Part shown: positions 1-64,000 of the stretch, piece by piece | Layout of the letters: every line of letters starts with the position of its first letter | Numbering within the stretch: the first letter of the stretch is position 1 | NCBI RefSeq assembly: GCF_008641065.1 | Contig: NZ_VTRS01000005.1 | Span: forward strand, 124,001-188,000 | Reading direction: 5' to 3' | DNA length: 64,000 nucleotides | From: Rhabdaerophilum calidifontis | GTDB lineage: Bacteria; Pseudomonadota; Alphaproteobacteria; Rhizobiales; Beijerinckiaceae | Made by a program: the position numbers and the translations under genes | The notes under the pieces: generated by a model | Databases searched by the model: none | Told to the model about the DNA's origin: nothing | The model's input: the letters and a program-made list of their open reading frames with translations, nothing else

Positions 1-194
1 TGGTGAAGAAGCACCAGCGCCAGACGCAGAACCAGCAGGGCGGCATCATCGCGAAGGAGGGGACGATCGACCTCTCCAACCTCGCGGTGGCCGATCCCAA
101 GACCGGCAAGCCGACCCGCGTCGGCTTCAAGACGCTCGATGACGGCCGCAAGGTCCGCTTCGCCAAGCGCTCGGGAGACCTGATCGATGCTTGA
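1..194 (+). CDS. rplX: 50S ribosomal protein L24 (C-terminal part)
   Basis: This is the C-terminal part of L24, an early assembly protein that binds the 5' end of 23S rRNA. The gene is cut by the window edge, so the true start lies upstream; the frame is read from base 3. The visible residues [15 protein letters not shown] followed by I-x-x-SN match the KOW-protein L24 pattern in which the basic patch precedes the GGI turn. Its stop overlaps the rplE start by 8 bases, which implies translational coupling. It sits at its normal place in the spc operon, just before L5. The identification is firm; only the N-terminus is missing. Confidence 0.95.
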
Positions 195-747
195 CGTCAC
201 CAATTACGAGCCCCGCCTCAAGAAGCATTACCGCGACGTCGTGGTGCCGAAGATGCGCGAGCAGTTCGGCTACAAGAACGCGCTCGAAGTGCCGCGGATC
301 GAGAAGATCGTGCTGAACATGGGCGTCGGCGAATCGACCGGCGATTCCAAGAAGGCGACGGTCGCGGCCGCGGATCTCGCGATGATCGCCGGCCAGAAGC
401 CGGTCATCACCCGTGCCCGCAAGGCGATCGCGCAGTTCAAGGTGCGCGAGAACATGCCGATCGGCTGCAAGGTCACCCTGCGCCAGGCGCGGATGTACGA
501 GTTCCTCGACCGGCTGATCACGATCGCGCTGCCGCGTGTGCGCGATTTCCGCGGCCTCAACGCCAAGTCCTTCGACGGACGCGGCAATTATGCGATGGGC
601 ATCAAGGAGCACATCATTTTCCCCGAGATCAACTACGACAAGGTCGACCAGATCTGGGGCATGGACGTGATCGTGTGCACGTCCGCGAAGACCGACGAGG
701 AAGCGCGCGCGCTCCTCAAATTGTTCAACTTCCCGTTCCGGCAGTAA
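187..747 (+). CDS. rplE: 50S ribosomal protein L5
   Basis: L5 binds 5S rRNA and forms part of the central protuberance of the large subunit, contacting the P-site tRNA. The 186-residue product has the family's usual length. Diagnostic segments are the [15 protein letters not shown] stretch near residue 35, the [16 protein letters not shown] segment and the IFPEINYDK motif near the C-terminus. The ATG at 187 lies inside the 3' end of rplX, so translation is probably coupled. It is followed after 52 bases by rpsN, the expected spc-operon order. Confidence 0.98.
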
Positions 748-799
748 GCCGGGGATTTTTGCCAATCCTCGCTTAAACGCGGAGACCAGGAGAGACGAT

Positions 800-1105
800 A
801 TGGCCAAGAAGGGCATGGTCGAGAAGAACAAGCGCCGCCAGAAGCTGAGCCAGCAATATGCCGGCAAGCGCGCGGCCTTGAAGGCGATCATCATGAACAA
901 GGAGCTTCCGATCGAGGAACGCTTCGCCGCAACGCTCAAGCTCGCGGAACTCCCGCGCAATTCGGCCGAGAACCGCTTCCGCCTCCGCTGCGAGGTGACG
1001 GGGCGTCCGCGCGCGAATTACCGCAAGTTCAAGATGAGCCGTATCGCGCTGCGCGAACTCGGCAACAAGGGGCTCGTTCCGGGCCTCGTGAAGTCCAGCT
1101 GGTAA
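800..1105 (+). CDS. rpsN: 30S ribosomal protein S14 (zinc-independent form)
   Basis: S14 binds the 3' major domain of 16S rRNA in the head of the small subunit. At 101 residues this is the long form without the CxxC zinc motifs of the short paralogue; only a single cysteine ([11 protein letters not shown]) is seen. The C-terminal segment, with [19 protein letters not shown] and ending GLVKSSW, is typical. A purine-rich AGGAGAGACGAT site precedes the ATG. The gene lies between rplE and rpsH as in other spc operons. Confidence 0.98.
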
Positions 1106-1115
1106 GGGGGGCTAC

Positions 1116-1514
1116 ATGTCGATGGTCGATCCCCTGGGCGATATGCTCACCCGCATCCGCAACGCGCAGATGCGCAAGAAGTCGCGCGTCACCACGCCGG
1201 GCTCGAAGCTGCGCGCCCGCGTGCTGGAGGTTCTCAAGTCCGAGGGCTTCATCCGCGGCTATTCCGAGACGCAGTTCGGCAATGGTCGGACGGAATTCGA
1301 TATCGAGCTGAAATATTTCGAGGGCGAGCCGGCGATCCGCGAGATCCGTCGCGTCTCCAAGCCCGGCCGCCGGGTCTATTCATCGGTCGACACCATGCCG
1401 CGCGTGGCCAATGGCCTCGGCATCACGATCGTCTCCACGCCGCGCGGCGTGATGGCCGATCATGACGCCCGCGAGCAGAATGTCGGCGGCGAAGTGCTCT
1501 GCACGGTCTTCTAA
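1116..1514 (+). CDS. rpsH: 30S ribosomal protein S8
   Basis: S8 binds the central domain of 16S rRNA and is essential for small-subunit assembly; in enterobacteria it is also the translational repressor of the spc operon. The 132-residue product starts [18 protein letters not shown], a near-universal S8 start, and ends with [20 protein letters not shown] and the GGEVLCTVF tail, the usual S8 C-terminus. It follows rpsN after 10 bases and precedes rplF. No S8-type repressor site could be recognised by eye in front of rplE, so its regulatory role here is unknown. Confidence 0.98.
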
Positions 1515-1530
1515 GGTCAGGGAGGGACAG

Positions 1531-2064
1531 ATGTCGAAAGTCGGCAAGAAGCCGGTCGAGCTGCCCACCGGCACGACCCCGAAGCTCGATGGCCAGAAGG
1601 TCTCGGTCAAGGGGCCGAAGGGCGAGCTGCATTTCACCGTGCCGGATGATGTTGCCGTCGTGCTCGAGGGCAATGTCATCACGGTCAACCCGCGCAGCGA
1701 GACCAAGCGCGCCCGCGCGCTCTGGGGCACCAGCCGCGCGCGGATCCAGAATCTCGTCACCGGTGTGACCAAGGGCTTCGAGAAGAAGCTCGAGATCACC
1801 GGTGTCGGCTACAAGGCGGCGGTCGAGGGCAAGAACCTCAACCTCTCGCTCGGCTACTCGCATCCGGTGCTCTACCCGATCCCGGCGGGCATCGCGATCG
1901 CGACGCCCAAGCCGACCGAGATCGTCGTCTCCGGCATCGATGCGCAGCAGGTCGGGCAGGTCGCGGCCGAGATCCGGGCCTATCGTGGCCCCGAGCCCTT
2001 CAAGGGCAAGGGTGTCCGGTATGAGGGCGAGTTCATCTTCCGCAAGGAAGGCAAGAAGAAGTAA
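1531..2064 (+). CDS. rplF: 50S ribosomal protein L6
   Basis: L6 binds helix 97 of 23S rRNA near the sarcin-ricin loop and the factor-binding site. The 177-residue product begins [12 protein letters not shown] and contains two similar L6 domains; the second ends with the [16 protein letters not shown] motif found in nearly all L6 proteins. The frame is open upstream to 1462, inside rpsH, but the ATG at 1531 has a GGAGGGACAG ribosome binding site and gives the standard N-terminus, so it is chosen. rplR follows immediately. Confidence 0.98.
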
Positions 2065-2076
2065 GGCGGATTGGTC

Positions 2077-2436
2077 ATGGCTCATCTCACCACCACCGAG
2101 CGCCGCAGGGCGCGCGTCCGCGCCCAGGTCCGCAAGGCGGCCAATGGCCGTCCGCGGCTCTCCGTCTTCCGCTCGTCGAAGCAGATCTATGCCCAGATCA
2201 TCGATGACCAGAAGGGCGTGACGCTGGTCGCCGCCTCGACGGTCGAGAAGGATGTCCGGGCGCAGCTCAAGACCGGCGCCGATATCGCGGCGGCGAAGGC
2301 CATCGGCAAGCTCGTGGCCGAGCGCGCGCTCGCCGCGGGCGTGAAGGCGGTCGTGTTCGATCGCGGGCAATATATCTATCACGGGCGCGTCAAGGCTCTG
2401 GCCGAAGGCGCCCGCGAGGCGGGGCTCGACTTCTAA
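2077..2436 (+). CDS. rplR: 50S ribosomal protein L18
   Basis: L18 binds 5S rRNA together with L5 and mediates its attachment to the 50S subunit. The 119-residue product has a basic N-terminus ([13 protein letters not shown]), the [17 protein letters not shown] strand pair, and the C-terminal [19 protein letters not shown], all diagnostic. A TTG six bases upstream is in frame, but the ATG at 2077 lies at proper distance from AAGGCGGA and gives the normal N-terminus. The gene is followed by an unusually long gap of 108 bases before rpsE. Confidence 0.98.
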
Positions 2437-2450
2437 AGTCCCGTCTCAAC

Positions 2451-2499
2451 AGGCCGGCGCAGGGGATTCCCGGGATTCGGGAATCCTCCAGGCCGGCGC
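2451..2499 (+). repeat. Direct repeats flanking a hairpin in the rplR-rpsE gap
   Basis: The 10-base string AGGCCGGCGC occurs at 2451-2460 and again at 2490-2499. Between the copies lies an inverted repeat, GGATTCCC at 2464-2471 and GGGAATCC at 2479-2486, with a 7-base loop. No T-run follows, so it is not a simple terminator. It could be an RNA processing or stability element, or the remnant of a small insertion in the operon; the sequence does not decide. Confidence 0.6.
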
Positions 2500-2544
2500 C
2501 AAGCGAGCGGGGGCGAGGCTCCCGCGCAAGTAAGGAAGAGAAGC

Positions 2545-3144
2545 ATGGCAGCAGAACGTGAGGGCGGCTCGGGCCGCGGCCGGGAAGGCCGCGAGCGCCG
2601 CGACCGCGACCGGGACGAGCGCGACAACGAGTTCATCGACCGCCTCGTCCATATCAACCGCGTCGCCAAGACGGTGAAGGGCGGCCGCCGCATGGCGTTC
2701 GCCGCGCTCGTCGTCGTCGGCGATCAGAAGGGCCGGGTCGGTTTCGGCCATGGCAAGGCGCGCGAGGTGCCGGAGGCGATCCGCAAGGCGACCGAGAGCG
2801 CCAAGCGGGCGCTGATCCGCGTGCCGCTGCGCGAGGGGCGCACCCTGCATCACGATGTTCCCGGCCGGCACGGCTCGGGCAAGGTGGTTCTGCGCGCGGC
2901 GCCGGCCGGCACCGGCATCATCGCCGGCGGCCCGATGCGCGCGGTGTTCGAGTGCCTCGGCATGCATGATGTCGTCGCCAAGTCGCTCGGCTCCTCCAAC
3001 CCCTACAACATGGTCCGCGCGACCTTCGCGGCGCTGAAGGCGGAAGATTCCCCGCGTTCGGTCGCGGCGCGCCGCGGTCTCAAGGTGTCGGTCCTGCAAT
3101 CGCGCCGTCGTGACATCGACGGCGGCGAAGCCGTCGACGCGTAA
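2545..3144 (+). CDS. rpsE: 30S ribosomal protein S5
   Basis: S5 acts at the small-subunit mRNA entry and decoding region and affects translational accuracy. The product is 199 residues, longer than the roughly 165 of the E. coli protein. The excess is a charged Gly/Arg/Glu-rich N-terminal extension of about 30 residues, common in alphaproteobacteria, and a C-terminal extension. The core has [35 protein letters not shown] (double-stranded RNA-binding-like domain) and the [13 protein letters not shown] segment. A GGAAGAGAAGC site precedes the ATG. Confidence 0.97.
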
Positions 3145-3155
3145 GGGGGCGGAAC

Positions 3156-3362
3156 ATGGCCAAGGACGCGAAGAAGGCGACGGGCAAGACCATCACCGTC
3201 GAGCAATATGCAAGCCCCATCCGCCGGCCGCAGGATCAGCGCGCGACGCTGGTCGGCCTCCGGCTCAACAAGATCGGCCGGCGCGCCGTCCTTCCCGATA
3301 CTCCGGATGTCCGGGGCATGGTGGCGAAGGTCGCGCACATGGTCCGCATCGTCGAAGGTTGA
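3156..3362 (+). CDS. rpmD: 50S ribosomal protein L30
   Basis: L30 is a small peripheral protein of the large subunit. The 68-residue product carries the family core: [13 protein letters not shown], then [21 protein letters not shown], a variant of the usual LGL-xx-xx-V-x-D-T pattern, and [15 protein letters not shown]. It lies 11 bases after rpsE and 10 bases before rplO, the standard order. An AGGGGGCGGAAC site precedes the ATG. Confidence 0.96.
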
Positions 3363-3372
3363 GGAGCTAGCC

Positions 3373-3843
3373 ATGAAACTCACCGACCTCCGTGACAACG
3401 AGGGCGCCACCAAGGCGCGCATGCGTGTCGGCCGCGGCATCGGCTCCGGCAAGGGCAAGACCGGCGGACGCGGCGTGAAGGGCCAGAAGGCCCGCACCGG
3501 CGTCTCGATCAAGGGCTTCGAGGGCGGCCAGATGCCGCTGCATCGGCGCCTCCCGAAGCGCGGCTTCAACAATATCGGCGCGAAGGACCTCAACGAGGTC
3601 AATCTCGGCCGCATCCAGGAGGCGATCGACGCCGGCAAGCTCGACAAGGGCGCCGTGGTGACGATCGACAGCCTGGTCGCGGCCGGCATCTGCGCGAAGC
3701 CGCGCGACGGGGTGAAGATCCTCGGCGTCGGCGAGATCAAGGCGAAGCTCGCCTTCGAGGTCTTCCGGGCCTCGAAGAGCGCGGTCGCCGCGATCGAGAA
3801 GGCCGGCGGCTCGGTCAAGATCCTGGCCGAAGCCGGGGCGTGA
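3373..3843 (+). CDS. rplO: 50S ribosomal protein L15
   Basis: L15 is a late-assembly protein of the large subunit. The start [16 protein letters not shown] and the glycine/lysine-rich segment [20 protein letters not shown] are diagnostic, as are [17 protein letters not shown] and the C-terminal domain. The frame is open upstream to 3208 through rpmD, but the ATG at 3373 follows GAGGAGCTAGCC and gives the canonical start, for 156 residues. A 190-base gap with a strong hairpin separates it from secY. Confidence 0.98.
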
Positions 3844-3850
3844 CGAATTC

Positions 3851-3880
3851 CGGCGCCGGGGGTGACAAGCCCCGGCGCCG
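3851..3880 (+). promoter_or_regulatory. Strong hairpin between rplO and secY
   Basis: CGGCGCCGGGG (3851-3861) and CCCCGGCGCCG (3870-3880) form a perfect 11-bp inverted repeat with an 8-base loop, starting seven bases after the rplO stop. There is no T-run, so complete intrinsic termination is unlikely. It may set the ratio of ribosomal protein message to secY message by partial termination, RNA processing or stabilisation of the upstream 3' end. The remaining 150 bases before secY show no gene. Confidence 0.55.
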
Positions 3881-4033
3881 TGCCTATCTCGACGGGAGAC
3901 GTGCTTCCGCCGGAAATCCGGGCGCTTCCGGGCGCCTCCACCGTCCGGCGGCAGGCCGCAGAACACATCCCGGACCGTCCGCGCGGACGGCAGGGCAGGG
4001 AGCGGGCCGTTACCGGCCTTGGACGGGAAGCAC

Positions 4034-5365
4034 ATGGCATCGGCAGCGGAACAGCTCGCGGCAAATCTCAACTTCGGCGCGCTCGCCAAGGCGGACGAGC
4101 TCAAGAAGCGGATCTGGTTCACGCTCGGCGCGCTGCTCGTCTACCGCCTCGGCACCTATATCCCGCTGCCCGGCATCAACCCGGATGCGCTCGCCGACGT
4201 GTTCAAGCAGCAATCGGCCGGCGTGCTCGGGCTGTTCAACATGTTTTCCGGCGGTGCGGTCGGGCGTCTCGCGATCTTCGCGCTCAACATCATGCCCTAT
4301 ATCTCGGCCTCGATCATCATCCAGCTGATGACGACGGTTTCGCCTTCGCTTGAGGCGCTGAAGAAGGAGGGCGAGGCCGGGCGGCGGCAGATCAACCAAT
4401 ATACCCGCTATCTCACCGTGCTGCTGGCGCTGTTCCAGTCCTACGGCATCGCGGTGGGCCTCCAGGGCTCGGAGCGGATCGTCGCCAATCCTGGGCTGTT
4501 CTTCGTGCTCTCGACGGTCGTCACGCTCACCGGCGGCACCCTGTTCCTGATGTGGCTCGGCGAGCAGATCACCAGCCGCGGCATCGGCAACGGCACCTCG
4601 CTCATCATCTTCGCCGGCATCGTGGCCGAATTGCCGGCGGCGATCGCCGGCACGCTCGAACTCGGCCGGCAGGGCGCGCTCTCGACCGGGATCATTCTCG
4701 GCGTCATGGTGATGGCGGTGGCGGTCGTCGCCTTCATCGTGTTCATGGAGCGGGCGCAAAGGCGGCTGCTGATCAATTATCCCAAGCGGCAGATGGGCAA
4801 CCGCGTCTATGAAGGGCAGACCTCCTTCCTGCCGCTGAAGCTCAACACGGCCGGCGTCATTCCGCCGATCTTCGCCTCCTCGCTGCTGCTGATGCCGACG
4901 ACGATCGCCAGCTTCGCCCAGGCCGGCGGGCCGCAATGGCTCCAGACCATGAACACCTATCTCGGGCATGGCCGGCCGCTCTACATGGCGCTCTATGCAG
5001 CGCTGATCATCTTCTTCGCGTTCTTCTACACGGCGATCGTGTTCAACCCGACCGAGACCGCCGACAACCTCAAGAAGCATGGCGGCTTCATTCCGGGCAT
5101 CCGGCCGGGCGAGAAGACGGCAGCGCATATCGACCAAGTGCTCTCGCGCATCACGGTGATCGGTGCGGCCTATCTCACCGCGATCTGTCTCTTACCCGAA
5201 TTTCTCATTTCGGCGGCGGCGCTGCCGTTCTATTTCGGCGGGACATCGATCCTGATTGTCGTGTCGGTGACGATGGATACCGTTGCCCAGGTGCATGGCT
5301 ACCTGCTGGCGCATCAATACGAGGGCCTCGTGAAGAAGGCCAAGCTGCGAGGGAGCAAGCGCTGA
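4034..5365 (+). CDS. secY: Preprotein translocase channel subunit SecY
   Basis: SecY is the membrane channel through which SecA or ribosomes push unfolded proteins. The 443-residue product has about ten hydrophobic segments. Family motifs are [14 protein letters not shown] in the first periplasmic part, [13 protein letters not shown] (TM2), the [22 protein letters not shown] stretch (around TM7) and the cytoplasmic [14 protein letters not shown] loop. The frame extends to a TTG at 4019, but the ATG at 4034 follows GGACGGGAAG and is preferred. It is coupled to adk by a one-base gap. Confidence 0.97.
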
Positions 5366-5366
5366 C

Positions 5367-5948
5367 ATGAGGCTCATTCTGCTGGGGCCCCCCGGCGCGG
5401 GGAAGGGGACGCAGGCAGCTCGCCTCGTTCAGAAACACGGGATCGTCCAGCTCTCGACCGGCGACATGCTGCGCGCCGCCGTGGCCGCCGGCACCCCGGT
5501 CGGTCTCAAGGCCAGGGCGATCATGGAGGCGGGGGGGCTCGTCTCCGACGAGATCGTGATCGGCATCATCCGGGACCGGATCGCCGAGCCGGACGCCGCG
5601 AAGGGGTTCATCCTTGACGGCTTCCCGCGCACGGTGGCGCAGGCCGAGGCGCTCGAGACGCTGCTGCACGAGGCGGGGCTGAAGCTCGACGCGGTGATCG
5701 AGCTCAAGGTCGATCAGGGCGCGCTCGTCGGGCGCATCATCAAGCGCGCCGAGGAGACGCGTGCTGCCGGCCAGCCGGTGCGCAAGGACGATGATCCCGA
5801 GATCTTCAAGACGCGGCTTGCGGCCTATAACCGCGACACCGCCGCCGTGACGCCGTTCTACGCGGCGCGCGGCCAGCTCACGGTGATCGACGGGATGCAG
5901 CCGATCGAGGCGGTGGCGCAGGCGATCGACGCCGTCCTCGGCGCCTGA
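5367..5948 (+). CDS. adk: Adenylate kinase (short-lid form)
   Basis: The enzyme interconverts ATP plus AMP and two ADP in the cytoplasm. The start [17 protein letters not shown] contains the P-loop GAPGAGKGT-type motif; [16 protein letters not shown] is the NMP/AMP-binding signature, and the [13 protein letters not shown] segment follows. At 193 residues it lacks the zinc-finger lid insert of the long form, as in many alphaproteobacteria. It starts one base after the secY stop, so secY-adk is one unit at the end of the spc operon. Confidence 0.97.
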
Positions 5949-5983
5949 GCCGGCGGCCGGCACGGTTCGGCCGAGATTAGGTC

Positions 5984-6012
5984 TTGACGCGAGGAGCCCG
6001 AGCCGCTATCGG
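5984..6012 (+). promoter_or_regulatory. Possible promoter of the alpha operon
   Basis: TTGACG at 5984-5989 and TATCGG at 6007-6012 are 17 bases apart, a fair match to a sigma-70 type promoter. It lies in the 252-base gap between adk and rpsM, the right place to drive rpsM-rpsK-rpoA-rplQ. The -10 match is weak beyond TAT. A terminator-like hairpin starts about 25 bases downstream, which complicates the call. Confidence 0.4.
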
Positions 6013-6036
6013 CAGGCCCTTACCGTCGAGGCCGTT

Positions 6037-6061
6037 CGCGCGGGGCAACTCGCGCGTTTTT
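6037..6061 (+). terminator. Terminator-like hairpin upstream of rpsM
   Basis: CGCGCG at 6037-6042 and CGCGCG at 6051-6056 can pair around an 8-base loop and are followed by five T residues. It may end the spc-operon transcript after adk. If the promoter at 5984-6012 is real, it would instead act as an attenuator in the alpha-operon leader. The stem is only six base pairs but all G-C. Confidence 0.5.
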
Positions 6062-6068
6062 ACGTTTA

Positions 6069-6147
6069 CCGGACCCGGCCAGGCCAGGTCCGGCAGCCCC
6101 GCGGAAAGCGGAATTGATGATCGGCCCGCGCCCATGCCTGCATGGGC
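6069..6147 (+). promoter_or_regulatory. Structured leader of the alpha operon
   Basis: Two further hairpins precede rpsM. CCGGACC (6069-6075) pairs with GGTCCGG (6087-6093), and GCCCATG (6130-6136) pairs with CATGGGC (6141-6147) around CCTG. Neither has a T-run. Alpha operons of other bacteria are autoregulated through leader RNA by S4 or another ribosomal protein, and rpsD is not in this operon. A ribosomal-protein leader is therefore a reasonable inference but not shown. Confidence 0.35.
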
Positions 6148-6200
6148 CGGACCAGGGCGCAGCGGATATCGGTCCGGCGCGCCAAACGAGGAGAGAAGCC

Positions 6201-6569
<369 letters not shown>

Positions 6570-6629
6570 TTTCCCGGGCGCGGCTTCTCGCGCCCTGTTC
6601 CGCATTCGAGACACGAAGGCTCAGACCGT

Positions 6630-7019
6630 ATGGCCAAGGAAGCGCAACGTATCCGCCGCCGCGAGCGCAAGAACATCGTTTCGGGCATCGCGCATGTGAA
6701 CGCCTCGTTCAACAACACGATGATCACGATCACCGACGCGCAGGGCAACGCGATCTCCTGGTCGTCGGCGGGCACGATGGGCTTCAAGGGCTCGAAGAAA
6801 TCGACCCCCTACGCGGCGCAGGTCGCGGCGGAGGATGCGGCGCGCAAGGCCTCGGAGCATGGCATGCGCACGCTCGAGGTCGAGGTGTCCGGGCCGGGCT
6901 CGGGGCGCGAATCGGCGCTGCGGGCGCTGCAATCGGCCGGCTTCACCGTGACCTCGATCCGGGACGTGACGCCGATCCCGCATAACGGCTGCCGCCCGCG
7001 CAAGCGCCGCCGCGTCTGA
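6630..7019 (+). CDS. rpsK: 30S ribosomal protein S11
   Basis: S11 lies on the platform of the small subunit near the mRNA exit and E site. The 129-residue product has [38 protein letters not shown] and the C-terminal [18 protein letters not shown], all near-invariant. The N-terminus is rich in Arg and Lys. It follows rpsM by 60 bases and is followed by a hairpin before rpoA. Confidence 0.98.
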
Positions 7020-7039
7020 TCTTCGCTTCACCTGTGCAT

Positions 7040-7059
7040 GGGCCCGCATTTGCGGGCCC
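7040..7059 (+). promoter_or_regulatory. Hairpin between rpsK and rpoA
   Basis: GGGCCCGC (7040-7047) pairs perfectly with GCGGGCCC (7052-7059) around ATTT. A TTTT run comes only eight bases later (7067-7070), so this is at best a leaky terminator or an RNA processing signal that could tune rpoA expression relative to rpsM and rpsK. Confidence 0.45.
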
Positions 7060-7096
7060 GCCGCCGTTTTCAAGTGCCGTTTCAAGGACAAACCCC

Positions 7097-8113
7097 GTGA
7101 TCCAGAAGAATTGGCAGGACCTGATCAAGCCGACGAAGCTCGATGTCACCCCCGGCGACGATGCCAGCCGCGTCGCGACCGTCGTGGCCGAGCCGCTCGA
7201 GCGCGGCTTCGGCATGACGCTCGGCAATGCGCTGCGCCGCATCCTGCTCTCCTCGCTCCAGGGCGCGGCGGTGACCGCGATCCATATCGACGGCGTGCTG
7301 CATGAGTTCTCCTCGATCGCCGGCGTGCGCGAGGACGTGACCGATATCGTCCTCAACGTGAAGGACATCTCGTTCAAGATGCAGGGCGACGGCGTGAAGC
7401 GCCTCATCCTGCGCAAGTCGGGGCCGGGCATCGTCACCGCCGGCGACATCCAGGTCACCGGCGACATCCAGGTCCTGAACCCGGAACTCGAGATCTGCAC
7501 CCTCGACGAGGGCGCCGAGATCCGCATGGAGCTGCATGTCACCACCGGCAAGGGCTATGTCGCCGCGGACCGCAACCGCACCGAGGATTCGGCGATCGGC
7601 CTCATCCCGGTCGACAGCCTGTTCTCCCCGGTCAAGAAGGTCAGCTATCGCGTCGAGAACACCCGCTCGGGGCAGATCCTCGATTACGACAAGCTGACGA
7701 TGACGATCGAGACCGACGGCGCCGTCTCGCCGGAGGACGCGCTCGCCTATTCGGCGCGCATCCTCCAGGACCAGCTCGAGATCTTCCTCAATTTCGAGGA
7801 GCCGAAGAAGCCGGAGACGCAGGCGGCGATCCCCGATCTCGCCTTCAACCCGGCGCTGCTCAAGAAGGTCGACGAGCTGGAGCTTTCGGTGCGCTCGGCG
7901 AATTGCCTGAAGAACGACAACATCGTCTATATCGGCGACCTGATCCAGAAGACCGAGAGCGAGATGCTGCGCACGCCGAATTTCGGCCGCAAGTCGCTCA
8001 ACGAGATCAAGGAAGTGCTGGCGCAGATGGGGCTGCATCTCGGCATGGAAGTGCCGGGCTGGCCGCCGGAGAATATCGAGGACCTCGCCAAGCGGTTCGA
8101 GGAGCATTACTGA
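7097..8113 (+). CDS. rpoA: DNA-directed RNA polymerase subunit alpha
   Basis: The alpha subunit dimerises to nucleate RNA polymerase and contacts UP elements and activators through its C-terminal domain. The 338-residue product has the N-terminal assembly domain ([33 protein letters not shown]) and the C-terminal domain with [19 protein letters not shown] and [18 protein letters not shown]. The start is a GTG at 7097 giving [15 protein letters not shown], the usual alphaproteobacterial N-terminus; the frame opens at 7034 without family resemblance. Confidence 0.98.
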
Positions 8114-8204
8114 GGCAGCCGGCACGGGCCTTGCCCATTGCCGGCTTCCCAAGCAGGTCGCCCGTTCCTTGGCACGGCGGGCGTCATAATCAAGGAGAGC
8201 CACC

Positions 8205-8633
8205 ATGCGTCACGGTTACCGCGGCCGGCGCTTCTCGCGCACGGCCAGCCATCGCAAGGCGATGTTCATGAACCTCGCCCAGTCGCTCATCACCCATGAG
8301 CAGATCATGACGACGCTGCCGAAGGCGAAGGATCTTCGCCCGATCGTCGAGAAGCTCGTCACGCTCGGCAAGCGCGGCGACCTGCATGCGCGCCGGCAGG
8401 CGATCGCCCAGCTGCGCGACGAGAGCGTTGTCAAGAAGCTGTTCGACACGATCGCCAAGCGCTACGCGGCGCGCAATGGCGGCTATCTGCGGATCATGAA
8501 GGCCGGGTTCCGCTACGGCGATGCCGCGCCGATGGCGGTGATCGAATTCGTCGACCGCGATGTCGATGCCAAGGGCGCCGCCGACCGGGCGCGTGCGGCC
8601 GAGCAGGCCGCGGAGGCTCCGGCCGCCGCGTGA
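8205..8633 (+). CDS. rplQ: 50S ribosomal protein L17
   Basis: L17 lies near the polypeptide exit tunnel. [20 protein letters not shown] is the diagnostic N-terminus, followed by [20 protein letters not shown] and [20 protein letters not shown]. At 142 residues it carries the alphaproteobacterial C-terminal extension, rich in Ala and Glu and ending in an alanine-rich tail. An AAGGAGAGCCACC site precedes the ATG. It is the last gene of the alpha operon and is followed by an intrinsic terminator. Confidence 0.98.
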
Positions 8634-8657
8634 GGCGCGGCGCCGGGCAGGTTTTCG

Positions 8658-8690
8658 AGGGGCGGCTTCGGCCGCCCCTGTGCGTTTTTA
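8658..8690 (+). terminator. Intrinsic terminator of the alpha operon
   Basis: AGGGGCGGC (8658-8666) pairs with GCCGCCCCT (8671-8679) around a TTCG tetraloop and is followed by a T-rich tail to 8690. It faces rplQ and stands 24 bases after its stop. On the other strand there is no T-run next to the stem, so it serves only the plus strand. Confidence 0.85.
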
Positions 8691-8696
8691 GGCCGA

Positions 8697-9098
8697 TCAG
8701 TTCGACGCCTTGTTCGCCGCCGCCGCAGCGAGGCGTACGAAATCCTCGGCGGTCAGCGCGTTGACCCCGCCGGGGCGGGCGCCTGGATCGCCGGCGGATT
8801 CGGTAACGCCCATCGACCAGCCGCTGAACGTGCGCTCGGGAACCAGGCGCATGTCGAGGAGCTGTACTGCCTCGTGGCGCGGATCGGCGAGGATGCGCGT
8901 CAGCGTCTGGCCGACGGAGACCGCATCGCCTTCCAGGATCTGCGCCAGCCGCTCCGGCGCCACCATCAGGAAGCCGGTGACGCCGCTTTCGGCATTGTGG
9001 CGGCGCGCCGCGGCAAGGATCGTGTCGAGCGTTTTCCGGCCGCTGGTGCCGGTCGGATCGAATCTGGGGCGACTTGTGTAGACAATCTGCGTCAGCAC
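8697..9098 (-). CDS. BLUF-domain blue-light sensor protein
   Basis: The 133-residue product is essentially a single BLUF domain, a FAD-binding blue-light photoreceptor module. The photoactive residues can be placed by comparison with AppA: Tyr7 in QIVYTSR, Asn35 in RRHNAESGVTG, Gln53 in LAQILEGD and Trp94 in FSGWSMG. The LEGD-x-V turn and the ILADPRHEAVQLL segment are also typical. There is no attached output domain, only about 35 extra C-terminal residues, so it probably signals through a partner protein, as the short BLUF proteins do. It is divergent from the degQ-like gene with 53 bases between the starts. The family call is confident; flavin binding and output are inferred. Confidence 0.88.
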   Translation of the reverse strand: MLTQIVYTSRPRFDPTGTSGRKTLDTILAAARRHNAESGVTGFLMVAPERLAQILEGDAVSVGQTLTRILADPRHEAVQLLDMRLVPERTFSGWSMGVTESAGDPGARPGGVNALTAEDFVRLAAAAANKASN

Positions 9099-9151
9099 GA
9101 TCTACTCCACACTTCCATGCGACGAGGCTCCGGCAAGAAGGTGAACCGATC

Positions 9152-10594
9152 ATGCAAGCCTATGACAAAGCTGCGCGCAGGGTTTATCGCGGGTTGATCC
9201 GGCCGCTCGCAATCACGTTGTTCCTCGCCGGCCCCGCCGCCGCGCAGGGGCTCGACTGGTTGCGGCGCGGAGAGCCGGCGGCGCGGCCGCCGGCCTCGCG
9301 CGGAGAAATCGCGCTGTCCTTCGCGCCGGTGGTGAAGGCGGCGGCGCCGGCGGTTGTCAATGTCTATGCGTCGAGCCGCAGCCCGCGCGCGCGCAACCCC
9401 TTCGCGGGGGATCCGTTCTTCGAGCGATTCTTCGGCGCCCAGCCGGAGCGGCAGCGGCAATCCGTCGGCTCCGGCGTGATCGTCGCGAAGGACGGCATCG
9501 TCGTGACCAATCATCACGTCATCGAGGGGATGACCGAGATCAAGGTCGCGCTTGCCGACCGGCGCGAATTCGAGGCGGAGATCAAGCTGCGCGACCCCAA
9601 GACCGATCTCGCGGTGCTCCAGATCAAGGCGCGCGAGAGCTTTGCCTTTCTGGAACTCGGCGATTCCGACCGGGTCGAGGTGGGAGATCTCGTGCTCGCC
9701 ATCGGCAACCCGTTCGGCGTCGGGCAGACGGTGACGCAGGGCATTGTCTCGGCGCTGGCGCGCACCCAGGTCGGCATCTCGGATTATCAGTTCTTCATCC
9801 AGACCGATGCCGCGATCAATCCCGGCAATTCCGGCGGCGCGCTCGTCGACATGGCGGGGCGGGTCGTCGGCATCAACACGGCGATCTTCTCGCGCTCGGG
9901 CGGCAGCCACGGCATCGGGTTCGCGATCCCCGCGAACATGGTGCGCTCGGTGGTCGAGAGCGCGCGCCTCGGCGCGGTGGTGCGCCGGCCCTGGTTCGGC
10001 GCCTCGCTTCAGCCGGTGACGGGAGAGCTTGCCGAGACGCTGGCGCTGACGCGGCCGGCGGGGGCGCTGGTGGCGGGCGTGGTGCCCGGAGGTCCGGCGG
10101 AGCAGGCCGGCATCCGGCGCCTCGACGTGATCGTCGCGGTGGACGGGGTGGCGGTGGAGGATCCGGACGCCTTCGGCTTCCGGTTCGCGACGAAGCCGAT
10201 CGGCGGGCAGGCAATCGTGTCGCTGCTGCGCGGCGGCAAGGCGCAGGATGTCACGGTCCGGCTCGCCGCCCCGCCGGAGACGCCGCCGCGCAATGCCGTG
10301 ACGATCGCGGGCGATTCGCCCTTCACCGGCGCGACGGTGTGGAACCTCTCGCCGGCGGTGAAGGAGGAGCTGTCGCTCGCCCAGGCCGAGGGGGGGATCG
10401 TCATCGCCGCGATCGAGGAGGGCTCGCCGGCGGCGCAGGTCGGGTTCCAGAAGGGCGACGTGATCCTGGCCGTCAACGGCCAGCGGATCGACGATACCGC
10501 CGCCATGGCCCGCGCGACGCGGGCGCGGGCCTATGTCTGGCGGGTGACGCTGAACCGCAACGGTCAGACGATCAATTCGGTGCTCGGAGGCTGA
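9152..10594 (+). CDS. DegQ/DegP-type periplasmic serine protease
   Basis: The product is a Do-family (HtrA) protease-chaperone for misfolded envelope proteins. A signal peptide (hydrophobic ITLFLAGPAAA, probable cut after AQ) is followed by a trypsin-like domain with the triad His122 (TNHHVIEG), Asp152 (KTDLAVLQ) and Ser227 (NPGNSGGALVD). Two PDZ domains fill residues about 290-480. The length of 480 residues is normal. The frame is open to 9074, but the ATG at 9152 follows AAGAAGGTGAACC and starts the signal peptide. rarA follows after one base. Which of DegP, DegQ or DegS-like names fits cannot be settled; two PDZ domains argue against DegS. Confidence 0.95.
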   Translation: MQAYDKAARRVYRGLIRPLAITLFLAGPAAAQGLDWLRRGEPAARPPASRGEIALSFAPVVKAAAPAVVNVYASSRSPRARNPFAGDPFFERFFGAQPERQRQSVGSGVIVAKDGIVVTNHHVIEGMTEIKVALADRREFEAEIKLRDPKTDLAVLQIKARESFAFLELGDSDRVEVGDLVLAIGNPFGVGQTVTQGIVSALARTQVGISDYQFFIQTDAAINPGNSGGALVDMAGRVVGINTAIFSRSGGSHGIGFAIPANMVRSVVESARLGAVVRRPWFGASLQPVTGELAETLALTRPAGALVAGVVPGGPAEQAGIRRLDVIVAVDGVAVEDPDAFGFRFATKPIGGQAIVSLLRGGKAQDVTVRLAAPPETPPRNAVTIAGDSPFTGATVWNLSPAVKEELSLAQAEGGIVIAAIEEGSPAAQVGFQKGDVILAVNGQRIDDTAAMARATRARAYVWRVTLNRNGQTINSVLGG

Positions 10595-10595
10595 G

Positions 10596-11888
10596 ATGAC
10601 CGCCGGAGCCGGGGAGCCGCCCCGCCCGCTGGCGGACAGGATGCGGCCGGAAGTGCTGGCCGATCTCGTCGGGCAGGAGCATCTCACCGGCGAGGATGGC
10701 GCCCTGCGCCGGCTTTTGCGCTCCGGCTCCATCGGCTCGCTGATCCTCTGGGGGCCGCCCGGCACCGGCAAGACCACGGTGGCGCGGCTGCTGGCGCACG
10801 AGACCGACCTCGCCTTCGAGCAGGTCTCGGCGATCTTCTCCGGCGTCGCGGATCTCAAGAAGGTGTTCGAGGGCGCGCGGCTGCGCCGCCGGATGGGGCA
10901 GGGGACGCTGCTTTTCGTCGACGAGATCCATCGGTTCAACCGCGCGCAGCAGGACAGTTTCCTGCCGGTGATGGAGGATGGCACGATCACGCTTGTCGGG
11001 GCGACGACCGAGAACCCGTCCTTCGCGCTCAATGCCGCGCTGCTGTCCCGCGCGCGGGTTCTGACCTTCAGGCCGCTCGACGCGGCGGCGATCCTCGCCC
11101 TGCTCGACCGCGCCGAGGCGCGGACCGGCGCGCGCCTGCCGTTGAGCGAGGCGGCGCGGCTCGCGCTTGCGCGGATGGCGGATGGCGACGGCCGGGCGGC
11201 GCTGACCCTCGCCGAGGAAATCTGGCGCGCGGCCGCGCCGGGCGAAGTGCTGGATGAGGCCGGGCTCGGCGCCGTGGTCCAGCGCCGGGCGCCGATCTAC
11301 GACAAGAGCGAGGACGGGCATTACAACCTGATCTCGGCGCTGCACAAATCCGTGCGCGGCTCCGATCCAGACGCCGCGCTCTATTATTTCTGCCGCATGT
11401 GCGATGCCGGCGAGGATCCGCGCTTCCTCGCGCGCCGGCTGGTGCGGATGGCGGTGGAGGATATCGGGCTCGCCGATCCACAGGCGCTGGTTCATGCCCG
11501 CGCGGCCGCGGAAGCCTATGAGCAGCTCGGCTCGCCCGAGGGGGAACTCGCGCTCGCCAATGCGGTGCTCTATCTCGCGACCGCGCCGAAATCGAACGCC
11601 GCCTACACCGCCTTCAAGGCAGCGATGCGGGTTGCGAAGGAGGCCGGCTCGCTCGCGCCGCCGAAGACCATCCTCAACGCGCCGACGAAATTCATGAAGG
11701 CGGAAGGTTATGGCGCGGGCTACGATTACGATCACGATGCGCCGCATGCCTTTTCGGGGCAGGATTACTGGCCCGAGGCGCTGGGCCGGCAGCATTTCTA
11801 CGCTCCGCCGGAGCGCGGCTTCGAGCGCGAGATCGTCAAGCGGCTGGAATTCTGGGCGAAGCTCCGGCGCGAGCGCCGGGGCGGGTGA
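10596..11888 (+). CDS. rarA: Replication-associated recombination protein A (AAA+ ATPase)
   Basis: RarA (MgsA) is a clamp-loader-like AAA+ ATPase acting at stalled replication forks. The 430-residue product shows Walker A GPPGTGKTT, Walker B LLFVDEIHRFN, sensor 1 LVGATTENPSF and the arginine-finger stretch LLSRARVLTF, followed by the C-terminal tetramerisation domain with RLVRMAVEDIGLADPQAL and FMKAEGYGAGY-YDHD. It begins one base after the protease stop (TGA-g-ATG), so the two are probably co-translated, an arrangement seen in other alphaproteobacteria. Confidence 0.96.
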   Translation: MTAGAGEPPRPLADRMRPEVLADLVGQEHLTGEDGALRRLLRSGSIGSLILWGPPGTGKTTVARLLAHETDLAFEQVSAIFSGVADLKKVFEGARLRRRMGQGTLLFVDEIHRFNRAQQDSFLPVMEDGTITLVGATTENPSFALNAALLSRARVLTFRPLDAAAILALLDRAEARTGARLPLSEAARLALARMADGDGRAALTLAEEIWRAAAPGEVLDEAGLGAVVQRRAPIYDKSEDGHYNLISALHKSVRGSDPDAALYYFCRMCDAGEDPRFLARRLVRMAVEDIGLADPQALVHARAAAEAYEQLGSPEGELALANAVLYLATAPKSNAAYTAFKAAMRVAKEAGSLAPPKTILNAPTKFMKAEGYGAGYDYDHDAPHAFSGQDYWPEALGRQHFYAPPERGFEREIVKRLEFWAKLRRERRGG

Positions 11889-11999
11889 GGCAGCCATGCC
11901 CCGGCCGGCGATGCGGGATTCGAGGCTGGCTCCTCGGCGCTGCCCGTCCGGTGCCGGGGGGCGCTTGCGCCCGGCGCGGGCTTCCGCCACAAGAACCGG

Positions 12000-12386
12000 A
12001 TGACCATGGCACTTTATGTCTTTCTCGGCGGCGGGCTCGGCTCGCTCGCGCGCTGGCTGGTGGGGCTGGGGGCGATCCGCCTCCTCGGCGCCGGCTTTCC
12101 CTATGGCACGCTGGCGGTGAACATCCTCGGCTCCTTCGTGATCGGGGTTCTGGCGCGCGTGCTGCCGGCGGCGGCGGCGGGTGGGCAGGAGGCCCGGCTG
12201 CTGCTGATGACCGGCTTTCTCGGCGGGTTCACCACCTTCTCGGCCTTCGCGCTCGATACGGCGGGCCTCGTCGGCGAGGGCGAGGGCGGCTGGGCACTCG
12301 TCTATGTGCTTGCTTCGGTGTTGCTCTCCTTTGCGGCGGTCGCGGCCGGTCTCGCGGTCGGCGCGGCCCTGCGGGGGGCGTCATGA
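12000..12386 (+). CDS. fluC: Fluoride ion channel FluC (CrcB)
   Basis: FluC is a small dual-topology membrane channel that exports fluoride. The 128-residue product has four hydrophobic segments and the family motifs GGGLGSLARW, GTLAVNILGSFVIG (with the conserved Asn) and GFLGGFTTFSAF (with the channel Phe and Thr/Ser residues). ATG codons at 12000 and 12006 are both possible. The 111 bases upstream contain a GC-rich hairpin region but no convincing fluoride riboswitch. Its stop overlaps the rluC start (ATGA). Confidence 0.94.
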   Translation: MTMALYVFLGGGLGSLARWLVGLGAIRLLGAGFPYGTLAVNILGSFVIGVLARVLPAAAAGGQEARLLLMTGFLGGFTTFSAFALDTAGLVGEGEGGWALVYVLASVLLSFAAVAAGLAVGAALRGAS

Positions 12387-13519
12387 GCGGTGGAGGCACG
12401 CGCGGGAGCGGGGTTACGACGCGGTCGGTCGCGGCAGACGAGGCCGGGATGCGGCTCGACCGCTGGTTCAAGACGCATTTTCCCGATCTCGCCTTCGGCC
12501 ATCTCCAGAAGCTGCTGCGCACGGGGCAGGTGCGGATCGATGGCGGGCGCGCCAAGGCCGAAACCCGCATCGAGCCGGGGCAGACAATCCGCATTCCGCC
12601 GCTCGCGCGCGGCGGCGAAAAAGCCGAATCGGCGGAATCGCCTGGCGGCGCCGGTCCGGAGGATGGAGCCGGGGCGGGTGAGCGGGTCTCCGGGCGGGCG
12701 ATCAAGGGCGCAGCAGGCACCGCAAGCCGGCCGGGGCGTCCGGTTTCCGTCCGGCCCTCCAGGGCGGGCGACGACGCGACCTTCCTCAAATCCATCACCC
12801 TCTATGAGGACAGGGATCTCATGATCCTCAACAAGCCGTTCGGCCTTGCCGTCCAGGGCGGCTCGGGCATGACGCGCCATCTCGACGGCATGCTTGAGGC
12901 GCTCCGCGATGCCGAGGGCGTGAAGCCGCGCCTTGTCCATCGCCTCGACAAGGATACGGCCGGCTGCCTGATCGTTGCGAAATCGCGACTTGCGGCGGCG
13001 ACACTGGCGAAAACCTTCCGCAGCCGCGCGGCGCGCAAGATCTACTGGGCACTGGTCGTCGGGGTGCCGAAGGTCAAGCAGGGCCGCGTCTCGACCTGGC
13101 TTGCCAAGGGCACCGACCAGCACGGCGACCAGAAGATGAAGGTCGCAAAACACGGCGATGACGGCGCCGATCACGCGCTGACCTATTACGCCGTCGTCGA
13201 GAGCGCGGCGAAGAAGCTCTCCTGGGTATCCTTGAAGCCGGTGACGGGGCGGACGCACCAGCTTCGCGTGCACACCGCCGAGATCGGCCATCCGATCGTC
13301 GGCGATCCGAAATATTTCGACAAGGAGAACTGGCAATTGCCGGGCGGCATCCAGAACCGCCTGCATCTGATGGCGCGGCGGATCGTCATCCCGCATCCGC
13401 GCACCGGCGCGCCGCTCGATGTCTCGGCGCCGCTGCCGCCGCACATGCTCCAGAGCTTCAACCTGCTCGGATTCGATACCAGCCGCTACGATCCGATCGA
13501 GGAGGCGCCCGAGCGCTGA
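12383..13519 (+). CDS. rluC: 23S rRNA pseudouridine synthase, RluC type
   Basis: RluC converts specific uridines of 23S rRNA to pseudouridine. An N-terminal S4 RNA-binding domain (RLDRWFKTHFPDL through QVRIDGGRAKAETRI) precedes the catalytic domain with VHRLDKDTAGCLIVAKS, in which the Asp is the nucleophile, and GRTHQLRVH. Between them is a low-complexity linker rich in Gly, Ala and Pro (about residues 75-125), an insertion relative to the E. coli enzyme. The start overlaps the fluC stop (ATGA). 378 residues. RluD-type specificity cannot be excluded by eye, but the S4 and catalytic features fit RluC. Confidence 0.9.
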   Translation: MSGGGTRGSGVTTRSVAADEAGMRLDRWFKTHFPDLAFGHLQKLLRTGQVRIDGGRAKAETRIEPGQTIRIPPLARGGEKAESAESPGGAGPEDGAGAGERVSGRAIKGAAGTASRPGRPVSVRPSRAGDDATFLKSITLYEDRDLMILNKPFGLAVQGGSGMTRHLDGMLEALRDAEGVKPRLVHRLDKDTAGCLIVAKSRLAAATLAKTFRSRAARKIYWALVVGVPKVKQGRVSTWLAKGTDQHGDQKMKVAKHGDDGADHALTYYAVVESAAKKLSWVSLKPVTGRTHQLRVHTAEIGHPIVGDPKYFDKENWQLPGGIQNRLHLMARRIVIPHPRTGAPLDVSAPLPPHMLQSFNLLGFDTSRYDPIEEAPER

Positions 13520-13617
13520 TCGGCGTTAAGATGACGAAAAGTTCAGGTTGCCGTCATGGTCCGGCGCAGGTGGGAATCGTAAAATGAACGTGAATCATTT
13601 CCTCTCCGGAGGTGTCC

Positions 13618-13704
13618 ATGTTCGCGCCCATCCTCTCCATGGCCCGATCCCTGGCGATCGGTTCCGGCATCCTGATCTTCGCGATCGGGCTGATCGTCGC
13701 GTAA
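13618..13704 (+). CDS. Possible 28-residue single-span membrane protein
   Basis: A 29-codon frame (28 residues plus stop) begins MFAPILSMARSLAIG and ends LIFAIGLIVA, giving one amphipathic start and one hydrophobic helix. A strong ribosome binding site, CCGGAGGTGTCC, lies directly before the ATG. It stands alone in the 226-base gap between rluC and the HAD phosphatase gene. I know no family for it. The combination of site and composition makes it a credible small protein, but short chance frames are common in GC-rich DNA. Confidence 0.45.
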   Translation: MFAPILSMARSLAIGSGILIFAIGLIVA

Positions 13705-13745
13705 ATCCGCTTCGCGGGCGGCGCGCGCCGTGCTAGGGCGCGCCC

Positions 13746-14405
13746 GTGTCCCGCCTGTTCCTGTTCGATCTCGACGGCACGCTCGTCAATTCGGAAGCGA
13801 TGATCCTCGCCGCGCAGGGCGCGGCCTTCGCTGCTCTCGGCCTGCCGGCGCCGGATCGGACGCGCGCGCTGTCGATCGTGGGGCTGTCGTTGCATGAGGC
13901 CTTCACGGTGCTCGTCGGGCCGGATGGCCCGGTCGCAGCGCTGGTCGAGGCCTATCGCGTCGCCTTTGCCCGGCTGCGGCAGGAGCGGCGCATCCCCGAG
14001 CCGCTCTATCCCGGCATCGCGACGCTGATCGCCGGGCTCGCGGCGCGGCCTGATGCCGTGCTCGGCATCGCCACCGGAAAGTCCCGCCGCGGGGTGGGGG
14101 CCATCCTTGAGCGGGAAGGGTGGACGACGGTCTTCCGGACGGTTCAGACCGCCGATGACGCCCCGTCCAAGCCGGATCCGGCGATGATCCGTCGCGCCTG
14201 TTCCGAAACCGGCCTGCCGCCGGACCGGACCTGGATGATCGGCGATTCCTCCTACGATATGGCCATGGCGCGCGCGGCCGGTGCGCGGGCCATCGGCGTC
14301 GCCTGGGGGTTCCAGCCGGTCGAGGCGCTGCGCGCGGCCGGGGCGGAGGTGATCGCCGCCGATGTCGCGGCGCTCGCGACGCTGCTTGCGGCGGAGCACG
14401 GGTGA
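13746..14405 (+). CDS. HAD-superfamily phosphatase (phosphoglycolate phosphatase-like)
   Basis: The 219-residue product is a HAD subfamily IA hydrolase. Motif I FLFDLDGTLVNSE, motif II in IATGKS, motif III Lys in APSKPDP and motif IV MIGDSSYDMAMA are all present, with an alpha-helical cap between residues about 17 and 85. The true substrate is unknown; Gph/PGP-like enzymes are nearest in look. Start is a GTG at 13746, with SRLFLFDLDGTL immediately behind, so no upstream start is needed. It lies between rluC and the ATP12-like gene, a gene order seen in other alphaproteobacteria. Confidence 0.9.
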   Translation: MSRLFLFDLDGTLVNSEAMILAAQGAAFAALGLPAPDRTRALSIVGLSLHEAFTVLVGPDGPVAALVEAYRVAFARLRQERRIPEPLYPGIATLIAGLAARPDAVLGIATGKSRRGVGAILEREGWTTVFRTVQTADDAPSKPDPAMIRRACSETGLPPDRTWMIGDSSYDMAMARAAGARAIGVAWGFQPVEALRAAGAEVIAADVAALATLLAAEHG

Positions 14406-14436
14406 CAGACGGCGCCGGAGGCTCTATCTCCACGCC

Positions 14437-15237
14437 ATGCGCGACGATCTCATCGCCGATTGGTTCCATGATGGTGGCGACCCCGCCCGGCATGACCCCG
14501 TGCGGGCGGCGCAGGCGGCGCTGAAGCCGCGCCTGCCGAAGCGCTTCTATGCCGAGGTGATGGTGGCGGTGCTGGAGGGGCGGCACGCGGTGATGCTCGA
14601 CGGCAGGCCGGCCCGCACGAAGGCGCGCGCCCTGCTCGCCGGCGAAAACGCGGCCGTGGCGGCGCTGGTCGCGGCCGAATGGGCGGCGCAGGGCGCGGTG
14701 ATCGACCCCGCGACCATGCCGGCGACGCGCATCCTCCATGCGGCGATCGACCATGTCGAAACGGCGCGGGCGGCCGTGGCGGAGGAGATCCTCGCCTATG
14801 CCGGCACGGATCTCGTCTGCTATCGCGCCGGTGATCCCGAGCGGCTGGTGGCGATGCAGGCCCGGCACTGGGACCCCGTGCTCGACCATGCCCGCGCCAC
14901 CTATGGCGCGCGTTTCGCCTTGGCCGAGGGGGTCTGCCATGTCGCGCAGGACCTGGCGAGCCTGGCGGCGATCCGGCCCGGAATCGCGAGCCGAGCCGGT
15001 TCGGCCGCGCGGCTTGCGGCACTTCATGTTCTCACCACGATTTCAGGCTCGGCTCTGATCGCGCTTGCGGTCGCGGACCGGGCGCTAGACGCGGAGGCGG
15101 GATTCGATGCCGGCGAGGTCGATGCGGATTTCGAGATGGCCGTCTGGGGCAGCGATGCCGAGGCCGAGGCGCGGCGGCGGAATCGCCGCGCGGATTTCCT
15201 GGCCGCGGCGGCGATCCTGCGCGCGCTCGAGGGTTAG
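14437..15237 (+). CDS. ATP12-family F1-ATPase assembly chaperone
   Basis: ATP12 proteins bind the alpha subunit during assembly of F1 in mitochondria and are kept in alphaproteobacteria. The 266-residue product has KRFYAEVMVAVLEGRHAVMLDGRPARTKAR near the N-terminus, AAEWAAQGAVIDPATMPATR, TDLVCYRAGDPERLVAMQARHWDP and the C-terminal WGSDAEAEARRRNR, all characteristic. The frame is open to 14362, overlapping the HAD gene; the ATG at 14437 gives the usual MRDDL-type start, although the nearest GGAGG is rather far (about 15 bases). Confidence 0.92.
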   Translation: MRDDLIADWFHDGGDPARHDPVRAAQAALKPRLPKRFYAEVMVAVLEGRHAVMLDGRPARTKARALLAGENAAVAALVAAEWAAQGAVIDPATMPATRILHAAIDHVETARAAVAEEILAYAGTDLVCYRAGDPERLVAMQARHWDPVLDHARATYGARFALAEGVCHVAQDLASLAAIRPGIASRAGSAARLAALHVLTTISGSALIALAVADRALDAEAGFDAGEVDADFEMAVWGSDAEAEARRRNRRADFLAAAAILRALEG

Positions 15238-15751
15238 CGGCGCCCGCGCATCGCTGGCGCTGCTGGCCATGCTTCTCGCGACGCCCGCATCCGCGCAGGA
15301 GGCGCCGGATTGCAAGGGGCTGGTGGCGCGCTTCGAGGCGCTGATCGACCTCTATTACGCCGAGGGGGTGAAGGCGGTCGAGACCGAGGATCCCGGCCCG
15401 GCGATGGATCGCGCCCGGAAGGCCGCGATCGCCGGCCAGGCCGAGGCGACGATCCGCATGGTGGGGATCGGCATCGTGCTGCGCGGCCGCCCGGCTGCCT
15501 TCACGATCGATATGGTGCGGCAGGTCTGCACCTATGCCGACCGCAACGGCCACCCGCTGCATATCGTCTCCTGCGCCTATTTCAACGCCCTGAACCCGCT
15601 CGGCGACAAGACCGGCAAGCGCCGGCTCGTCGAGATCGAGATCGAGCGCTATGCGCTCCGGCGTGGCGCGGTGCCGATGGGCGCGTCCGGCGCGCCGGAA
15701 CGCTTCGATGCCGATATCGCGCTGCTGAAGGCCTGCCTGCCGCGCGCGTGA
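15155..15751 (+). CDS. Uncharacterised exported protein
   Basis: I do not recognise a family. The body from about 15300 encodes roughly 150 residues with a typical exported start: hydrophobic ASLALLAMLLATPASA followed by Q-E-A-P. Two cysteines, in DCKG near the mature N-terminus and in MVRQVCTYAD, plus VSCAYFN and LKACLPRA, suggest disulfides in the periplasm. The start is unclear. ATG 15155 (used here) overlaps the preceding gene by about 80 bases and gives a long basic n-region; ATG 15107 is also open, and ATG 15269 would leave too short a signal. The coding body is likely real because codon use and the signal peptide agree. Confidence 0.6.
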   Translation: MPRPRRGGGIAARISWPRRRSCARSRVSGARASLALLAMLLATPASAQEAPDCKGLVARFEALIDLYYAEGVKAVETEDPGPAMDRARKAAIAGQAEATIRMVGIGIVLRGRPAAFTIDMVRQVCTYADRNGHPLHIVSCAYFNALNPLGDKTGKRRLVEIEIERYALRRGAVPMGASGAPERFDADIALLKACLPRA

Positions 15752-15784
15752 TCCCAAGCCCCGAATCGGGCCCCGACTTGTGCC

Positions 15785-15798
15785 CTGATTTGGCGCAA
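15785..15798 (+). promoter_or_regulatory. Weak FNR/FixK-like box upstream of the stress protein
   Basis: CTGAT-TTGG-CGCAA resembles the FNR/FixK operator TTGAT-N4-ATCAA at seven of ten positions. It lies 57 bases before the start of a universal stress protein, a gene class often under oxygen control in this group. The match is weak and could be chance. Confidence 0.2.
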
Positions 15799-15854
15799 TG
15801 CCGCCGGCGCGGCATCATGCGAGCCTTGATCATCCGAGAGTTCAGGAGAATGTC

Positions 15855-16706
15855 ATGTCCGAGCCGATCCACCGCCTGACCGATATCGCCTGCCTTGTCC
15901 GCGTGGCTGAAACGACGCCGATGGCCGCAATCCGGCAGACGATCGCGCTGGCAGCGGCGGCGCGCGCCATCGCGCATGTGACCCTCGGCGTGCAGACCTT
16001 CACGCCGCCCTATACGCCGTTCTGGACCGGAATCGCCGACACGATCGCCGCCGATGTCAACCAGAAGGCCGCGGCGATCGCCGAGGATCTCGCGGAGGAA
16101 ATCCGCAAGCAGGCGGCGGGCGCGGGTGTCGAGGCCGATGTCGATATCGTGCGTGGCGCCTTTGCCGGCGTCGCGGAACATGCCGCGCGGGCGGCGCGCG
16201 CCGCCGATCTCGTGGTGGTCGATCAGCCGCATGGCGCGCTCGACACCAGCGAGGTCCTGTTCGAGGAGGCGCTGTTCCGCTCCGGCCGGCCGGTGCTGGT
16301 GGCGGCGCCGGATGTCGCGCCGGTGACGGCGCCGACGCGGATCGTGGTGGCCTGGGACGGGTCCTGCCACGCGGCCCGCGCCACCGCCGACGCGCTCTTC
16401 GCCTTCCCCTCGATCCGCGAGGTCGATCTCGTGACGGTGAGCGGCGAGAAATCGCTGGCCAACATCCTGCCACCGGCGGCGTTCGGCGCGCATCTCGGCC
16501 GCAAGGGGCTCGCGGTGACCGTCAGCGATGTCGCGCGGCGCGATCTCTCGGTGGCGGCGGCGCTCGACCATTACGCCCGCAATTCCGGCGCGCATCTCCT
16601 CGTCATGGGCGGGTTCGGCCATACGCGGCTGATGGAATTCCTGCTCGGCGGCGTCACGGTCGAACTGACCGGCTCGGCACGCCTGCCGCTGCTGATGTCC
16701 TATTGA
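15855..16706 (+). CDS. Universal stress protein (tandem UspA domains)
   Basis: The 283-residue product is about twice one Usp domain and appears to be two domains in tandem, the first degenerate. The second has TRIVVAWDGSCHAARATADAL and the nucleotide-binding stretch MGGFGHTRLMEFLLGG-VTVEL near the C-terminus, which matches G-x2-G-x9-G-(S/T) in a variant form. Such proteins are cytoplasmic and help survival under starvation or oxygen limitation. ATG 15855 follows CAGGAGAATGTC; an upstream in-frame ATG at 15798 is less likely. It is convergent with the dipeptidase gene. Confidence 0.9.
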   Translation: MSEPIHRLTDIACLVRVAETTPMAAIRQTIALAAAARAIAHVTLGVQTFTPPYTPFWTGIADTIAADVNQKAAAIAEDLAEEIRKQAAGAGVEADVDIVRGAFAGVAEHAARAARAADLVVVDQPHGALDTSEVLFEEALFRSGRPVLVAAPDVAPVTAPTRIVVAWDGSCHAARATADALFAFPSIREVDLVTVSGEKSLANILPPAAFGAHLGRKGLAVTVSDVARRDLSVAAALDHYARNSGAHLLVMGGFGHTRLMEFLLGGVTVELTGSARLPLLMSY

Positions 16707-16722
16707 CGGGCGCGCGGGAAGA

Positions 16723-17844
16723 TCAGGGGATCGTCCGGTAGACCTGTCGCCAGACGCGCGTGAAATTCCGTCCCGCGAGTTTCTCGAGCGCGTCGGCGCT
16801 CCAGCCCCGGCGCAGCAAGGCGTCGAACAGGGCAGGGAAGCAGGTGACATCCTCGAGTCCCGGCGGCTGCGGGCCGCCGTAGAAATCCGAGCCGATGCCG
16901 AGCGCATCCTCGCCGGCAATGTCGCGCATATGGTCGAGATGCCGGCAGAGAAGCGCGATCCCGTCCTCGGCGAAATGCGCGAAGGCGGCGCGCTTGGCCT
17001 CCTGGTATTCGGATTTCGAGACCCCGTCGCGCATCTTGCCGAGCCCGTCCATCACCGGCTTCAGCCGATCGTAGACTCGCTGCTGGAGGAAGGCGGGCAC
17101 GAAGGTCGCCATCACCAGGCCGCCCCCCTCGGCGACGCGGCGGATCACATCGTCGGGCGCGTTGCGCGGATGGTCGCAGAGGGCGCGGGCATTGGCATGG
17201 CTGATCACCACCGGGCCTTTCGCGACATCCATCACCGCGTGCTGCGCCGCCGCCGAGGCATGGGCGAGATCGATGACGAGGCCGAGCCGCTCCATCTCGG
17301 CGACGATCTCGACGCCGAAATCCGAAAGCGGTGCCGGGCCGGGATGATCGGTCGCGCTGTCGATGAAGGGTAACGTCTCGTTGTGGCAGAGCGTGACCAG
17401 CCGGATGCCCATGGCATGGAACAGCCGCAGATGCCCGACATGATCGATGCCGACCAGCCCCTCGACGGCCTTGAACAGCCCGATCCGCCCCGCCGCGCGG
17501 GCGCGGTCGATATCGTCCGGCGCAAGCACCGGCAGGAAGCTCTCGGGGTAGCGCTGCTCGAGCTGGAGCATCACGTCGATGATTTCGAGCCGCCGGCGCA
17601 ACGGGTGCTCGATCGTGGTCGGGATGAAGGCGGTGAAGATCTGCGTGCCGACGAGGCCGGCGCGCAGGCGGGGAATGTCGGTGTCGGTCTCGGGGTGGCG
17701 GCGCGCGGCATCCCAGCGGGTAACATCGCCCCTGGCGTCCGGATCCTGGTGGATGACATAGGGCAGGTCGTTATGGCCGTCGATCAGCGGTGCGCGCGCC
17801 AGGATCGCGGATGCCTCCGGAAACAGGTTGGCCTGATCCATCAT
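16723..17844 (-). CDS. M19 family membrane dipeptidase-like zinc hydrolase
   Basis: The product belongs to the renal dipeptidase family, dinuclear zinc enzymes that cleave dipeptides or related amides. Zinc ligands are visible: H-x-D in PLIDGHNDLPYV, the bridging Glu in FKAVEGL, and His in IDLAHASAAAQ and VVISHANARALCDHPRN; LGIGSDFYGG carries the late Asp. The 373-residue length fits. The frame is open to 18072, but the residues before the MMDQ start show no family resemblance, and CGGAG precedes ATG 17844. No signal peptide is seen, so it is probably cytoplasmic. Confidence 0.9.
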   Translation of the reverse strand: MMDQANLFPEASAILARAPLIDGHNDLPYVIHQDPDARGDVTRWDAARRHPETDTDIPRLRAGLVGTQIFTAFIPTTIEHPLRRRLEIIDVMLQLEQRYPESFLPVLAPDDIDRARAAGRIGLFKAVEGLVGIDHVGHLRLFHAMGIRLVTLCHNETLPFIDSATDHPGPAPLSDFGVEIVAEMERLGLVIDLAHASAAAQHAVMDVAKGPVVISHANARALCDHPRNAPDDVIRRVAEGGGLVMATFVPAFLQQRVYDRLKPVMDGLGKMRDGVSKSEYQEAKRAAFAHFAEDGIALLCRHLDHMRDIAGEDALGIGSDFYGGPQPPGLEDVTCFPALFDALLRRGWSADALEKLAGRNFTRVWRQVYRTIP

Positions 17845-17976
17845 TCCCGAACACTCCGCGATTTGACCATGGAATTGCCGCCTGGAGCCGCTGATCTGGC
17901 CGCGATGACACTGAAATGCGCGTGTTCCGCGCAAGCGCCCGTTAACGGCCTTTGCTTGCGATGCCTTCACCGCATC

Positions 17977-17994
17977 CTGTGCTTCATCGCACAG
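17977..17994. promoter_or_regulatory. Palindrome in the divergent gap 17845-18157
   Basis: CTGTGC and GCACAG flank a six-base spacer in the 313-base region between the divergent dipeptidase gene and the uncharacterised gene at 18158. This could be an operator for one or both genes. Nothing else stands out in the gap; no additional gene is supported. Confidence 0.3.
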
Positions 17995-18157
17995 ATTCAG
18001 GATTAGGCAACGCCTATTCCCGAGACTTGAACAGCGCGAGAGCGGGCAACGCTCCGCCGCAGGGTACGTCAAACCGGCTGCGACACGGGCTGAAGCCCGG
18101 CACGGCCATCGGGATCACGAGGGGCGTTTCATGCCCCGGCGAGCAGGGAAGCGGACC

Positions 18158-18571
18158 ATGGCCATTCTGGCGCAGGTTGATGTGGCGCAGCTCGATCCGG
18201 CGCGCGATTCCGCGCCGGTGGATCCCTGCCCGCAAGGGGCCGCGGAGATCGACCTGCGCGCCTTCCTCTCCGTGAGCAACCGCGAGGAGGCCGAGCAGCT
18301 CCTGATGCTCGACCGGCTGAACACCACCACCGATACGACCTGGACGGCCTTCTTCGTCGAGCTGATGGTCGGCTTCCTGGTCTGGCAGCATGAGCCCTGG
18401 GGCGTGATCGCCGAGGCCGATCTCGATTGGCTGCTGGGGCATGTCGCGGATGCGCCGACGCCCTCGACCCCGGCGCTGCTCTTCGCGCTGGTCCGCGAGG
18501 TCAACAATGCGCCGGAACGGCTGCTGCGCCTGGCGATGAAGCTGCCGCGCAACCGGCTCGCGGCCGGCTGA
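18158..18571 (+). CDS. Uncharacterised 137-residue protein
   Basis: I do not recognise a named family. The product is acidic and probably soluble. It contains IDLRAFLSVSNREEAEQLL, then a Trp-rich amphipathic stretch (DTTWTAFFVELMVGF-LVWQHEPWG) and the segment AEADLDWLLGHV. The repeating pattern of Leu/Trp with buried helices suggests an all-alpha fold. ATG 18131 and ATG 18158 are both in frame; GGGAAGCGGACC just before 18158 favours the latter. It is divergent from the dipeptidase gene and is followed by an ABM protein after 60 bases. Confidence 0.7.
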   Translation: MAILAQVDVAQLDPARDSAPVDPCPQGAAEIDLRAFLSVSNREEAEQLLMLDRLNTTTDTTWTAFFVELMVGFLVWQHEPWGVIAEADLDWLLGHVADAPTPSTPALLFALVREVNNAPERLLRLAMKLPRNRLAAG

Positions 18572-18631
18572 GCGAGGCTTGCGGCGCGGAGCGGGGCGTG
18601 GTCTGATCGCGCCCCATCGTCAAGGCGTGCC

Positions 18632-18982
18632 ATGAGCCAGGGTCCCAGCCAGGATTTCGCGCAGCTTCCCGAGCCACCCTATTACCTTGTCGCGTTCTCC
18701 TCGCTGCGCCGCGAGGGCGACGACGGCTATGCCGCCATGGCGGAAGCGATGGCGCGGCTCGCCGCCGAACAGCCGGGTTATCTCGGCGCCGAATCGGCGC
18801 GGGGACCGGACGGGTTCGGAATCAGCAATTCCTATTGGGCCGACGAGGCGGCGCTCGTCGCCTGGAAGGCGGTCGCGCAGCATCTCCTCGCGCAGCGGCT
18901 CGGCAAGGAGCGCTGGTATCACCATTACGCGCTGCGCGTCGCCCGCGTGGAGCGCGCCTATTCCGGGCCTGCGGGGCGTTGA
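18632..18982 (+). CDS. Antibiotic biosynthesis monooxygenase (ABM) domain protein
   Basis: The 116-residue product is a single ferredoxin-like ABM domain. PPYYLVAFSSLRREGDDGYAA begins the domain, and QPGYLGAESARGPDGFGIS, then SYWADEAALVAWK and HLLAQRLGKERWY complete the standard order. Such small proteins act as haem or quinone monooxygenases or simply bind small ligands; the substrate is unknown. Five bases separate it from the next gene, so they likely share a transcript. Confidence 0.88.
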   Translation: MSQGPSQDFAQLPEPPYYLVAFSSLRREGDDGYAAMAEAMARLAAEQPGYLGAESARGPDGFGISNSYWADEAALVAWKAVAQHLLAQRLGKERWYHHYALRVARVERAYSGPAGR

Positions 18983-18986
18983 GGGC

Positions 18987-19469
18987 ATGCCGCTCTATTT
19001 CGCCTACGGGCTCAACATGGATATCGCCGATATGGGCCGGCGCGCGCCGCATTCGCGCGTCCTCGGCCCGGCGGTGCTGAAGCGGCATCGCTTCATCATC
19101 ATGGCCGAGGGCTATGCCAGCGTGGTCCGCGATCCCCGCGCCGAGGTCCATGGCCTGCTCTGGGATCTTGCGCTCGCCGATCTCAGGCCGCTCGACCGCT
19201 TCGAGGGGCTCGATCGCGGGCTTTATGCCAAGATCACGCAGCCGGTCGTCGTGGCGGGCGGGGCCCGGCGGGCGCTCGTCTATGTCGCGGCGAATGCCGA
19301 GCCGGGAACGCCGAAGCCGGGCTATCTCGAACGGATCCTTCTTGCCGCCGCGGCGGCCGGGCTGCCGGAGGCCTATCGCCGCGAGATCGGCGCCTGGTCC
19401 GGCGCGCCGCAGGCAAGGCCGCAACGGCCGGTGGCCGGCGTGACGCCGCGCTTCAGCCGGCCGGGCTGA
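18987..19469 (+). CDS. Gamma-glutamylcyclotransferase family protein
   Basis: The product of 160 residues starts MPLYFAYGLNMD, the YGxN motif that binds the gamma-glutamyl moiety in GGCT folds. The catalytic Glu is expected in LDRFEGLDRGLYAK. Enzymes of this fold release 5-oxoproline from gamma-glutamyl compounds, but substrates vary widely. The frame runs through the preceding gene from 18687; ATG 18987, five bases after that gene's stop, gives the correct N-terminus. It is convergent with lipB, ending 11 bases away. Confidence 0.85.
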   Translation: MPLYFAYGLNMDIADMGRRAPHSRVLGPAVLKRHRFIIMAEGYASVVRDPRAEVHGLLWDLALADLRPLDRFEGLDRGLYAKITQPVVVAGGARRALVYVAANAEPGTPKPGYLERILLAAAAAGLPEAYRREIGAWSGAPQARPQRPVAGVTPRFSRPG

Positions 19470-19480
19470 GCGGCGCGCCT

Positions 19481-20206
19481 TCAGGCGATACCCGCAGACG
19501 TTTCGCCGAAGACGCGCGCGAAGGCCGCGCGCAGCGCCATGTCGACCTCCGGCATCGTCACCGGAATGCCGAGATCGACGAGCGAGGTCACGCCGAATCG
19601 CGCCTCGCGGATGCCGCAGGGGACGATGTCCTCGAAATGTGCGAGATCCGGCTCGACATTGAGCGAGACGCCGTGGAACGACACCCAGCGGCGCAGCCGG
19701 ATGCCGATCGCGGCGATCTTGTCCTCGCAGCCCTCGCCCTTGTCCGGCCGCCGGACCCAGACGCCGACCCGCGCGGGATCGGTGTAGCCGCGCAGATTGT
19801 AGCCGGCGAGCGTCTCGATGATCCAGGCTTCCAGTGCGCCGACGAAGGCGCGGATATCCGGCTTCCGGGCCTTCAGGTCGAGCATGACATAGGCAACCCG
19901 CTGGCCGGGACCGTGATAGGTGAATTGCCCGCCGCGGCCGGTCTGATGCACGGGAAAGCGGGCGGTGACGAGATCCTTCGGCCGCGCGCTGGTGCCGGCG
20001 GTGTAGAGCGGGGGATGCTCCACCAGCCAGACGCATTCGCGCGCCGTGCCGTCCGCGATCGCGCCCGCGCGCGCCTCCATGAAGGCGACCGCCTCGGGAT
20101 AGGCGACCGGTTCGGGCGCCACGCGCCATTCGACGGGGGGATGGCCTTCCCGGCATGGCGGGAAAAGCGGGGGCGTTAACTCGGCGTTGACCATGACATG
20201 GGACAT
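19481..20206 (-). CDS. lipB: Octanoyltransferase (lipoate biosynthesis)
   Basis: LipB moves octanoate from acyl carrier protein to the lipoyl domains of 2-oxoacid dehydrogenases. Motifs: [35 protein letters not shown], the catalytic Lys in [14 protein letters not shown] and the catalytic Cys in FEDIVPCGI. The frame is open to 20644, but only the part from about 20206 resembles LipB. ATG codons at 20206 and 20194 are both possible and neither has a good ribosome binding site. 241 residues with the longer choice. It is divergent from the fliN-like gene. Confidence 0.94.
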
Positions 20207-20210
20207 AGAT

Positions 20211-20225
20211 GGGCAGAAATTGCCC
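20211..20225. promoter_or_regulatory. Inverted repeat between lipB and fliN-like gene
   Basis: GGGCAGAAATTGCCC is an inverted repeat with five-base arms. It lies directly before lipB and about 70 bases before the divergent fliN-like gene, so it may be an operator. Support is limited to symmetry and position. Confidence 0.3.
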
Positions 20226-20296
20226 ATGTCAATCAAACGAATCGCATGGGTGATGCTCCAGTCTGTCAGGTCGGCGGCGAAAAGGATTTCAGGCGC

Positions 20297-20590
20297 ATGT
20301 CCAGCGAGGAACGCACGAATACGGTCGGGGATGTCGATGTCGAGATCGCGGTGGTGATCGGGCGCTCGCGCATGCCGATCCACCATCTGCTGCGCATGGG
20401 GCGCGGTGCGGTCATCGAACTCGATGCCAACGAGAACGACGAGATCGAGATCCTCGCCAATGATTATCCGGTCGCCTACGGGCAGGTGATCGTGCAGGGC
20501 AAGCGCATTCAGGTCGAGGTGACGCGGCTGATCCGCCGTCCCGAGGTCGAGACGCTCATGCGCGCGCAGCAGCCGGCAGAGGCGGCCTGA
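20297..20590 (+). CDS. FliN-like flagellar motor switch (SpoA domain) protein
   Basis: The 97-residue product is almost only a SpoA domain as in Fli[40 protein letters not shown] and [19 protein letters not shown]. FliN forms the C-ring of the flagellar switch and binds CheY or export chaperones. No other flagellar gene is in this part of the window, so it is an orphan here. Starts at 20198 and 20246 are also open; ATG 20297 is preferred because it directly precedes the charged N-terminus and AAAGGA is nearby. It may be the cell's only FliN, a paralogue, or a type III secretion switch protein. Confidence 0.85.
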
Positions 20591-20637
20591 CCCGCCGGGC
20601 GCCGCGCCGGAAATGCACGGCCTGAGGCGGATCGGGC

Positions 20638-20666
20638 TTGCCATGGTCCCCGCCCTTTGTTAGACA
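20638..20666 (+). promoter_or_regulatory. Promoter of tRNA-Leu
   Basis: TTGCCA (20638-20643) and TAGACA (20661-20666) are separated by 17 bases, a good sigma-70 promoter match. Transcription would begin near 20673, about 30 bases before the tRNA. A short GC-rich hairpin with a TTCG loop lies between, near 20680-20700. Confidence 0.6.
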
Positions 20667-20703
20667 CCGCCGCCTTGGGACGCGGCCTTCGGGCCGTCCC
20701 CAT

Positions 20704-20788
20704 GCGGTCGTGGCGGAATTGGTAGACGCGCTAGCTTGAGGTGCTAGTGGGTAACACCGTGGAGGTTCGAGTCCTCTCGACCGCACCA
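20704..20788 (+). tRNA. tRNA-Leu (anticodon GAG)
   Basis: The acceptor stem GCGGTCG (20704-20710) pairs with CGACCGC (20778-20784), followed by discriminator A and an encoded CCA. The anticodon stem CTAGC/GCTAG encloses TTGAGGT with anticodon GAG at 20738-20740. A long variable arm marks a class II tRNA, and GGTTCGAGTCC forms the T-arm. It reads CUC and CUU leucine codons. Confidence 0.97.
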
Positions 20789-20807
20789 ATCCTTGCGCAG
20801 GATTTTT
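20788..20807 (+). terminator. First terminator after tRNA-Leu
   Basis: AATCCT (20788-20793) pairs with AGGATT (20799-20804) around TGCGC, followed by TTT. The stem begins at the last base of the tRNA's CCA. It is weaker than the next hairpin. Confidence 0.6.
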
Positions 20808-20812
20808 CAAGA

Positions 20813-20835
20813 GCCCGGGCCCCCCCGGGTTTTTT
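20813..20835 (+). terminator. Second, strong terminator after tRNA-Leu
   Basis: CCCGGG (20814-20819) pairs with CCCGGG (20824-20829) around four C residues, followed by six T residues. Together with the preceding hairpin it makes a tandem terminator that isolates the tRNA from mgtE. Confidence 0.8.
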
Positions 20836-20921
20836 GTTGCCCGGCCGCCTTGCGGGCGCGCAAGCCTTGCAAATCCCCGCAGCGCCCCTAAGAGAGGGCG
20901 ATCTCCGCCCCCTCGACCCGG

Positions 20922-22352
20922 ATGCGCAGCGTGTCTCAGGCCGCCCCCGAACCGACGCTCGCCGAAGCGCCGTCCTTCGCCGACCTGGCCTTCCGCGACG
21001 CGGAGGGCGAGATCCGGCCGGCCTTCCTTGCTGCCGTGCGCGCCGCGATCGAGGCCGCCGATCATGACCGGCTCGTCGCGCTGGCGGGCGATCTCTACGA
21101 GGCCGATCTCGGCCAGCTCATCGAGGCGCTGGATCCCGAGGAGCGACCCCGGCTCGTCGCGATTCTCGGTGCGGATTTCGATTTCGCGGCGCTGACCGAG
21201 GTCGAGGATACGGTCCGCGAGGAGATTCTCGAGGAAATTCCGAACGAAAAGATCGCCGAGGGCGTGCGCGATCTCGATTCGGACGACGCCGTCTACATCC
21301 TCGAGGATCTCGAACCGGAGGACAAGGAGGAGGTTCTCGCGCGGCTCCCCGCCGAGGAGCGCGTGACGATCGAGCGCGGCCTCGATTACCCGGAGGATTC
21401 CGCCGGGCGCTTGATGCAGACCGATTTCATCGCCGCGCCGCCCTTCTGGACGGTGGGGCAGATGATCGACCATCTGCGCGAGACGACGGATCTGCCGGAC
21501 GAATTCTACGAGCTCTACGTGATCGATCCCGGCGGCCGGATCATCGGCCATGTGCCGCTCAACCGTCTGCTGCGGACGCGGCGGCCGGAACGTCTCGAGA
21601 CGATCATGCACGAGGCCGACCATGTGGCGCGCACGACCGACGACAAGACCGATGTCGCCGACCTGTTCAAGCGCTACAATCTCGTCTCGATCCCCGTGAC
21701 GGACGAGGGCAACCGCCTCGTCGGCGTGCTGACCTTCGACGATATCGTCGATGTCATCGACGACGAGGCCGATGCCGAGATCCGCGCGCTCGGCGGCGTG
21801 AAATCGGACGAGGAATTGTCCGATACCGTGATGGAGACGGCGCGGGCGCGCTTCTCGTGGCTCTTCGTCAACCTGCTCACCGCGATCCTGGCCTCGGCGG
21901 TGATCGATCTCTTCCAGGGGGCGCTCGAAAAGATGGTCGCGCTCGCCGTGCTGATGCCGATCGTCGCGAGCCAGGGCGGCAATGCCGGCACGCAGACCAT
22001 GACGGTTGCCGTGCGCGCGCTGGCGACGCGGGCGATTTCCGCCGCGAACGCGCCGCGCGTGGTGCTGCGCGAGGTGATGGTGGGGTTCATCAACGGCATC
22101 GCCTTCGCGGTGCTGATGGGTGCGGTGGCGGCGCTTTGGTTCAAAAACGCCGATCTTGGTTACGTGATCGGCATCGCCATCGTCGTCAATCTGGTTGCTG
22201 CGGGCCTCGCCGGAGTCATGATACCACTTCTGCTTGAGCGCGCGGGGGTTGATCCTGCGGTCGCCTCCGGCCCTTTTGTGACGACAGTGACCGATATTGT
22301 CGGATTTTTTGCCTTTCTTGGCGTTGCCACATTGTGGTTTGGCCTCGGATGA
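20922..22352 (+). CDS. mgtE: Magnesium transporter MgtE
   Basis: MgtE is a dimeric, magnesium-gated ion channel of the inner membrane. The 476-residue product shows the acidic N-domain (repeated E-x-x-P/A-x-E helices, LEDLEPEDKEEVLARLP), a CBS pair (FYELYVIDPGGRIIGHVPL; YNLVSIPVTDEGNRLVGVLTFDDIVDVI) and five membrane segments with MPIVASQGGNAGTQT-type pore sequence and FVTTVTDIVGFFAF at the end. The high acidity of the N-domain fits its magnesium sensing. The last 150 bases and the following gap are less GC-rich than the surroundings. The start at 20922 is chosen because the frame begins there; a slightly shorter N-terminus is possible. Confidence 0.95.
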   Translation: MRSVSQAAPEPTLAEAPSFADLAFRDAEGEIRPAFLAAVRAAIEAADHDRLVALAGDLYEADLGQLIEALDPEERPRLVAILGADFDFAALTEVEDTVREEILEEIPNEKIAEGVRDLDSDDAVYILEDLEPEDKEEVLARLPAEERVTIERGLDYPEDSAGRLMQTDFIAAPPFWTVGQMIDHLRETTDLPDEFYELYVIDPGGRIIGHVPLNRLLRTRRPERLETIMHEADHVARTTDDKTDVADLFKRYNLVSIPVTDEGNRLVGVLTFDDIVDVIDDEADAEIRALGGVKSDEELSDTVMETARARFSWLFVNLLTAILASAVIDLFQGALEKMVALAVLMPIVASQGGNAGTQTMTVAVRALATRAISAANAPRVVLREVMVGFINGIAFAVLMGAVAALWFKNADLGYVIGIAIVVNLVAAGLAGVMIPLLLERAGVDPAVASGPFVTTVTDIVGFFAFLGVATLWFGLG

Positions 22353-22495
22353 GGAGAGGAGACCTCGATAAATTCGCGCTCAAGTTGCTCTATATGCTGG
22401 CTAATGAAAGCTTGCGTCGTTAACGCCATTTCTGCACGGGCTTTTAAACGTTTCCCAGAGAAATAGGTGCAGTTTCTCGCGGGGAGAGAATCCGG

Positions 22496-24592
22496 ATGGC
22501 CGGCCGGTCGATGGTGCGATTGCTCGATTTCGCGGTCGCGGGCCTGTTCGTGCTGGCGCTGACGATCCTCGGCCTGTTCGCCTGGGCGGCGCGCGTCGCC
22601 GACCGCAATGCCTTCGCCATCGAGACCCAGATCGTCGGGCAGGAACTCGGCCGCGTGGTCACGCAGTTCCGCAACGATCTGCCGAACGGGCTCGTCGATC
22701 GCGCGCGCTGGCAGGGTGTCGCGCGGGAGACGCGGCTGGTGCTGGCCGACGATGCCGCGCGCGGCAATCCGCCCGGCGGGACCGGCCGCTTCACCGGCCT
22801 GCTCGCCGATCCCGCGACCCGGGCGCGGATCGACGAATTGCGCGCGGCCTTCGCGCGTGTCGAGCCTCCGCGCGGGCATGTCGAGTTCATCCGTCTCGGG
22901 CCGCCCGGCGGCGAGATGCTGGCGCTGGCGGCCCGGATCGGCAGGCCGGGCGAATCCCCGGCGCTCGCATTCGAACTCGTCGATCTCCCGGCCATGGCGG
23001 CGGCGCTCGAAACGCTGTCGATCGAATTGTTCCCGGTCACCGGCCCTTATGCCGAGCCCGAGGCGGCGAATGGCCGGCTCGAACTCGCCGGGCTCGGCGG
23101 CGAGATCGTCGGCCGGCTCTTCTGGCGCGGCCAGCGGCTCGCGGCGATCGCGTCGCGGCAGATCCTGCCGGCGCTGGTGGCAATCCTGTGCGCGGCCTCG
23201 GTGATCCTGTTCCTGATGCGCCGGCGCTGGCGGAGCGCGGGGGAGAGCTTCGAGCGTGATCTCGAACGCGTGGAGCAGATGGCCGGCACCGACACGCTGA
23301 CCGGGCTTCCAAACCGGCGGGCGCTGTTCCGGCATCTGGCGGCGATCGCGCCGCCGGCCCAGGCCTTCCCGCCGATCACCGTGATGATGCTCGATCTCGA
23401 CGGGTTCAAATGGGTCAACGACACGCTCGGCCACGAGGCCGGCGACCGGCTTCTGGTGCAGGCGGCGGCGGTGTTCCGGGCGGAACTCGGGCCGGAGACC
23501 TTCCTCGCGCGGCTCGGCGGCGATGAATTCGTCGCTGTGGTGCCGGGCGAGGTGGTCGGCGGCGCGTTGACGCGCCTGCACGCCCATCTCAGCGAGACCC
23601 TGCGCCGGCGGGTGCCATCCAGCCTTGCGGGGACACCGGTCGGTGTCAGCATCGGCGCGGTTTCCTCCGTCGCCGAGGGCGGCAGCGGCGAGCACCTGCT
23701 GAGCCTTGCCGATATCGCGGTCTACGCCGCCAAGGCGGCGGGGCGCGGCGCCGCCGTCTCCTATGACGGCAGCATGGAGGTGGAGAAGGCGTTCCGCCGC
23801 TCGCTGGAGCGCGACCTGCGCGCCGCGGTGCTCACCCGCGAATTGCGCGTGCATCACCAGCCGATCGTCGAGGCGCTGAGCGGCAAGGTCGTCGGCTACG
23901 AGAGCCTCGTGCGCTGGCAACACCCGTTCCGCGGCCTGCTGATGCCGGCGGAATTCATCCCGCTGGCGGAGGACACGGATCTCATCGTCGAGATCGGCAA
24001 CGCGGTGCTCAATCAGGCGCTGGAGGAACTGGCCTCGGTGGGAAATTGCCGGATCTCGGTCAACACCACCGGCCGGCAATTGATCTCGCCGGGTTTCGTC
24101 GAGCATGTGAAGGCATTGCTGGTCCGGTACGGGGTGGCGCCGCAGCGGCTCTGCCTCGAACTGACCGAGACCAGCCTCATCACCGATGGCGAACGCGTGG
24201 GCGCGGTGCTCACCGCCCTGCGCGCCCATGGCGTGCGGGTGGCGATCGATGATTTCGGCACCGGCTATTCGAGCCTCTCCTACCTGATGCGCTTCACCTT
24301 CGACACGCTGAAGCTCGACCGGACCTTCATCGCCGCGCTCGACAACAAGCCGGAATCGCCGACGATCGTGACCTCGATCACCGCGCTCGCGCGCTCGCTC
24401 GGCATGGAGATCGTCGGCGAGGGGGTGGAGACGGTGCAGCAGCAGATCTTCCTCGCCGCGGCCGGCGTCACCTGCCTCCAGGGCTACCTGTTCGGCCGCC
24501 CTGTTCCGCTCGAAAAACTGGTTCGCGGCACCGCGCCGCTTGTTCCCGGCGCGGAAACCGCTACCCTTGGCAAGACGCAGAGAGCCGCCTGA
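22496..24592 (+). CDS. Membrane GGDEF-EAL cyclic-di-GMP enzyme
   Basis: The 698-residue product carries a TM segment near residues 10-30, a periplasmic sensor part of about 190 residues, a second TM near 220-240, a GGDEF domain (TLTGLPNRRALF; RLGGDEFVAVV near 340) and an EAL domain. The EAL motif reads ESL in GYESLVRW; the Glu is kept, as are DDFGTGYSSL, KLDRTFI and GEGVET, so both synthesis and hydrolysis of c-di-GMP look possible. No RxxD inhibition site lies before GGDEF. GGGGAGAGAATCCGG precedes the ATG. The lysozyme gene begins one base after its stop. The preceding 143-base gap is relatively AT-rich and probably holds the promoter. Confidence 0.94.
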   Translation: MAGRSMVRLLDFAVAGLFVLALTILGLFAWAARVADRNAFAIETQIVGQELGRVVTQFRNDLPNGLVDRARWQGVARETRLVLADDAARGNPPGGTGRFTGLLADPATRARIDELRAAFARVEPPRGHVEFIRLGPPGGEMLALAARIGRPGESPALAFELVDLPAMAAALETLSIELFPVTGPYAEPEAANGRLELAGLGGEIVGRLFWRGQRLAAIASRQILPALVAILCAASVILFLMRRRWRSAGESFERDLERVEQMAGTDTLTGLPNRRALFRHLAAIAPPAQAFPPITVMMLDLDGFKWVNDTLGHEAGDRLLVQAAAVFRAELGPETFLARLGGDEFVAVVPGEVVGGALTRLHAHLSETLRRRVPSSLAGTPVGVSIGAVSSVAEGGSGEHLLSLADIAVYAAKAAGRGAAVSYDGSMEVEKAFRRSLERDLRAAVLTRELRVHHQPIVEALSGKVVGYESLVRWQHPFRGLLMPAEFIPLAEDTDLIVEIGNAVLNQALEELASVGNCRISVNTTGRQLISPGFVEHVKALLVRYGVAPQRLCLELTETSLITDGERVGAVLTALRAHGVRVAIDDFGTGYSSLSYLMRFTFDTLKLDRTFIAALDNKPESPTIVTSITALARSLGMEIVGEGVETVQQQIFLAAAGVTCLQGYLFGRPVPLEKLVRGTAPLVPGAETATLGKTQRAA

Positions 24593-24593
24593 C

Positions 24594-25457
24594 ATGCCCG
24601 TTCCCGCCATGCCCTCCGCCAGATCGTCCGGCCGCCTCGCGGCCCTGGTATCGCTCGTCGCCGCCCTGGCGCTTTCGGCCTGCTCGTCGGGTTCCGAACT
24701 GCGCGCGCATTACCCGCTCAAGAGCGATTCGAAACCGCATCCGGGCGTCGCCAAGGCGCATCGCTACCCGGTGCACGGCATCGATGTCTCGAAATGGCAG
24801 GGCGAGGTCGACTGGTTCCAGGTCAAGCGCGCCGGCACCGCCTTCGCCTTCATCAAGGCCACCGAGGGCGGCGACCATCTCGACGAGCGCTTCCACCGCA
24901 ACTGGGACGGGGCACGCCGTGCCGGCATCCCGCGCGGGGCCTATCATTTCGTCTTCTGGTGCCGCCCGGCCGAGGAGCAGGCCGCCTGGTTCCGCCAGAA
25001 CGTGCCGGCGGATGCCGATGCGCTGCCGCCGGTGCTCGATGTCGAGTGGAACGGTCATTCCCGCACCTGCCCGAAGAAGATCGACCCCGAACTCGCCCGG
25101 CGCAAGATCGACATCATGCTGAAGGCGATGGAGGCCCATACCGGCAAGAAGCCGATCATCTATACCGACATCACCTTCCATGCCGAGGTGCTGGAAGGGC
25201 ATTACAAGGATTACCGGTTCTGGCTGCGTTCGGTGGCGGCGGAGCCGCACGAGCGCTACAATGACCGGCCGTGGAAGGTCTGGCAGTTCACGACCACCGG
25301 CCAGGTGCCGGGGATCGCCGGCGCGGTGGACCGCAACGCCTATGCCGGCAGCCGCAAGGACTGGAGCCGCTATCTCGCGCAGGTCGGCGTCACCAGCCGG
25401 CAGGTGGCCTCGCTCGAGGATCCCGCGCCGGAGGACGAGGCGAGGGCGCAGGACTGA
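24594..25457 (+). CDS. Glycoside hydrolase family 25 lysozyme-like lipoprotein
   Basis: GH25 enzymes (Chalaropsis type) cleave the MurNAc-GlcNAc bond of peptidoglycan. The 287-residue product has a lipoprotein signal with lipobox LALSAC, placing it at the envelope. The catalytic domain begins YPVHGIDVSKWQGEVDW, with AFAFIKATEGGDHLD and the acid pair in PPVLDVEWNG; FWLRS and VWQFTTTGQVPGI-A-V-D-RN close the barrel. ATG 24594 lies one base after the GGDEF-EAL stop, implying joint translation. Such enzymes are common in phages, but nothing phage-like surrounds this gene. Confidence 0.92.
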   Translation: MPVPAMPSARSSGRLAALVSLVAALALSACSSGSELRAHYPLKSDSKPHPGVAKAHRYPVHGIDVSKWQGEVDWFQVKRAGTAFAFIKATEGGDHLDERFHRNWDGARRAGIPRGAYHFVFWCRPAEEQAAWFRQNVPADADALPPVLDVEWNGHSRTCPKKIDPELARRKIDIMLKAMEAHTGKKPIIYTDITFHAEVLEGHYKDYRFWLRSVAAEPHERYNDRPWKVWQFTTTGQVPGIAGAVDRNAYAGSRKDWSRYLAQVGVTSRQVASLEDPAPEDEARAQD

Positions 25458-25476
25458 TCAACCGGGCGGTCGGCCC

Positions 25477-26604
25477 TCAGACGCCGAGCCGTTCGCGCAC
25501 GGCGCGCAGGCGCTTCCGCCATCGGCTCGCAAGCCGCATGCGCGCGGCCATCGGTTCGAGCGCCGCCGCGCACAGGGTGGGGGCGAGCCCCACAAGCAGC
25601 GTCGCGACGGGCTCGCGCTCGCGCCAGAGCGCGCCCATCGGGTGATCGGGCTGCGCACAGGAATCCGCCCGGTCGAGATCCGGATCCGCGGCAATGCGTT
25701 CCGCGACATGCCGGTCGAGCAGCTGGCCGGGGCTCGCGGCGGCATGGGTCTCGTCATAGGCGGTCTTCACGGTGAAGACGGTCCGGCCAGAGACGAGATT
25801 GAGGTTCATTGCGATCGCGCGGCCGTCGAGGGCGAGGCTCTCGATCATGATCCGCTGGCTGGCGCCGGAAAACGCCTGCCGGGCATAGGCTTGCGTGTCG
25901 GGCCGGCAGGCGAGAGCCGTGCCGCGCCGCCCCTTCCAGCCGGCTGCCTCGAGGGCCAGGAACGCATCGAGCGCGGCGGGGAAGTCAGGCTCTCCGGAAA
26001 AGACGGTCCCGGTCGTCACCGCGCCGAGCGCCGCGAGGCGGCGCGCCTTGCGGTCGAGGCGGCGGTGGCGCGGAACGGCGGGCGCCGTCGTGGCGGCCGG
26101 GTCGATCGCTGGACGGGCATGGCGCGTGACGGCCAGGCGTGCCAGGCCCTCCGCCGCGGCGACCTGCGCGAGCAACGCCGCGAAGCCGCGTTGCTCGGTG
26201 ACGAGCGGAAAATGCAGCACATCCGGCGCGTCCGGCTCCGCCGCGAGCCGGCGCAAAGCCGTCCGCAGGGCCGGGCCGGCGCATTCCGCGGCGAGCAGCG
26301 GGATCGTGAGGCTCGTATAGGGATTGGCATAAAGGCTCCAGGCACCGAACAGGATGCCGTCGCGCAGGCGCGGATTCTGGATCGGCAGCAGCGCCACCGG
26401 GCGGTGATCCGCCCGCGTCTCGCGCACGACAAGCAGCCGCATTGCGCCGGCACGGCCGAGATGGCGGGCGGCGGCGGTGAGCATGTCCGGCTCGTAATAG
26501 GGGTTCGGCTCCAGCGCGCCGGCGGCGAGCGCTCGCCAGCCGTCACCGCGCGCAAAGTCTGCGAGCGGTTCGAACGCGGCGGTGAATCCCTCGGAGTTGC
26601 TCAT
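25477..26604 (-). CDS. GNAT-like acyltransferase (BioF2/CelD type)
   Basis: The 375-residue product resembles the BioF2-like acetyltransferases found with exopolysaccharide genes. Signs are the N-terminal NPYYEPDMLTAAARHL, the central KARRLAALG followed by FLALEAAGWKGRRGTALAC, and the fold-closing ESLALDGRAIAMNLNLVSGRTVFTVKTAYDE. Donor and acceptor are unknown; a role in envelope or polysaccharide modification is inferred from relatives. It is divergent from ivd, with 160 bases between them, and convergent with the lysozyme gene. Confidence 0.8.
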   Translation of the reverse strand: MSNSEGFTAAFEPLADFARGDGWRALAAGALEPNPYYEPDMLTAAARHLGRAGAMRLLVVRETRADHRPVALLPIQNPRLRDGILFGAWSLYANPYTSLTIPLLAAECAGPALRTALRRLAAEPDAPDVLHFPLVTEQRGFAALLAQVAAAEGLARLAVTRHARPAIDPAATTAPAVPRHRRLDRKARRLAALGAVTTGTVFSGEPDFPAALDAFLALEAAGWKGRRGTALACRPDTQAYARQAFSGASQRIMIESLALDGRAIAMNLNLVSGRTVFTVKTAYDETHAAASPGQLLDRHVAERIAADPDLDRADSCAQPDHPMGALWREREPVATLLVGLAPTLCAAALEPMAARMRLASRWRKRLRAVRERLGV

Positions 26605-26705
26605 GCGGTCGTTCCGGAGCCGGGGCGCTGGCGGCGCATCGCGGGCGGAGGGGCGGATTCCGCAGGATTGGACATGAATGCTGACCTATTCTAGCGTCCA
26701 TCCGC

Positions 26706-26733
26706 GTGACATCGCGCGCGGTGATCGTATGAT
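26706..26733 (+). promoter_or_regulatory. Probable ivd promoter
   Basis: GTGACA (26706-26711) and TATGAT (26728-26733) are 16 bases apart. The -10 box overlaps the symmetric string GATCGTATGATC, so a regulator could bind there. The ivd start is 31 bases beyond the -10 box. Confidence 0.55.
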
Positions 26734-26764
26734 CGCGCCATTCACCGAACAAGAGGATTAACCC

Positions 26765-27937
26765 GTGATCCCGAATGCCGCCAAACCCTTCAATTTCGAT
26801 CTCGGCGAGACGGCGGACGCGATCCGCGAGAGTGTCGCCGCCTTCGCGCGGGACAGAATCGCGCCGCTCGCGGACAAGATCGACCGCGAGGATTGGTTCC
26901 CGCGCCATCTCTGGCCAGAGATGGGTGCGCTCGGCCTGCACGGCATCACCGTACCGGAGGAGGAGGGCGGCACCGGCCTCGGCTATCTCGAGCATTGCGT
27001 AGCGATGGAGGAAATTTCCCGCGCTTCGGCCTCGGTGGGGCTCAGCTATGGCGCGCATTCCAATCTCTGCGTCAACCAGCTTCGGCGCTGGGGCAATGCC
27101 GAGCAGAAGCGGCGCTACCTGCCGAAACTCATATCCGGCGAGCATCTCGGCGCGCTGGCGATGAGCGAGCCGGGGGCGGGCTCCGATGTCGTGTCGATGA
27201 AGCTGAAGGCGGAGAAGAAGGGCGACCGCTACATCCTCAATGGCGCGAAGATGTGGATCACCAACGGCCCCTCCGCCGAGACGCTGATCGTCTACGCCAA
27301 GACCGATCCCGAGGCCGGGCCGCGCGGCATCACCGCCTTCCTGATCGAGAAGGGTTTCAAGGGGTTCTCGGTGGCGCAGAAGCTCGACAAGCTCGGCATG
27401 CGCGGCTCGGAGACCGGTGAACTGGTGTTCCAGGATTGCGAGGTGCCGGCGGAGAACGTGCTCGGCGAGGTGGGGAAGGGCGTCAACGTGCTGATGTCCG
27501 GGCTCGATTACGAGCGCGCGGTGCTCGCCGCCGGTCCGCTCGGCATCATGCAGGCGGCGATGGATGTCGTGATGCCCTATATCCACGAGCGCCGGCAATT
27601 CGGCAAGCCGATCGGCGAGTTCCAGCTCGTGCAGGGCAAGATCGCGGACATGTATGTCGGCATGAATGCGAGCCGGGCCTATGTCTACGCGGTGGCGAAG
27701 GCCTGCGACCGGGGCGAGACCACGCGCGAGGATGCCGCCGGCGCCATCCTCTACGCCGCCGAGACCGCGACGAAGCTCGCGCTAGACGCCATCCAGCTCC
27801 TCGGCGGCAACGGCTATATCAACGAATACCCGACCGGACGCCTGCTTCGCGACGCAAAGCTCTACGAGATCGGCGCCGGCACGAGCGAGATCCGCCGCAT
27901 GCTGATCGGGCGGGAATTGTTCACGAAGGCCGGGTGA
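26765..27937 (+). CDS. ivd: Isovaleryl-CoA dehydrogenase
   Basis: The FAD enzyme oxidises isovaleryl-CoA to 3-methylcrotonyl-CoA in leucine breakdown. The 390-residue product has the acyl-CoA dehydrogenase signatures [20 protein letters not shown] and [33 protein letters not shown] (split over the C-terminus). Glu250 in [14 protein letters not shown] is at the helix position used as catalytic base by IVD rather than the late Glu of other members. It starts with GTG behind GAGGATTAACCC. mccB and mccA downstream on the same strand support the pathway assignment. Confidence 0.93.
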
Positions 27938-27994
27938 GGGAGTGGGAGGCGCGCAAGTGCTTTCGGCAATGTCGGGAACCAAAGGGGTTCGTTG

Positions 27995-28795
27995 ATGCAC
28001 AATCTCGGCAAGATCCTCTGGTTCTTCGCAACGCCATCGAACGCGTTGCTGCTGCTGGCGCTGTTCGCCACGTTCCGGGCGCTGATGCGCGGCTCGCGCG
28101 TCTGGTCCGGGCTCGCCATGCTGATCCTGCTCGGGCTCGGAACGGCCGGGCTCTCGCCGCTGCCGAACTGGGCGACCCTGCCGCTCGAGACGCGGTTTCC
28201 GGTCTGGAAACCGGCGGAGGGCGCGCCGCCGCCGGCCGGAATCATCGTCCTCGGCGGTGCGGCGGATGCGGACGCGACCTTCGGGCGCGGCGCCGGTCTC
28301 GAACTGAACGAGGCGGGTGACCGGGTGATGGCAATGCTTGCGCTCGCCCGCCGCTTCCCCGAGGCGCGAATCGTCTTCACCGGCGGGGCGGGGGAACTGA
28401 TCGGCTCCGGCAATCCCGAGGCGGATGCGGTGAAGGCGCGGATCGCCGATTACGGGCTCGATCCCGGCCGGGTGCAGTTCGAGAACCGCTCGCGCAACAC
28501 CCATGAGAACGCGCTCTACACCCGGGATCTCGTGATGCCGAAGCCGGAGGAGACCTGGCTGCTCGTCACCTCGGCCTTCCACATGCCGCGCTCGATGGGC
28601 GTGTTCCGGCAGGCGGGGTTCAAGGTCGCGCCCTATCCGGTCGATTTCCGCACCGCCGGGCCGGAAAGCGCCGAGGCGCCGTTCGGCTCGCTTGCGGCGG
28701 GGCTCGCCCGGCTCGACATGGCCGTCAAGGAATGGATCGGGCTTGCCGCCTACCGCGCGATGGGGCGCACCGACGCGCTGTTCCCGGCGCCGTGA
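27995..28795 (+). CDS. YdcF/SanA family (DUF218) membrane protein
   Basis: The 266-residue product has two N-terminal hydrophobic segments (SNALLLLALFATFRAL; GLAMLILLGLGTAGL) and a DUF218 domain with GIIVLGGAADADATFGRG, EARIVFTGGAGELIG, NTHENALYTRDLV and LLVTSAFHMPRSMGVFRQAG, the usual motif order. Relatives (SanA, ElyC, YdcF) affect the cell envelope, perhaps via lipid carrier metabolism. The ATG at 27995 follows a TTG at 27992. It is convergent with the TadG-like gene. Confidence 0.9.
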   Translation: MHNLGKILWFFATPSNALLLLALFATFRALMRGSRVWSGLAMLILLGLGTAGLSPLPNWATLPLETRFPVWKPAEGAPPPAGIIVLGGAADADATFGRGAGLELNEAGDRVMAMLALARRFPEARIVFTGGAGELIGSGNPEADAVKARIADYGLDPGRVQFENRSRNTHENALYTRDLVMPKPEETWLLVTSAFHMPRSMGVFRQAGFKVAPYPVDFRTAGPESAEAPFGSLAAGLARLDMAVKEWIGLAAYRAMGRTDALFPAP

Positions 28796-28811
28796 GCGGC
28801 GCTGCCCGATA

Positions 28812-30029
28812 TTATTGCGTGATCCGCATCTTCGAGAGCGAGGAGGCGATCTGCTCGAAGACCGGCGTCAGCTGGCTGGCATCCGTCACGTTGTAATAAT
28901 GCGTCGGCGTCGTCGCGCAGGCCTTGAGCAGGTTGGCATCGCCGTCGATGACGCGGATCGTGTAGAGCACGATGCCGGCGGCCTTCACGTTGGTGCAGAG
29001 TTCGGTCATGCGCTTGTCGATCACGCCGCCGCCATTCCAGCCCCAGCGGTTGGCGGTGTTCTCGCCATCGGTGAGCACGATGATGGCGCGCAGCAGATCC
29101 TCGGTGCCGGCCGGGCTGCCCTGATTGAGCGGGGCGCCGGGCGAGAGCGCGTGCCAGGCCCAGGCGAGGCCGATCGGCACGTTGGTGGCGCCGCTCGCAA
29201 TCATGGTATCCGCCGCCGCCTTGATCTTCTTGAGGTCGCTCGTCAGCGGGATGATCCGGGCGAGCTTGCCGCAGGAAACCTGTGATTTGCCCTTGGTGTC
29301 GGTGCGCCACCAGAACAGGGTGGCCGGGGTCGCCGGGTTCGGCGCCGTATCCCGCGCGTCATGGGGCTGGTCGCGGTCGGTCAGGCAGCCATCCCATCCC
29401 TTCGGCGGGGAGCTTTCCAGATGATTGGTGCCCGTCCACCAGGCCGGGTCGGACTTGACGACATTGGTGAAGGGCACAAGCGCGATCTTGGTCGGACCGG
29501 CATTCTTCTTCGGATCGGAGAGGAAATCGACGAGCCCCTTCACGGCCGCCTTGAGCTGCGTGATCTTGGTGCCGGCCATCGAGCCGGTATTGTCGAGCGC
29601 CAGAGCGAGTTCGATCTTCTTGGCCCTTGCCCGTTCGACCGTGACGGAGGCGGTGACGATCAGCGAATCCGAGCCGAGGATGCGCGCGAAGGTCAGCGGC
29701 ACCTCGCCGGTTGCGTCGACATGCACCTTGGCGGAATCGGCTTTCGCCTTGAGCGCCATGTTCTCGACCGGCGCCGCGCCGGAGACGCTCTGGGCATAGC
29801 TCAGCGCCCGCGCCTGGAGTGCGGCATCGCCGAGCAGCAGGAGATCGGTGTCGCGGGCGAGTGCGGTGGCGGTCGAATCCACGACCTGCTGAAGCGTGTA
29901 TTTCTGCTTCATCGCCTTGGAATAATCGACCGAGATCGCCAGCGTCCCGAGGATCGGGATCATCGCGATCGCCATCACCATCGCGGTGGCACCGCTGCGA
30001 TCCTTCAGGAACGATCGAAAAAGGCTCAT
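28812..30029 (-). CDS. TadG-like protein with von Willebrand A domain
   Basis: The 405-residue product begins with a short basic stretch and the helix SGATAMVMAIAMIPILGTLA, the N-terminal pilin-like segment of TadE/TadG proteins (Flp pilus assembly). A vWA domain follows: the metal site begins IELALALDNTGSMAGTK, and IIVLTDGENTANRW carries the later acidic residue. Several Cys residues (DGCLTD, VSCGKL, ELCTN, KACATT) may form disulfides. GCGGGAGGGAGC precedes ATG 30029. No other Flp/Tad gene is nearby, so it is a lone vWA secreted or membrane-anchored protein. Confidence 0.87.
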   Translation of the reverse strand: MSLFRSFLKDRSGATAMVMAIAMIPILGTLAISVDYSKAMKQKYTLQQVVDSTATALARDTDLLLLGDAALQARALSYAQSVSGAAPVENMALKAKADSAKVHVDATGEVPLTFARILGSDSLIVTASVTVERARAKKIELALALDNTGSMAGTKITQLKAAVKGLVDFLSDPKKNAGPTKIALVPFTNVVKSDPAWWTGTNHLESSPPKGWDGCLTDRDQPHDARDTAPNPATPATLFWWRTDTKGKSQVSCGKLARIIPLTSDLKKIKAAADTMIASGATNVPIGLAWAWHALSPGAPLNQGSPAGTEDLLRAIIVLTDGENTANRWGWNGGGVIDKRMTELCTNVKAAGIVLYTIRVIDGDANLLKACATTPTHYYNVTDASQLTPVFEQIASSLSKMRITQ

Positions 30030-30170
30030 GGCTCCCTCCCGCTTGCCCGGGCATCCGAGGGGAGATTCCGCGCGGCCGCTTGCCAATTGCCTAACCGGAC
30101 CCGCGACTCGGGCGCCGAAGCCTCGGGAGAGTCAACGAAGGGTTGCGGAAATTGGCTCGAATCCCTGGCA

Positions 30171-30464
30171 TCAATCGCTGCGCGGCAGGGAGAGGCGGTA
30201 GACGCCCTTGAAATCGAGCGGATCGACCGGCTTGCCCTTGCGCAGGATCACGATCCGGCCCTCGCTGGCGAGGCGCACGGCGATCTTCCGGATCGGGGTC
30301 ATCAGCGGCCCCCAGGCGGCGGTGTCGGTGCCGGCCATGGCGCGCGCGACATCCGAGGGGCAGATGCTCTTGTCCGGGCCGCGTTCCGCGACGAGCGCGA
30401 GCAGGCGGGCTTCGATGGCATCCAGATCAATGCCGGGGCGGGAATCGGGGGATGAGGCGAGCAT
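30171..30464 (-). CDS. DUF3253 family protein
   Basis: The 97-residue product has the family core: a helical part (IEARLLALVAERG), KSICPSDVARAM, WGPLMTPIRKIAVRLASEGRIVIL and RKGKPVDPLDFKGVYRLSL. This resembles a winged-helix DNA-binding fold, but function is unknown. The frame extends to 30581, yet the residues before MLASSPDSRPG are not family-like, so ATG 30464 is chosen. It lies on the strand opposite the ivd-mcc genes. Confidence 0.85.
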   Translation of the reverse strand: MLASSPDSRPGIDLDAIEARLLALVAERGPDKSICPSDVARAMAGTDTAAWGPLMTPIRKIAVRLASEGRIVILRKGKPVDPLDFKGVYRLSLPRSD

Positions 30465-30628
30465 GGATGCCGCTAGCGTCGCGCGCGCCGACCCGTCAAG
30501 GGCCGGGGGCCCGCGTTGCATTGGGAAAATCCCGGCAATCATCAAGCATCCCCGCCATATCCGCCCGCGCGATGGTTGCATGGCGCGCAGCCCCTGCTAA
30601 AAGGCCGGAACGGGGTTCCGGGGGGAAC

Positions 30629-31045
30629 ATGGCCCAGACGATCATCAAAGGCTACAAGGCGCTCCTCGCGGAGGCCGGCGCCTCCATCCGGACCCTGTCG
30701 GCCGCCGAGGCGCGGGTGCTTTACGGGCAGGACGATGTCGTGTTCGTCGATCTGCGCGATCCGCGCGAGCTGGAGCGCGAGGGGCGCATGCCCGGTGCCT
30801 TCCATTGCCCGCGCGGCATGCTGGAATTCTGGATCGACCCCGAGAGCCCGTACGCGAAGCCGGTGTTTCAGGAGGAGAAGACCTTCGTGTTCTTCTGCGC
30901 AGGTGGCTGGCGTTCGGCGCTGGCGGCGCGCACGGCGCAGGATATGGGATTGAAACCGGTTGCGCATATCGAGGGCGGATTCGACGCCTGGAAAAAGGCC
31001 GGCGGCGATGTTGTGGCATCCGAGAAGACGGTGGCGGAGGGCTGA
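30629..31045 (+). CDS. Rhodanese-like domain protein
   Basis: The 138-residue single-domain rhodanese has DDVVFVDLRDPRELERE near residue 40 and the active-site loop FFCAGGWRSALAA with Cys90, then HIEGGFDAWKKAGG. Such proteins transfer sulfane sulfur from thiosulfate or persulfides; the partner is unknown. The start ATG 30629 follows CGGGGGGAAC; the open frame back to 30452 is not family-like. One base separates its stop from the GST gene, so the two are co-translated. Confidence 0.92.
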   Translation: MAQTIIKGYKALLAEAGASIRTLSAAEARVLYGQDDVVFVDLRDPRELEREGRMPGAFHCPRGMLEFWIDPESPYAKPVFQEEKTFVFFCAGGWRSALAARTAQDMGLKPVAHIEGGFDAWKKAGGDVVASEKTVAEG

Positions 31046-31046
31046 T

Positions 31047-31754
31047 ATGGCGATCACGACCAATGTCGGGGCGGCGGAACCGAAATTCCCCCCGAAGCTG
31101 ACGCTCGTCATCGGCAACAAGAACTATTCCTCCTGGTCGCTGCGGCCCTGGCTGGCGATGGCTGCCAGGGGCGTGCCCTTCGCCGAGATCCTGATCCCGC
31201 TCGAACAGCCGAACACGCGCCAGCAGGTGCTGCAATATTCGCCGAGCGGTCTCGTCCCGGCGCTGAAATTCGGCAATCTCCTGCTCTGGGAATCGCTGGC
31301 GATCATCGAATATGTTGCCGACAAGCATCCGGAGGCGCAATTCTGGCCCGAGGAGCCGGAATTCCGGGCGCTGGCGCGCTGCCTCTCGGCCGAGATCCAT
31401 TCCGGCTTTCAGGCCCTGCGGGCGCATTGCCCGATGAATCTGCGCCGGCGCGCGGCGCGGCGCCTGACGCCGCAGGTGGAGGCCGATGTGATGCGGCTGT
31501 CGAACTATGTCCGCCATTTCCGCGCCATGGCGCCGGAGGGCGAATTCCTGTTCGGCGCCTTCGGCGCGGTCGATGCCATGATGGCACCGCTCGCGACGCG
31601 CATCCGCTCCTACGAGATCCCGGTCGACCGCGCGACGGCGAATTATGTCGACGCGATCCATGCCCTGCCGGCCTTCCAGAAATGGCATCAGGCCGCGATC
31701 GCGGAGCCCTGGCGCATCCCCTCGACCGACAATATCGACAAGCTTCGCCCCTGA
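31047..31754 (+). CDS. Glutathione S-transferase family protein
   Basis: The 235-residue product has the thioredoxin-fold N-domain: [20 protein letters not shown] with the catalytic Ser region, [12 protein letters not shown] with the cis-Pro, and [13 protein letters not shown] with the Glu-Ser pair that binds the glutathione gamma-glutamyl group. An all-helical C-domain follows. The YSSWSLRPW motif is typical of a bacterial subgroup near the zeta class. ATG 31047 lies one base after the rhodanese stop. Substrate unknown. Confidence 0.92.
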
Positions 31755-31839
31755 GCGCGGCCTCCGCCCCACCGGGGCGTTGAAACCCGCGCGGGAAGCG
31801 GGAATATGGGCGCGCGCCGCATCTTTCCACGGGGGTTCC

Positions 31840-33447
31840 ATGGCCGTCATCCGCTCGAGCTTCGATCGCCGCAGCGCCGAGGCGCAGGCCAATGCCGAGG
31901 CCTGGCGGGCCATCCGCGCCGATCTCGTCGAGAAGCGGCGCATCGCCGCGCTCGGCGGGCCCGAGAAGGCGCGCGAACGCCATCTGGCACGCGGAAAGCT
32001 TCTCCCCAGGGATCGCGTGCTGACGCTCCTCGACATCGGCTCGCCCTTCCTCGAGATCGGCCAGCTCGCGGCGAACGGCATGTATGGCGACGACATCCAC
32101 GGCGCGGGGATGATCGCCGGCATCGGCCGGGTCGAGGGCCGCGAGGTGATGGTCGTGTGCAATGACGCCACGATCAAGGGCGGCACCTATTATCCGATGA
32201 CCGTGAAGAAGCATCTCCGCGCGCAGGAGATCGCGCGCGAGAACCGTCTTCCTTGCGTCTATCTGGTCGATTCGGGCGGCGCGAACCTGCCGCACCAGAC
32301 CGAAGTTTTCCCCGATCGCGAGCATTTCGGCCGCATCTTCTACAATCAGGCGACGCTTTCGGGGCTGGGCATTCCGCAGATCGCGGTGGTGATGGGCTCC
32401 TGCACGGCGGGCGGTGCCTATGTGCCGGCGATGAGCGACGAGACGATCATCGTGCGCCAGCAGGGCACGATCTTCCTCGGCGGTCCGCCCTTGGTGAAAG
32501 CCGCCACGGGCGAGGTGGTCTCGGCGGAAGATCTCGGCGGCGCGGATGTGCATGCCCGCCGCTCGGGTGTGGCGGATCATTACGCCGCCGATGACCGGCA
32601 CGCGCTGGCGCTCGCGCGGCGCATCGTCGCCAATCTCAACAGCCGTAAGACGATCGACATCGCGCTTGGCGAACCCGAGGATCCGCTGCTTGATCCCGCC
32701 GAGCTGGAGGCGCTGGTGCCGACAGATCTCAAGCGCCAATACGATATCCGCGAGGTGATCGGCCGGATCGTCGACGGCTCGCGCTTCGACGAGTTCAAGG
32801 CGCTCTATGGCACGACGCTCGTCACCGGCTTCGCGGCCATCCATGGCATCCCGGTCGGCATCATCGCCAATAACGGCATTCTCTTTTCGGAGAGCGCGCT
32901 CAAGGGCGCGCATTTCATCGAACTCTGCTGCCAGCGGCGCATTCCGCTGCTGTTCCTGCAGAATATTTCCGGCTTCATGGTGGGGAGCCAATACGAGGCT
33001 GGCGGCATCGCGAAGGACGGCGCGAAGCTGGTGACGGCCGTGGCCTCGGCCGCGGTGCCGAAGATCACGGTGCTTGTCGGCGGCTCGTTCGGCGCGGGCA
33101 ATTACGGCATGTGCGGGCGGGCCTATTCGCCGCGCTTCCTGTTCGCCTGGCCGAATTCCCGCATCTCGGTGATGGGCGGCGAGCAGGCGGCGAGCGTGCT
33201 GGCGACCGTCCGGCGCGACAATCTCGAGGCCGAGGGCAAGGTCTGGTCGGCCGAGGAGGAGGAGGCGTTCAAGGCGCCGATCCGGGCGAAATACGAGGAG
33301 GAGGGCCACCCCTACCACGCGACCGCCCGGCTCTGGGATGACGGCATCATCCTGCCGAGCGAGACAAGGCGCGTGCTGGCTTTGGCGTTCTCGGCCTGCC
33401 TCAACGCGCCGGTGGAGGCGACGCGGTTCGGCGTGTTCAGGATGTGA
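31840..33447 (+). CDS. mccB: Methylcrotonoyl-CoA carboxylase beta subunit (carboxyltransferase)
   Basis: The beta subunit transfers carboxyl from biotin to 3-methylcrotonyl-CoA. The 535-residue product has two crotonase-like halves: [20 protein letters not shown] and [14 protein letters not shown] in the first, and [25 protein letters not shown] and [20 protein letters not shown] in the second, the latter stretch being typical of MCC. ATG 31840 follows GGGGGTTCC; the open frame upstream overlaps the GST gene. mccA is 2.4 kb downstream, separated by four small genes. Confidence 0.92.
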
Positions 33448-33591
33448 GGGGATCCCTCGGCATCGACGATCCTTCACGCCGCGCATCCGGCTTGAGGCGC
33501 CTGATCCGCCCCGTGCGCCAACGCACAGGCATCCGCGCCGCTCCCTGCGATGTTCCTTCCAGAGCGGAACGGAACTGCGCGGGAGGCAGCC

Positions 33592-33810
33592 ATGCACAAG
33601 ATCGTCTACGCCATTGTCGCGGCCCTGATCGTTGCGGCGCCGGCGGCCATCGACAAGGCCTCGATCGCGGCGAAGGCCGAGGATGCGGCCAAGCAGGGCG
33701 TCCGGGCGCGCCTCGCCGAGGCGGCGGAGCCGGGCTGCCGCGCGATCTCCACCCGGATGCGCGGGCTCGACGGCTCGGTGCTCGTCCGCAACGGCCAGAT
33801 CTGCGGCTGA
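33592..33810 (+). CDS. Small exported or membrane-anchored protein, unknown
   Basis: The 72-residue product has an N-terminal hydrophobic segment (IVYAIVAALIVAAPAA) that could be a signal or anchor, then a charged Ala-rich part and two Cys residues in PGCRAIS and the C-terminal QICG, which might pair in the periplasm. No family is recognised. CGGGAGGCAGCC just before ATG 33592 is a good ribosome binding site, which supports the gene. It lies between mccB and the SDR gene. Confidence 0.6.
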   Translation: MHKIVYAIVAALIVAAPAAIDKASIAAKAEDAAKQGVRARLAEAAEPGCRAISTRMRGLDGSVLVRNGQICG

Positions 33811-33918
33811 ACGCCCGCCCCTTATGCGGCCGCCCCTGCGCCTCTCCGGCCCTGTCGGCGCTTTCGCCTCTTCCGTGGCGGCGCCGGCGCCGCTAACCTC
33901 CCCGCGGGAGGATGTTTC

Positions 33919-34671
33919 ATGGCACAGAACAAGGTCGCGCTCGTCACCGGCGCGGGGTCCGGGGTCGGGCGCGCGGTCGCGCTGCGGTTCCTGGCGGAAG
34001 GCTATCGCGTCGGATTGGTGGGGCGGCGGCCCGAGGCGCTGGCGGAAACCGTTGCGCTGGCCGGCGCCCATGCCGGTGCGCTGAGCCTGCCGGCGGATGT
34101 GACCGATCCCGCGCAGGTCAATGCCGCATTCGACGCGCTGGTTGCCAAGTTCGGCCGGCTCGATGTGGTCTTCAACAATGCCGGCATCGGCGCCCCGCCC
34201 GTGCAATGGGACGAGCTTCCGGCCGAGCAATGGAAGGCGGTGGTCGATACCAACCTCTCCGGCGTGTTCTATAGCATGCAGGCGGCGTTCCGAATCATGA
34301 AGCGGCAGACCCCGAAAGGCGGGCGGATCATCAATAACGGCTCGGTCTCGGCCTATGCGCCGCGGCCATTCTCGGCGGCCTACACCGCCACCAAGCACGC
34401 GGTGCTGGGGCTCACCAGGGCCGGCGCGCTCGACGGGCGCGAGCATGACATCGCCGTCGGGCAGATCGATATCGGCAATGCGCTGACCGACATGGCGCGG
34501 AAGATGACGACCGGCGTGCTCCAGGCGAACGGCACGATCGCGGTCGAGCCGGTGATCGATGTCGCGCATGTCGCCAACGCGGTGCTGCACATGGCGAGCC
34601 TGCCGCTCGAGGCGAATGTGCTGACGATGAACGTGATGGCGACCAAGATGCCCTTCGTCGGGCGGGGTTGA
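33919..34671 (+). CDS. Short-chain dehydrogenase/reductase
   Basis: The 250-residue product is a classical SDR: nucleotide site [19 protein letters not shown] in VFNNAGIG, catalytic Ser142 or Ser144 in [10 protein letters not shown], and Tyr155-xxx-Lys159 in AAYTATKHA. The substrate is unknown; its place between the two mcc genes does not by itself prove a role in leucine breakdown. A GGGAGGATGTTTC site precedes the ATG. Confidence 0.93.
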
Positions 34672-34760
34672 GGCGCGCCGGCGAAGTGCCGCCCGCGCGG
34701 TTGTGTTTTTGCGGCCGGCTGCTATCCCCGGCTGCCGATTGCCCAACACAGGAGTTTGCC

Positions 34761-35111
34761 ATGGCAGCCATCACCCGCATCGAGACCGGACCGCGCATGT
34801 CGAAGGCTGTCATCCACGGCGACACGGTCTATCTCGCCGGGATCGTCGCGGATGATCCGAAGCAGGACGTGACCGGCCAGACGCGCCAGGTTCTGGCCGA
34901 GATCGACCGGCTGCTCGCACTCGCCGGCACTGACAAATCGAAGCTGCTGCGGACCAATATCTGGCTCGCGGACATGTCCGATTTCGCGGCGATGAACGCG
35001 GTGTGGGATGGCTGGGTCATCGCCGGCAACACCCCCGCGCGCGCGACCGTCGAGGCCAGCCTCGCGACGCCGGATTACCGGGTCGAGATCATGGTCGTCG
35101 CGGCGAAATGA
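34761..35111 (+). CDS. RidA family protein
   Basis: The 116-residue product is a RidA/YjgF/UK114 domain, a trimer that hydrolyses reactive enamine/imine intermediates. It has the order MSKAVIHGDTVYLAGIVADD, QTRQVLAEIDRLLALAGTDKSKLLRTNIWLAD and GNTPARATVEASLATPDYRVEIMVVA. The Arg of TPARATVEA is the usual carboxylate-binding residue in active members. ATG 34761 follows CAGGAGTTTGCC; the frame open to 34668 overlaps the SDR stop. A second RidA-like gene lies at 49179. Confidence 0.9.
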   Translation: MAAITRIETGPRMSKAVIHGDTVYLAGIVADDPKQDVTGQTRQVLAEIDRLLALAGTDKSKLLRTNIWLADMSDFAAMNAVWDGWVIAGNTPARATVEASLATPDYRVEIMVVAAK

Positions 35112-35130
35112 GCCGGCGGAGCCGCGCGGC

Positions 35131-35781
35131 ATGGCAGACGGGGCGTTCCTGACCGGAGAGTCCCGCCGCTATCGCCGCCGGGTCCTGCTCATCGTCGTGC
35201 TGATCGGGGGGCTCGCAACGGCGCAGGCCGGCTACGCGCTCGCCATCGCCAACCGCTTCCTGTTCAAGGACGCGGTGGACTGGATCTACGATATCCTGCT
35301 CTGGCTGATCGCGCTCGCGGTGTTCGGCCGCGGGCGCCGGGCGGAGGATCTGGCGGCGCTCGGCGTGGGGCTCGTGATGCTCGTCGCGGCGGGCCATACC
35401 GCCTGGGAACTCTGGGACAAGATCGCCACCGGCCGCCGGGCGGAACTCTGGGTGGCAGGCTGGTCCTCCGGCGCGGCAATCGCCGTCGGCATCCTCGTCG
35501 TCGGGCTGCTGCTGCGGTTCCGGCATGCGCGGAACCCGCTGATCCTCGCGACCTGGCTTTCGAGCCGCAACGCGATGATCTCCACCACGGCCTATGCGCT
35601 GGCGGGGTTCTTCGCCCGCACGGCGCCGAGCCAGAACTGGGAAATCCTGCTCGATCTGTTCGCGATCGCGCTCAATCTCCAGGCGGCGGCGAGTGTCGCG
35701 CTGGCGGTGCGCCGCGATTGGGGACGGCCCGATGCTGGCGATGGACAAGCGGCGCCCGGCGTTGCATCGTCCGGCCGTTGA
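35131..35781 (+). CDS. Membrane protein resembling a cation diffusion facilitator
   Basis: The 216-residue product has about six hydrophobic segments and no soluble C-terminal domain. The layout recalls CDF metal exporters: VDWIYDILLWLIAL gives a D-xxx-D pair in the second segment, GRRAEDLAALGVGLVMLVAAGHT follows, and ATWLSSRNAMISTTAYALAG matches the fifth-segment region. There the Asp normally present after RN is Ala, so metal transport may be lost or altered. ATG 35131 lies 20 bases after ridA. The family call is an inference from motif spacing. Confidence 0.5.
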   Translation: MADGAFLTGESRRYRRRVLLIVVLIGGLATAQAGYALAIANRFLFKDAVDWIYDILLWLIALAVFGRGRRAEDLAALGVGLVMLVAAGHTAWELWDKIATGRRAELWVAGWSSGAAIAVGILVVGLLLRFRHARNPLILATWLSSRNAMISTTAYALAGFFARTAPSQNWEILLDLFAIALNLQAAASVALAVRRDWGRPDAGDGQAAPGVASSGR

Positions 35782-35804
35782 ACCCGCACGGGGGCGTTTC
35801 CGCC

Positions 35805-37763
<1,959 letters not shown>

Positions 37764-37764
37764 C

Positions 37765-38199
37765 ATGGCGCTGCATCTGCTCAAGCTCTGCGTCGGGTGC
37801 GAATCGATCGAGGATCTCGAAGGCTGGATCGAGGAGACGCGGCTCGCGCATCAGCAGATGGGCCGGCCCTACCGGCAGGTGCACACCACCCGCATGGTGC
37901 CGCGCCGGATGGATGAGATCGTCGGCGCGGGGTCGCTCTACTGGGTGATCAGGGGGCGGATCGCGGCGCGGCAGCGCATCGAGGCCATCGAGCCCTTCAC
38001 GGATGGCGAGGGGATCCCGCGCTGCCATCTCGTGTTGACGCCGGAGGTCATTCCGGTGCAGCCGCGGCCCTGCCGGCCCTTCCAGGGCTGGCGCTACCTT
38101 GCCGACGGCGATGCTCCGGCCGATATCCGCATTGTCGACGCGCCCGCCGAGATGCCGGAGGCGCTGCGCGCGGAACTTTCGGCGCTGGGGCTTCTCTAG
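37765..38199 (+). CDS. DUF1489 family protein
   Basis: The 144-residue product begins MALHLLKLCVGCESIEDL and contains RQVHTTRMVPRRMDEI, GSLYWVIRGRIAARQRI and TPEVIPVQPRPCRPFQGWRYL, the layout of DUF1489, a soluble alphaproteobacterial family of unknown function. Two or three conserved Cys (LCVGC, RPC) could bind a metal. It starts one base after the mccA stop, so it is probably co-translated, though a functional link to MCC is not known. Confidence 0.88.
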   Translation: MALHLLKLCVGCESIEDLEGWIEETRLAHQQMGRPYRQVHTTRMVPRRMDEIVGAGSLYWVIRGRIAARQRIEAIEPFTDGEGIPRCHLVLTPEVIPVQPRPCRPFQGWRYLADGDAPADIRIVDAPAEMPEALRAELSALGLL

Positions 38200-38278
38200 C
38201 CGGAAGCGTGGCCGCCGTTTGCATTCCGCGCGGCGCCGGGGCAGAAGCGGGCGGCAGCAGAGCCGGGGCCAGGCGCGG

Positions 38279-38983
38279 ATGAATTATCTTGTTTCGATGA
38301 TTGTGTTCGGCGCGGTCGTCTGGTGGTTCGCGCTCGGGCCGGGGCGCAAGGCCGGGGATTCCCTCTCGCCGCTCACCCGCAAGCTTGTCGGCGCCGTGGC
38401 CGGGGGCGCGGGCATCCTGCTCGCGCTCAAGGGGCGCTGGGATGTCGCGATCGTGCTGGTCTCGCTGGCGGCCTGGCTGCTCGGGTTCCGGCTTCCGGCG
38501 GCGATCGATCCGATCGGCCGGGCGCGGCGCTCCGAGATCCGGACGCGCGCGCTCGAAATCACGATCGATCTCGGAGACGGGTCTCTCGATGCGCGGATCG
38601 TGCTCGGCGTCTATGCCGGGCGCATGCTGACCGCGCTCGGCGCGCAAGAGGCTTTGCGCCTCGCGCATGACCTGTCGCGCATCGATCCGCAAGGCCTGGC
38701 GCTAATCGCGCAGGATCTCGACCGCCGGGCGCCCGGCTGGCGTGAGCACGTGCAGTTCGATCCGCAGCCGCGGGAGGGCGCGGCGCCGGCCGGCCCCGAA
38801 ATGCGCGACGACGAGGCCTATCAGATCCTTGGCCTTGAGCCGGGTGCGCGGGAGGACGAGATCCGCGCCGCGCATCGCGCGCTGATCGCGCGCCTGCATC
38901 CCGATCGTGGCGGCTCCAACCATCTCGCGGCGCTCGTCAACCGGGCGAAGGATGTCGCGCTGGCGGCCGCGCGGCGCGGCTGA
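38279..38983 (+). CDS. Membrane-anchored J-domain protein
   Basis: The 234-residue product has two N-terminal hydrophobic segments (VSMIVFGAVVWWFALG; GRWDVAIVLVSLAAWLLGF), a helical middle part and a C-terminal J domain: DEAYQILGLEPGAREDEIRAAHRALI followed by LHPDRGGSNHLA, where HPD stimulates Hsp70 ATPase. This DjlA/TIM14-like layout would recruit DnaK to the membrane. The frame opens at 38099, but ATG 38279 gives a clean membrane start. It is convergent with the carboxypeptidase gene. Confidence 0.88.
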   Translation: MNYLVSMIVFGAVVWWFALGPGRKAGDSLSPLTRKLVGAVAGGAGILLALKGRWDVAIVLVSLAAWLLGFRLPAAIDPIGRARRSEIRTRALEITIDLGDGSLDARIVLGVYAGRMLTALGAQEALRLAHDLSRIDPQGLALIAQDLDRRAPGWREHVQFDPQPREGAAPAGPEMRDDEAYQILGLEPGAREDEIRAAHRALIARLHPDRGGSNHLAALVNRAKDVALAAARRG

Positions 38984-39057
38984 TCCTCTCCGGTGCAGCG
39001 GCGCCGTCAGGCTGTTCGGAAATTCATCGCGATCGAGCATCGGCCGGTTCTCCGGGA

Positions 39058-40920
39058 TCAGATCTTCTGGGCAATGCACTGGAAGCCGGAGCGCTTCAGC
39101 GCCTTGCAGGCGGCCTGCGCGTCCTCGGCATCGAAGCCGGCGAACCGGGCGCGGTAGAGCGTCGCGCCGCCCTTCTCGACGGCCTCGGTGAAGGGCTCGG
39201 CGGATTTCAGCAGCCGCCCCGTCTTTTCCACGGCGCTGGCGAGGATCGAGCGCGCCTTGGCGTCGCTGTCGGTGGCGGCAAGCTGGATGATCCAGCCGCT
39301 GCGCGCCGGTTGCGGCGCGGGCTGGGCGGGCCTGGCGGCGTCGCGCGCCGGCTTCGGCGCTTCGTCCGGCCGGGCGGGTTCCAGATTGGCGCGCGGCGCC
39401 GGGGCGGGAAGGGCGGGCGCGGCGGCTTCGCCGCGCTGGCCGGGCGGAGGCAGGCGGATCTCGGCCTTCGCGACGGGTTGGGCGGGCGCCTGCGGTGTCA
39501 CGGGCTGTGGCGTGGCGGGCTGGGGGGCGGCCGTCTGGGGCAGCGGCTGGGTCTCGTCGGCCGGGCTTGCCGGCGCCGCGACCGAATTCGTGTAGCGGAC
39601 ATTGCCCGGTGGAACGAGGCGCGGCTCGGCGGAACCGCCCGGCCGCTCGCCGCCCTGCGGCCCCGCGACCCAGCGCAGCGCCGGCGAGCGCGGCGTGGTG
39701 CCGACCACCGCAAGCGGCGTCGTGGCGCTCTGGACGATGTTGGTGGAGCCGCTGGCGGCGAGCGCGAGCGGCCGGGCGCGGGTCAGCCCCTCAACCTCGG
39801 CCGGGGCGCGTGTGCCGGTTTCGGCGATGACGGCAGGGCGCGGCCGGGCCGCTGGCAGCGGAGCCGGTTCGACCATGCTCGCGGTCGGGAGTGGCGGCAG
39901 CGGTGCGCCGGCCGGTCGCGCCGCGAGGCCTCTTGCGGGGGCGGCGGCCGGCGCGCGCGGCGCTGGCTGATCGGCACCGCTCTCGTCCTCGTCATCGGCC
40001 TCGCGGGCGAGCGCCGCCACCGCGGTCGAGGTCATGCGACGGCCGGCATGGGCGCGGTCCATATGCTCGTCGATAAGGGCTGCGACCTGCTGGTCGCGCG
40101 CGCGGCCGGAGCGGCCGCCGAGCACGACGGTGAGGATGTGCCGGCCGTCCATCTTGGCCGAGGTGAGCAGGTTGAAGCCCGAGGCGCGGGTATAGCCGGT
40201 CTTGATGCCGTCCACGCCCTCGACGGTGCCGAGCAGCCGGTTGTGATTGCGATAGGCGCGCCCCTCATAGGTGAAGCTGCGGGTGCCGAAATAGGGATAA
40301 TAGCGCGGGAAGCGGTCGTGGATCGCGCGGCCGAGCGTCACGAGATCGCGTGCGGTTGTCCATTGGTCGGGGTCGGGCAGGCCGGAGGCGTTGCGGAAGG
40401 TGGTGCGGCGCATGCCGATGGCGCGCGCCTTGCGCGTCATCATCGCAGCGAAGCGCTCCTCATCCCCCGCGATGGCCTCGGCGACGACGACCGCGACATC
40501 GTTGGCGGATTTCGTCACCAGCGCCTTGATCGCATCCTCGGCCGTGATCGTGTCGCCGGGGCGCAGGCCGAGCTTGGACGGCGCCTGGCTCGCGGCCTCG
40601 CGCGAGACCGGCAATTCGCTCGACAGCTTGAACCGGCCGCTCTCAAGCTGCTCGAACAGCATGTAGAGCGTCATCACCTTCGTTACTGAAGCCGGGTGGC
40701 GCAGCGCATCGGGATTGGTGGCCTGGAGCGTCCGGCCCGATTTCACGTCATAGACCATCGATGCATAGGGCGGATTATAGGCGGGGAGACGCTTCCGCTT
40801 GCGCCGGGCTTCCGCTTCCGGAACCATCGCGACGATCGCCACGAGGCAGGCGAGAAACAGAGGCAGCGCCGCGCGCGCGACGTTCGGTCGCGACGCGGCG
40901 CGGAGAGGGGAACAACGCAT
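39058..40920 (-). CDS. D-alanyl-D-alanine carboxypeptidase with SPOR domain
   Basis: The enzyme removes the terminal D-Ala of peptidoglycan stem peptides in the periplasm. Of 620 residues, the first 39 hold a signal peptide. The penicillin-binding domain has S78-V-T-K81, S138-A-N140 and K240-T-G. Residues about 310-530 are a long Pro/Ala-rich linker, and the C-terminal 75 residues form a SPOR domain, which binds denuded glycan at the division site. This DacA/PBP5-SPOR layout is common in alphaproteobacteria and suggests septal targeting. It is divergent from the phasin gene with 268 bases between them. Confidence 0.94.
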   Translation of the reverse strand: MRCSPLRAASRPNVARAALPLFLACLVAIVAMVPEAEARRKRKRLPAYNPPYASMVYDVKSGRTLQATNPDALRHPASVTKVMTLYMLFEQLESGRFKLSSELPVSREAASQAPSKLGLRPGDTITAEDAIKALVTKSANDVAVVVAEAIAGDEERFAAMMTRKARAIGMRRTTFRNASGLPDPDQWTTARDLVTLGRAIHDRFPRYYPYFGTRSFTYEGRAYRNHNRLLGTVEGVDGIKTGYTRASGFNLLTSAKMDGRHILTVVLGGRSGRARDQQVAALIDEHMDRAHAGRRMTSTAVAALAREADDEDESGADQPAPRAPAAAPARGLAARPAGAPLPPLPTASMVEPAPLPAARPRPAVIAETGTRAPAEVEGLTRARPLALAASGSTNIVQSATTPLAVVGTTPRSPALRWVAGPQGGERPGGSAEPRLVPPGNVRYTNSVAAPASPADETQPLPQTAAPQPATPQPVTPQAPAQPVAKAEIRLPPPGQRGEAAAPALPAPAPRANLEPARPDEAPKPARDAARPAQPAPQPARSGWIIQLAATDSDAKARSILASAVEKTGRLLKSAEPFTEAVEKGGATLYRARFAGFDAEDAQAACKALKRSGFQCIAQKI

Positions 40921-41105
40921 GCTGACGCTCCGGCACCCGGTCGGTCGGGCCTGCCCGCGCGGCCCGTTCCGCTAAAATGCCGTCGAGGCAGTTACCCGAG
41001 CGTTAAGCCTCGGGCGGGTTTCGCGGTTGTGCTCCGTGTCCTGCGCCTGCGCGCCGCCGCGCGCGATCGTTGAGGCAGCGGAATGATGCGCTGCAAAATG
41101 GTTGC

Positions 41106-41134
41106 TTGACATTTTGTGCGGCGCAACATAAATC
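41106..41134 (+). promoter_or_regulatory. Phasin gene promoter with operator-like palindrome
   Basis: TTGACA (41106-41111) is a perfect -35 box, 17 bases from TAAATC (41129-41134). An alternative -10, CATAAA, is two bases upstream. Inside the spacer, TTGTGCGGCGCAA is a near-palindrome containing TGC-N3-GCA, similar to the TGC/GCA-type sites bound by PhaR, the repressor of phasin genes. Repression by PhaR is an inference. Confidence 0.6.
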
Positions 41135-41188
41135 ACCCTCGCAGTTGGCGCGTGCGGCTTCACCGGCGCAATTTCAAGGGGACTAGCG

Positions 41189-41524
41189 ATGATGCAGGCT
41201 TTCGAAGATTTCCAGAAGTTCGGCAAAGAGAACCTCGACCTCGCCGTGAAGGCGTTCGGCGCCCAGCAGAAGGGCGTGCAGGCGATCGCGACCGAAGTCG
41301 CCGATTACTCCAAGAAGGCGATCGAGGCTGGGTCCGCGACGTTCGAGAAGCTCGCCGGCGTGAAGACGCTCGACAAGGCGATCGAGATCCAGTCGGACTA
41401 TGCCAAGTCGGCCTATGAGGGCTTCGTCGCTCACGCGACCAAGGTCGGCGAGCTCGTCAACGAGCTGGCCAAGGAGAGCTTCAAGCCGCTCGAAGCCGCC
41501 TTCTCCAAGGTTCAGGCGAAGTAA
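41189..41524 (+). CDS. Phasin family protein
   Basis: Phasins coat polyhydroxyalkanoate granules. The 111-residue product is almost entirely amphipathic helix: FEDFQKFGKENLDLAVKAFG, QAIATEVADYSKKAIEAGSATFEKL, ksLDKAIEIQSDYAKSAYEGFVA and the end ESFKPLEAAFSKV, the standard layout of the Phasin_2 domain. AAGGGGACTAGCG precedes ATG 41189 (ATG 41192 is also possible). It is a single-gene unit between a good promoter and a terminator. Some phasin-like proteins bind other targets, but the sequence looks typical. Confidence 0.92.
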   Translation: MMQAFEDFQKFGKENLDLAVKAFGAQQKGVQAIATEVADYSKKAIEAGSATFEKLAGVKTLDKAIEIQSDYAKSAYEGFVAHATKVGELVNELAKESFKPLEAAFSKVQAK

Positions 41525-41577
41525 GCCCTGCCCGGCCACGAGGCCGAGGCGGTCGCACCTTCCCGTTGCGTCATGTG

Positions 41578-41608
41578 ATGGCCCGGTCGTGAAAGACCGG
41601 GCCATTTT
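41578..41608 (+). terminator. Phasin gene terminator
   Basis: ATGGCCCGGTC (41578-41588) pairs perfectly with GACCGGGCCAT (41595-41605) around GTGAAA, followed by a T-run. It lies 54 bases after the phasin stop. Confidence 0.85.
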
Positions 41609-41763
41609 CGTTGCAATGCGGGAAAACCTGCGTGGGGCCTTTCCGAAATCCGGCCGCCACCCCACATTGCTTGCGGCCGGCAGGGTTCGCCGGCCGGCGT
41701 CAAGCCTGTGGCGAATGCCCGAACCGGCTTGATTGTCCGAAAAACCCGCATAACCTCTCTGGC

Positions 41764-42141
41764 ATGAGCGCTTGGGTGCGACATCGCGCGTTTGAATCGA
41801 AACCGCTTTCCGGCGCGGCCGGCGGCGGGCAGGGTGGCCGTCCGGCCAACGGGACCGCGCTCGCAACGCGGACCAGGACCGTCCGGAAGCGCCCGGATCT
41901 CTACCGGGTGCTGCTGCTCAACGACGATTACACGCCGATGGAATTCGTCGTGCATGTGCTGATGCGGTTCTTCAACAAGAACGAGGAGGATGCGACCCGC
42001 ATCATGCTGCATGTGCATCATCACGGTGTGGGCGAATGCGGCACCTATACGTTCGAGATCGCGGAGACCAAGGTGACGCAGGTGATGGACTTTGCCCGCG
42101 AACACCAGCACCCTCTGCAATGCGTGATGGAAAAGAAATGA
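41764..42141 (+). CDS. clpS: ATP-dependent Clp protease adaptor ClpS
   Basis: ClpS delivers N-degron substrates to ClpAP. The 125-residue product has the binding-pocket motif [18 protein letters not shown] (Asn-Asp-Asp), [19 protein letters not shown] and the end [19 protein letters not shown]. The disordered N-terminus, Gly- and Ala-rich, is about 45 residues. The frame is open to 41611, but the ATG at 41764 gives a compact start. clpA follows after 102 bases containing a strong hairpin. Confidence 0.95.
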
Positions 42142-42148
42142 TCGGGGG

Positions 42149-42170
42149 GTTCCCGCGGCGGCGCGGGAAC
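42149..42170 (+). promoter_or_regulatory. Hairpin between clpS and clpA
   Basis: GTTCCCGCG (42149-42157) pairs perfectly with CGCGGGAAC (42162-42170) around GCGG, starting eight bases after the clpS stop. No T-run follows. It may stabilise the clpS message or give partial termination so that ClpS exceeds ClpA. Confidence 0.55.
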
Positions 42171-42243
42171 GGTGCCGGGCCGGTCCCGGCGGGAACGGAA
42201 AGCGGGCGGGGCCGGACCCCCGAACCAGGAAAGCGAGCGGGAT

Positions 42244-44766
42244 TTGCCCAGTTTCTCGAAAAGCCTCGAAAACGCCCTGCATCAGGCGCTTGCCCATGCC
42301 GCCGCGCGGCGCCATGAATTCGCGACGCTCGAGCATCTCCTGCTTGCGCTGATCGATGACGAGGACGCGGCGGCGGTGATGCGCGCCTGCAATGTCGATC
42401 TCGACCTGCTGCGCCAGAGCGTCACCACCTATATCGATACCGAGCTTGAGGCGCTGGTGCTGCGCGAGCGTGCCGATACCAAGCCGACCGCCGGGTTCCA
42501 GCGCGTCATCCAGCGCGCAGTCATTCATGTCCAGTCCTCCGGGCGGGAGGAGGTCACCGGCGCCAATGTGCTCGTCGCCATCTTCGCGGAGCGCGAGAGC
42601 CACGCCGCCTATTTCCTGCAGGAGCAGGAAATGACACGCTACGACGCGGTCAACTACATCTCGCACGGCATCGCCAAGCGCCCCGGCGCCACGGAGGCCC
42701 GCAGCCCGCGCGGCGCCGACGAGGAGAGCGAGTATGCGCCCGAACAGGGGCAGGGCGAGCGCGAGCAGGGCAAGGCCAAGAAGGAAAGCGCGCTTCAGGC
42801 CTACGCGGTCGATCTCAACCGCAAGGCGCGCACCGGCAAGATCGACCCGCTGATCGGCCGCGAGGCCGAAGTGCGGCGGACGATCCAGGTTCTGTGCCGG
42901 CGGCAGAAGAACAATCCGCTGCTCGTCGGCGATCCCGGCGTCGGCAAGACCGCGATCGCCGAGGGGCTGGCCAAGAAGATCGTCGACGGCGAAGTGCCCG
43001 ACGTGCTCGCCGACGCCACCGTCTATTCCCTCGACATGGGCACGCTGCTCGCCGGAACCCGCTATCGCGGCGATTTCGAGGAGCGGCTCAAGCAGGTGAT
43101 GAAGGAGATCGAGGCGCATCCCAAGGCGATCCTCTTCATCGACGAGATCCACACCGTGATCGGCGCCGGGGCAACCTCCGGCGGGTCGATGGATGCGTCG
43201 AACCTGCTCAAGCCGGCGCTCGCCGCCGGCACGCTGCGCTGCATCGGCTCGACGACCTACAAGGAATACCGCCAGTATTTCGAGAAGGACCGGGCGCTGG
43301 TGCGCCGGTTCCAGAAGATCGACGTCAACGAGCCCTCGATCCCCGACACGATCGAGATCCTCAAGGGGCTGAAGCCCTATTTCGAGGAGTTCCACCGGCT
43401 GCGCTACACCAGCGAGGCGGTCAAGGGCGCGGTGGAACTCTCCGCGCGCTACATCCATGACCGCAAGCTGCCGGACAAGGCGATCGACGTCATCGACGAG
43501 ACCGGCGCGGCGCAGATGCTGCTGCCCGAATCCCGCCGCAAGAAGACGGTCGGCATCAAGGAGATCGAGGCGACCATCGCCACCATGGCGCGGATTCCGC
43601 CGAAATCGGTATCGAAGGACGATGCCGAGGTGCTGCGCAACATCGAGACGACGCTGAAGCGCGTCGTCTACGGGCAGGACAGGGCGATCGAACAGCTGGC
43701 CGCGGCGATCAAGCTCGCGCGCGCCGGGCTGCGCGATGCGGAGAAGCCGATCGGCTCCTATCTGTTCTCGGGACCGACCGGCGTCGGCAAGACCGAGGTC
43801 GCCAAGCAGCTTGCGAGCGTGCTGGGTGTGAAGCTCCTGCGCTTCGACATGAGCGAATACATGGAGCGCCACACCGTGAGCCGCCTGATCGGCGCGCCGC
43901 CGGGCTATGTCGGCTTCGACCAGGGCGGGCTCCTCACCGACGGCGTCGACCAGAACCCGCATTGCGTGCTGCTGCTCGACGAGATCGAGAAGGCGCATCC
44001 GGACCTCTACAACATCCTGCTGCAGGTGATGGATCACGGCAAGCTGACCGATCACAACGGCAAGGAAGTGCAGTTCCGAAACACGATCCTCATCATGACT
44101 ACCAATGCCGGTGCGGCGGACCTTGCCAGATCGGCCTATGGCTTCACCCGCTCCCGGCGGGAGGGGGATGATGCGGAGGCGATCAACCGGCTCTTCACGC
44201 CGGAATTCCGCAACCGCCTCGATGCGATCGTCTCGTTCGGGCATCTGCCGCGCGAAGTGATCGCGCAGGTGGTCGACAAGTTCATCGCCGCGCTCGAGGC
44301 CCAGCTCGCCGACCGGCACGTGACGATCGAATTGTCCGACGAAGCGCGCGCCTGGCTGGTCGAGAACGGCTATGACGAGCAGATGGGTGCCCGGCCGATG
44401 GGGCGGCTGATCCAGACCGCGATCAAGACGCCGCTCGCCGACGAGGTGCTGTTCGGCAAGCTGCGCGAGGGCGGCACGGTCCGCGTCGTGGTACAGGAGG
44501 AGGCGGAGGGGCGGAAGACGCTGGCCTTCGATTATCCCGAGGGGCCCGTGGTGCCGAAGCCGGAGAAGCTGCCGGAGCGGCCGAAGCCGCCGCGCAAGCC
44601 CGCCGCCGCCCGCAAGGCGCGGGTGCCGCGCGCGGCGCTGCCGAAGCCGTCCGCGCCGCCCAGACCGCCGGAAGGGCCCGCCCCGGACAAGGGGCCAGAG
44701 CGCGGCGGCGACGAGCCACCCCGCCCACGGCGCGGCACGGTGCCGAAGCTGCCGCTGAAGCGTTGA
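42244..44766 (+). CDS. clpA: ATP-dependent Clp protease ATPase subunit ClpA
   Basis: ClpA unfolds substrates for ClpP. The product has the N-domain ([18 protein letters not shown]), D1 with Walker [10 protein letters not shown] and Walker [11 protein letters not shown]2 with GPTGVGKTE and [12 protein letters not shown], and the ClpP-contact tripeptide in SAYGFTRS, a variant of IGL/IGF. I place the start at TTG 42244, giving [18 protein letters not shown] as in related ClpA proteins; a GTG at 42172 is open but falls just after the hairpin. 840 residues. The last 70 residues form a Pro/Lys/Arg-rich tail not present in E. coli ClpA. Confidence 0.93.
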
Positions 44767-44828
44767 GCGCCCCCCGGCGGGGGGCCTCTCGACGCGCGGC
44801 GCGGCGGGGGCTAGCCTGAACGGGTTCC

Positions 44829-45626
44829 ATGCCCGACGATTCTTCACAAGCCGGTTCCCCGCCTTCCGCGCCTTCGCCTGCTCCGAGCCCTGAACGCTCG
44901 CCACGGCAGCGTGCCTCGCCGCATGTCCTGGCGGGAATCCGGGCCGGCGCCGGGCTGCCGGCGCTGATGCTGATGTGTTCGCTGGTCGGGGTCGGCGGGC
45001 TCTGCCGCGATATCGGCTATCCGCCCGGCGCCGCCGTGCTCTCGACGCTGATGATCTGGGCCGCGCCGGCGCAGATGGTGCTGTTCGGCTCGATCGCCGC
45101 CGGGGTGGCGCTGCCGGCGATCGCCGCGGCGGTCTCGCTGTCCTCGATCCGCTTCGTGCCGATGTGCATGTCGATCCTGCCCCTGGTGCGGCGGCCGGGC
45201 ACGCCGACCTGGCTGCTGCTGCTCATCGCGCATTTTGTCGCAGTCACGGCCTGGGTCGAGGGCATGCGGCGGCTGCCGGATATGCCGCAGCACGCGCGCA
45301 TCCCCTATTATCTCGGCTTCGCCAACACGGTGATGTTGGCCGCGGCCTTCGCCACCGGGGCCGGCTATTTCCTGATCGCGGAATTGCCGCCGCCGCTGGC
45401 GGCCGGGCTGCTCTTCACCTCGCCGGTCTTCTTCACGCTGTCGCTGATGGCGGGGGCGCGGCGCGCGCTCGACTGGCTGGCGATCGGCCTCGGCTTCGCG
45501 GCGGCGCCGCTGGCCGCCCGCCTCGTGCCGGCGGGGCTCGACCTGCTGGTCGGCGGGCTCGGGGCCGGCACGCTCGCCTATCTCGCGCATCGCCTGCGCG
45601 CGCGCGGGGGAGGGCGGCCGGCATGA
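44829..45626 (+). CDS. azlC: AzlC family transporter subunit
   Basis: AzlC and AzlD form a two-part inner-membrane exporter for branched-chain amino acids or analogues. The 265-residue product has a Pro/Ser-rich N-terminal tail of about 30 residues and then about seven hydrophobic segments with GLPALMLMCSLVGVGGLCRD, LSTLMIWAAPAQMVLFGSIA and LSSIRFVPMCMSILPL, matching AzlC. Its stop overlaps the azlD start (ATGA). Specific substrate is not shown; linking it to leucine degradation in this window would be speculation. Confidence 0.87.
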   Translation: MPDDSSQAGSPPSAPSPAPSPERSPRQRASPHVLAGIRAGAGLPALMLMCSLVGVGGLCRDIGYPPGAAVLSTLMIWAAPAQMVLFGSIAAGVALPAIAAAVSLSSIRFVPMCMSILPLVRRPGTPTWLLLLIAHFVAVTAWVEGMRRLPDMPQHARIPYYLGFANTVMLAAAFATGAGYFLIAELPPPLAAGLLFTSPVFFTLSLMAGARRALDWLAIGLGFAAAPLAARLVPAGLDLLVGGLGAGTLAYLAHRLRARGGGRPA

Positions 45627-45988
45627 GCCTGATCCAGAGCCTCGAACACGCGACTGGCGGCCTCTGGCCCTATCTGGTGGTGATCCTGTTCGGGTTCCTG
45701 CCGAGCGAGGTCTGGCGCTGGCTTGCGGTGTTCCTGGTCCGCGGCCTCGACGAGGAGGCGGAAATCCTGGTCTGGGTGCGGGCGGTGGCGACGGCGCTGC
45801 TCGCCGCCGTGGTCGCGAAGCTGCTGCTCAACCCCAACGGCGCACTTGCGGTCATCCCCGCCCTGTGGCGCTGGGGGGCGCTCGCGGCGGGAATCGCCGG
45901 CTACGCGCTGTTCCGGCGCTCGGTTCTGGCGGGGGTCCTGACCGGCGAGGCGGCGCTGGTTGCGGCCGGGTTCCTCGCGCCGGGCTGA
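45623..45988 (+). CDS. azlD: AzlD family transporter subunit
   Basis: The 121-residue product has four hydrophobic segments. YLVVILFGFLPSEVWRWLAVFLVRGL and the middle VRAVATALLAAVVAKLLL are typical of AzlD, the small partner of AzlC. ATG 45623 overlaps the azlC stop, so both are made together. It is convergent with the HIT gene, 36 bases away. Confidence 0.85.
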   Translation: MSLIQSLEHATGGLWPYLVVILFGFLPSEVWRWLAVFLVRGLDEEAEILVWVRAVATALLAAVVAKLLLNPNGALAVIPALWRWGALAAGIAGYALFRRSVLAGVLTGEAALVAAGFLAPG

Positions 45989-46024
45989 ACGGGGCCGCAG
46001 CGCCAGCGCGGCCGGCCCATGCCG

Positions 46025-46477
46025 CTACTGGCCGAGGGCGGCGCGGATTTTCCCGGCCTGCTCGGCGAGCACGGCCATGTCGCCCTTCGGCGCCGGATGC
46101 GGGTGGATGCGCTGCCCCTCCCAGCGCGGCAGGATGTGGAAATGCAGGTGGAACACCTCCTGCCCGCCGGCGCTTTCCGAGAATTGCTGGAGGGTTATGC
46201 CCTCGGCGCCGAGCGCGGCCATCGCGGCCCGCGCGATCCGCTGCACGCGTGGCAGCATCGCGGCGAGGGTTTCGGGGTCTGCGTCGAGAAGGTTGCGCGC
46301 CGGCGCTTTCGGGATCACGAGCAGATGGCCGGGCGAACGCGGCATGATGTCCATGAAGGCGAGCACCACCTCGTCCTCGTAGACCCTGTGGCAGGGCAAT
46401 TCCCCGCGCAGGATCTTCGCGAAGACATTGCCGTTATCATAGGCGGCATTCTGAGCGGGGGAATCGGGGCCCGACAT
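46025..46477 (-). CDS. HIT family nucleotide-binding protein
   Basis: The 150-residue product has the histidine triad H110-L-H112-F-H114 in VFHLHFHILPRW, preceded by VFAKILRGELPCHRVYEDE and PRSPGHLLVIPKAPARNLLD, as in HinT-like hydrolases of nucleotide phosphoramidates. The His112 position is the expected nucleophile. Exact substrate unknown. It lies downstream of the Tat-type gene, separated by that gene's terminator. Confidence 0.92.
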   Translation of the reverse strand: MSGPDSPAQNAAYDNGNVFAKILRGELPCHRVYEDEVVLAFMDIMPRSPGHLLVIPKAPARNLLDADPETLAAMLPRVQRIARAAMAALGAEGITLQQFSESAGGQEVFHLHFHILPRWEGQRIHPHPAPKGDMAVLAEQAGKIRAALGQ

Positions 46478-46497
46478 GGCAATCTCCGGTCCTGAAA

Positions 46498-46522
46498 CGA
46501 AAAGGGCGGCTTTCGCCGCCCT
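46498..46522 (-). terminator. Minus-strand terminator after the Tyr/Arg-rich gene
   Basis: On the minus strand AGGGCGGC and GCCGCCCT form an 8-bp stem around a GAAA tetraloop, followed by TTTCG. It lies just after the stop of the gene at 46547-46870 and before the HIT gene. Confidence 0.75.
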
Positions 46523-46546
46523 GATATCGCGCCTTTCGGCGCCGGA

Positions 46547-46870
46547 TCAATAATAATAGACCCGGCGGACATAGCGCCGGCGATAGACCCGGCGCGGGCG
46601 ATAATAATAGCGCGGGCGCCGGTAATAGCGGCGACGGCGGTAATAGTAATATTGCGTCGGTTCCGAGGCCGGAAGGTCGGCATCGCGGGCGGCTTCCTGG
46701 GGCGCTTCGGGCTTCGGCTCGGGGCTCGGCGCATCGGCCGCGCGCGGCGCGGCTTCGGCGGCTGCCGGCATCAGCACCGCCCCGGCTCCGGCGGCGACGG
46801 CCGCGAGGCCGAGCAACGCCTTGAGTGCGGCACGGCGGCCGAGGGCGGGTCTCGCGTCAGTTTCGGTCAT
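46547..46870 (-). CDS. Tat-exported protein with Tyr/Arg-rich C-terminus
   Basis: The 107-residue product opens with a twin-arginine-like signal, GRRAALKALLGLAAVAAGAG, which ends in an Ala-rich region, then has a Pro/Glu/Ala linker. The last 35 residues consist almost only of Tyr and Arg with a few Pro and Val (YYYYRRRRYYRRP and similar blocks). Such a tail may bind anionic polymers such as nucleic acid, LPS or peptidoglycan, or be cross-linked at Tyr; this is inference. No characterised family is recognised. It has its own terminator. Confidence 0.75.
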   Translation of the reverse strand: MTETDARPALGRRAALKALLGLAAVAAGAGAVLMPAAAEAAPRAADAPSPEPKPEAPQEAARDADLPASEPTQYYYYRRRRYYRRPRYYYRPRRVYRRRYVRRVYYY

Positions 46871-47074
46871 CCAAGTCTCCTCTCACGGGCTGGACCCCTC
46901 TTAAGGGGGGCGGGAAGGCGGAGCCTAGTCGCGGCGAAACGGGAATCCGTGCGTTGGCGCACCATGCGCGCTGCAACCAACGGACGCAAGAGGAGAATGC
47001 CGGCGGCTGTGGATGCCCCGCGCCGCCCCAGAAGCGCAGCCGGATAGAGGGATGGAGCCGGGGCAGGCCTGTGG

Positions 47075-48355
<1,281 letters not shown>

Positions 48356-48420
48356 CTATCGCGCGCCGGCACCATTCCAAGGGGGGAGGCAGGGCGCGAA
48401 TCTGCGTCGGCGCAGGCCTC

Positions 48421-49182
48421 TCAATCCGGCAGAAACCCCTCGAACACGATCTGGTCGAGATGCGGGGCGGCGCGGCGCGCTTCCTCCGGCGTGCGGATCG
48501 TCCAGCCCATGACCGGCAGGCCGAGCGCGGCACGGCAGAGATAGGGACCCGCCGAAGGCAAAGCGAGGTGATGCCAGGAGAGGAAATCCGGCCGGCTTTC
48601 GGCGAAATGCAACAGATTGGCAAGGGCGTGCCGGGCCGCGTCGTCGAGATGGGCGTAATCGGGGTAATCGTAGCGGGCCATGCCGACGATGCCGAGCGGC
48701 GTTTCGATCCCCGCAGCCTTGAGCGCCATGATCTGGGCGGGATCGAAGGATTTGAAGACGAGCGGGCCGGCGTAAGCCCGCGCCAGCGCGGCGATGCGGC
48801 CGGCGAGGCGCGTATCGCCGTTGAAGCGGCTCTTGACCTCGACGACAAGCGGAACCCGCCCGGCGACAAGATCGAACAGCCCGGCGAGCGTGCCGATCCG
48901 GTCCGGCCCCTCCGCCAGGGGGATACCGGCGAGCGCGGCGGCGTCGCGGGCATCGAGCGGCCCGGTTTCGCCGGTCAGCCGGTCGAGGGTGAAATCGTGG
49001 AAGACCATCGCCTCGCCGTCGCGGCTCGCCTGGACGTCGCATTCGATGCCGTAGCCGGCCGCGACTGCCGCCCGGAAGGCCGAGGCGGAATTCTCGATCC
49101 GCCCGGCGGCGCGCGCATGCAGCCCGCGATGCGCGATCGGCCGGGCGAGGAAGCCGGGCGGGAGCGGCCGGGGCGGGGTCAT
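48421..49182 (-). CDS. Glycerophosphodiester phosphodiesterase family protein
   Basis: The 253-residue product is a GDPD TIM barrel: ARPIAHRGLHARAAGRIENS gives the catalytic His-Arg and the metal-binding Glu, GIECDVQASRDGEAMVFHDFTLDRLTG gives the acidic pair and second His, and VPLVVEVKSRFNG the later Glu-Lys. It releases alcohols from glycerophosphodiesters, helping phospholipid turnover. No signal peptide, so cytoplasmic (UgpQ-like). Its start overlaps the RidA-like stop (ATGA), so the pair is co-translated. Confidence 0.92.
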   Translation of the reverse strand: MTPPRPLPPGFLARPIAHRGLHARAAGRIENSASAFRAAVAAGYGIECDVQASRDGEAMVFHDFTLDRLTGETGPLDARDAAALAGIPLAEGPDRIGTLAGLFDLVAGRVPLVVEVKSRFNGDTRLAGRIAALARAYAGPLVFKSFDPAQIMALKAAGIETPLGIVGMARYDYPDYAHLDDAARHALANLLHFAESRPDFLSWHHLALPSAGPYLCRAALGLPVMGWTIRTPEEARRAAPHLDQIVFEGFLPD

Positions 49183-49655
49183 CCGGCGATCTCGAACAGG
49201 CCGTCGACCTCGACCGCGCAATCGAGCGGCAGCACGGGGACGCCGATCGTGGTCCGGGCATGGCGGCCCGCATCCCCCATGGCGGCGACCATCAGGTCCG
49301 AGGCGCCGTTCATCACCTGCGGCAGGGCGGTGAAATCCGGCGTCGCGGCGATGAATCCGCCAAGCCGCAGGCAGGATTTCAGCCGGGTGAGATCGCCGCC
49401 GAGCGCGGCGCGCGCCTGGGCGAGCAGGTTGATCGCACAGAATTTCGCGGCCTCCGCCCCGTCCTCCGGCGAAACCGCGCCGCCGAGCTTGCCCTTGTGG
49501 CGCGGCGCCAGCGCGCCGTCCGGCCCGATGCAGATCTGGCCGGAGAGAACCAGCAGGGTGCCGCTGATGCGATAGGGCACGTAATTGGCGACCGGCGCGA
49601 CGGGCACCGGCAGCGAGAGGCCGAGTTCGGCGAGGCGGGTTTCGATCGGGGACAT
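49179..49655 (-). CDS. RidA-like protein, long subfamily
   Basis: The 158-residue product is a YjgF/RidA fold of the longer subfamily. YRISGTLLVLSGQICIGPDG, FCAINLLAQARAALGGDL-RLKSCLRLGGFI and GRHARTTIGVPVLPLDCAVEVDGLFEI follow the family order; the Arg in ARTTIGV matches the RidA active-site Arg. It overlaps the GDPD start. The pairing of a RidA-like protein with a GDPD is seen in many alphaproteobacteria; its meaning is unknown. Confidence 0.88.
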   Translation of the reverse strand: MSPIETRLAELGLSLPVPVAPVANYVPYRISGTLLVLSGQICIGPDGALAPRHKGKLGGAVSPEDGAEAAKFCAINLLAQARAALGGDLTRLKSCLRLGGFIAATPDFTALPQVMNGASDLMVAAMGDAGRHARTTIGVPVLPLDCAVEVDGLFEIAG

Positions 49656-49869
49656 CGGGACTTTCCTCGAAGGACGCCGCGCGGGCGGGCGCGGCCGGAC
49701 GCGGAAGCTCTAGCAGAAAAAGCGGCGCGCGAAATGGCGGCCGGTGCCGGAATTTCGCCATCTCGCAGCGCTTGATGAAGGCGCCCTGAGAATCCATCGA
49801 TGATGGGGCAACCCAACGATTCGTCCGCCGCCAGATCCGATGCGGCCTCTTCCGACAGGATAGCGCCCC

Positions 49870-50748
49870 ATGTCCCACCACTCCGCCTCGCTCCCGCCCC
49901 GTTCCGCCGCTCCGGCCGGCGCGGCGCTCGCTGTGCTGCTCGGCATCGCGCCGGCGGCAGCGGCGCCGGCCTCGGGCGCGGCCGCGACCGCGATCGTGCT
50001 CCAGCCGCACCGCATCGCCTATGAGGTTTCGCTCGGCCCCCGGCGCGGCCCCGGCGGCTTCAGCGGTGCGCGGGGGCTGATCGCGCTCGAATTCACCGGC
50101 AATGCCTGCGACGGCTACGCCACCAATTTCCGGCAGGCGACCGAACTCGAGGATGCCGACGGCCAGCCGCGCCGGCTCGATTTCTCGGTCAATCTCTGGG
50201 AGGAGGGCAGGGGCCAGCGCTTCCGCTTCACCGTGCTCAACAAGGTCAACGGCCAGACGACGCGCGATGGCGACGGCGAGGCGCGGCGGAGCGCTGACGG
50301 CTCGATCGCGGTGGCGATGAAGCGGCCGCCGGGCCGGAAGGGCGATTTCGACGGCGCGGTTCTGTTCCCCTCCGCGATGATGATCGGCCTCATCGAGGCT
50401 GCCCAGCGCGGCGAGCGGCGTTACGATGCCCGGCTCTTCGACGGTTCCGAAGGCGGCGAGAAGATCTACGAGACCTCGGCGACGATCGGCGCGCGGCTCG
50501 AGGGCGCGCGCAACGAGCGGCTCGAACCGGCGATGCGGGTCGCGGCGCTCGAATCCGTTCCGCGCTGGCCGGTGGTCACGGCCTATTACGAATCGACGCC
50601 GGGCGACCGTGTGCCGGTCTACACGATGCGCGCGGTGACCTTCGCCAACGGCGTCGTCAGCGATCTGGTGTTCGATTTTCCCGATTTCAGCCTGATGGCG
50701 AAGGCGGTGCGCTACGAGGCGCTGCCGGTCGAGAGCTGCCGCAGATAA
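49870..50748 (+). CDS. eipB: EipB family periplasmic envelope-integrity protein (DUF1849)
   Basis: EipB is a secreted beta-spiral protein needed for envelope stability, first described in Brucella. The 292-residue product has a signal peptide, then IALEFTGNACDGYATNFRQATEL, LDFSVNLWEEGRGQRFRFTV and RLFDGSEGGEKIYET, the family signature order. Cys80 (GNACDGY) and Cys290 (ESCRR) match the conserved disulfide cysteines that link the ends. The 214 bases upstream hold the divergent RidA/GDPD promoter region and no other gene. Confidence 0.92.
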   Translation: MSHHSASLPPRSAAPAGAALAVLLGIAPAAAAPASGAAATAIVLQPHRIAYEVSLGPRRGPGGFSGARGLIALEFTGNACDGYATNFRQATELEDADGQPRRLDFSVNLWEEGRGQRFRFTVLNKVNGQTTRDGDGEARRSADGSIAVAMKRPPGRKGDFDGAVLFPSAMMIGLIEAAQRGERRYDARLFDGSEGGEKIYETSATIGARLEGARNERLEPAMRVAALESVPRWPVVTAYYESTPGDRVPVYTMRAVTFANGVVSDLVFDFPDFSLMAKAVRYEALPVESCRR

Positions 50749-50758
50749 CCGGGGCGGC

Positions 50759-51043
50759 TCAGATCTCCGCCCCGTGCCCGGCGAGGCGGTCGCGCGCGGC
50801 GAGAACCCGCTCCGGCGCGACTTGCCGGTTCGCGGCGAAGGCGAGCAGCAACGCCTCGTCCTGCGCGAGATGATCGAGCACCGCGGCAAAAAAGCCCGGT
50901 GCGCGGGCCGCCTCGCGCAGCGTCTCCGGCGCGATCCCCGTCAGCGCGAGAAAGCGGCCGAGGCGCTCGACATCCTCGGCGAGAAAGCCGAGCGCATCGA
51001 TCGCCAGCAATTCGGGATCGATGCCCCTGTCGTCGCGGATCAT
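50759..51043 (-). CDS. DUF3572 family protein
   Basis: The 94-residue helical product has ELLAIDALGFLAEDVERLGRFLALTGIAPETLREAA and the second repeat AAVLDHLAQDEALLLAFAAN, the usual DUF3572 layout; function unknown. The frame extends to 51085, but ATG 51043 gives the family start (MIRDDRGIDPELL). It is divergent from divK, an arrangement repeated in other Hyphomicrobiales. Confidence 0.88.
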   Translation of the reverse strand: MIRDDRGIDPELLAIDALGFLAEDVERLGRFLALTGIAPETLREAARAPGFFAAVLDHLAQDEALLLAFAANRQVAPERVLAARDRLAGHGAEI

Positions 51044-51246
51044 GCCGGCCTCCCTGTCTTCCCCGTATTTCTTCCGCCGCAGCAAGCCTCTTTAAACCAT
51101 CTTCCGCGATGCGCGATCCGCGGGCTTGCGGAGGCCCGGTCACTTAGACGATTCCTTCAACCTTCGCAGGCTAGCGTCGGGACGGATGCAGGCGGCCCCG
51201 GGGGGCGTCTGCCATTCTGGCGTGGTGGGAGCCGGCGACCGCAGCG

Positions 51247-51612
51247 ATGGCAAAGACCGTTCTGATTGTCGAGGATAACGAGCTCAACATGAAGCTCTTC
51301 AACGATCTCCTCGAAGCGCATGGCTACGAGACGCTCAAGGCCAGGACGGGCCTCGAGGGCTTCGATCTTGCGCGGACCAGGAAGCCGGATCTCGTCCTGA
51401 TGGACATCCAGCTGCCTGAGGTCTCCGGCATCGACATCATCAAGCTTCTCAAGGAGGACGAGGAGCTGAAGGGTATTCCCGTCATCGCCATCACCGCCTT
51501 CGCCATGAAGGGGGACGAGGAGAGGATCCGGGAATCGGGCTGCGAAGGCTATCTTTCCAAGCCGATCTCGGTTTCGAAGTTCATCGAGACCGTGCGCGGC
51601 TTCGTTGCCTAG
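51247..51612 (+). CDS. divK: Single-domain response regulator DivK
   Basis: DivK is a polar cell-cycle regulator phosphorylated by DivJ and dephosphorylated by PleC. The 121-residue receiver has [21 protein letters not shown] (acidic pocket), phosphoacceptor Asp53 in [12 protein letters not shown], and the conserved Thr and Lys in [10 protein letters not shown] and YLSKPIS. Length and sequence are very close to the canonical protein, and pleD follows after 42 bases as in Caulobacter. Confidence 0.97.
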
Positions 51613-51654
51613 CCATTCCGGCAAGGCGGAAGATGTGGGCAGGGTGGACCAGAA

Positions 51655-53022
<1,368 letters not shown>

Positions 53023-53228
53023 GGCGCGCCATCACGCCGCAGATGCAACGCTTGTTTCGGTGACGGGCGCGACCTTTCGGCCTTGCGGCGCCGAACGAGA
53101 CTCGGATAGCCTCTTGTTTCAATCGAACGCGCGCGCCGCCTACCACCTCTTTGGGAAAGGCCGCCCGCATCGCAGCCATTCCTCGCGGGATGCTCAGGTC
53201 CGCCGCATCTCCTGGGTCCCACGGGGTC

Positions 53229-53297
53229 GGCCGGTTCGGAACCGGAGGGAGTGCCTCCTCGCCTCCGGTTCCGGGCCGGCCACTTTCTGGCCGGCGA
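53229..53297 (+). repeat. Alternative hairpins in the pleD-rpmG gap
   Basis: The 459-base convergent gap 53023-53481 has no gene. A 20-base arm at 53229-53248 pairs with 53262-53281 with only two G-T wobbles, around a 13-base loop. The end of that second arm, GCCGGCCA (53275-53282), can instead pair perfectly with TGGCCGGC (53288-53295) around CTTTC, so the two hairpins exclude each other. No long T-run follows. It may end or stabilise pleD RNA, or belong to a dispersed repeat family. Confidence 0.65.
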
Positions 53298-53370
53298 GCC
53301 CTCGCGGGGATCAGTCCAAGACCAGGATTCTCCTGATGGGGCACGAGCGGATGAGGGGGCTCGCGGCATG

Positions 53371-53392
53371 AAAAAGGCGCCCGCAGGCGCCC
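53371..53392 (-). terminator. rpmG terminator
   Basis: On the minus strand GGCGCC pairs with GGCGCC around a TGCG loop, followed by five T residues (53375-53371). It lies about 90 bases beyond the rpmG stop. Confidence 0.75.
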
Positions 53393-53481
53393 ATTCCGGC
53401 ATGTCGATGCTTGCAGATCAGGGGTTGTGGATCAGCAGCGGGTTGGCTGCCGGCCGGAGCACAAGCGAGTTTGATCCTGGC

Positions 53482-53649
53482 TTACTTGATCTTGGCTTCC
53501 TTGAACTCGACATGCTTCTTCGCAATCGGATCGTATTTCTTGAACGCGAGCTTCTCTGTCGAGGTGCGGGCATTCTTCTTGGTCACGTAGAAATAGCCGG
53601 TATCGGCCGTCGAGACGAGCTTGATCTTGATCGTGTTGGCCTTGGCCAT
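53482..53649 (-). CDS. rpmG: 50S ribosomal protein L33
   Basis: The 55-residue product reads [20 protein letters not shown] and then [20 protein letters not shown], the standard L33 sequence, ending in EFKEAKIK. It is the form without the CxxC zinc pairs, common in proteobacteria. GGAGGTTCCC lies immediately before the ATG. It follows the MFS gene on the same strand and ends in its own terminator. Its position near pleD is conserved in the order. Confidence 0.96.
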
Positions 53650-53763
53650 GGGAACCTCCGGCGCGACCTGGCGCCGCCGCGCGGCCGGCCTGTCGCATGA
53701 AACAGAGCGCCGGACGAAAACGCCCGGCGCGAGGGGCCCGTATCGCGGATCGGGCCGGCGAAG

Positions 53764-54942
53764 TCAAGCCTTTCCGTCCCGCGCCGCACGGCGCGGTGAA
53801 AGGCGCAGCACCACGATTCCCGCATAGCCGGCGAGCAGCGCCACGAGGATCGCCGGCAGGCCATAGGCGCCGCCGGCATCCATCCCAAGCCCGATCAGCG
53901 GCGGGCCGAGCATCAGCCCCAGCGAATAGAGCAGCACGAAGGCGGCGTTGGCCGAGGCGAGATCGGCATCCGAGAACCGCGAACCGAGATGCGCGAGCCC
54001 CACCGTGTAGAGCGCGCCCGAAATGCCGCCGAACACGAGGAGCAGCGCCGCGAAGGGCCAGAAGGCCGGCTGCGCCAGGGGCAGCGCCGCCGCGAAGCCC
54101 GCCGAGAGCAGCGCCAGGGCGAGCAGCATGGTGCGGCGGTCAAGCCGGTCTGACAGCAGGCCGAGCGGGAGCTGGAACAGCACATTGCCGAGCGTGAAGG
54201 CGCTGAGCAGCAGCGCCGCCTCGTGCTCGCTGAATCCAACCCGGACATTGTGCACCGGCAGTTGCACGAAGAGCCCGGTCTCGACCGCGCCGAACACGAA
54301 GGCGGCGAGCGTCGCCGCCGGCGCGGCGCGGATGAAGCGCGTAAACCCCGCCGCGGGCGCACGCTCGAGGCCGGGGGCCGCGCCGCCGGCGATCGCGAGC
54401 GGCGCGAGCCCAAGCAGGATGATCGCTGCCGTGACGAGAAAGGGCAGCGCGCCGGCGGTGCCGATCAGCGCCAGCACCGCCGGCCCGGCGGCGAAGCCGA
54501 GATAGAGCGTCGTCGCGTAGAGCCCCATCACCAGCCCGCGCCGGGCGGGATCCGCGGCGGCGTTGATCCAGAATTCGGAGAGCGTGAAGATCACGCCGAT
54601 CGCCGCGCCGAGCGCGAAGCGCAGGGCGCTCCAGGCCAAGAGGTTCGGTACGGCCGGGAAGGCGGCGAGGGTGAGCGCGGTTGCAAGCAGCGCCGCCGTG
54701 AGCATCGCGCGGATGCCGAAGCGGCGCGCGAGCCCCGGAACCAGGGGCACCATCAGCACGGTTCCGAACCCCGCCAGCGTCGCCGTCAGCCCGGACACCG
54801 TGCTGGACACGCCCCAGCGCTCGATTTCCAGCGAGACCAGCGGCCCGGAGGTCGCGAGCGCGAGGCCGACCAGCGTGACGAGCGCGATCGCGGCGGCGAT
54901 CACGCGCGTGCCGCCGCCGGCGGTGGAGGGGGGCGCGGGCAT
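53764..54942 (-). CDS. MFS transporter (YcaD-like)
   Basis: The 392-residue product has about twelve hydrophobic segments in two halves. The first half has a GLARRFGIRAM loop (motif A-like) and RFALGAAIGVIFTLSEFWINAAA; the second has GLLSDRLDRRTMLLALAL. The EFWIN segment and overall look are those of the YcaD/MFS group often found beside rpmG in this order. Substrate unknown. It is divergent from the exported protein gene at 55003. Confidence 0.87.
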   Translation of the reverse strand: MPAPPSTAGGGTRVIAAAIALVTLVGLALATSGPLVSLEIERWGVSSTVSGLTATLAGFGTVLMVPLVPGLARRFGIRAMLTAALLATALTLAAFPAVPNLLAWSALRFALGAAIGVIFTLSEFWINAAADPARRGLVMGLYATTLYLGFAAGPAVLALIGTAGALPFLVTAAIILLGLAPLAIAGGAAPGLERAPAAGFTRFIRAAPAATLAAFVFGAVETGLFVQLPVHNVRVGFSEHEAALLLSAFTLGNVLFQLPLGLLSDRLDRRTMLLALALLSAGFAAALPLAQPAFWPFAALLLVFGGISGALYTVGLAHLGSRFSDADLASANAAFVLLYSLGLMLGPPLIGLGMDAGGAYGLPAILVALLAGYAGIVVLRLSPRRAARDGKA

Positions 54943-55002
54943 GCGTTCGGGCTTTCGGGCGTGCTAGCATAGCGGACCGATTCGGCTCGATCCGGGATTG
55001 CG

Positions 55003-55581
55003 ATGAGCGAACATCTAGCGCGGCGCGCCGGCGCCGTCATCCCGCCGGCCCTGCTGCTGGCCGCTTTCCTCTCCGCCATGGCGGCCGGAGCACAGGAGTC
55101 GGGGCGGTTCCTGTTCGGAACGCGCGATTTCGAGATGGATTGGCGCGCCGAGGCCGGGGGGCGGCCGATGCGGCTGCGCTTCCTCGGCGCGCGGCGCCTC
55201 CTGCGCATGGAGCCGCTCGACGGGTCCGATCAGGTGATGCTGCGCGATCTCGCGACCGGGGCGGTGCATGTGCTGATCGGCGAGGGCCGGAGCGGGGTCC
55301 ATGCCGGCCGCGCGCCGCCGCTCGGGTCGTTCCGCCCCGACGGGATCGGCGAGATCCGGACGATCGCCGGCGAGGCCTGCCGCGAGATGCGGGCCGGGCC
55401 GGAGCGCTTCTGCCTGACCGATGACGGGATTCCGCTCGAAATGGCCAATGCACGCGAGCATTACGTGGCCGAGCGCCTGTTGCGCCGGGCGCAGGCGCCG
55501 GCGCTGTTCGAGGTGCCGAAAGAGCCGAAGCCGAAGCCCATTCCCGGCCTGCCGGGGCTGGAGCCGAAGTCCGGCCCCTAG
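55003..55581 (+). CDS. Uncharacterised exported protein
   Basis: The 192-residue product has a signal peptide (VIPPALLLAAFLSAMAAGAQ). The mature part contains GEACREMRAGPERFCLTDDGIPLEM, a two-Cys stretch that recalls DUF4412-type periplasmic proteins, and ends with a Lys/Pro-rich tail. A catalytic site is not evident. The family link is tentative. It is divergent from the MFS gene and convergent with the NUDIX gene. Confidence 0.7.
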   Translation: MSEHLARRAGAVIPPALLLAAFLSAMAAGAQESGRFLFGTRDFEMDWRAEAGGRPMRLRFLGARRLLRMEPLDGSDQVMLRDLATGAVHVLIGEGRSGVHAGRAPPLGSFRPDGIGEIRTIAGEACREMRAGPERFCLTDDGIPLEMANAREHYVAERLLRRAQAPALFEVPKEPKPKPIPGLPGLEPKSGP

Positions 55582-55602
55582 CTCTGGCGCCGGGGGAGCG
55601 GG

Positions 55603-56409
55603 TTAGCGCGCCTCCGGCGTGATCCATTCGCGGCGGAAGACGCGGTTCTTCTCGAAATAGAACGGCACCGGCCGCGGCGCCTCGATCGGCCCCTGACGCA
55701 AGGCGGCATCGAGATCGGCGAGCACGACGCGCGTGATCGCGGGGAGCGGCAGGGCGGCGGTTTCGGCGAGGCTCAGCCAGGCGAGTTCGACCAGTTCCGA
55801 ATCCGGCCCCACCACGCCCTCGATCCGGTGGGCGATGCGGGCGGCGTCGACCACGAAGAACCGCGTGTCGAAGCGCTTCGGCCGGCGCGGCGGCGTGATC
55901 GCGCGCGCGAGATAGGCGAGGCCCGAGAGATCCGGCACATGGCCTGTGCCGAGAAAATCGCGCCAGGGATCTTCCTTGCGGTCTTGCTTGTTGCCCGTGG
56001 GACGGGGCGGAAACGGACTGGCGGCGGGGCGGCCGATCACGATTCCCGTCTCCTCGAAGGTTTCGCGCAGCGCGGCGAGGGCAAGACGGCGACCGCGCGC
56101 GGCGCTCGGCCGCCCGCAGCGCGCGGCGAGCCCGGCCGCCACCGCCGGCGGCAATTCGCCAGCCACGGGCAGGCGCGAATCGCCCGCCTCGCTCCGGCCG
56201 CCCGGAAAGACGAAGCGGTCGGGCATGAATTTCAGCGCCGGGTGGCGGCGCCCCATCAGCACGCGCGGCACGGGGCCGGATCGGTCGAGGATGACGAGGG
56301 TCGCGGCATCCACCGGCCGGACATTCGGCCAGGAACGGTCGCGCGCCTCGCCCGTCAGGCGCGCGAGGCGCTCCTCCTCGGCGAGGCGCGCTCCGGCGGA
56401 ATCGGTCAT
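55603..56409 (-). CDS. NUDIX hydrolase
   Basis: The 268-residue product has the core Nudix residues RETFEETGI in ALAALRETFEETGIVIG. The front part of the Nudix box (PDRFVFPGGRSEAGD) is separated by an insertion of about 35 residues, as in NUDT19-like enzymes that act on CoA derivatives. Its start overlaps the DUF983 stop (ATGA). It is the last gene of the topA-lrgAB-rnr-DUF983 run. Substrate unknown. Confidence 0.88.
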   Translation of the reverse strand: MTDSAGARLAEEERLARLTGEARDRSWPNVRPVDAATLVILDRSGPVPRVLMGRRHPALKFMPDRFVFPGGRSEAGDSRLPVAGELPPAVAAGLAARCGRPSAARGRRLALAALRETFEETGIVIGRPAASPFPPRPTGNKQDRKEDPWRDFLGTGHVPDLSGLAYLARAITPPRRPKRFDTRFFVVDAARIAHRIEGVVGPDSELVELAWLSLAETAALPLPAITRVVLADLDAALRQGPIEAPRPVPFYFEKNRVFRREWITPEAR

Positions 56410-56897
56410 CGCGCCGCCGGCCTCGACGGGATGTCGTGGATATCGCCGGCCGGGTCGAAGCCATGCATCCGATGCGCCCATTGATAGGCGATCAGCGCGC
56501 CCTTGACCGGCTGTATCAGCAGCAGCGCCAGCAGCACGGTCAGCGCCGGCCACAGCGCCATGTGCCACCAGAGCGGCCATTCCGCGCCCTGCTCGACGGC
56601 GAGGTTGAGCGGAACGATGATATGGCCGACGATCATGATCGTCACATAGGGCGGCATGTCGTCGGCGCGGTGGCCGTCGAGCGGCTCGCCGCAATCCCGG
56701 CAGGCGGGCTCGACCTTCAGGAAGCGGCCGAACATCCGCCCCGTGCCGCAACGGGGGCAGCGGCATCGGAAGCCGCGCGCCATCGCCTGTTTCCAGTCGC
56801 GCGCCGGCAGGGCGGGCGCGGCTGCGCCATCTTTCCACGCGGTGTTGGTCCAATTGTCCATCGTGATGTCCGGCCTCCTGTTCTCGACCGGCCTCAT
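56406..56897 (-). CDS. DUF983 membrane protein with zinc-ribbon
   Basis: The 163-residue product has FRCRCPRCGTGRMFGRFLKV and ACRDCGEPL, two CxxC pairs that would bind zinc, then two hydrophobic helices (YVTIMIVGHIIVPLNLAV; LWPALTVLLALLLIQPVKG). This is the DUF983 layout; function unknown. ATG 56897 overlaps the rnr stop (ATGA), which fixes the start. The gene overlaps the NUDIX start in the same way. Confidence 0.9.
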   Translation of the reverse strand: MRPVENRRPDITMDNWTNTAWKDGAAAPALPARDWKQAMARGFRCRCPRCGTGRMFGRFLKVEPACRDCGEPLDGHRADDMPPYVTIMIVGHIIVPLNLAVEQGAEWPLWWHMALWPALTVLLALLLIQPVKGALIAYQWAHRMHGFDPAGDIHDIPSRPAAR

Positions 56898-59260
56898 TCC
56901 TCGAAACGGGGGACGCGCGCGCGCCGCGGGGTTGCGCCGGATCTTGAAGCATCGGCGCGGCCGGCGCGCAACCGGCCTTTCGCCGCGCCCCCCGCCTCCT
57001 GCGCGGGCGGCAGGCGCCGGCCCCGTCCCGTCTTGACGTAGCGGCCCTCGCTCAACATCTCGAAGCGCAGCGCGCCGGCCATCGGCTGCGCCTCCACGAG
57101 CCGGACCTGCACCTCGTCGCCCAAGCGGTAACTCTCGCCGGTGCGCGATCCGGTCAGGGCGTGGCCGGCTTCGTCATGGCGGAAGAAATCGTCGCCGAGG
57201 CTCGCGGCCGGGATGAACCCGTCGGCGCCGGTGCGGTCGAGCTTCACGAACAGGCCGGCGCGGGTGACACCGGCGATGCGGCCGCGGAAGCTCGCGCCGA
57301 CCTGATCGGCGAGATAGAGCGCGATGAGCCGGTCCACCGTCTCGCGCTCGGCAGCCATGGCGCGGCGCTCGGCGGCCGAGATCCGCGCGCCGATCTCGCG
57401 CATGGTCTCGATCGGCGTATCCGGCAGCGCGTCCTTCCTGCCGAGATCCAGCGCCCGGATCAGCCCGCGATGGACGACGAGATCGGCATAGCGGCGGATC
57501 GGCGAGGTGAAATGGGCGTAGCGGCGCAGGTTGAGGCCGAAATGGCCGATATTCTCCGGCGCATATTCCGCCTGGGCCTGCGAGCGCAGGATGACCTCGT
57601 TGACGAGGCTCGCATGCGGCCCCGCCTTCACCCGCGCGAGGATGCGGTTGAACAGGTCCGGCCGCACCGCGCCCTGCTTCGGCAGCGAGATGCCGATCGT
57701 GTCGAGGAAATCGCGCAAACCCTGCATCTTCTCGAGGCTCGGATTGTCGTGGATGCGATAGAGCAGCGGCACGCGCGCCTTCTCCAGCGTCTCGGCGGCG
57801 CAGACATTGGCGAGGATCATGAATTCCTCGATCAGCCGGTGTGCGTCGAGCCGCTCGGGCACGATCACGTCCGCGACATGGCCCTGCCTGTCGAGCACCA
57901 GCTTGCGCTCCGGCAGGTCGAGATCGAGGGGCTCGCGCGCCTCCCGCGCGACCTTAAGGGCGGCATAGCCGGCCCAGAGCGGCCGCAGCACCGTTTCGAG
58001 CAGCGGGCCGGTGGTCTCGTCGGGCCGGCCGTCGATCGCGGCCTGGGCCTGGGCATAGGCGAGCTTGCCCGCGGAGCGGATCAGCACCCGGTGGAAGGAA
58101 TGTGCCCGCTTCTCGCCGCGCGCCGAGATCGCCACCCGGAGCCCGAGCGCGGCGCGGTTGACGCCGGGCTTCAGCGAGCACAGATCGTTGGAGATGCGCT
58201 CCGGCAGCATCGGCACGACGCGATCGGGAAAATAGACCGAATTGCCGCGCTCCAGCGCCTCGGCATCAAGCGCTGAGCCCGGCAGAACATAGGCCGCGAC
58301 ATCGGCGATCGCGATATGGAGCACGAAGCCGCCGGGATTGGCGGGGTCCGCGTCCGGTTCGGCATGGACGGCGTCGTCATGGTCCTTCGCATCCGCCGGA
58401 TCGATGGTGACGAGCGGGATCGTCCGCCAATCCTCGCGGCCGGCGAGCGTCGCCTCCTGCGCCGCCGCCGCCTCCCGCAGCGCGGCCTCGGAAAAGACAT
58501 GCGGGATCTCGTGGGTATGGATCGCGATCAGCGAGATCGCGCGCTCGCTCCGCGTCGAGCCGAGGCGTTCGCGCACCCGGCCGACGCGCAGGCCGAGCAA
58601 GCGGTCGCGGCCGAGTTCCACCGAGACGAGATCGCCGTCCTGCGCTGCGCCGGCGGCCTCGCCGGGCGGGATCGCGATCTCGACCCCCCTGGCCTTCTTG
58701 TCGATCGGCACCAGCCGCCCGCCCCCCTCGGGCAGGGCGCGGAACACGCCGACCGCGCGCTTCGCCTGATGCGAGAGGATCTTGAGGATCCGGCCGGAAT
58801 AGGCCGGGCCTTCGGCGTCCCCCGTCGGTTCGATGCGGATCAGCACCCGGTCGTTGAGGCCGGGCGGCGGGCCTTGCTCGCGCCGGCGCGGCACGGGGAT
58901 GACGATCAGCGGCGGCTCGCCGCGCATCTCGTCCCATTCGGCCGGCGCGGCGATCAGGTCGCCGTCGGAATCGCGGCGCAGGATGTCGGCGACGATCACC
59001 GGCGGCAATTGTCCGGCGCGGTGCAGCGCGCCGCGACTGCGGGTCAGCGCGCCTTCCGCCTGAAGCTCCTTGAGGATGCGCTTCAGCGCGATCTTACCGG
59101 CCGGGTTGAGGCCGAATTCGCGCGCGATCTCGCGCTTGCCGACCTTGCCCCGCGCGCCGGCGATGAAGCCGAGGATCTCCTCCCGGCTGGGGAAGCCCCG
59201 CGCCTCGGCCGATTTCGGCTGGCGGCGGGGCGCGCGGGGAAAGGGCAGGGAGCGGGCCAT
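56894..59260 (-). CDS. rnr: Ribonuclease R
   Basis: RNase R is a processive 3'-5' exoribonuclease able to pass RNA structure. The 788-residue product has an N-terminal winged-helix part, two cold-shock-like parts, the RNB domain with four Asp in TIDPADAKDHDDAV and ERISNDLCSLKPG, HFTSPIRRYADLVVHRGL, an S1 domain near 640-715 and a basic C-terminal tail. ATG 59260 is preferred, with GAGAAG a few bases before it; ATG 59275 also is open. Its stop overlaps DUF983. Confidence 0.96.
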   Translation of the reverse strand: MARSLPFPRAPRRQPKSAEARGFPSREEILGFIAGARGKVGKREIAREFGLNPAGKIALKRILKELQAEGALTRSRGALHRAGQLPPVIVADILRRDSDGDLIAAPAEWDEMRGEPPLIVIPVPRRREQGPPPGLNDRVLIRIEPTGDAEGPAYSGRILKILSHQAKRAVGVFRALPEGGGRLVPIDKKARGVEIAIPPGEAAGAAQDGDLVSVELGRDRLLGLRVGRVRERLGSTRSERAISLIAIHTHEIPHVFSEAALREAAAAQEATLAGREDWRTIPLVTIDPADAKDHDDAVHAEPDADPANPGGFVLHIAIADVAAYVLPGSALDAEALERGNSVYFPDRVVPMLPERISNDLCSLKPGVNRAALGLRVAISARGEKRAHSFHRVLIRSAGKLAYAQAQAAIDGRPDETTGPLLETVLRPLWAGYAALKVAREAREPLDLDLPERKLVLDRQGHVADVIVPERLDAHRLIEEFMILANVCAAETLEKARVPLLYRIHDNPSLEKMQGLRDFLDTIGISLPKQGAVRPDLFNRILARVKAGPHASLVNEVILRSQAQAEYAPENIGHFGLNLRRYAHFTSPIRRYADLVVHRGLIRALDLGRKDALPDTPIETMREIGARISAAERRAMAAERETVDRLIALYLADQVGASFRGRIAGVTRAGLFVKLDRTGADGFIPAASLGDDFFRHDEAGHALTGSRTGESYRLGDEVQVRLVEAQPMAGALRFEMLSEGRYVKTGRGRRLPPAQEAGGAAKGRLRAGRADASRSGATPRRARVPRFEE

Positions 59261-59285
59261 GGATGCTTCTCGCATGCGGCGGGGG

Positions 59286-60014
59286 CTACAGGAAGAGCAG
59301 AAGCAAAAGCGGCACCAGGATCGCGGTCACGAGGCCGTTGAGCGCCATGCCGAGCGCGGCATGCGCGCCGGCGCGCTCGTCGACCTGCAAGGCCCGCGCG
59401 GTGCCGATGCCATGCGCGGCGATGCCGGCTGCGAAGCCACGCGCCGCGTAATCGCGGATGCGCAGCAGGTTCATCAGCGGCGTCACCATCACCGCGCCGA
59501 GGATGCCGGTTGCGATCACCAGCACCGCAGTCAGCGGCGGCGAGCCGCCGACCTCGGCCGAGATGCCCATGGCGATCGCCGCCGTCACCGATTTCGGCGC
59601 CAGCGAGGCGATCGTGGCGTTGCCGAGCCCGGCCGCCCGCGCCAGCGCGAGCGTGGCGACGATGCCCGTGACGGCGCCGGCGACCAGCGCGCCGAGAATG
59701 GCGCGCCATTGCCGGCGGATCAGCGTCCGGTTGCGGATGACGGGCAGCGCCAGCGCCACCGTCGCCGGGCCGAGCAGCACATGGATGAAGCGCGCGCCCT
59801 CGAAATAGCGCTGGTGCGGCGTGCCCGTCGCCAGCAGCATGCCGCCGACGAGCAGGATCGCGATCAGCACCGGGTTCGCCACCGGATGCCGGCCTGTCGC
59901 GGCGGCGATCCGGTCGCCGACGAGATAGGCCGCGAGCGTGAGCGCCAGGAAGAACAGCGGCTGCTCGGCGAGATAGATCCAGAAGGCGTTGGGATCGAGC
60001 CCGCGCAGGGTCAT
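59286..60014 (-). CDS. lrgB: LrgB family protein
   Basis: LrgB-type membrane proteins (CidB/LrgB/YohK) work with LrgA; in bacteria they influence cell lysis, and relatives export small organic acids such as glycolate or pyruvate. The 242-residue product has about seven segments with LLGPATVALALPVIRNR, ASLAPKSVTAAIAMGISAEVGG, RGFAAGIAAHGIGTARAL, the diagnostic strings. Its start overlaps the lrgA stop (ATGA). Function in this organism is unknown. Confidence 0.9.
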   Translation of the reverse strand: MTLRGLDPNAFWIYLAEQPLFFLALTLAAYLVGDRIAAATGRHPVANPVLIAILLVGGMLLATGTPHQRYFEGARFIHVLLGPATVALALPVIRNRTLIRRQWRAILGALVAGAVTGIVATLALARAAGLGNATIASLAPKSVTAAIAMGISAEVGGSPPLTAVLVIATGILGAVMVTPLMNLLRIRDYAARGFAAGIAAHGIGTARALQVDERAGAHAALGMALNGLVTAILVPLLLLLFL

Positions 60015-60361
60015 CGTCCGTCACCCCCGTCGCGGGTCAGTGCCCGGAAGACGAGGGCGGTGACGGCCATGGTGATCGCGGTCGAGGCGACGAGCACCAG
60101 CAGCAGGCGCGGCCCCTCGGCGACAAGCCGGTCGCCGAAGGCGATCAGCCCGACCCCTGCCGGGACGAAGAGCAGCGACAGATGCTTGAGGATCGCATCG
60201 CCCGCCACCGCGACGGGCGCCGGGATCCGCCCGCGCAGCAGCGCCAGCGCCGCGAGCAGCGCGAGCCCGATCACCGGCCCCGGCACCGGCACGCGGGTGA
60301 AGCCGGCGATCAGTTCGCCGACGAATTGCAGGATGATCAGGATGGTGATGCCTTCGAGCAT
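60011..60361 (-). CDS. lrgA: LrgA/CidA family protein
   Basis: The 116-residue product has four hydrophobic segments and the LrgA signature VPVPGPVIGLALLAALAL, then HLSLLFVPAGVGLIAFGDRL. LrgA/CidA are holin-like partners of LrgB. GGGGGAG precedes ATG 60361. It lies 68 bases beyond topA on the same strand and overlaps lrgB. Confidence 0.9.
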   Translation of the reverse strand: MLEGITILIILQFVGELIAGFTRVPVPGPVIGLALLAALALLRGRIPAPVAVAGDAILKHLSLLFVPAGVGLIAFGDRLVAEGPRLLLVLVASTAITMAVTALVFRALTRDGGDGR

Positions 60362-60429
60362 GGCGGCTCCCCCCAAGCCAACATAGGGGGATTCGCGCCG
60401 ACCGGTCATGTGTCCGGTTGTGGCCGCAA

Positions 60430-63177
60430 TCAGGACGGCCTCTTCGGCGCGGAGCGGGCGCGCGGGGCCTTCTTGCTGACCGTATCCTTGCCGGCCGCAT
60501 CCTTGCCCGCCGTATCCTTGCCGGCCTTTGCTGCGGTCTTTCCGGCTCCGGCCGGCCTGGCGGATTTTGCCTTGCCGCCGGCAGGCTTTCCATCCGCGCT
60601 CTTGCTGCTGCCGCTCCTGCTGCCACTCTTGCCACGGCCCTTGCCGCCATCTCCCGCGACCGCGATGCGCGCGGCGAGGATGGCGAGGGCCTCCGGCAGG
60701 GCGACGCTGTCCTTGTCGGTGCCCTTCGGCAGGTTGGCGTTGACCTTGCCCCAGTTGAGATAGGGGCCGAAGCGGCCGTCCCGCACCGTCACCGCCCCGC
60801 CATCCGGGTGATCGCCGAGCAGACGGCCGGCCTCGGCGCCCGCGCGCCCGAAGCGCCGGCCGCCGCCCGCCTCCTTCGTCGCGATGAGATCGACGGCGCG
60901 GTTGATGCCTACCGTGAACACCTCGTCGGCCGAGGGCAGGTTGGCGTAGGTCTTGCCGTGCTGGACGTAAGGGCCGTAGCGGCCGATCCCGGCGAGGATC
61001 GGTTCGCCGCTCTCGGGATGGCGGCCGATCTCGCGCGGCAGGGAGAGCAGCGCCAGCGCCTTCTCGAGATCGACCGTTTTGGCGGTGAAGCCCTTGGGCA
61101 GCGTCGCGCGCCTGGGCTTTTCGCCCTCGCCGAGCTGGACATAGGGCCCGAACCGGCCGTCGCGCAGCGTCACCTCCTCGCCGGTCGCGGGGTCCTTGCC
61201 GAGCACCAGGGTGCCCGAGGCGCCCTGCGCGTCGCCGCCTTCCTCGCCGTTCGGCACCGAGAGCGGCCGCGTGAACCGGCATTCCGGGTAATTCGAGCAG
61301 CCGATGAAGGGACCAAGCTTGCCGAGCTTCAGCGAAAGCTGGCCGGCGCCGCATTTCGGGCAGGCGCGCGGATCGGAGCCGTCCCCCTTCTCGGGGAAGA
61401 TCATCGGGCCGAGATGGGCATTGAGCCCTTCGAGCACCTCCGCCGTGCGCCTTTCCTTGGCGCTCTCGATGGCGGCCTTGAAATCGCGCCAGAAATCGCG
61501 GAGCACCGCGCGCCATTCGACCTCGGCGTTGGAGATGCGGTCGAGATCGTTTTCGAGATCGGCGGTGAAATCGTATTCGACATATTTCTGGAAGAAGCTT
61601 TCGAGGAAGGCCGTGACGATGCGGCCCTTGTCCTCCGGCACCAGGCGCTTCTTCTCGATGCGGACATATTCGCGGTCGCGCAGCACCGCCAGCGTCGCGG
61701 CATAGGTCGAGGGCCGGCCGATGCCGAGTTCCTCCATGCGCTTGATCAGGCTCGCCTCGGAATAGCGCGGCGGCGGCTCGGTGAAATGCTGGCTCGCCTC
61801 GATCCCGCGCCGTTCGAGTGCCTCGCCGGCGCGCATCGCGGGGAGCCGGCGGTTCTCGTCGTCCTCCTCGTCGTCGGCGGTTTCGGTGTAGAGCGCGAGG
61901 AAGCCGTCGAAGGTCACGACCTGGCCGGTGGCGCGCAGGTCGAGTGCCCGGCCGCCGGCCGCAGCGCGGATCTCGACCGTGGTGCGCTCGAGGCGCGCGC
62001 TTTCCATCTGGCTCGCGATGGTGCGCTTCCAGATCAGCTCGTAGAGCGCGAATTCGTCGGCCGAGAGATGGGATTTCACCGCCTTGGGCACGCGGAAGGC
62101 ATCCGTGGGCCGGATGCATTCATGCGCCTCCTGCGCGTTCTTGGCCTTGGTGGAATAGGCGCGGGGCACCTGCGGCAGGTAGGGCGCCTCGTAGGCCTTG
62201 CCGATGAAGGCGCGGACCTGGGCGCGGGCTTCCGGCGCGATGTCGACGCCGTCCGTGCGCATATAGGTGATGAGCCCGGTGGTCTCGCCGCCGATATCGA
62301 CGCCCTCATAGAGCTTCTGGGCAATGCGCATCGTGATCGCCGGCGCGAAGCCGAGCTTGCGCGAGGCCTCCTGCTGGAGGGTCGAGGTGGTGAAGGGCGG
62401 GAAGGGATGGCGCTTCGCGGGCTTCGCCTCCACCGAGACGACGGCGAATTCCGCGGCCGCGAGCGCGGCGCGGAACGCCTCGGCCTCGGCGCCGGTGCCG
62501 ATGTCGAGCCGGCCGATCTTGCGGCCGTCGGCGCCGACGAGGCGCGCGGAGAAGGTCTCGCCGCGCGGCGTCGCGAGCGTTGCCACGAGGCTCCAGTATT
62601 CGCGGGCGCGGAACCGCTCGATCTCGGCCTCGCGGTCGCAGACGAGCCGCAGCGCCACCGATTGCACCCGCCCGGCCGAGCGCGCGCCGGGCAGCTTGCG
62701 CCAGAGCACCGGCGAGAGCTGGAACCCCACGAGATAATCCAGTGCGCGGCGGGCGAGATAGGCATCGACCAGCGCCTGGTCGATCTGGCGCGGCGCGGCC
62801 ATCGCCGCCGCGACCTGATCCTTGGTGATGGCATTGAAGGTCACGCGCTCGACGGGCTTGTCCTTCAACACGCGGCGGGCCTTGAGCGCCTCCAGCAGAT
62901 GCCAGGAGATCGCCTCGCCCTCGCGGTCCGGGTCGGTGGCGAGGATGACGCGGTCGGCGTCCTTCACGGCCGCCGCGATGGCCGAGACCTGCTTGGCGCC
63001 GCGCCCGTCAAGCTCCCAGATCATCGCGAAATCGTTGTCGGGATCGACGGATCCGTCCTTCGAGGGCAGGTCGCGCACATGCCCGTACGAGGCGATCACC
63101 TCGTAGCCCCGGCCGAGATATTTGTTGATCGTCTTGGCCTTGGACGGCGATTCGACGATGACGACGCGATTTTCCAT
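60430..63177 (-). CDS. topA: DNA topoisomerase I
   Basis: TopA relaxes negative supercoils by breaking one DNA strand. The 915-residue product has the Toprim domain (VVIVESPSKAKTINKYLG with Glu9; ATDPDREGE with acidic residues 82-86) and the catalytic Tyr305 in GLITYMRTDGV. One zinc ribbon (CPKCGAGQ ... GCSNYPEC) and several DGRFGPYVQ-type C-terminal repeats follow, three or four being visible. The last 70 residues are Lys/Ala/Gly-rich with repeats of the type GKDTA and should bind DNA. It heads the topA-lrgAB-rnr run. Confidence 0.96.
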   Translation of the reverse strand: MENRVVIVESPSKAKTINKYLGRGYEVIASYGHVRDLPSKDGSVDPDNDFAMIWELDGRGAKQVSAIAAAVKDADRVILATDPDREGEAISWHLLEALKARRVLKDKPVERVTFNAITKDQVAAAMAAPRQIDQALVDAYLARRALDYLVGFQLSPVLWRKLPGARSAGRVQSVALRLVCDREAEIERFRAREYWSLVATLATPRGETFSARLVGADGRKIGRLDIGTGAEAEAFRAALAAAEFAVVSVEAKPAKRHPFPPFTTSTLQQEASRKLGFAPAITMRIAQKLYEGVDIGGETTGLITYMRTDGVDIAPEARAQVRAFIGKAYEAPYLPQVPRAYSTKAKNAQEAHECIRPTDAFRVPKAVKSHLSADEFALYELIWKRTIASQMESARLERTTVEIRAAAGGRALDLRATGQVVTFDGFLALYTETADDEEDDENRRLPAMRAGEALERRGIEASQHFTEPPPRYSEASLIKRMEELGIGRPSTYAATLAVLRDREYVRIEKKRLVPEDKGRIVTAFLESFFQKYVEYDFTADLENDLDRISNAEVEWRAVLRDFWRDFKAAIESAKERRTAEVLEGLNAHLGPMIFPEKGDGSDPRACPKCGAGQLSLKLGKLGPFIGCSNYPECRFTRPLSVPNGEEGGDAQGASGTLVLGKDPATGEEVTLRDGRFGPYVQLGEGEKPRRATLPKGFTAKTVDLEKALALLSLPREIGRHPESGEPILAGIGRYGPYVQHGKTYANLPSADEVFTVGINRAVDLIATKEAGGGRRFGRAGAEAGRLLGDHPDGGAVTVRDGRFGPYLNWGKVNANLPKGTDKDSVALPEALAILAARIAVAGDGGKGRGKSGSRSGSSKSADGKPAGGKAKSARPAGAGKTAAKAGKDTAGKDAAGKDTVSKKAPRARSAPKRPS

Positions 63178-63352
63178 GGATGCCCCGATCCGCCAGCGCC
63201 GGTTAAGTGGCCGGGAGGGGCGCGTTTGTCAAATGCAACCAAGAGAAGAGACCCCGCAATTTGGTTATCCGGGCATTAACAGAATAACGAAATCTTCACA
63301 CTTGCAAACTAACTTGCGGCCTCCAGAAAGATCTTTTGCGTGAAAGCACAGA

Positions 63353-64000
63353 ATGTTCTCCTTCAACGGAAATGCGTCGCGCATGCTTGCGGCAATCAGT
63401 CATGCACATGCCATGCTCGAACTCGATCTCGACGGCAGAATTCTCGATGCAAACGAGACTTTTCTTGCGCTGACAGGTTCTTCCCTAAAGGAGATCGTCG
63501 GCAGGGATCATGCGACGATCGTCAGCGAAGCCTATATCCGCAGCGACGAATACCGCGCGTTCCGGGCCGCCTTGGCGACAGAAAGGGGGATTGTGGCTGA
63601 GATCCCGTATCGCACGACATCGGGCCGGGACCTGTGGCTTGCCGGCCGGTGCGCTCCTGTGCTGCGTGGCGGCAAGCCCTACAAGATTGTCAAGATCGCA
63701 ACCGATATCACGGCTCAGAAGGCCGAGCGGGCGCGGATGGAAAGCGAGCTCGCGGCGATCCGGCGCTCGCAGGCCGTGATCACCTTCGCGCTCGACGGCA
63801 CGATCCTCGACGCCAACGACAATTTCCTCGCCGCGCTCGGCTATGCCCTCGACGAGATCAAGGGCCGGCATCACAGCCTGTTCGTCGATCCGGCGGAGGT
63901 CTCCGGCGAGGGCTATCGCCGCTTCTGGGAGGAGTTGCGCGCCGGCAAATACCAGACGGCCGAATATCGCCGCCTCGGCAAGGGCGGGCGCGAGGTCTGG
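63353..64000 (+). CDS. Tandem-PAS sensor protein, probable chemoreceptor (5' part)
   Basis: A frame open to the window end encodes 216 residues: MFSFNGNASRMLAAISHAHA, then two PAS domains, the first with ELDLDGRILDANETFLALTG and the second with FALDGTILDANDNFLAALGY and GRHHSLFVDP. The linker KIATDITAQKAERARME is a PAS-associated C-terminal motif. No membrane segment is seen. In alphaproteobacteria this layout usually precedes a methyl-accepting domain, but histidine kinases share it; the output end is outside the window. The first 180 bases and the leader are less GC-rich than the surroundings. Confidence 0.8.
   Translation, partial: MFSFNGNASRMLAAISHAHAMLELDLDGRILDANETFLALTGSSLKEIVGRDHATIVSEAYIRSDEYRAFRAALATERGIVAEIPYRTTSGRDLWLAGRCAPVLRGGKPYKIVKIATDITAQKAERARMESELAAIRRSQAVITFALDGTILDANDNFLAALGYALDEIKGRHHSLFVDPAEVSGEGYRRFWEELRAGKYQTAEYRRLGKGGREVW

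Follow-up and report, generated by a model that had tools for sequence, protein, structure and literature searches.

When a photoreceptor gene is found head to head with a protease gene, a question of function arises: does light govern the protease, or does the arrangement reflect the history of the locus? This question is raised by a 64,000-nucleotide stretch of the Rhabdaerophilum calidifontis genome (hereafter, the window), in which the gene of a BLUF protein lies between rplQ and a protease-rarA unit (Table 1). Here we argue that the protein is, quite probably, an ordinary short BLUF that was inserted at this junction in the distant past, has often been lost, and acts on a cytoplasmic partner.

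Table 1. Features at the rplQ-BLUF-protease junction (window coordinates)
Feature	Position	Strand	Basis
rplQ (ribosomal protein L17), convergent with BLUF	8205..8633	+	TIGR00059, 145.7 bits
Intrinsic terminator with 9-bp stem and T run, separating rplQ from the BLUF 3' end	8658..8689	+	Terminator scan
Stand-alone (short) BLUF photoreceptor, 133 aa, GTG start	8697..9098	-	Pfam BLUF, AlphaFold2 model, residues
BLUF/protease intergenic region, 53 bp, both ribosome-binding sites inside	9099..9151	.	Sequence
Do-family (DegP/HtrA-type) serine endopeptidase	9152..10594	+	TIGR02037 and Pfam
rarA (MgsA-type AAA+ ATPase)	10596..11888	+	Pfam MgsA_C, 9.4e-65

The BLUF reading frame is well delimited: GGAG lies 6 nt 5' of the start codon, and an in-frame TAG immediately precedes this codon, so that a longer start is impossible. 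The protein aligns with the Pfam BLUF model from end to end (positions 1-92 of 92), at 8.7e-24 and with 83.9 bits where the cut-off is 25, and no other domain rises above the Pfam cut-off; in particular, Pfam recognizes no output domain, and the BLUF domain is followed only by a C-terminal helical cap, as in short BLUFs. The protein also has neither a DNA-binding domain nor a signal peptide. It is the sole BLUF in the 3.09-Mb genome. In an alignment of 58 BLUF proteins of the family, Tyr7 and Gln53 are invariant and Asn35, Trp94 and Met96 are conserved at 90% or more; the window protein keeps all five, each in a conserved column, and its flavin-pocket columns align with those of the solved PixD proteins Slr1694 and Tll0078. 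A small departure is Leu51, where more than 90% of the relatives carry Phe. The AlphaFold2 model (pLDDT 90.6) predicts the ferredoxin-like BLUF fold, with a TM score of about 0.8 against PixD and BlrB, and with C-terminal helices at residues 111-114 and 117-132; the best matches among solved structures are TePixD, Slr1694, BlrB, BlsA and AppA. The short type accounts for the majority of bacterial BLUFs (PMC4844311), and the window protein is an ordinary member of this well-known kind.

The initial annotation had described much the same protein, namely, a stand-alone BLUF without an output domain and with Tyr7, Asn35, Gln53 and Trp94 in place, and the conserved photochemical residues agree with its view that the protein is probably light-responsive. 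Its placement of the gene divergent from a protease-rarA unit, across 53 bases, is likewise accurate, with the protease ATG at 9152. The name that it gave to the protease, DegQ-like, stands in part: the enzyme belongs to the Do family (474 bits against the TIGR02037 cut-off of 416) but falls short of the E. coli DegQ equivalog PRK10139 (302.5 bits, cut-off 756), and Do-family (DegP/HtrA-type) is, by these profile scores, the safer label. Pfam assigns to it a trypsin-like domain and two PDZ domains, and a Sec signal peptide was judged by eye. A second Do-family homologue, 40% identical to this protease, is encoded elsewhere in the genome. The protease stop and the rarA start are one base apart. 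The terminator downstream of rplQ is, by itself, not rare in comparison with shuffled sequences (0.4 expected), and its RNA fold is unexceptional (z -0.65). Further along the window, a universal-stress-protein-like gene is found at 15798-16706 (Usp, 1.3e-06).

How widely is this arrangement kept? BLUF genes are present in 82 of the 199 genomes of the family; in 16 of the 199, representing five genera, the gene is located 3' of rplQ, towards the protease, and is antisense every time. These comprise six of the ten genomes of the window's genus (g1), five genomes of g12, two of g23, one of g15 and two of g41, in one of which (G186) the contig stops before any protease could be seen. The BLUF gene is directly divergent from the protease in four genera and adjoins rplQ in the fifth, and it sits inside a compact rplQ-rarA block in 13 family genomes. 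The BLUF-protease gap is short in most of the window's genus and measures about 150-270 bp outside it. A junction BLUF outside the family is unsupported: at the order level, neither rplQ nor the protease adjoins BLUF in any of the 25 new loci, each surveyed with flanks of only 1.5 kb. The open-licence literature on BLUF with DegP, or on the genomic context of BLUF, yielded no report of an rplQ-BLUF-protease junction.

The flanking genes have a longer history together. The rplQ-protease-rarA block occurs without BLUF in Mesorhizobium, Bartonella and others, in a scan of named organisms that covered mostly Rhizobiaceae and relatives, and there is no BLUF in the block in 57 of the 70 family genomes that have rplQ and rarA within 8 kb; judging from this gene order, the block is older than the BLUF insertion. 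Within the window's genus, the BLUFs at the junction group together in a single clade (support 96/97), and the species tree contains a BLUF-less clade (G117, G153, G166, G192 and the pond MAG L074); the genus-mates without BLUF retain the rplQ-protease-rarA block intact. In the window's lineage as a whole, BLUF is missing from the junction in 5 of the 11 genomes examined. This distribution is consistent with the presence of BLUF in the genus ancestor and one subsequent loss in the BLUF-less clade. Family-wide, the AU test weakly rejects a single clade of all junction BLUFs (p = 0.04), and it allows one clade for those of g1 and g12 taken together (p = 0.40). Therefore, more than one insertion, or else shuffling of BLUF genes, is possible, and repeated arrival, if true, would speak mildly for a favoured site.

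Other genes have entered the same interval. As read off the translations, the two genes between rplQ and BLUF in G011 encode a CPBP-like protease and a receptor of the tripartite tricarboxylate type, and a glycosyltransferase-like gene separates BLUF from the protease in G104; another gene adjoins BLUF in G186. Across the family, the unrelated genes found between rplQ and the protease vary from genome to genome (e.g., L158, L165, L167). Thus, the interval behaves as an insertion site within a conserved block.

The view of the window protein as an ordinary short BLUF is based on its domain, residues, predicted fold and position, on its absence in relatives, and on purifying selection in most of the close junction pairs (see below). 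By analogy with PixD, PapB and BlsA, the protein would bind FAD; blue light would rearrange the hydrogen bonds among Tyr7, Gln53 and the flavin, and this change would be relayed through the beta-sheet and the C-terminal helix to a cytoplasmic partner protein. The gene itself would have entered the older block long ago, in antisense orientation, in the interval that separates rplQ from the protease, and would have been inherited mainly vertically, with repeated losses. That the protein binds flavin, is photoactive and has such a partner is inferred, as is the direction of the losses. Short BLUFs act through a separate partner protein. For instance, PapB acts on the EAL protein PapA (PMC8846402), PixD functions in phototaxis (PMC4844311), and BlsA acts on Fur (PMC5955987). 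The neighbourhood of the window gene does not point to its partner.

The precedent of PapB, an alphaproteobacterial short BLUF that regulates an EAL protein, suggests a narrower form of this explanation, the probability of which overlaps with that of the broader one: the window protein could be a PapB-like light switch whose target is a c-di-GMP phosphodiesterase from another locus. Eight EAL matches were counted in the genome, one of them in a protein without a recognized GGDEF domain, but the other seven are GGDEF-EAL fusions rather than solo EAL proteins, the GGDEF-less protein, of 598 residues, matches EAL only weakly (51 bits), and no EAL protein adjoins the BLUF gene. We consider such a switch unlikely, and the eight EAL proteins are candidates only. 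One of the eight, a GGDEF-EAL protein, is encoded in the window itself, on the (+) strand at 22496-24592, with its EAL match falling at genome position C15:147810; another EAL protein lies at C14:218467.

A second alternative, that the BLUF gene is a relic under relaxed constraint whose light function is being lost in the genus, draws on the 5 of 11 absences and on the rate of BLUF evolution. BLUF proteins are 37-41% identical among genomes whose proteases are 71-75% identical, and among divergent members of the genus dN/dS reaches 0.33-0.53, with dS near saturation. In close junction pairs, however, BLUF dN/dS is 0.21-0.27 in most cases (0.43 in the G022-G062 pair), as compared to 0.03-0.17 for the protease, and the frame is open in every junction copy. 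The junction BLUF is a real gene that evolves faster than the neighbouring protease. The copy in G137 (L037:7780-8181), also with an open frame, carries Ala in place of Asn35 and has lost both Trp94 and Met96, so that its light function is probably gone and, to judge from these substitutions, it would be a natural mutant. Such a copy speaks for decay; with all photochemical residues intact and a confidently predicted fold, the window BLUF itself speaks against it, and we regard the relic interpretation as rather improbable.

The light-protease link, which the initial annotation had raised, would have the BLUF control the divergent protease-rarA genes in blue light, via a DNA-binding partner or a shared promoter region, and so tie light stress to envelope quality control. 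The divergent order in four genera, the short gaps in most of the window's genus and the 13 compact blocks favour it, and the pair is indeed kept in relatives; nevertheless, its conservation is explained by position and does not establish a connection in function. The block predates BLUF, BLUF was lost in one clade of the genus while the protease was retained, unrelated genes share the interval, with one of them coming between the pair in G104, and the gap widens outside the genus. Furthermore, a cytoplasmic BLUF cannot directly reach a protease that is predicted to be periplasmic, and, lacking a DNA-binding domain, would need a regulator for any effect on transcription. A protease promoter would overlap the BLUF 5' end, and additional conservation of synonymous codons was therefore sought there; none was seen (40% conserved versus 43% in the rest of the gene), and a shared promoter conserved in DNA was rejected on that basis. 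The promoter scan gave no sigma-70-type match within 8500-9300. In genus-mates without BLUF (L154-L157), the stretches GGGCTGGCGAATCG and TTAGGCGAAACC are conserved 5' of the protease start and are possibly the promoter of the protease gene. We thus find control of protease-rarA, with its tie to envelope quality control, very improbable, and give only a slim chance to the version in which the BLUF sets this expression through a regulator, and the adjacency is better read as gene order that was inherited than as evidence of light control; the other suggestion of the initial annotation, a protein partner elsewhere, fits better. If true, the link would give BLUF proteins a new output and would make the protease-rarA unit a light-run module of envelope quality control and replication-repair, shared by several genera within one hyphomicrobial family. 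Finally, AppA-type control of photosynthesis genes is unlikely because the genome has no reaction-centre gene.

Taken as an ancient insertion, the junction gives a short BLUF lineage a conserved place in the genome, and the window's genus offers a case of photoreceptor loss within one genus. A caution also follows: a short divergent intergenic region is a poor guide to function when the flanking block predates the gene.

Among the known short BLUFs, BlsA of Acinetobacter resembles the window protein in fold (TM 0.78-0.81) and acts through partners (PMC5955987), but it is only 23% identical and comes from another lineage and another gene context. BlrB of Rhodobacter sphaeroides is, like the window protein, an alphaproteobacterial short BLUF (TM 0.82), at 26% identity. 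PapB of Rhodopseudomonas palustris, which acts on a distinct protein as its partner (PMC8846402), is similar by description, although no clear gene for a PapA-like solo EAL protein is found beside the window BLUF or elsewhere in the genome. PixD (Slr1694 of Synechocystis and Tll0078/TePixD) differs in its sequence (24-27% identity), in the C-terminal cap, which is shorter and of different sequence in the window BLUF, and in that no partner gene is recognized beside the latter; yet PixD, too, stands alone, is similar in length and predicted fold (TM about 0.83), and shares the photochemical residues.
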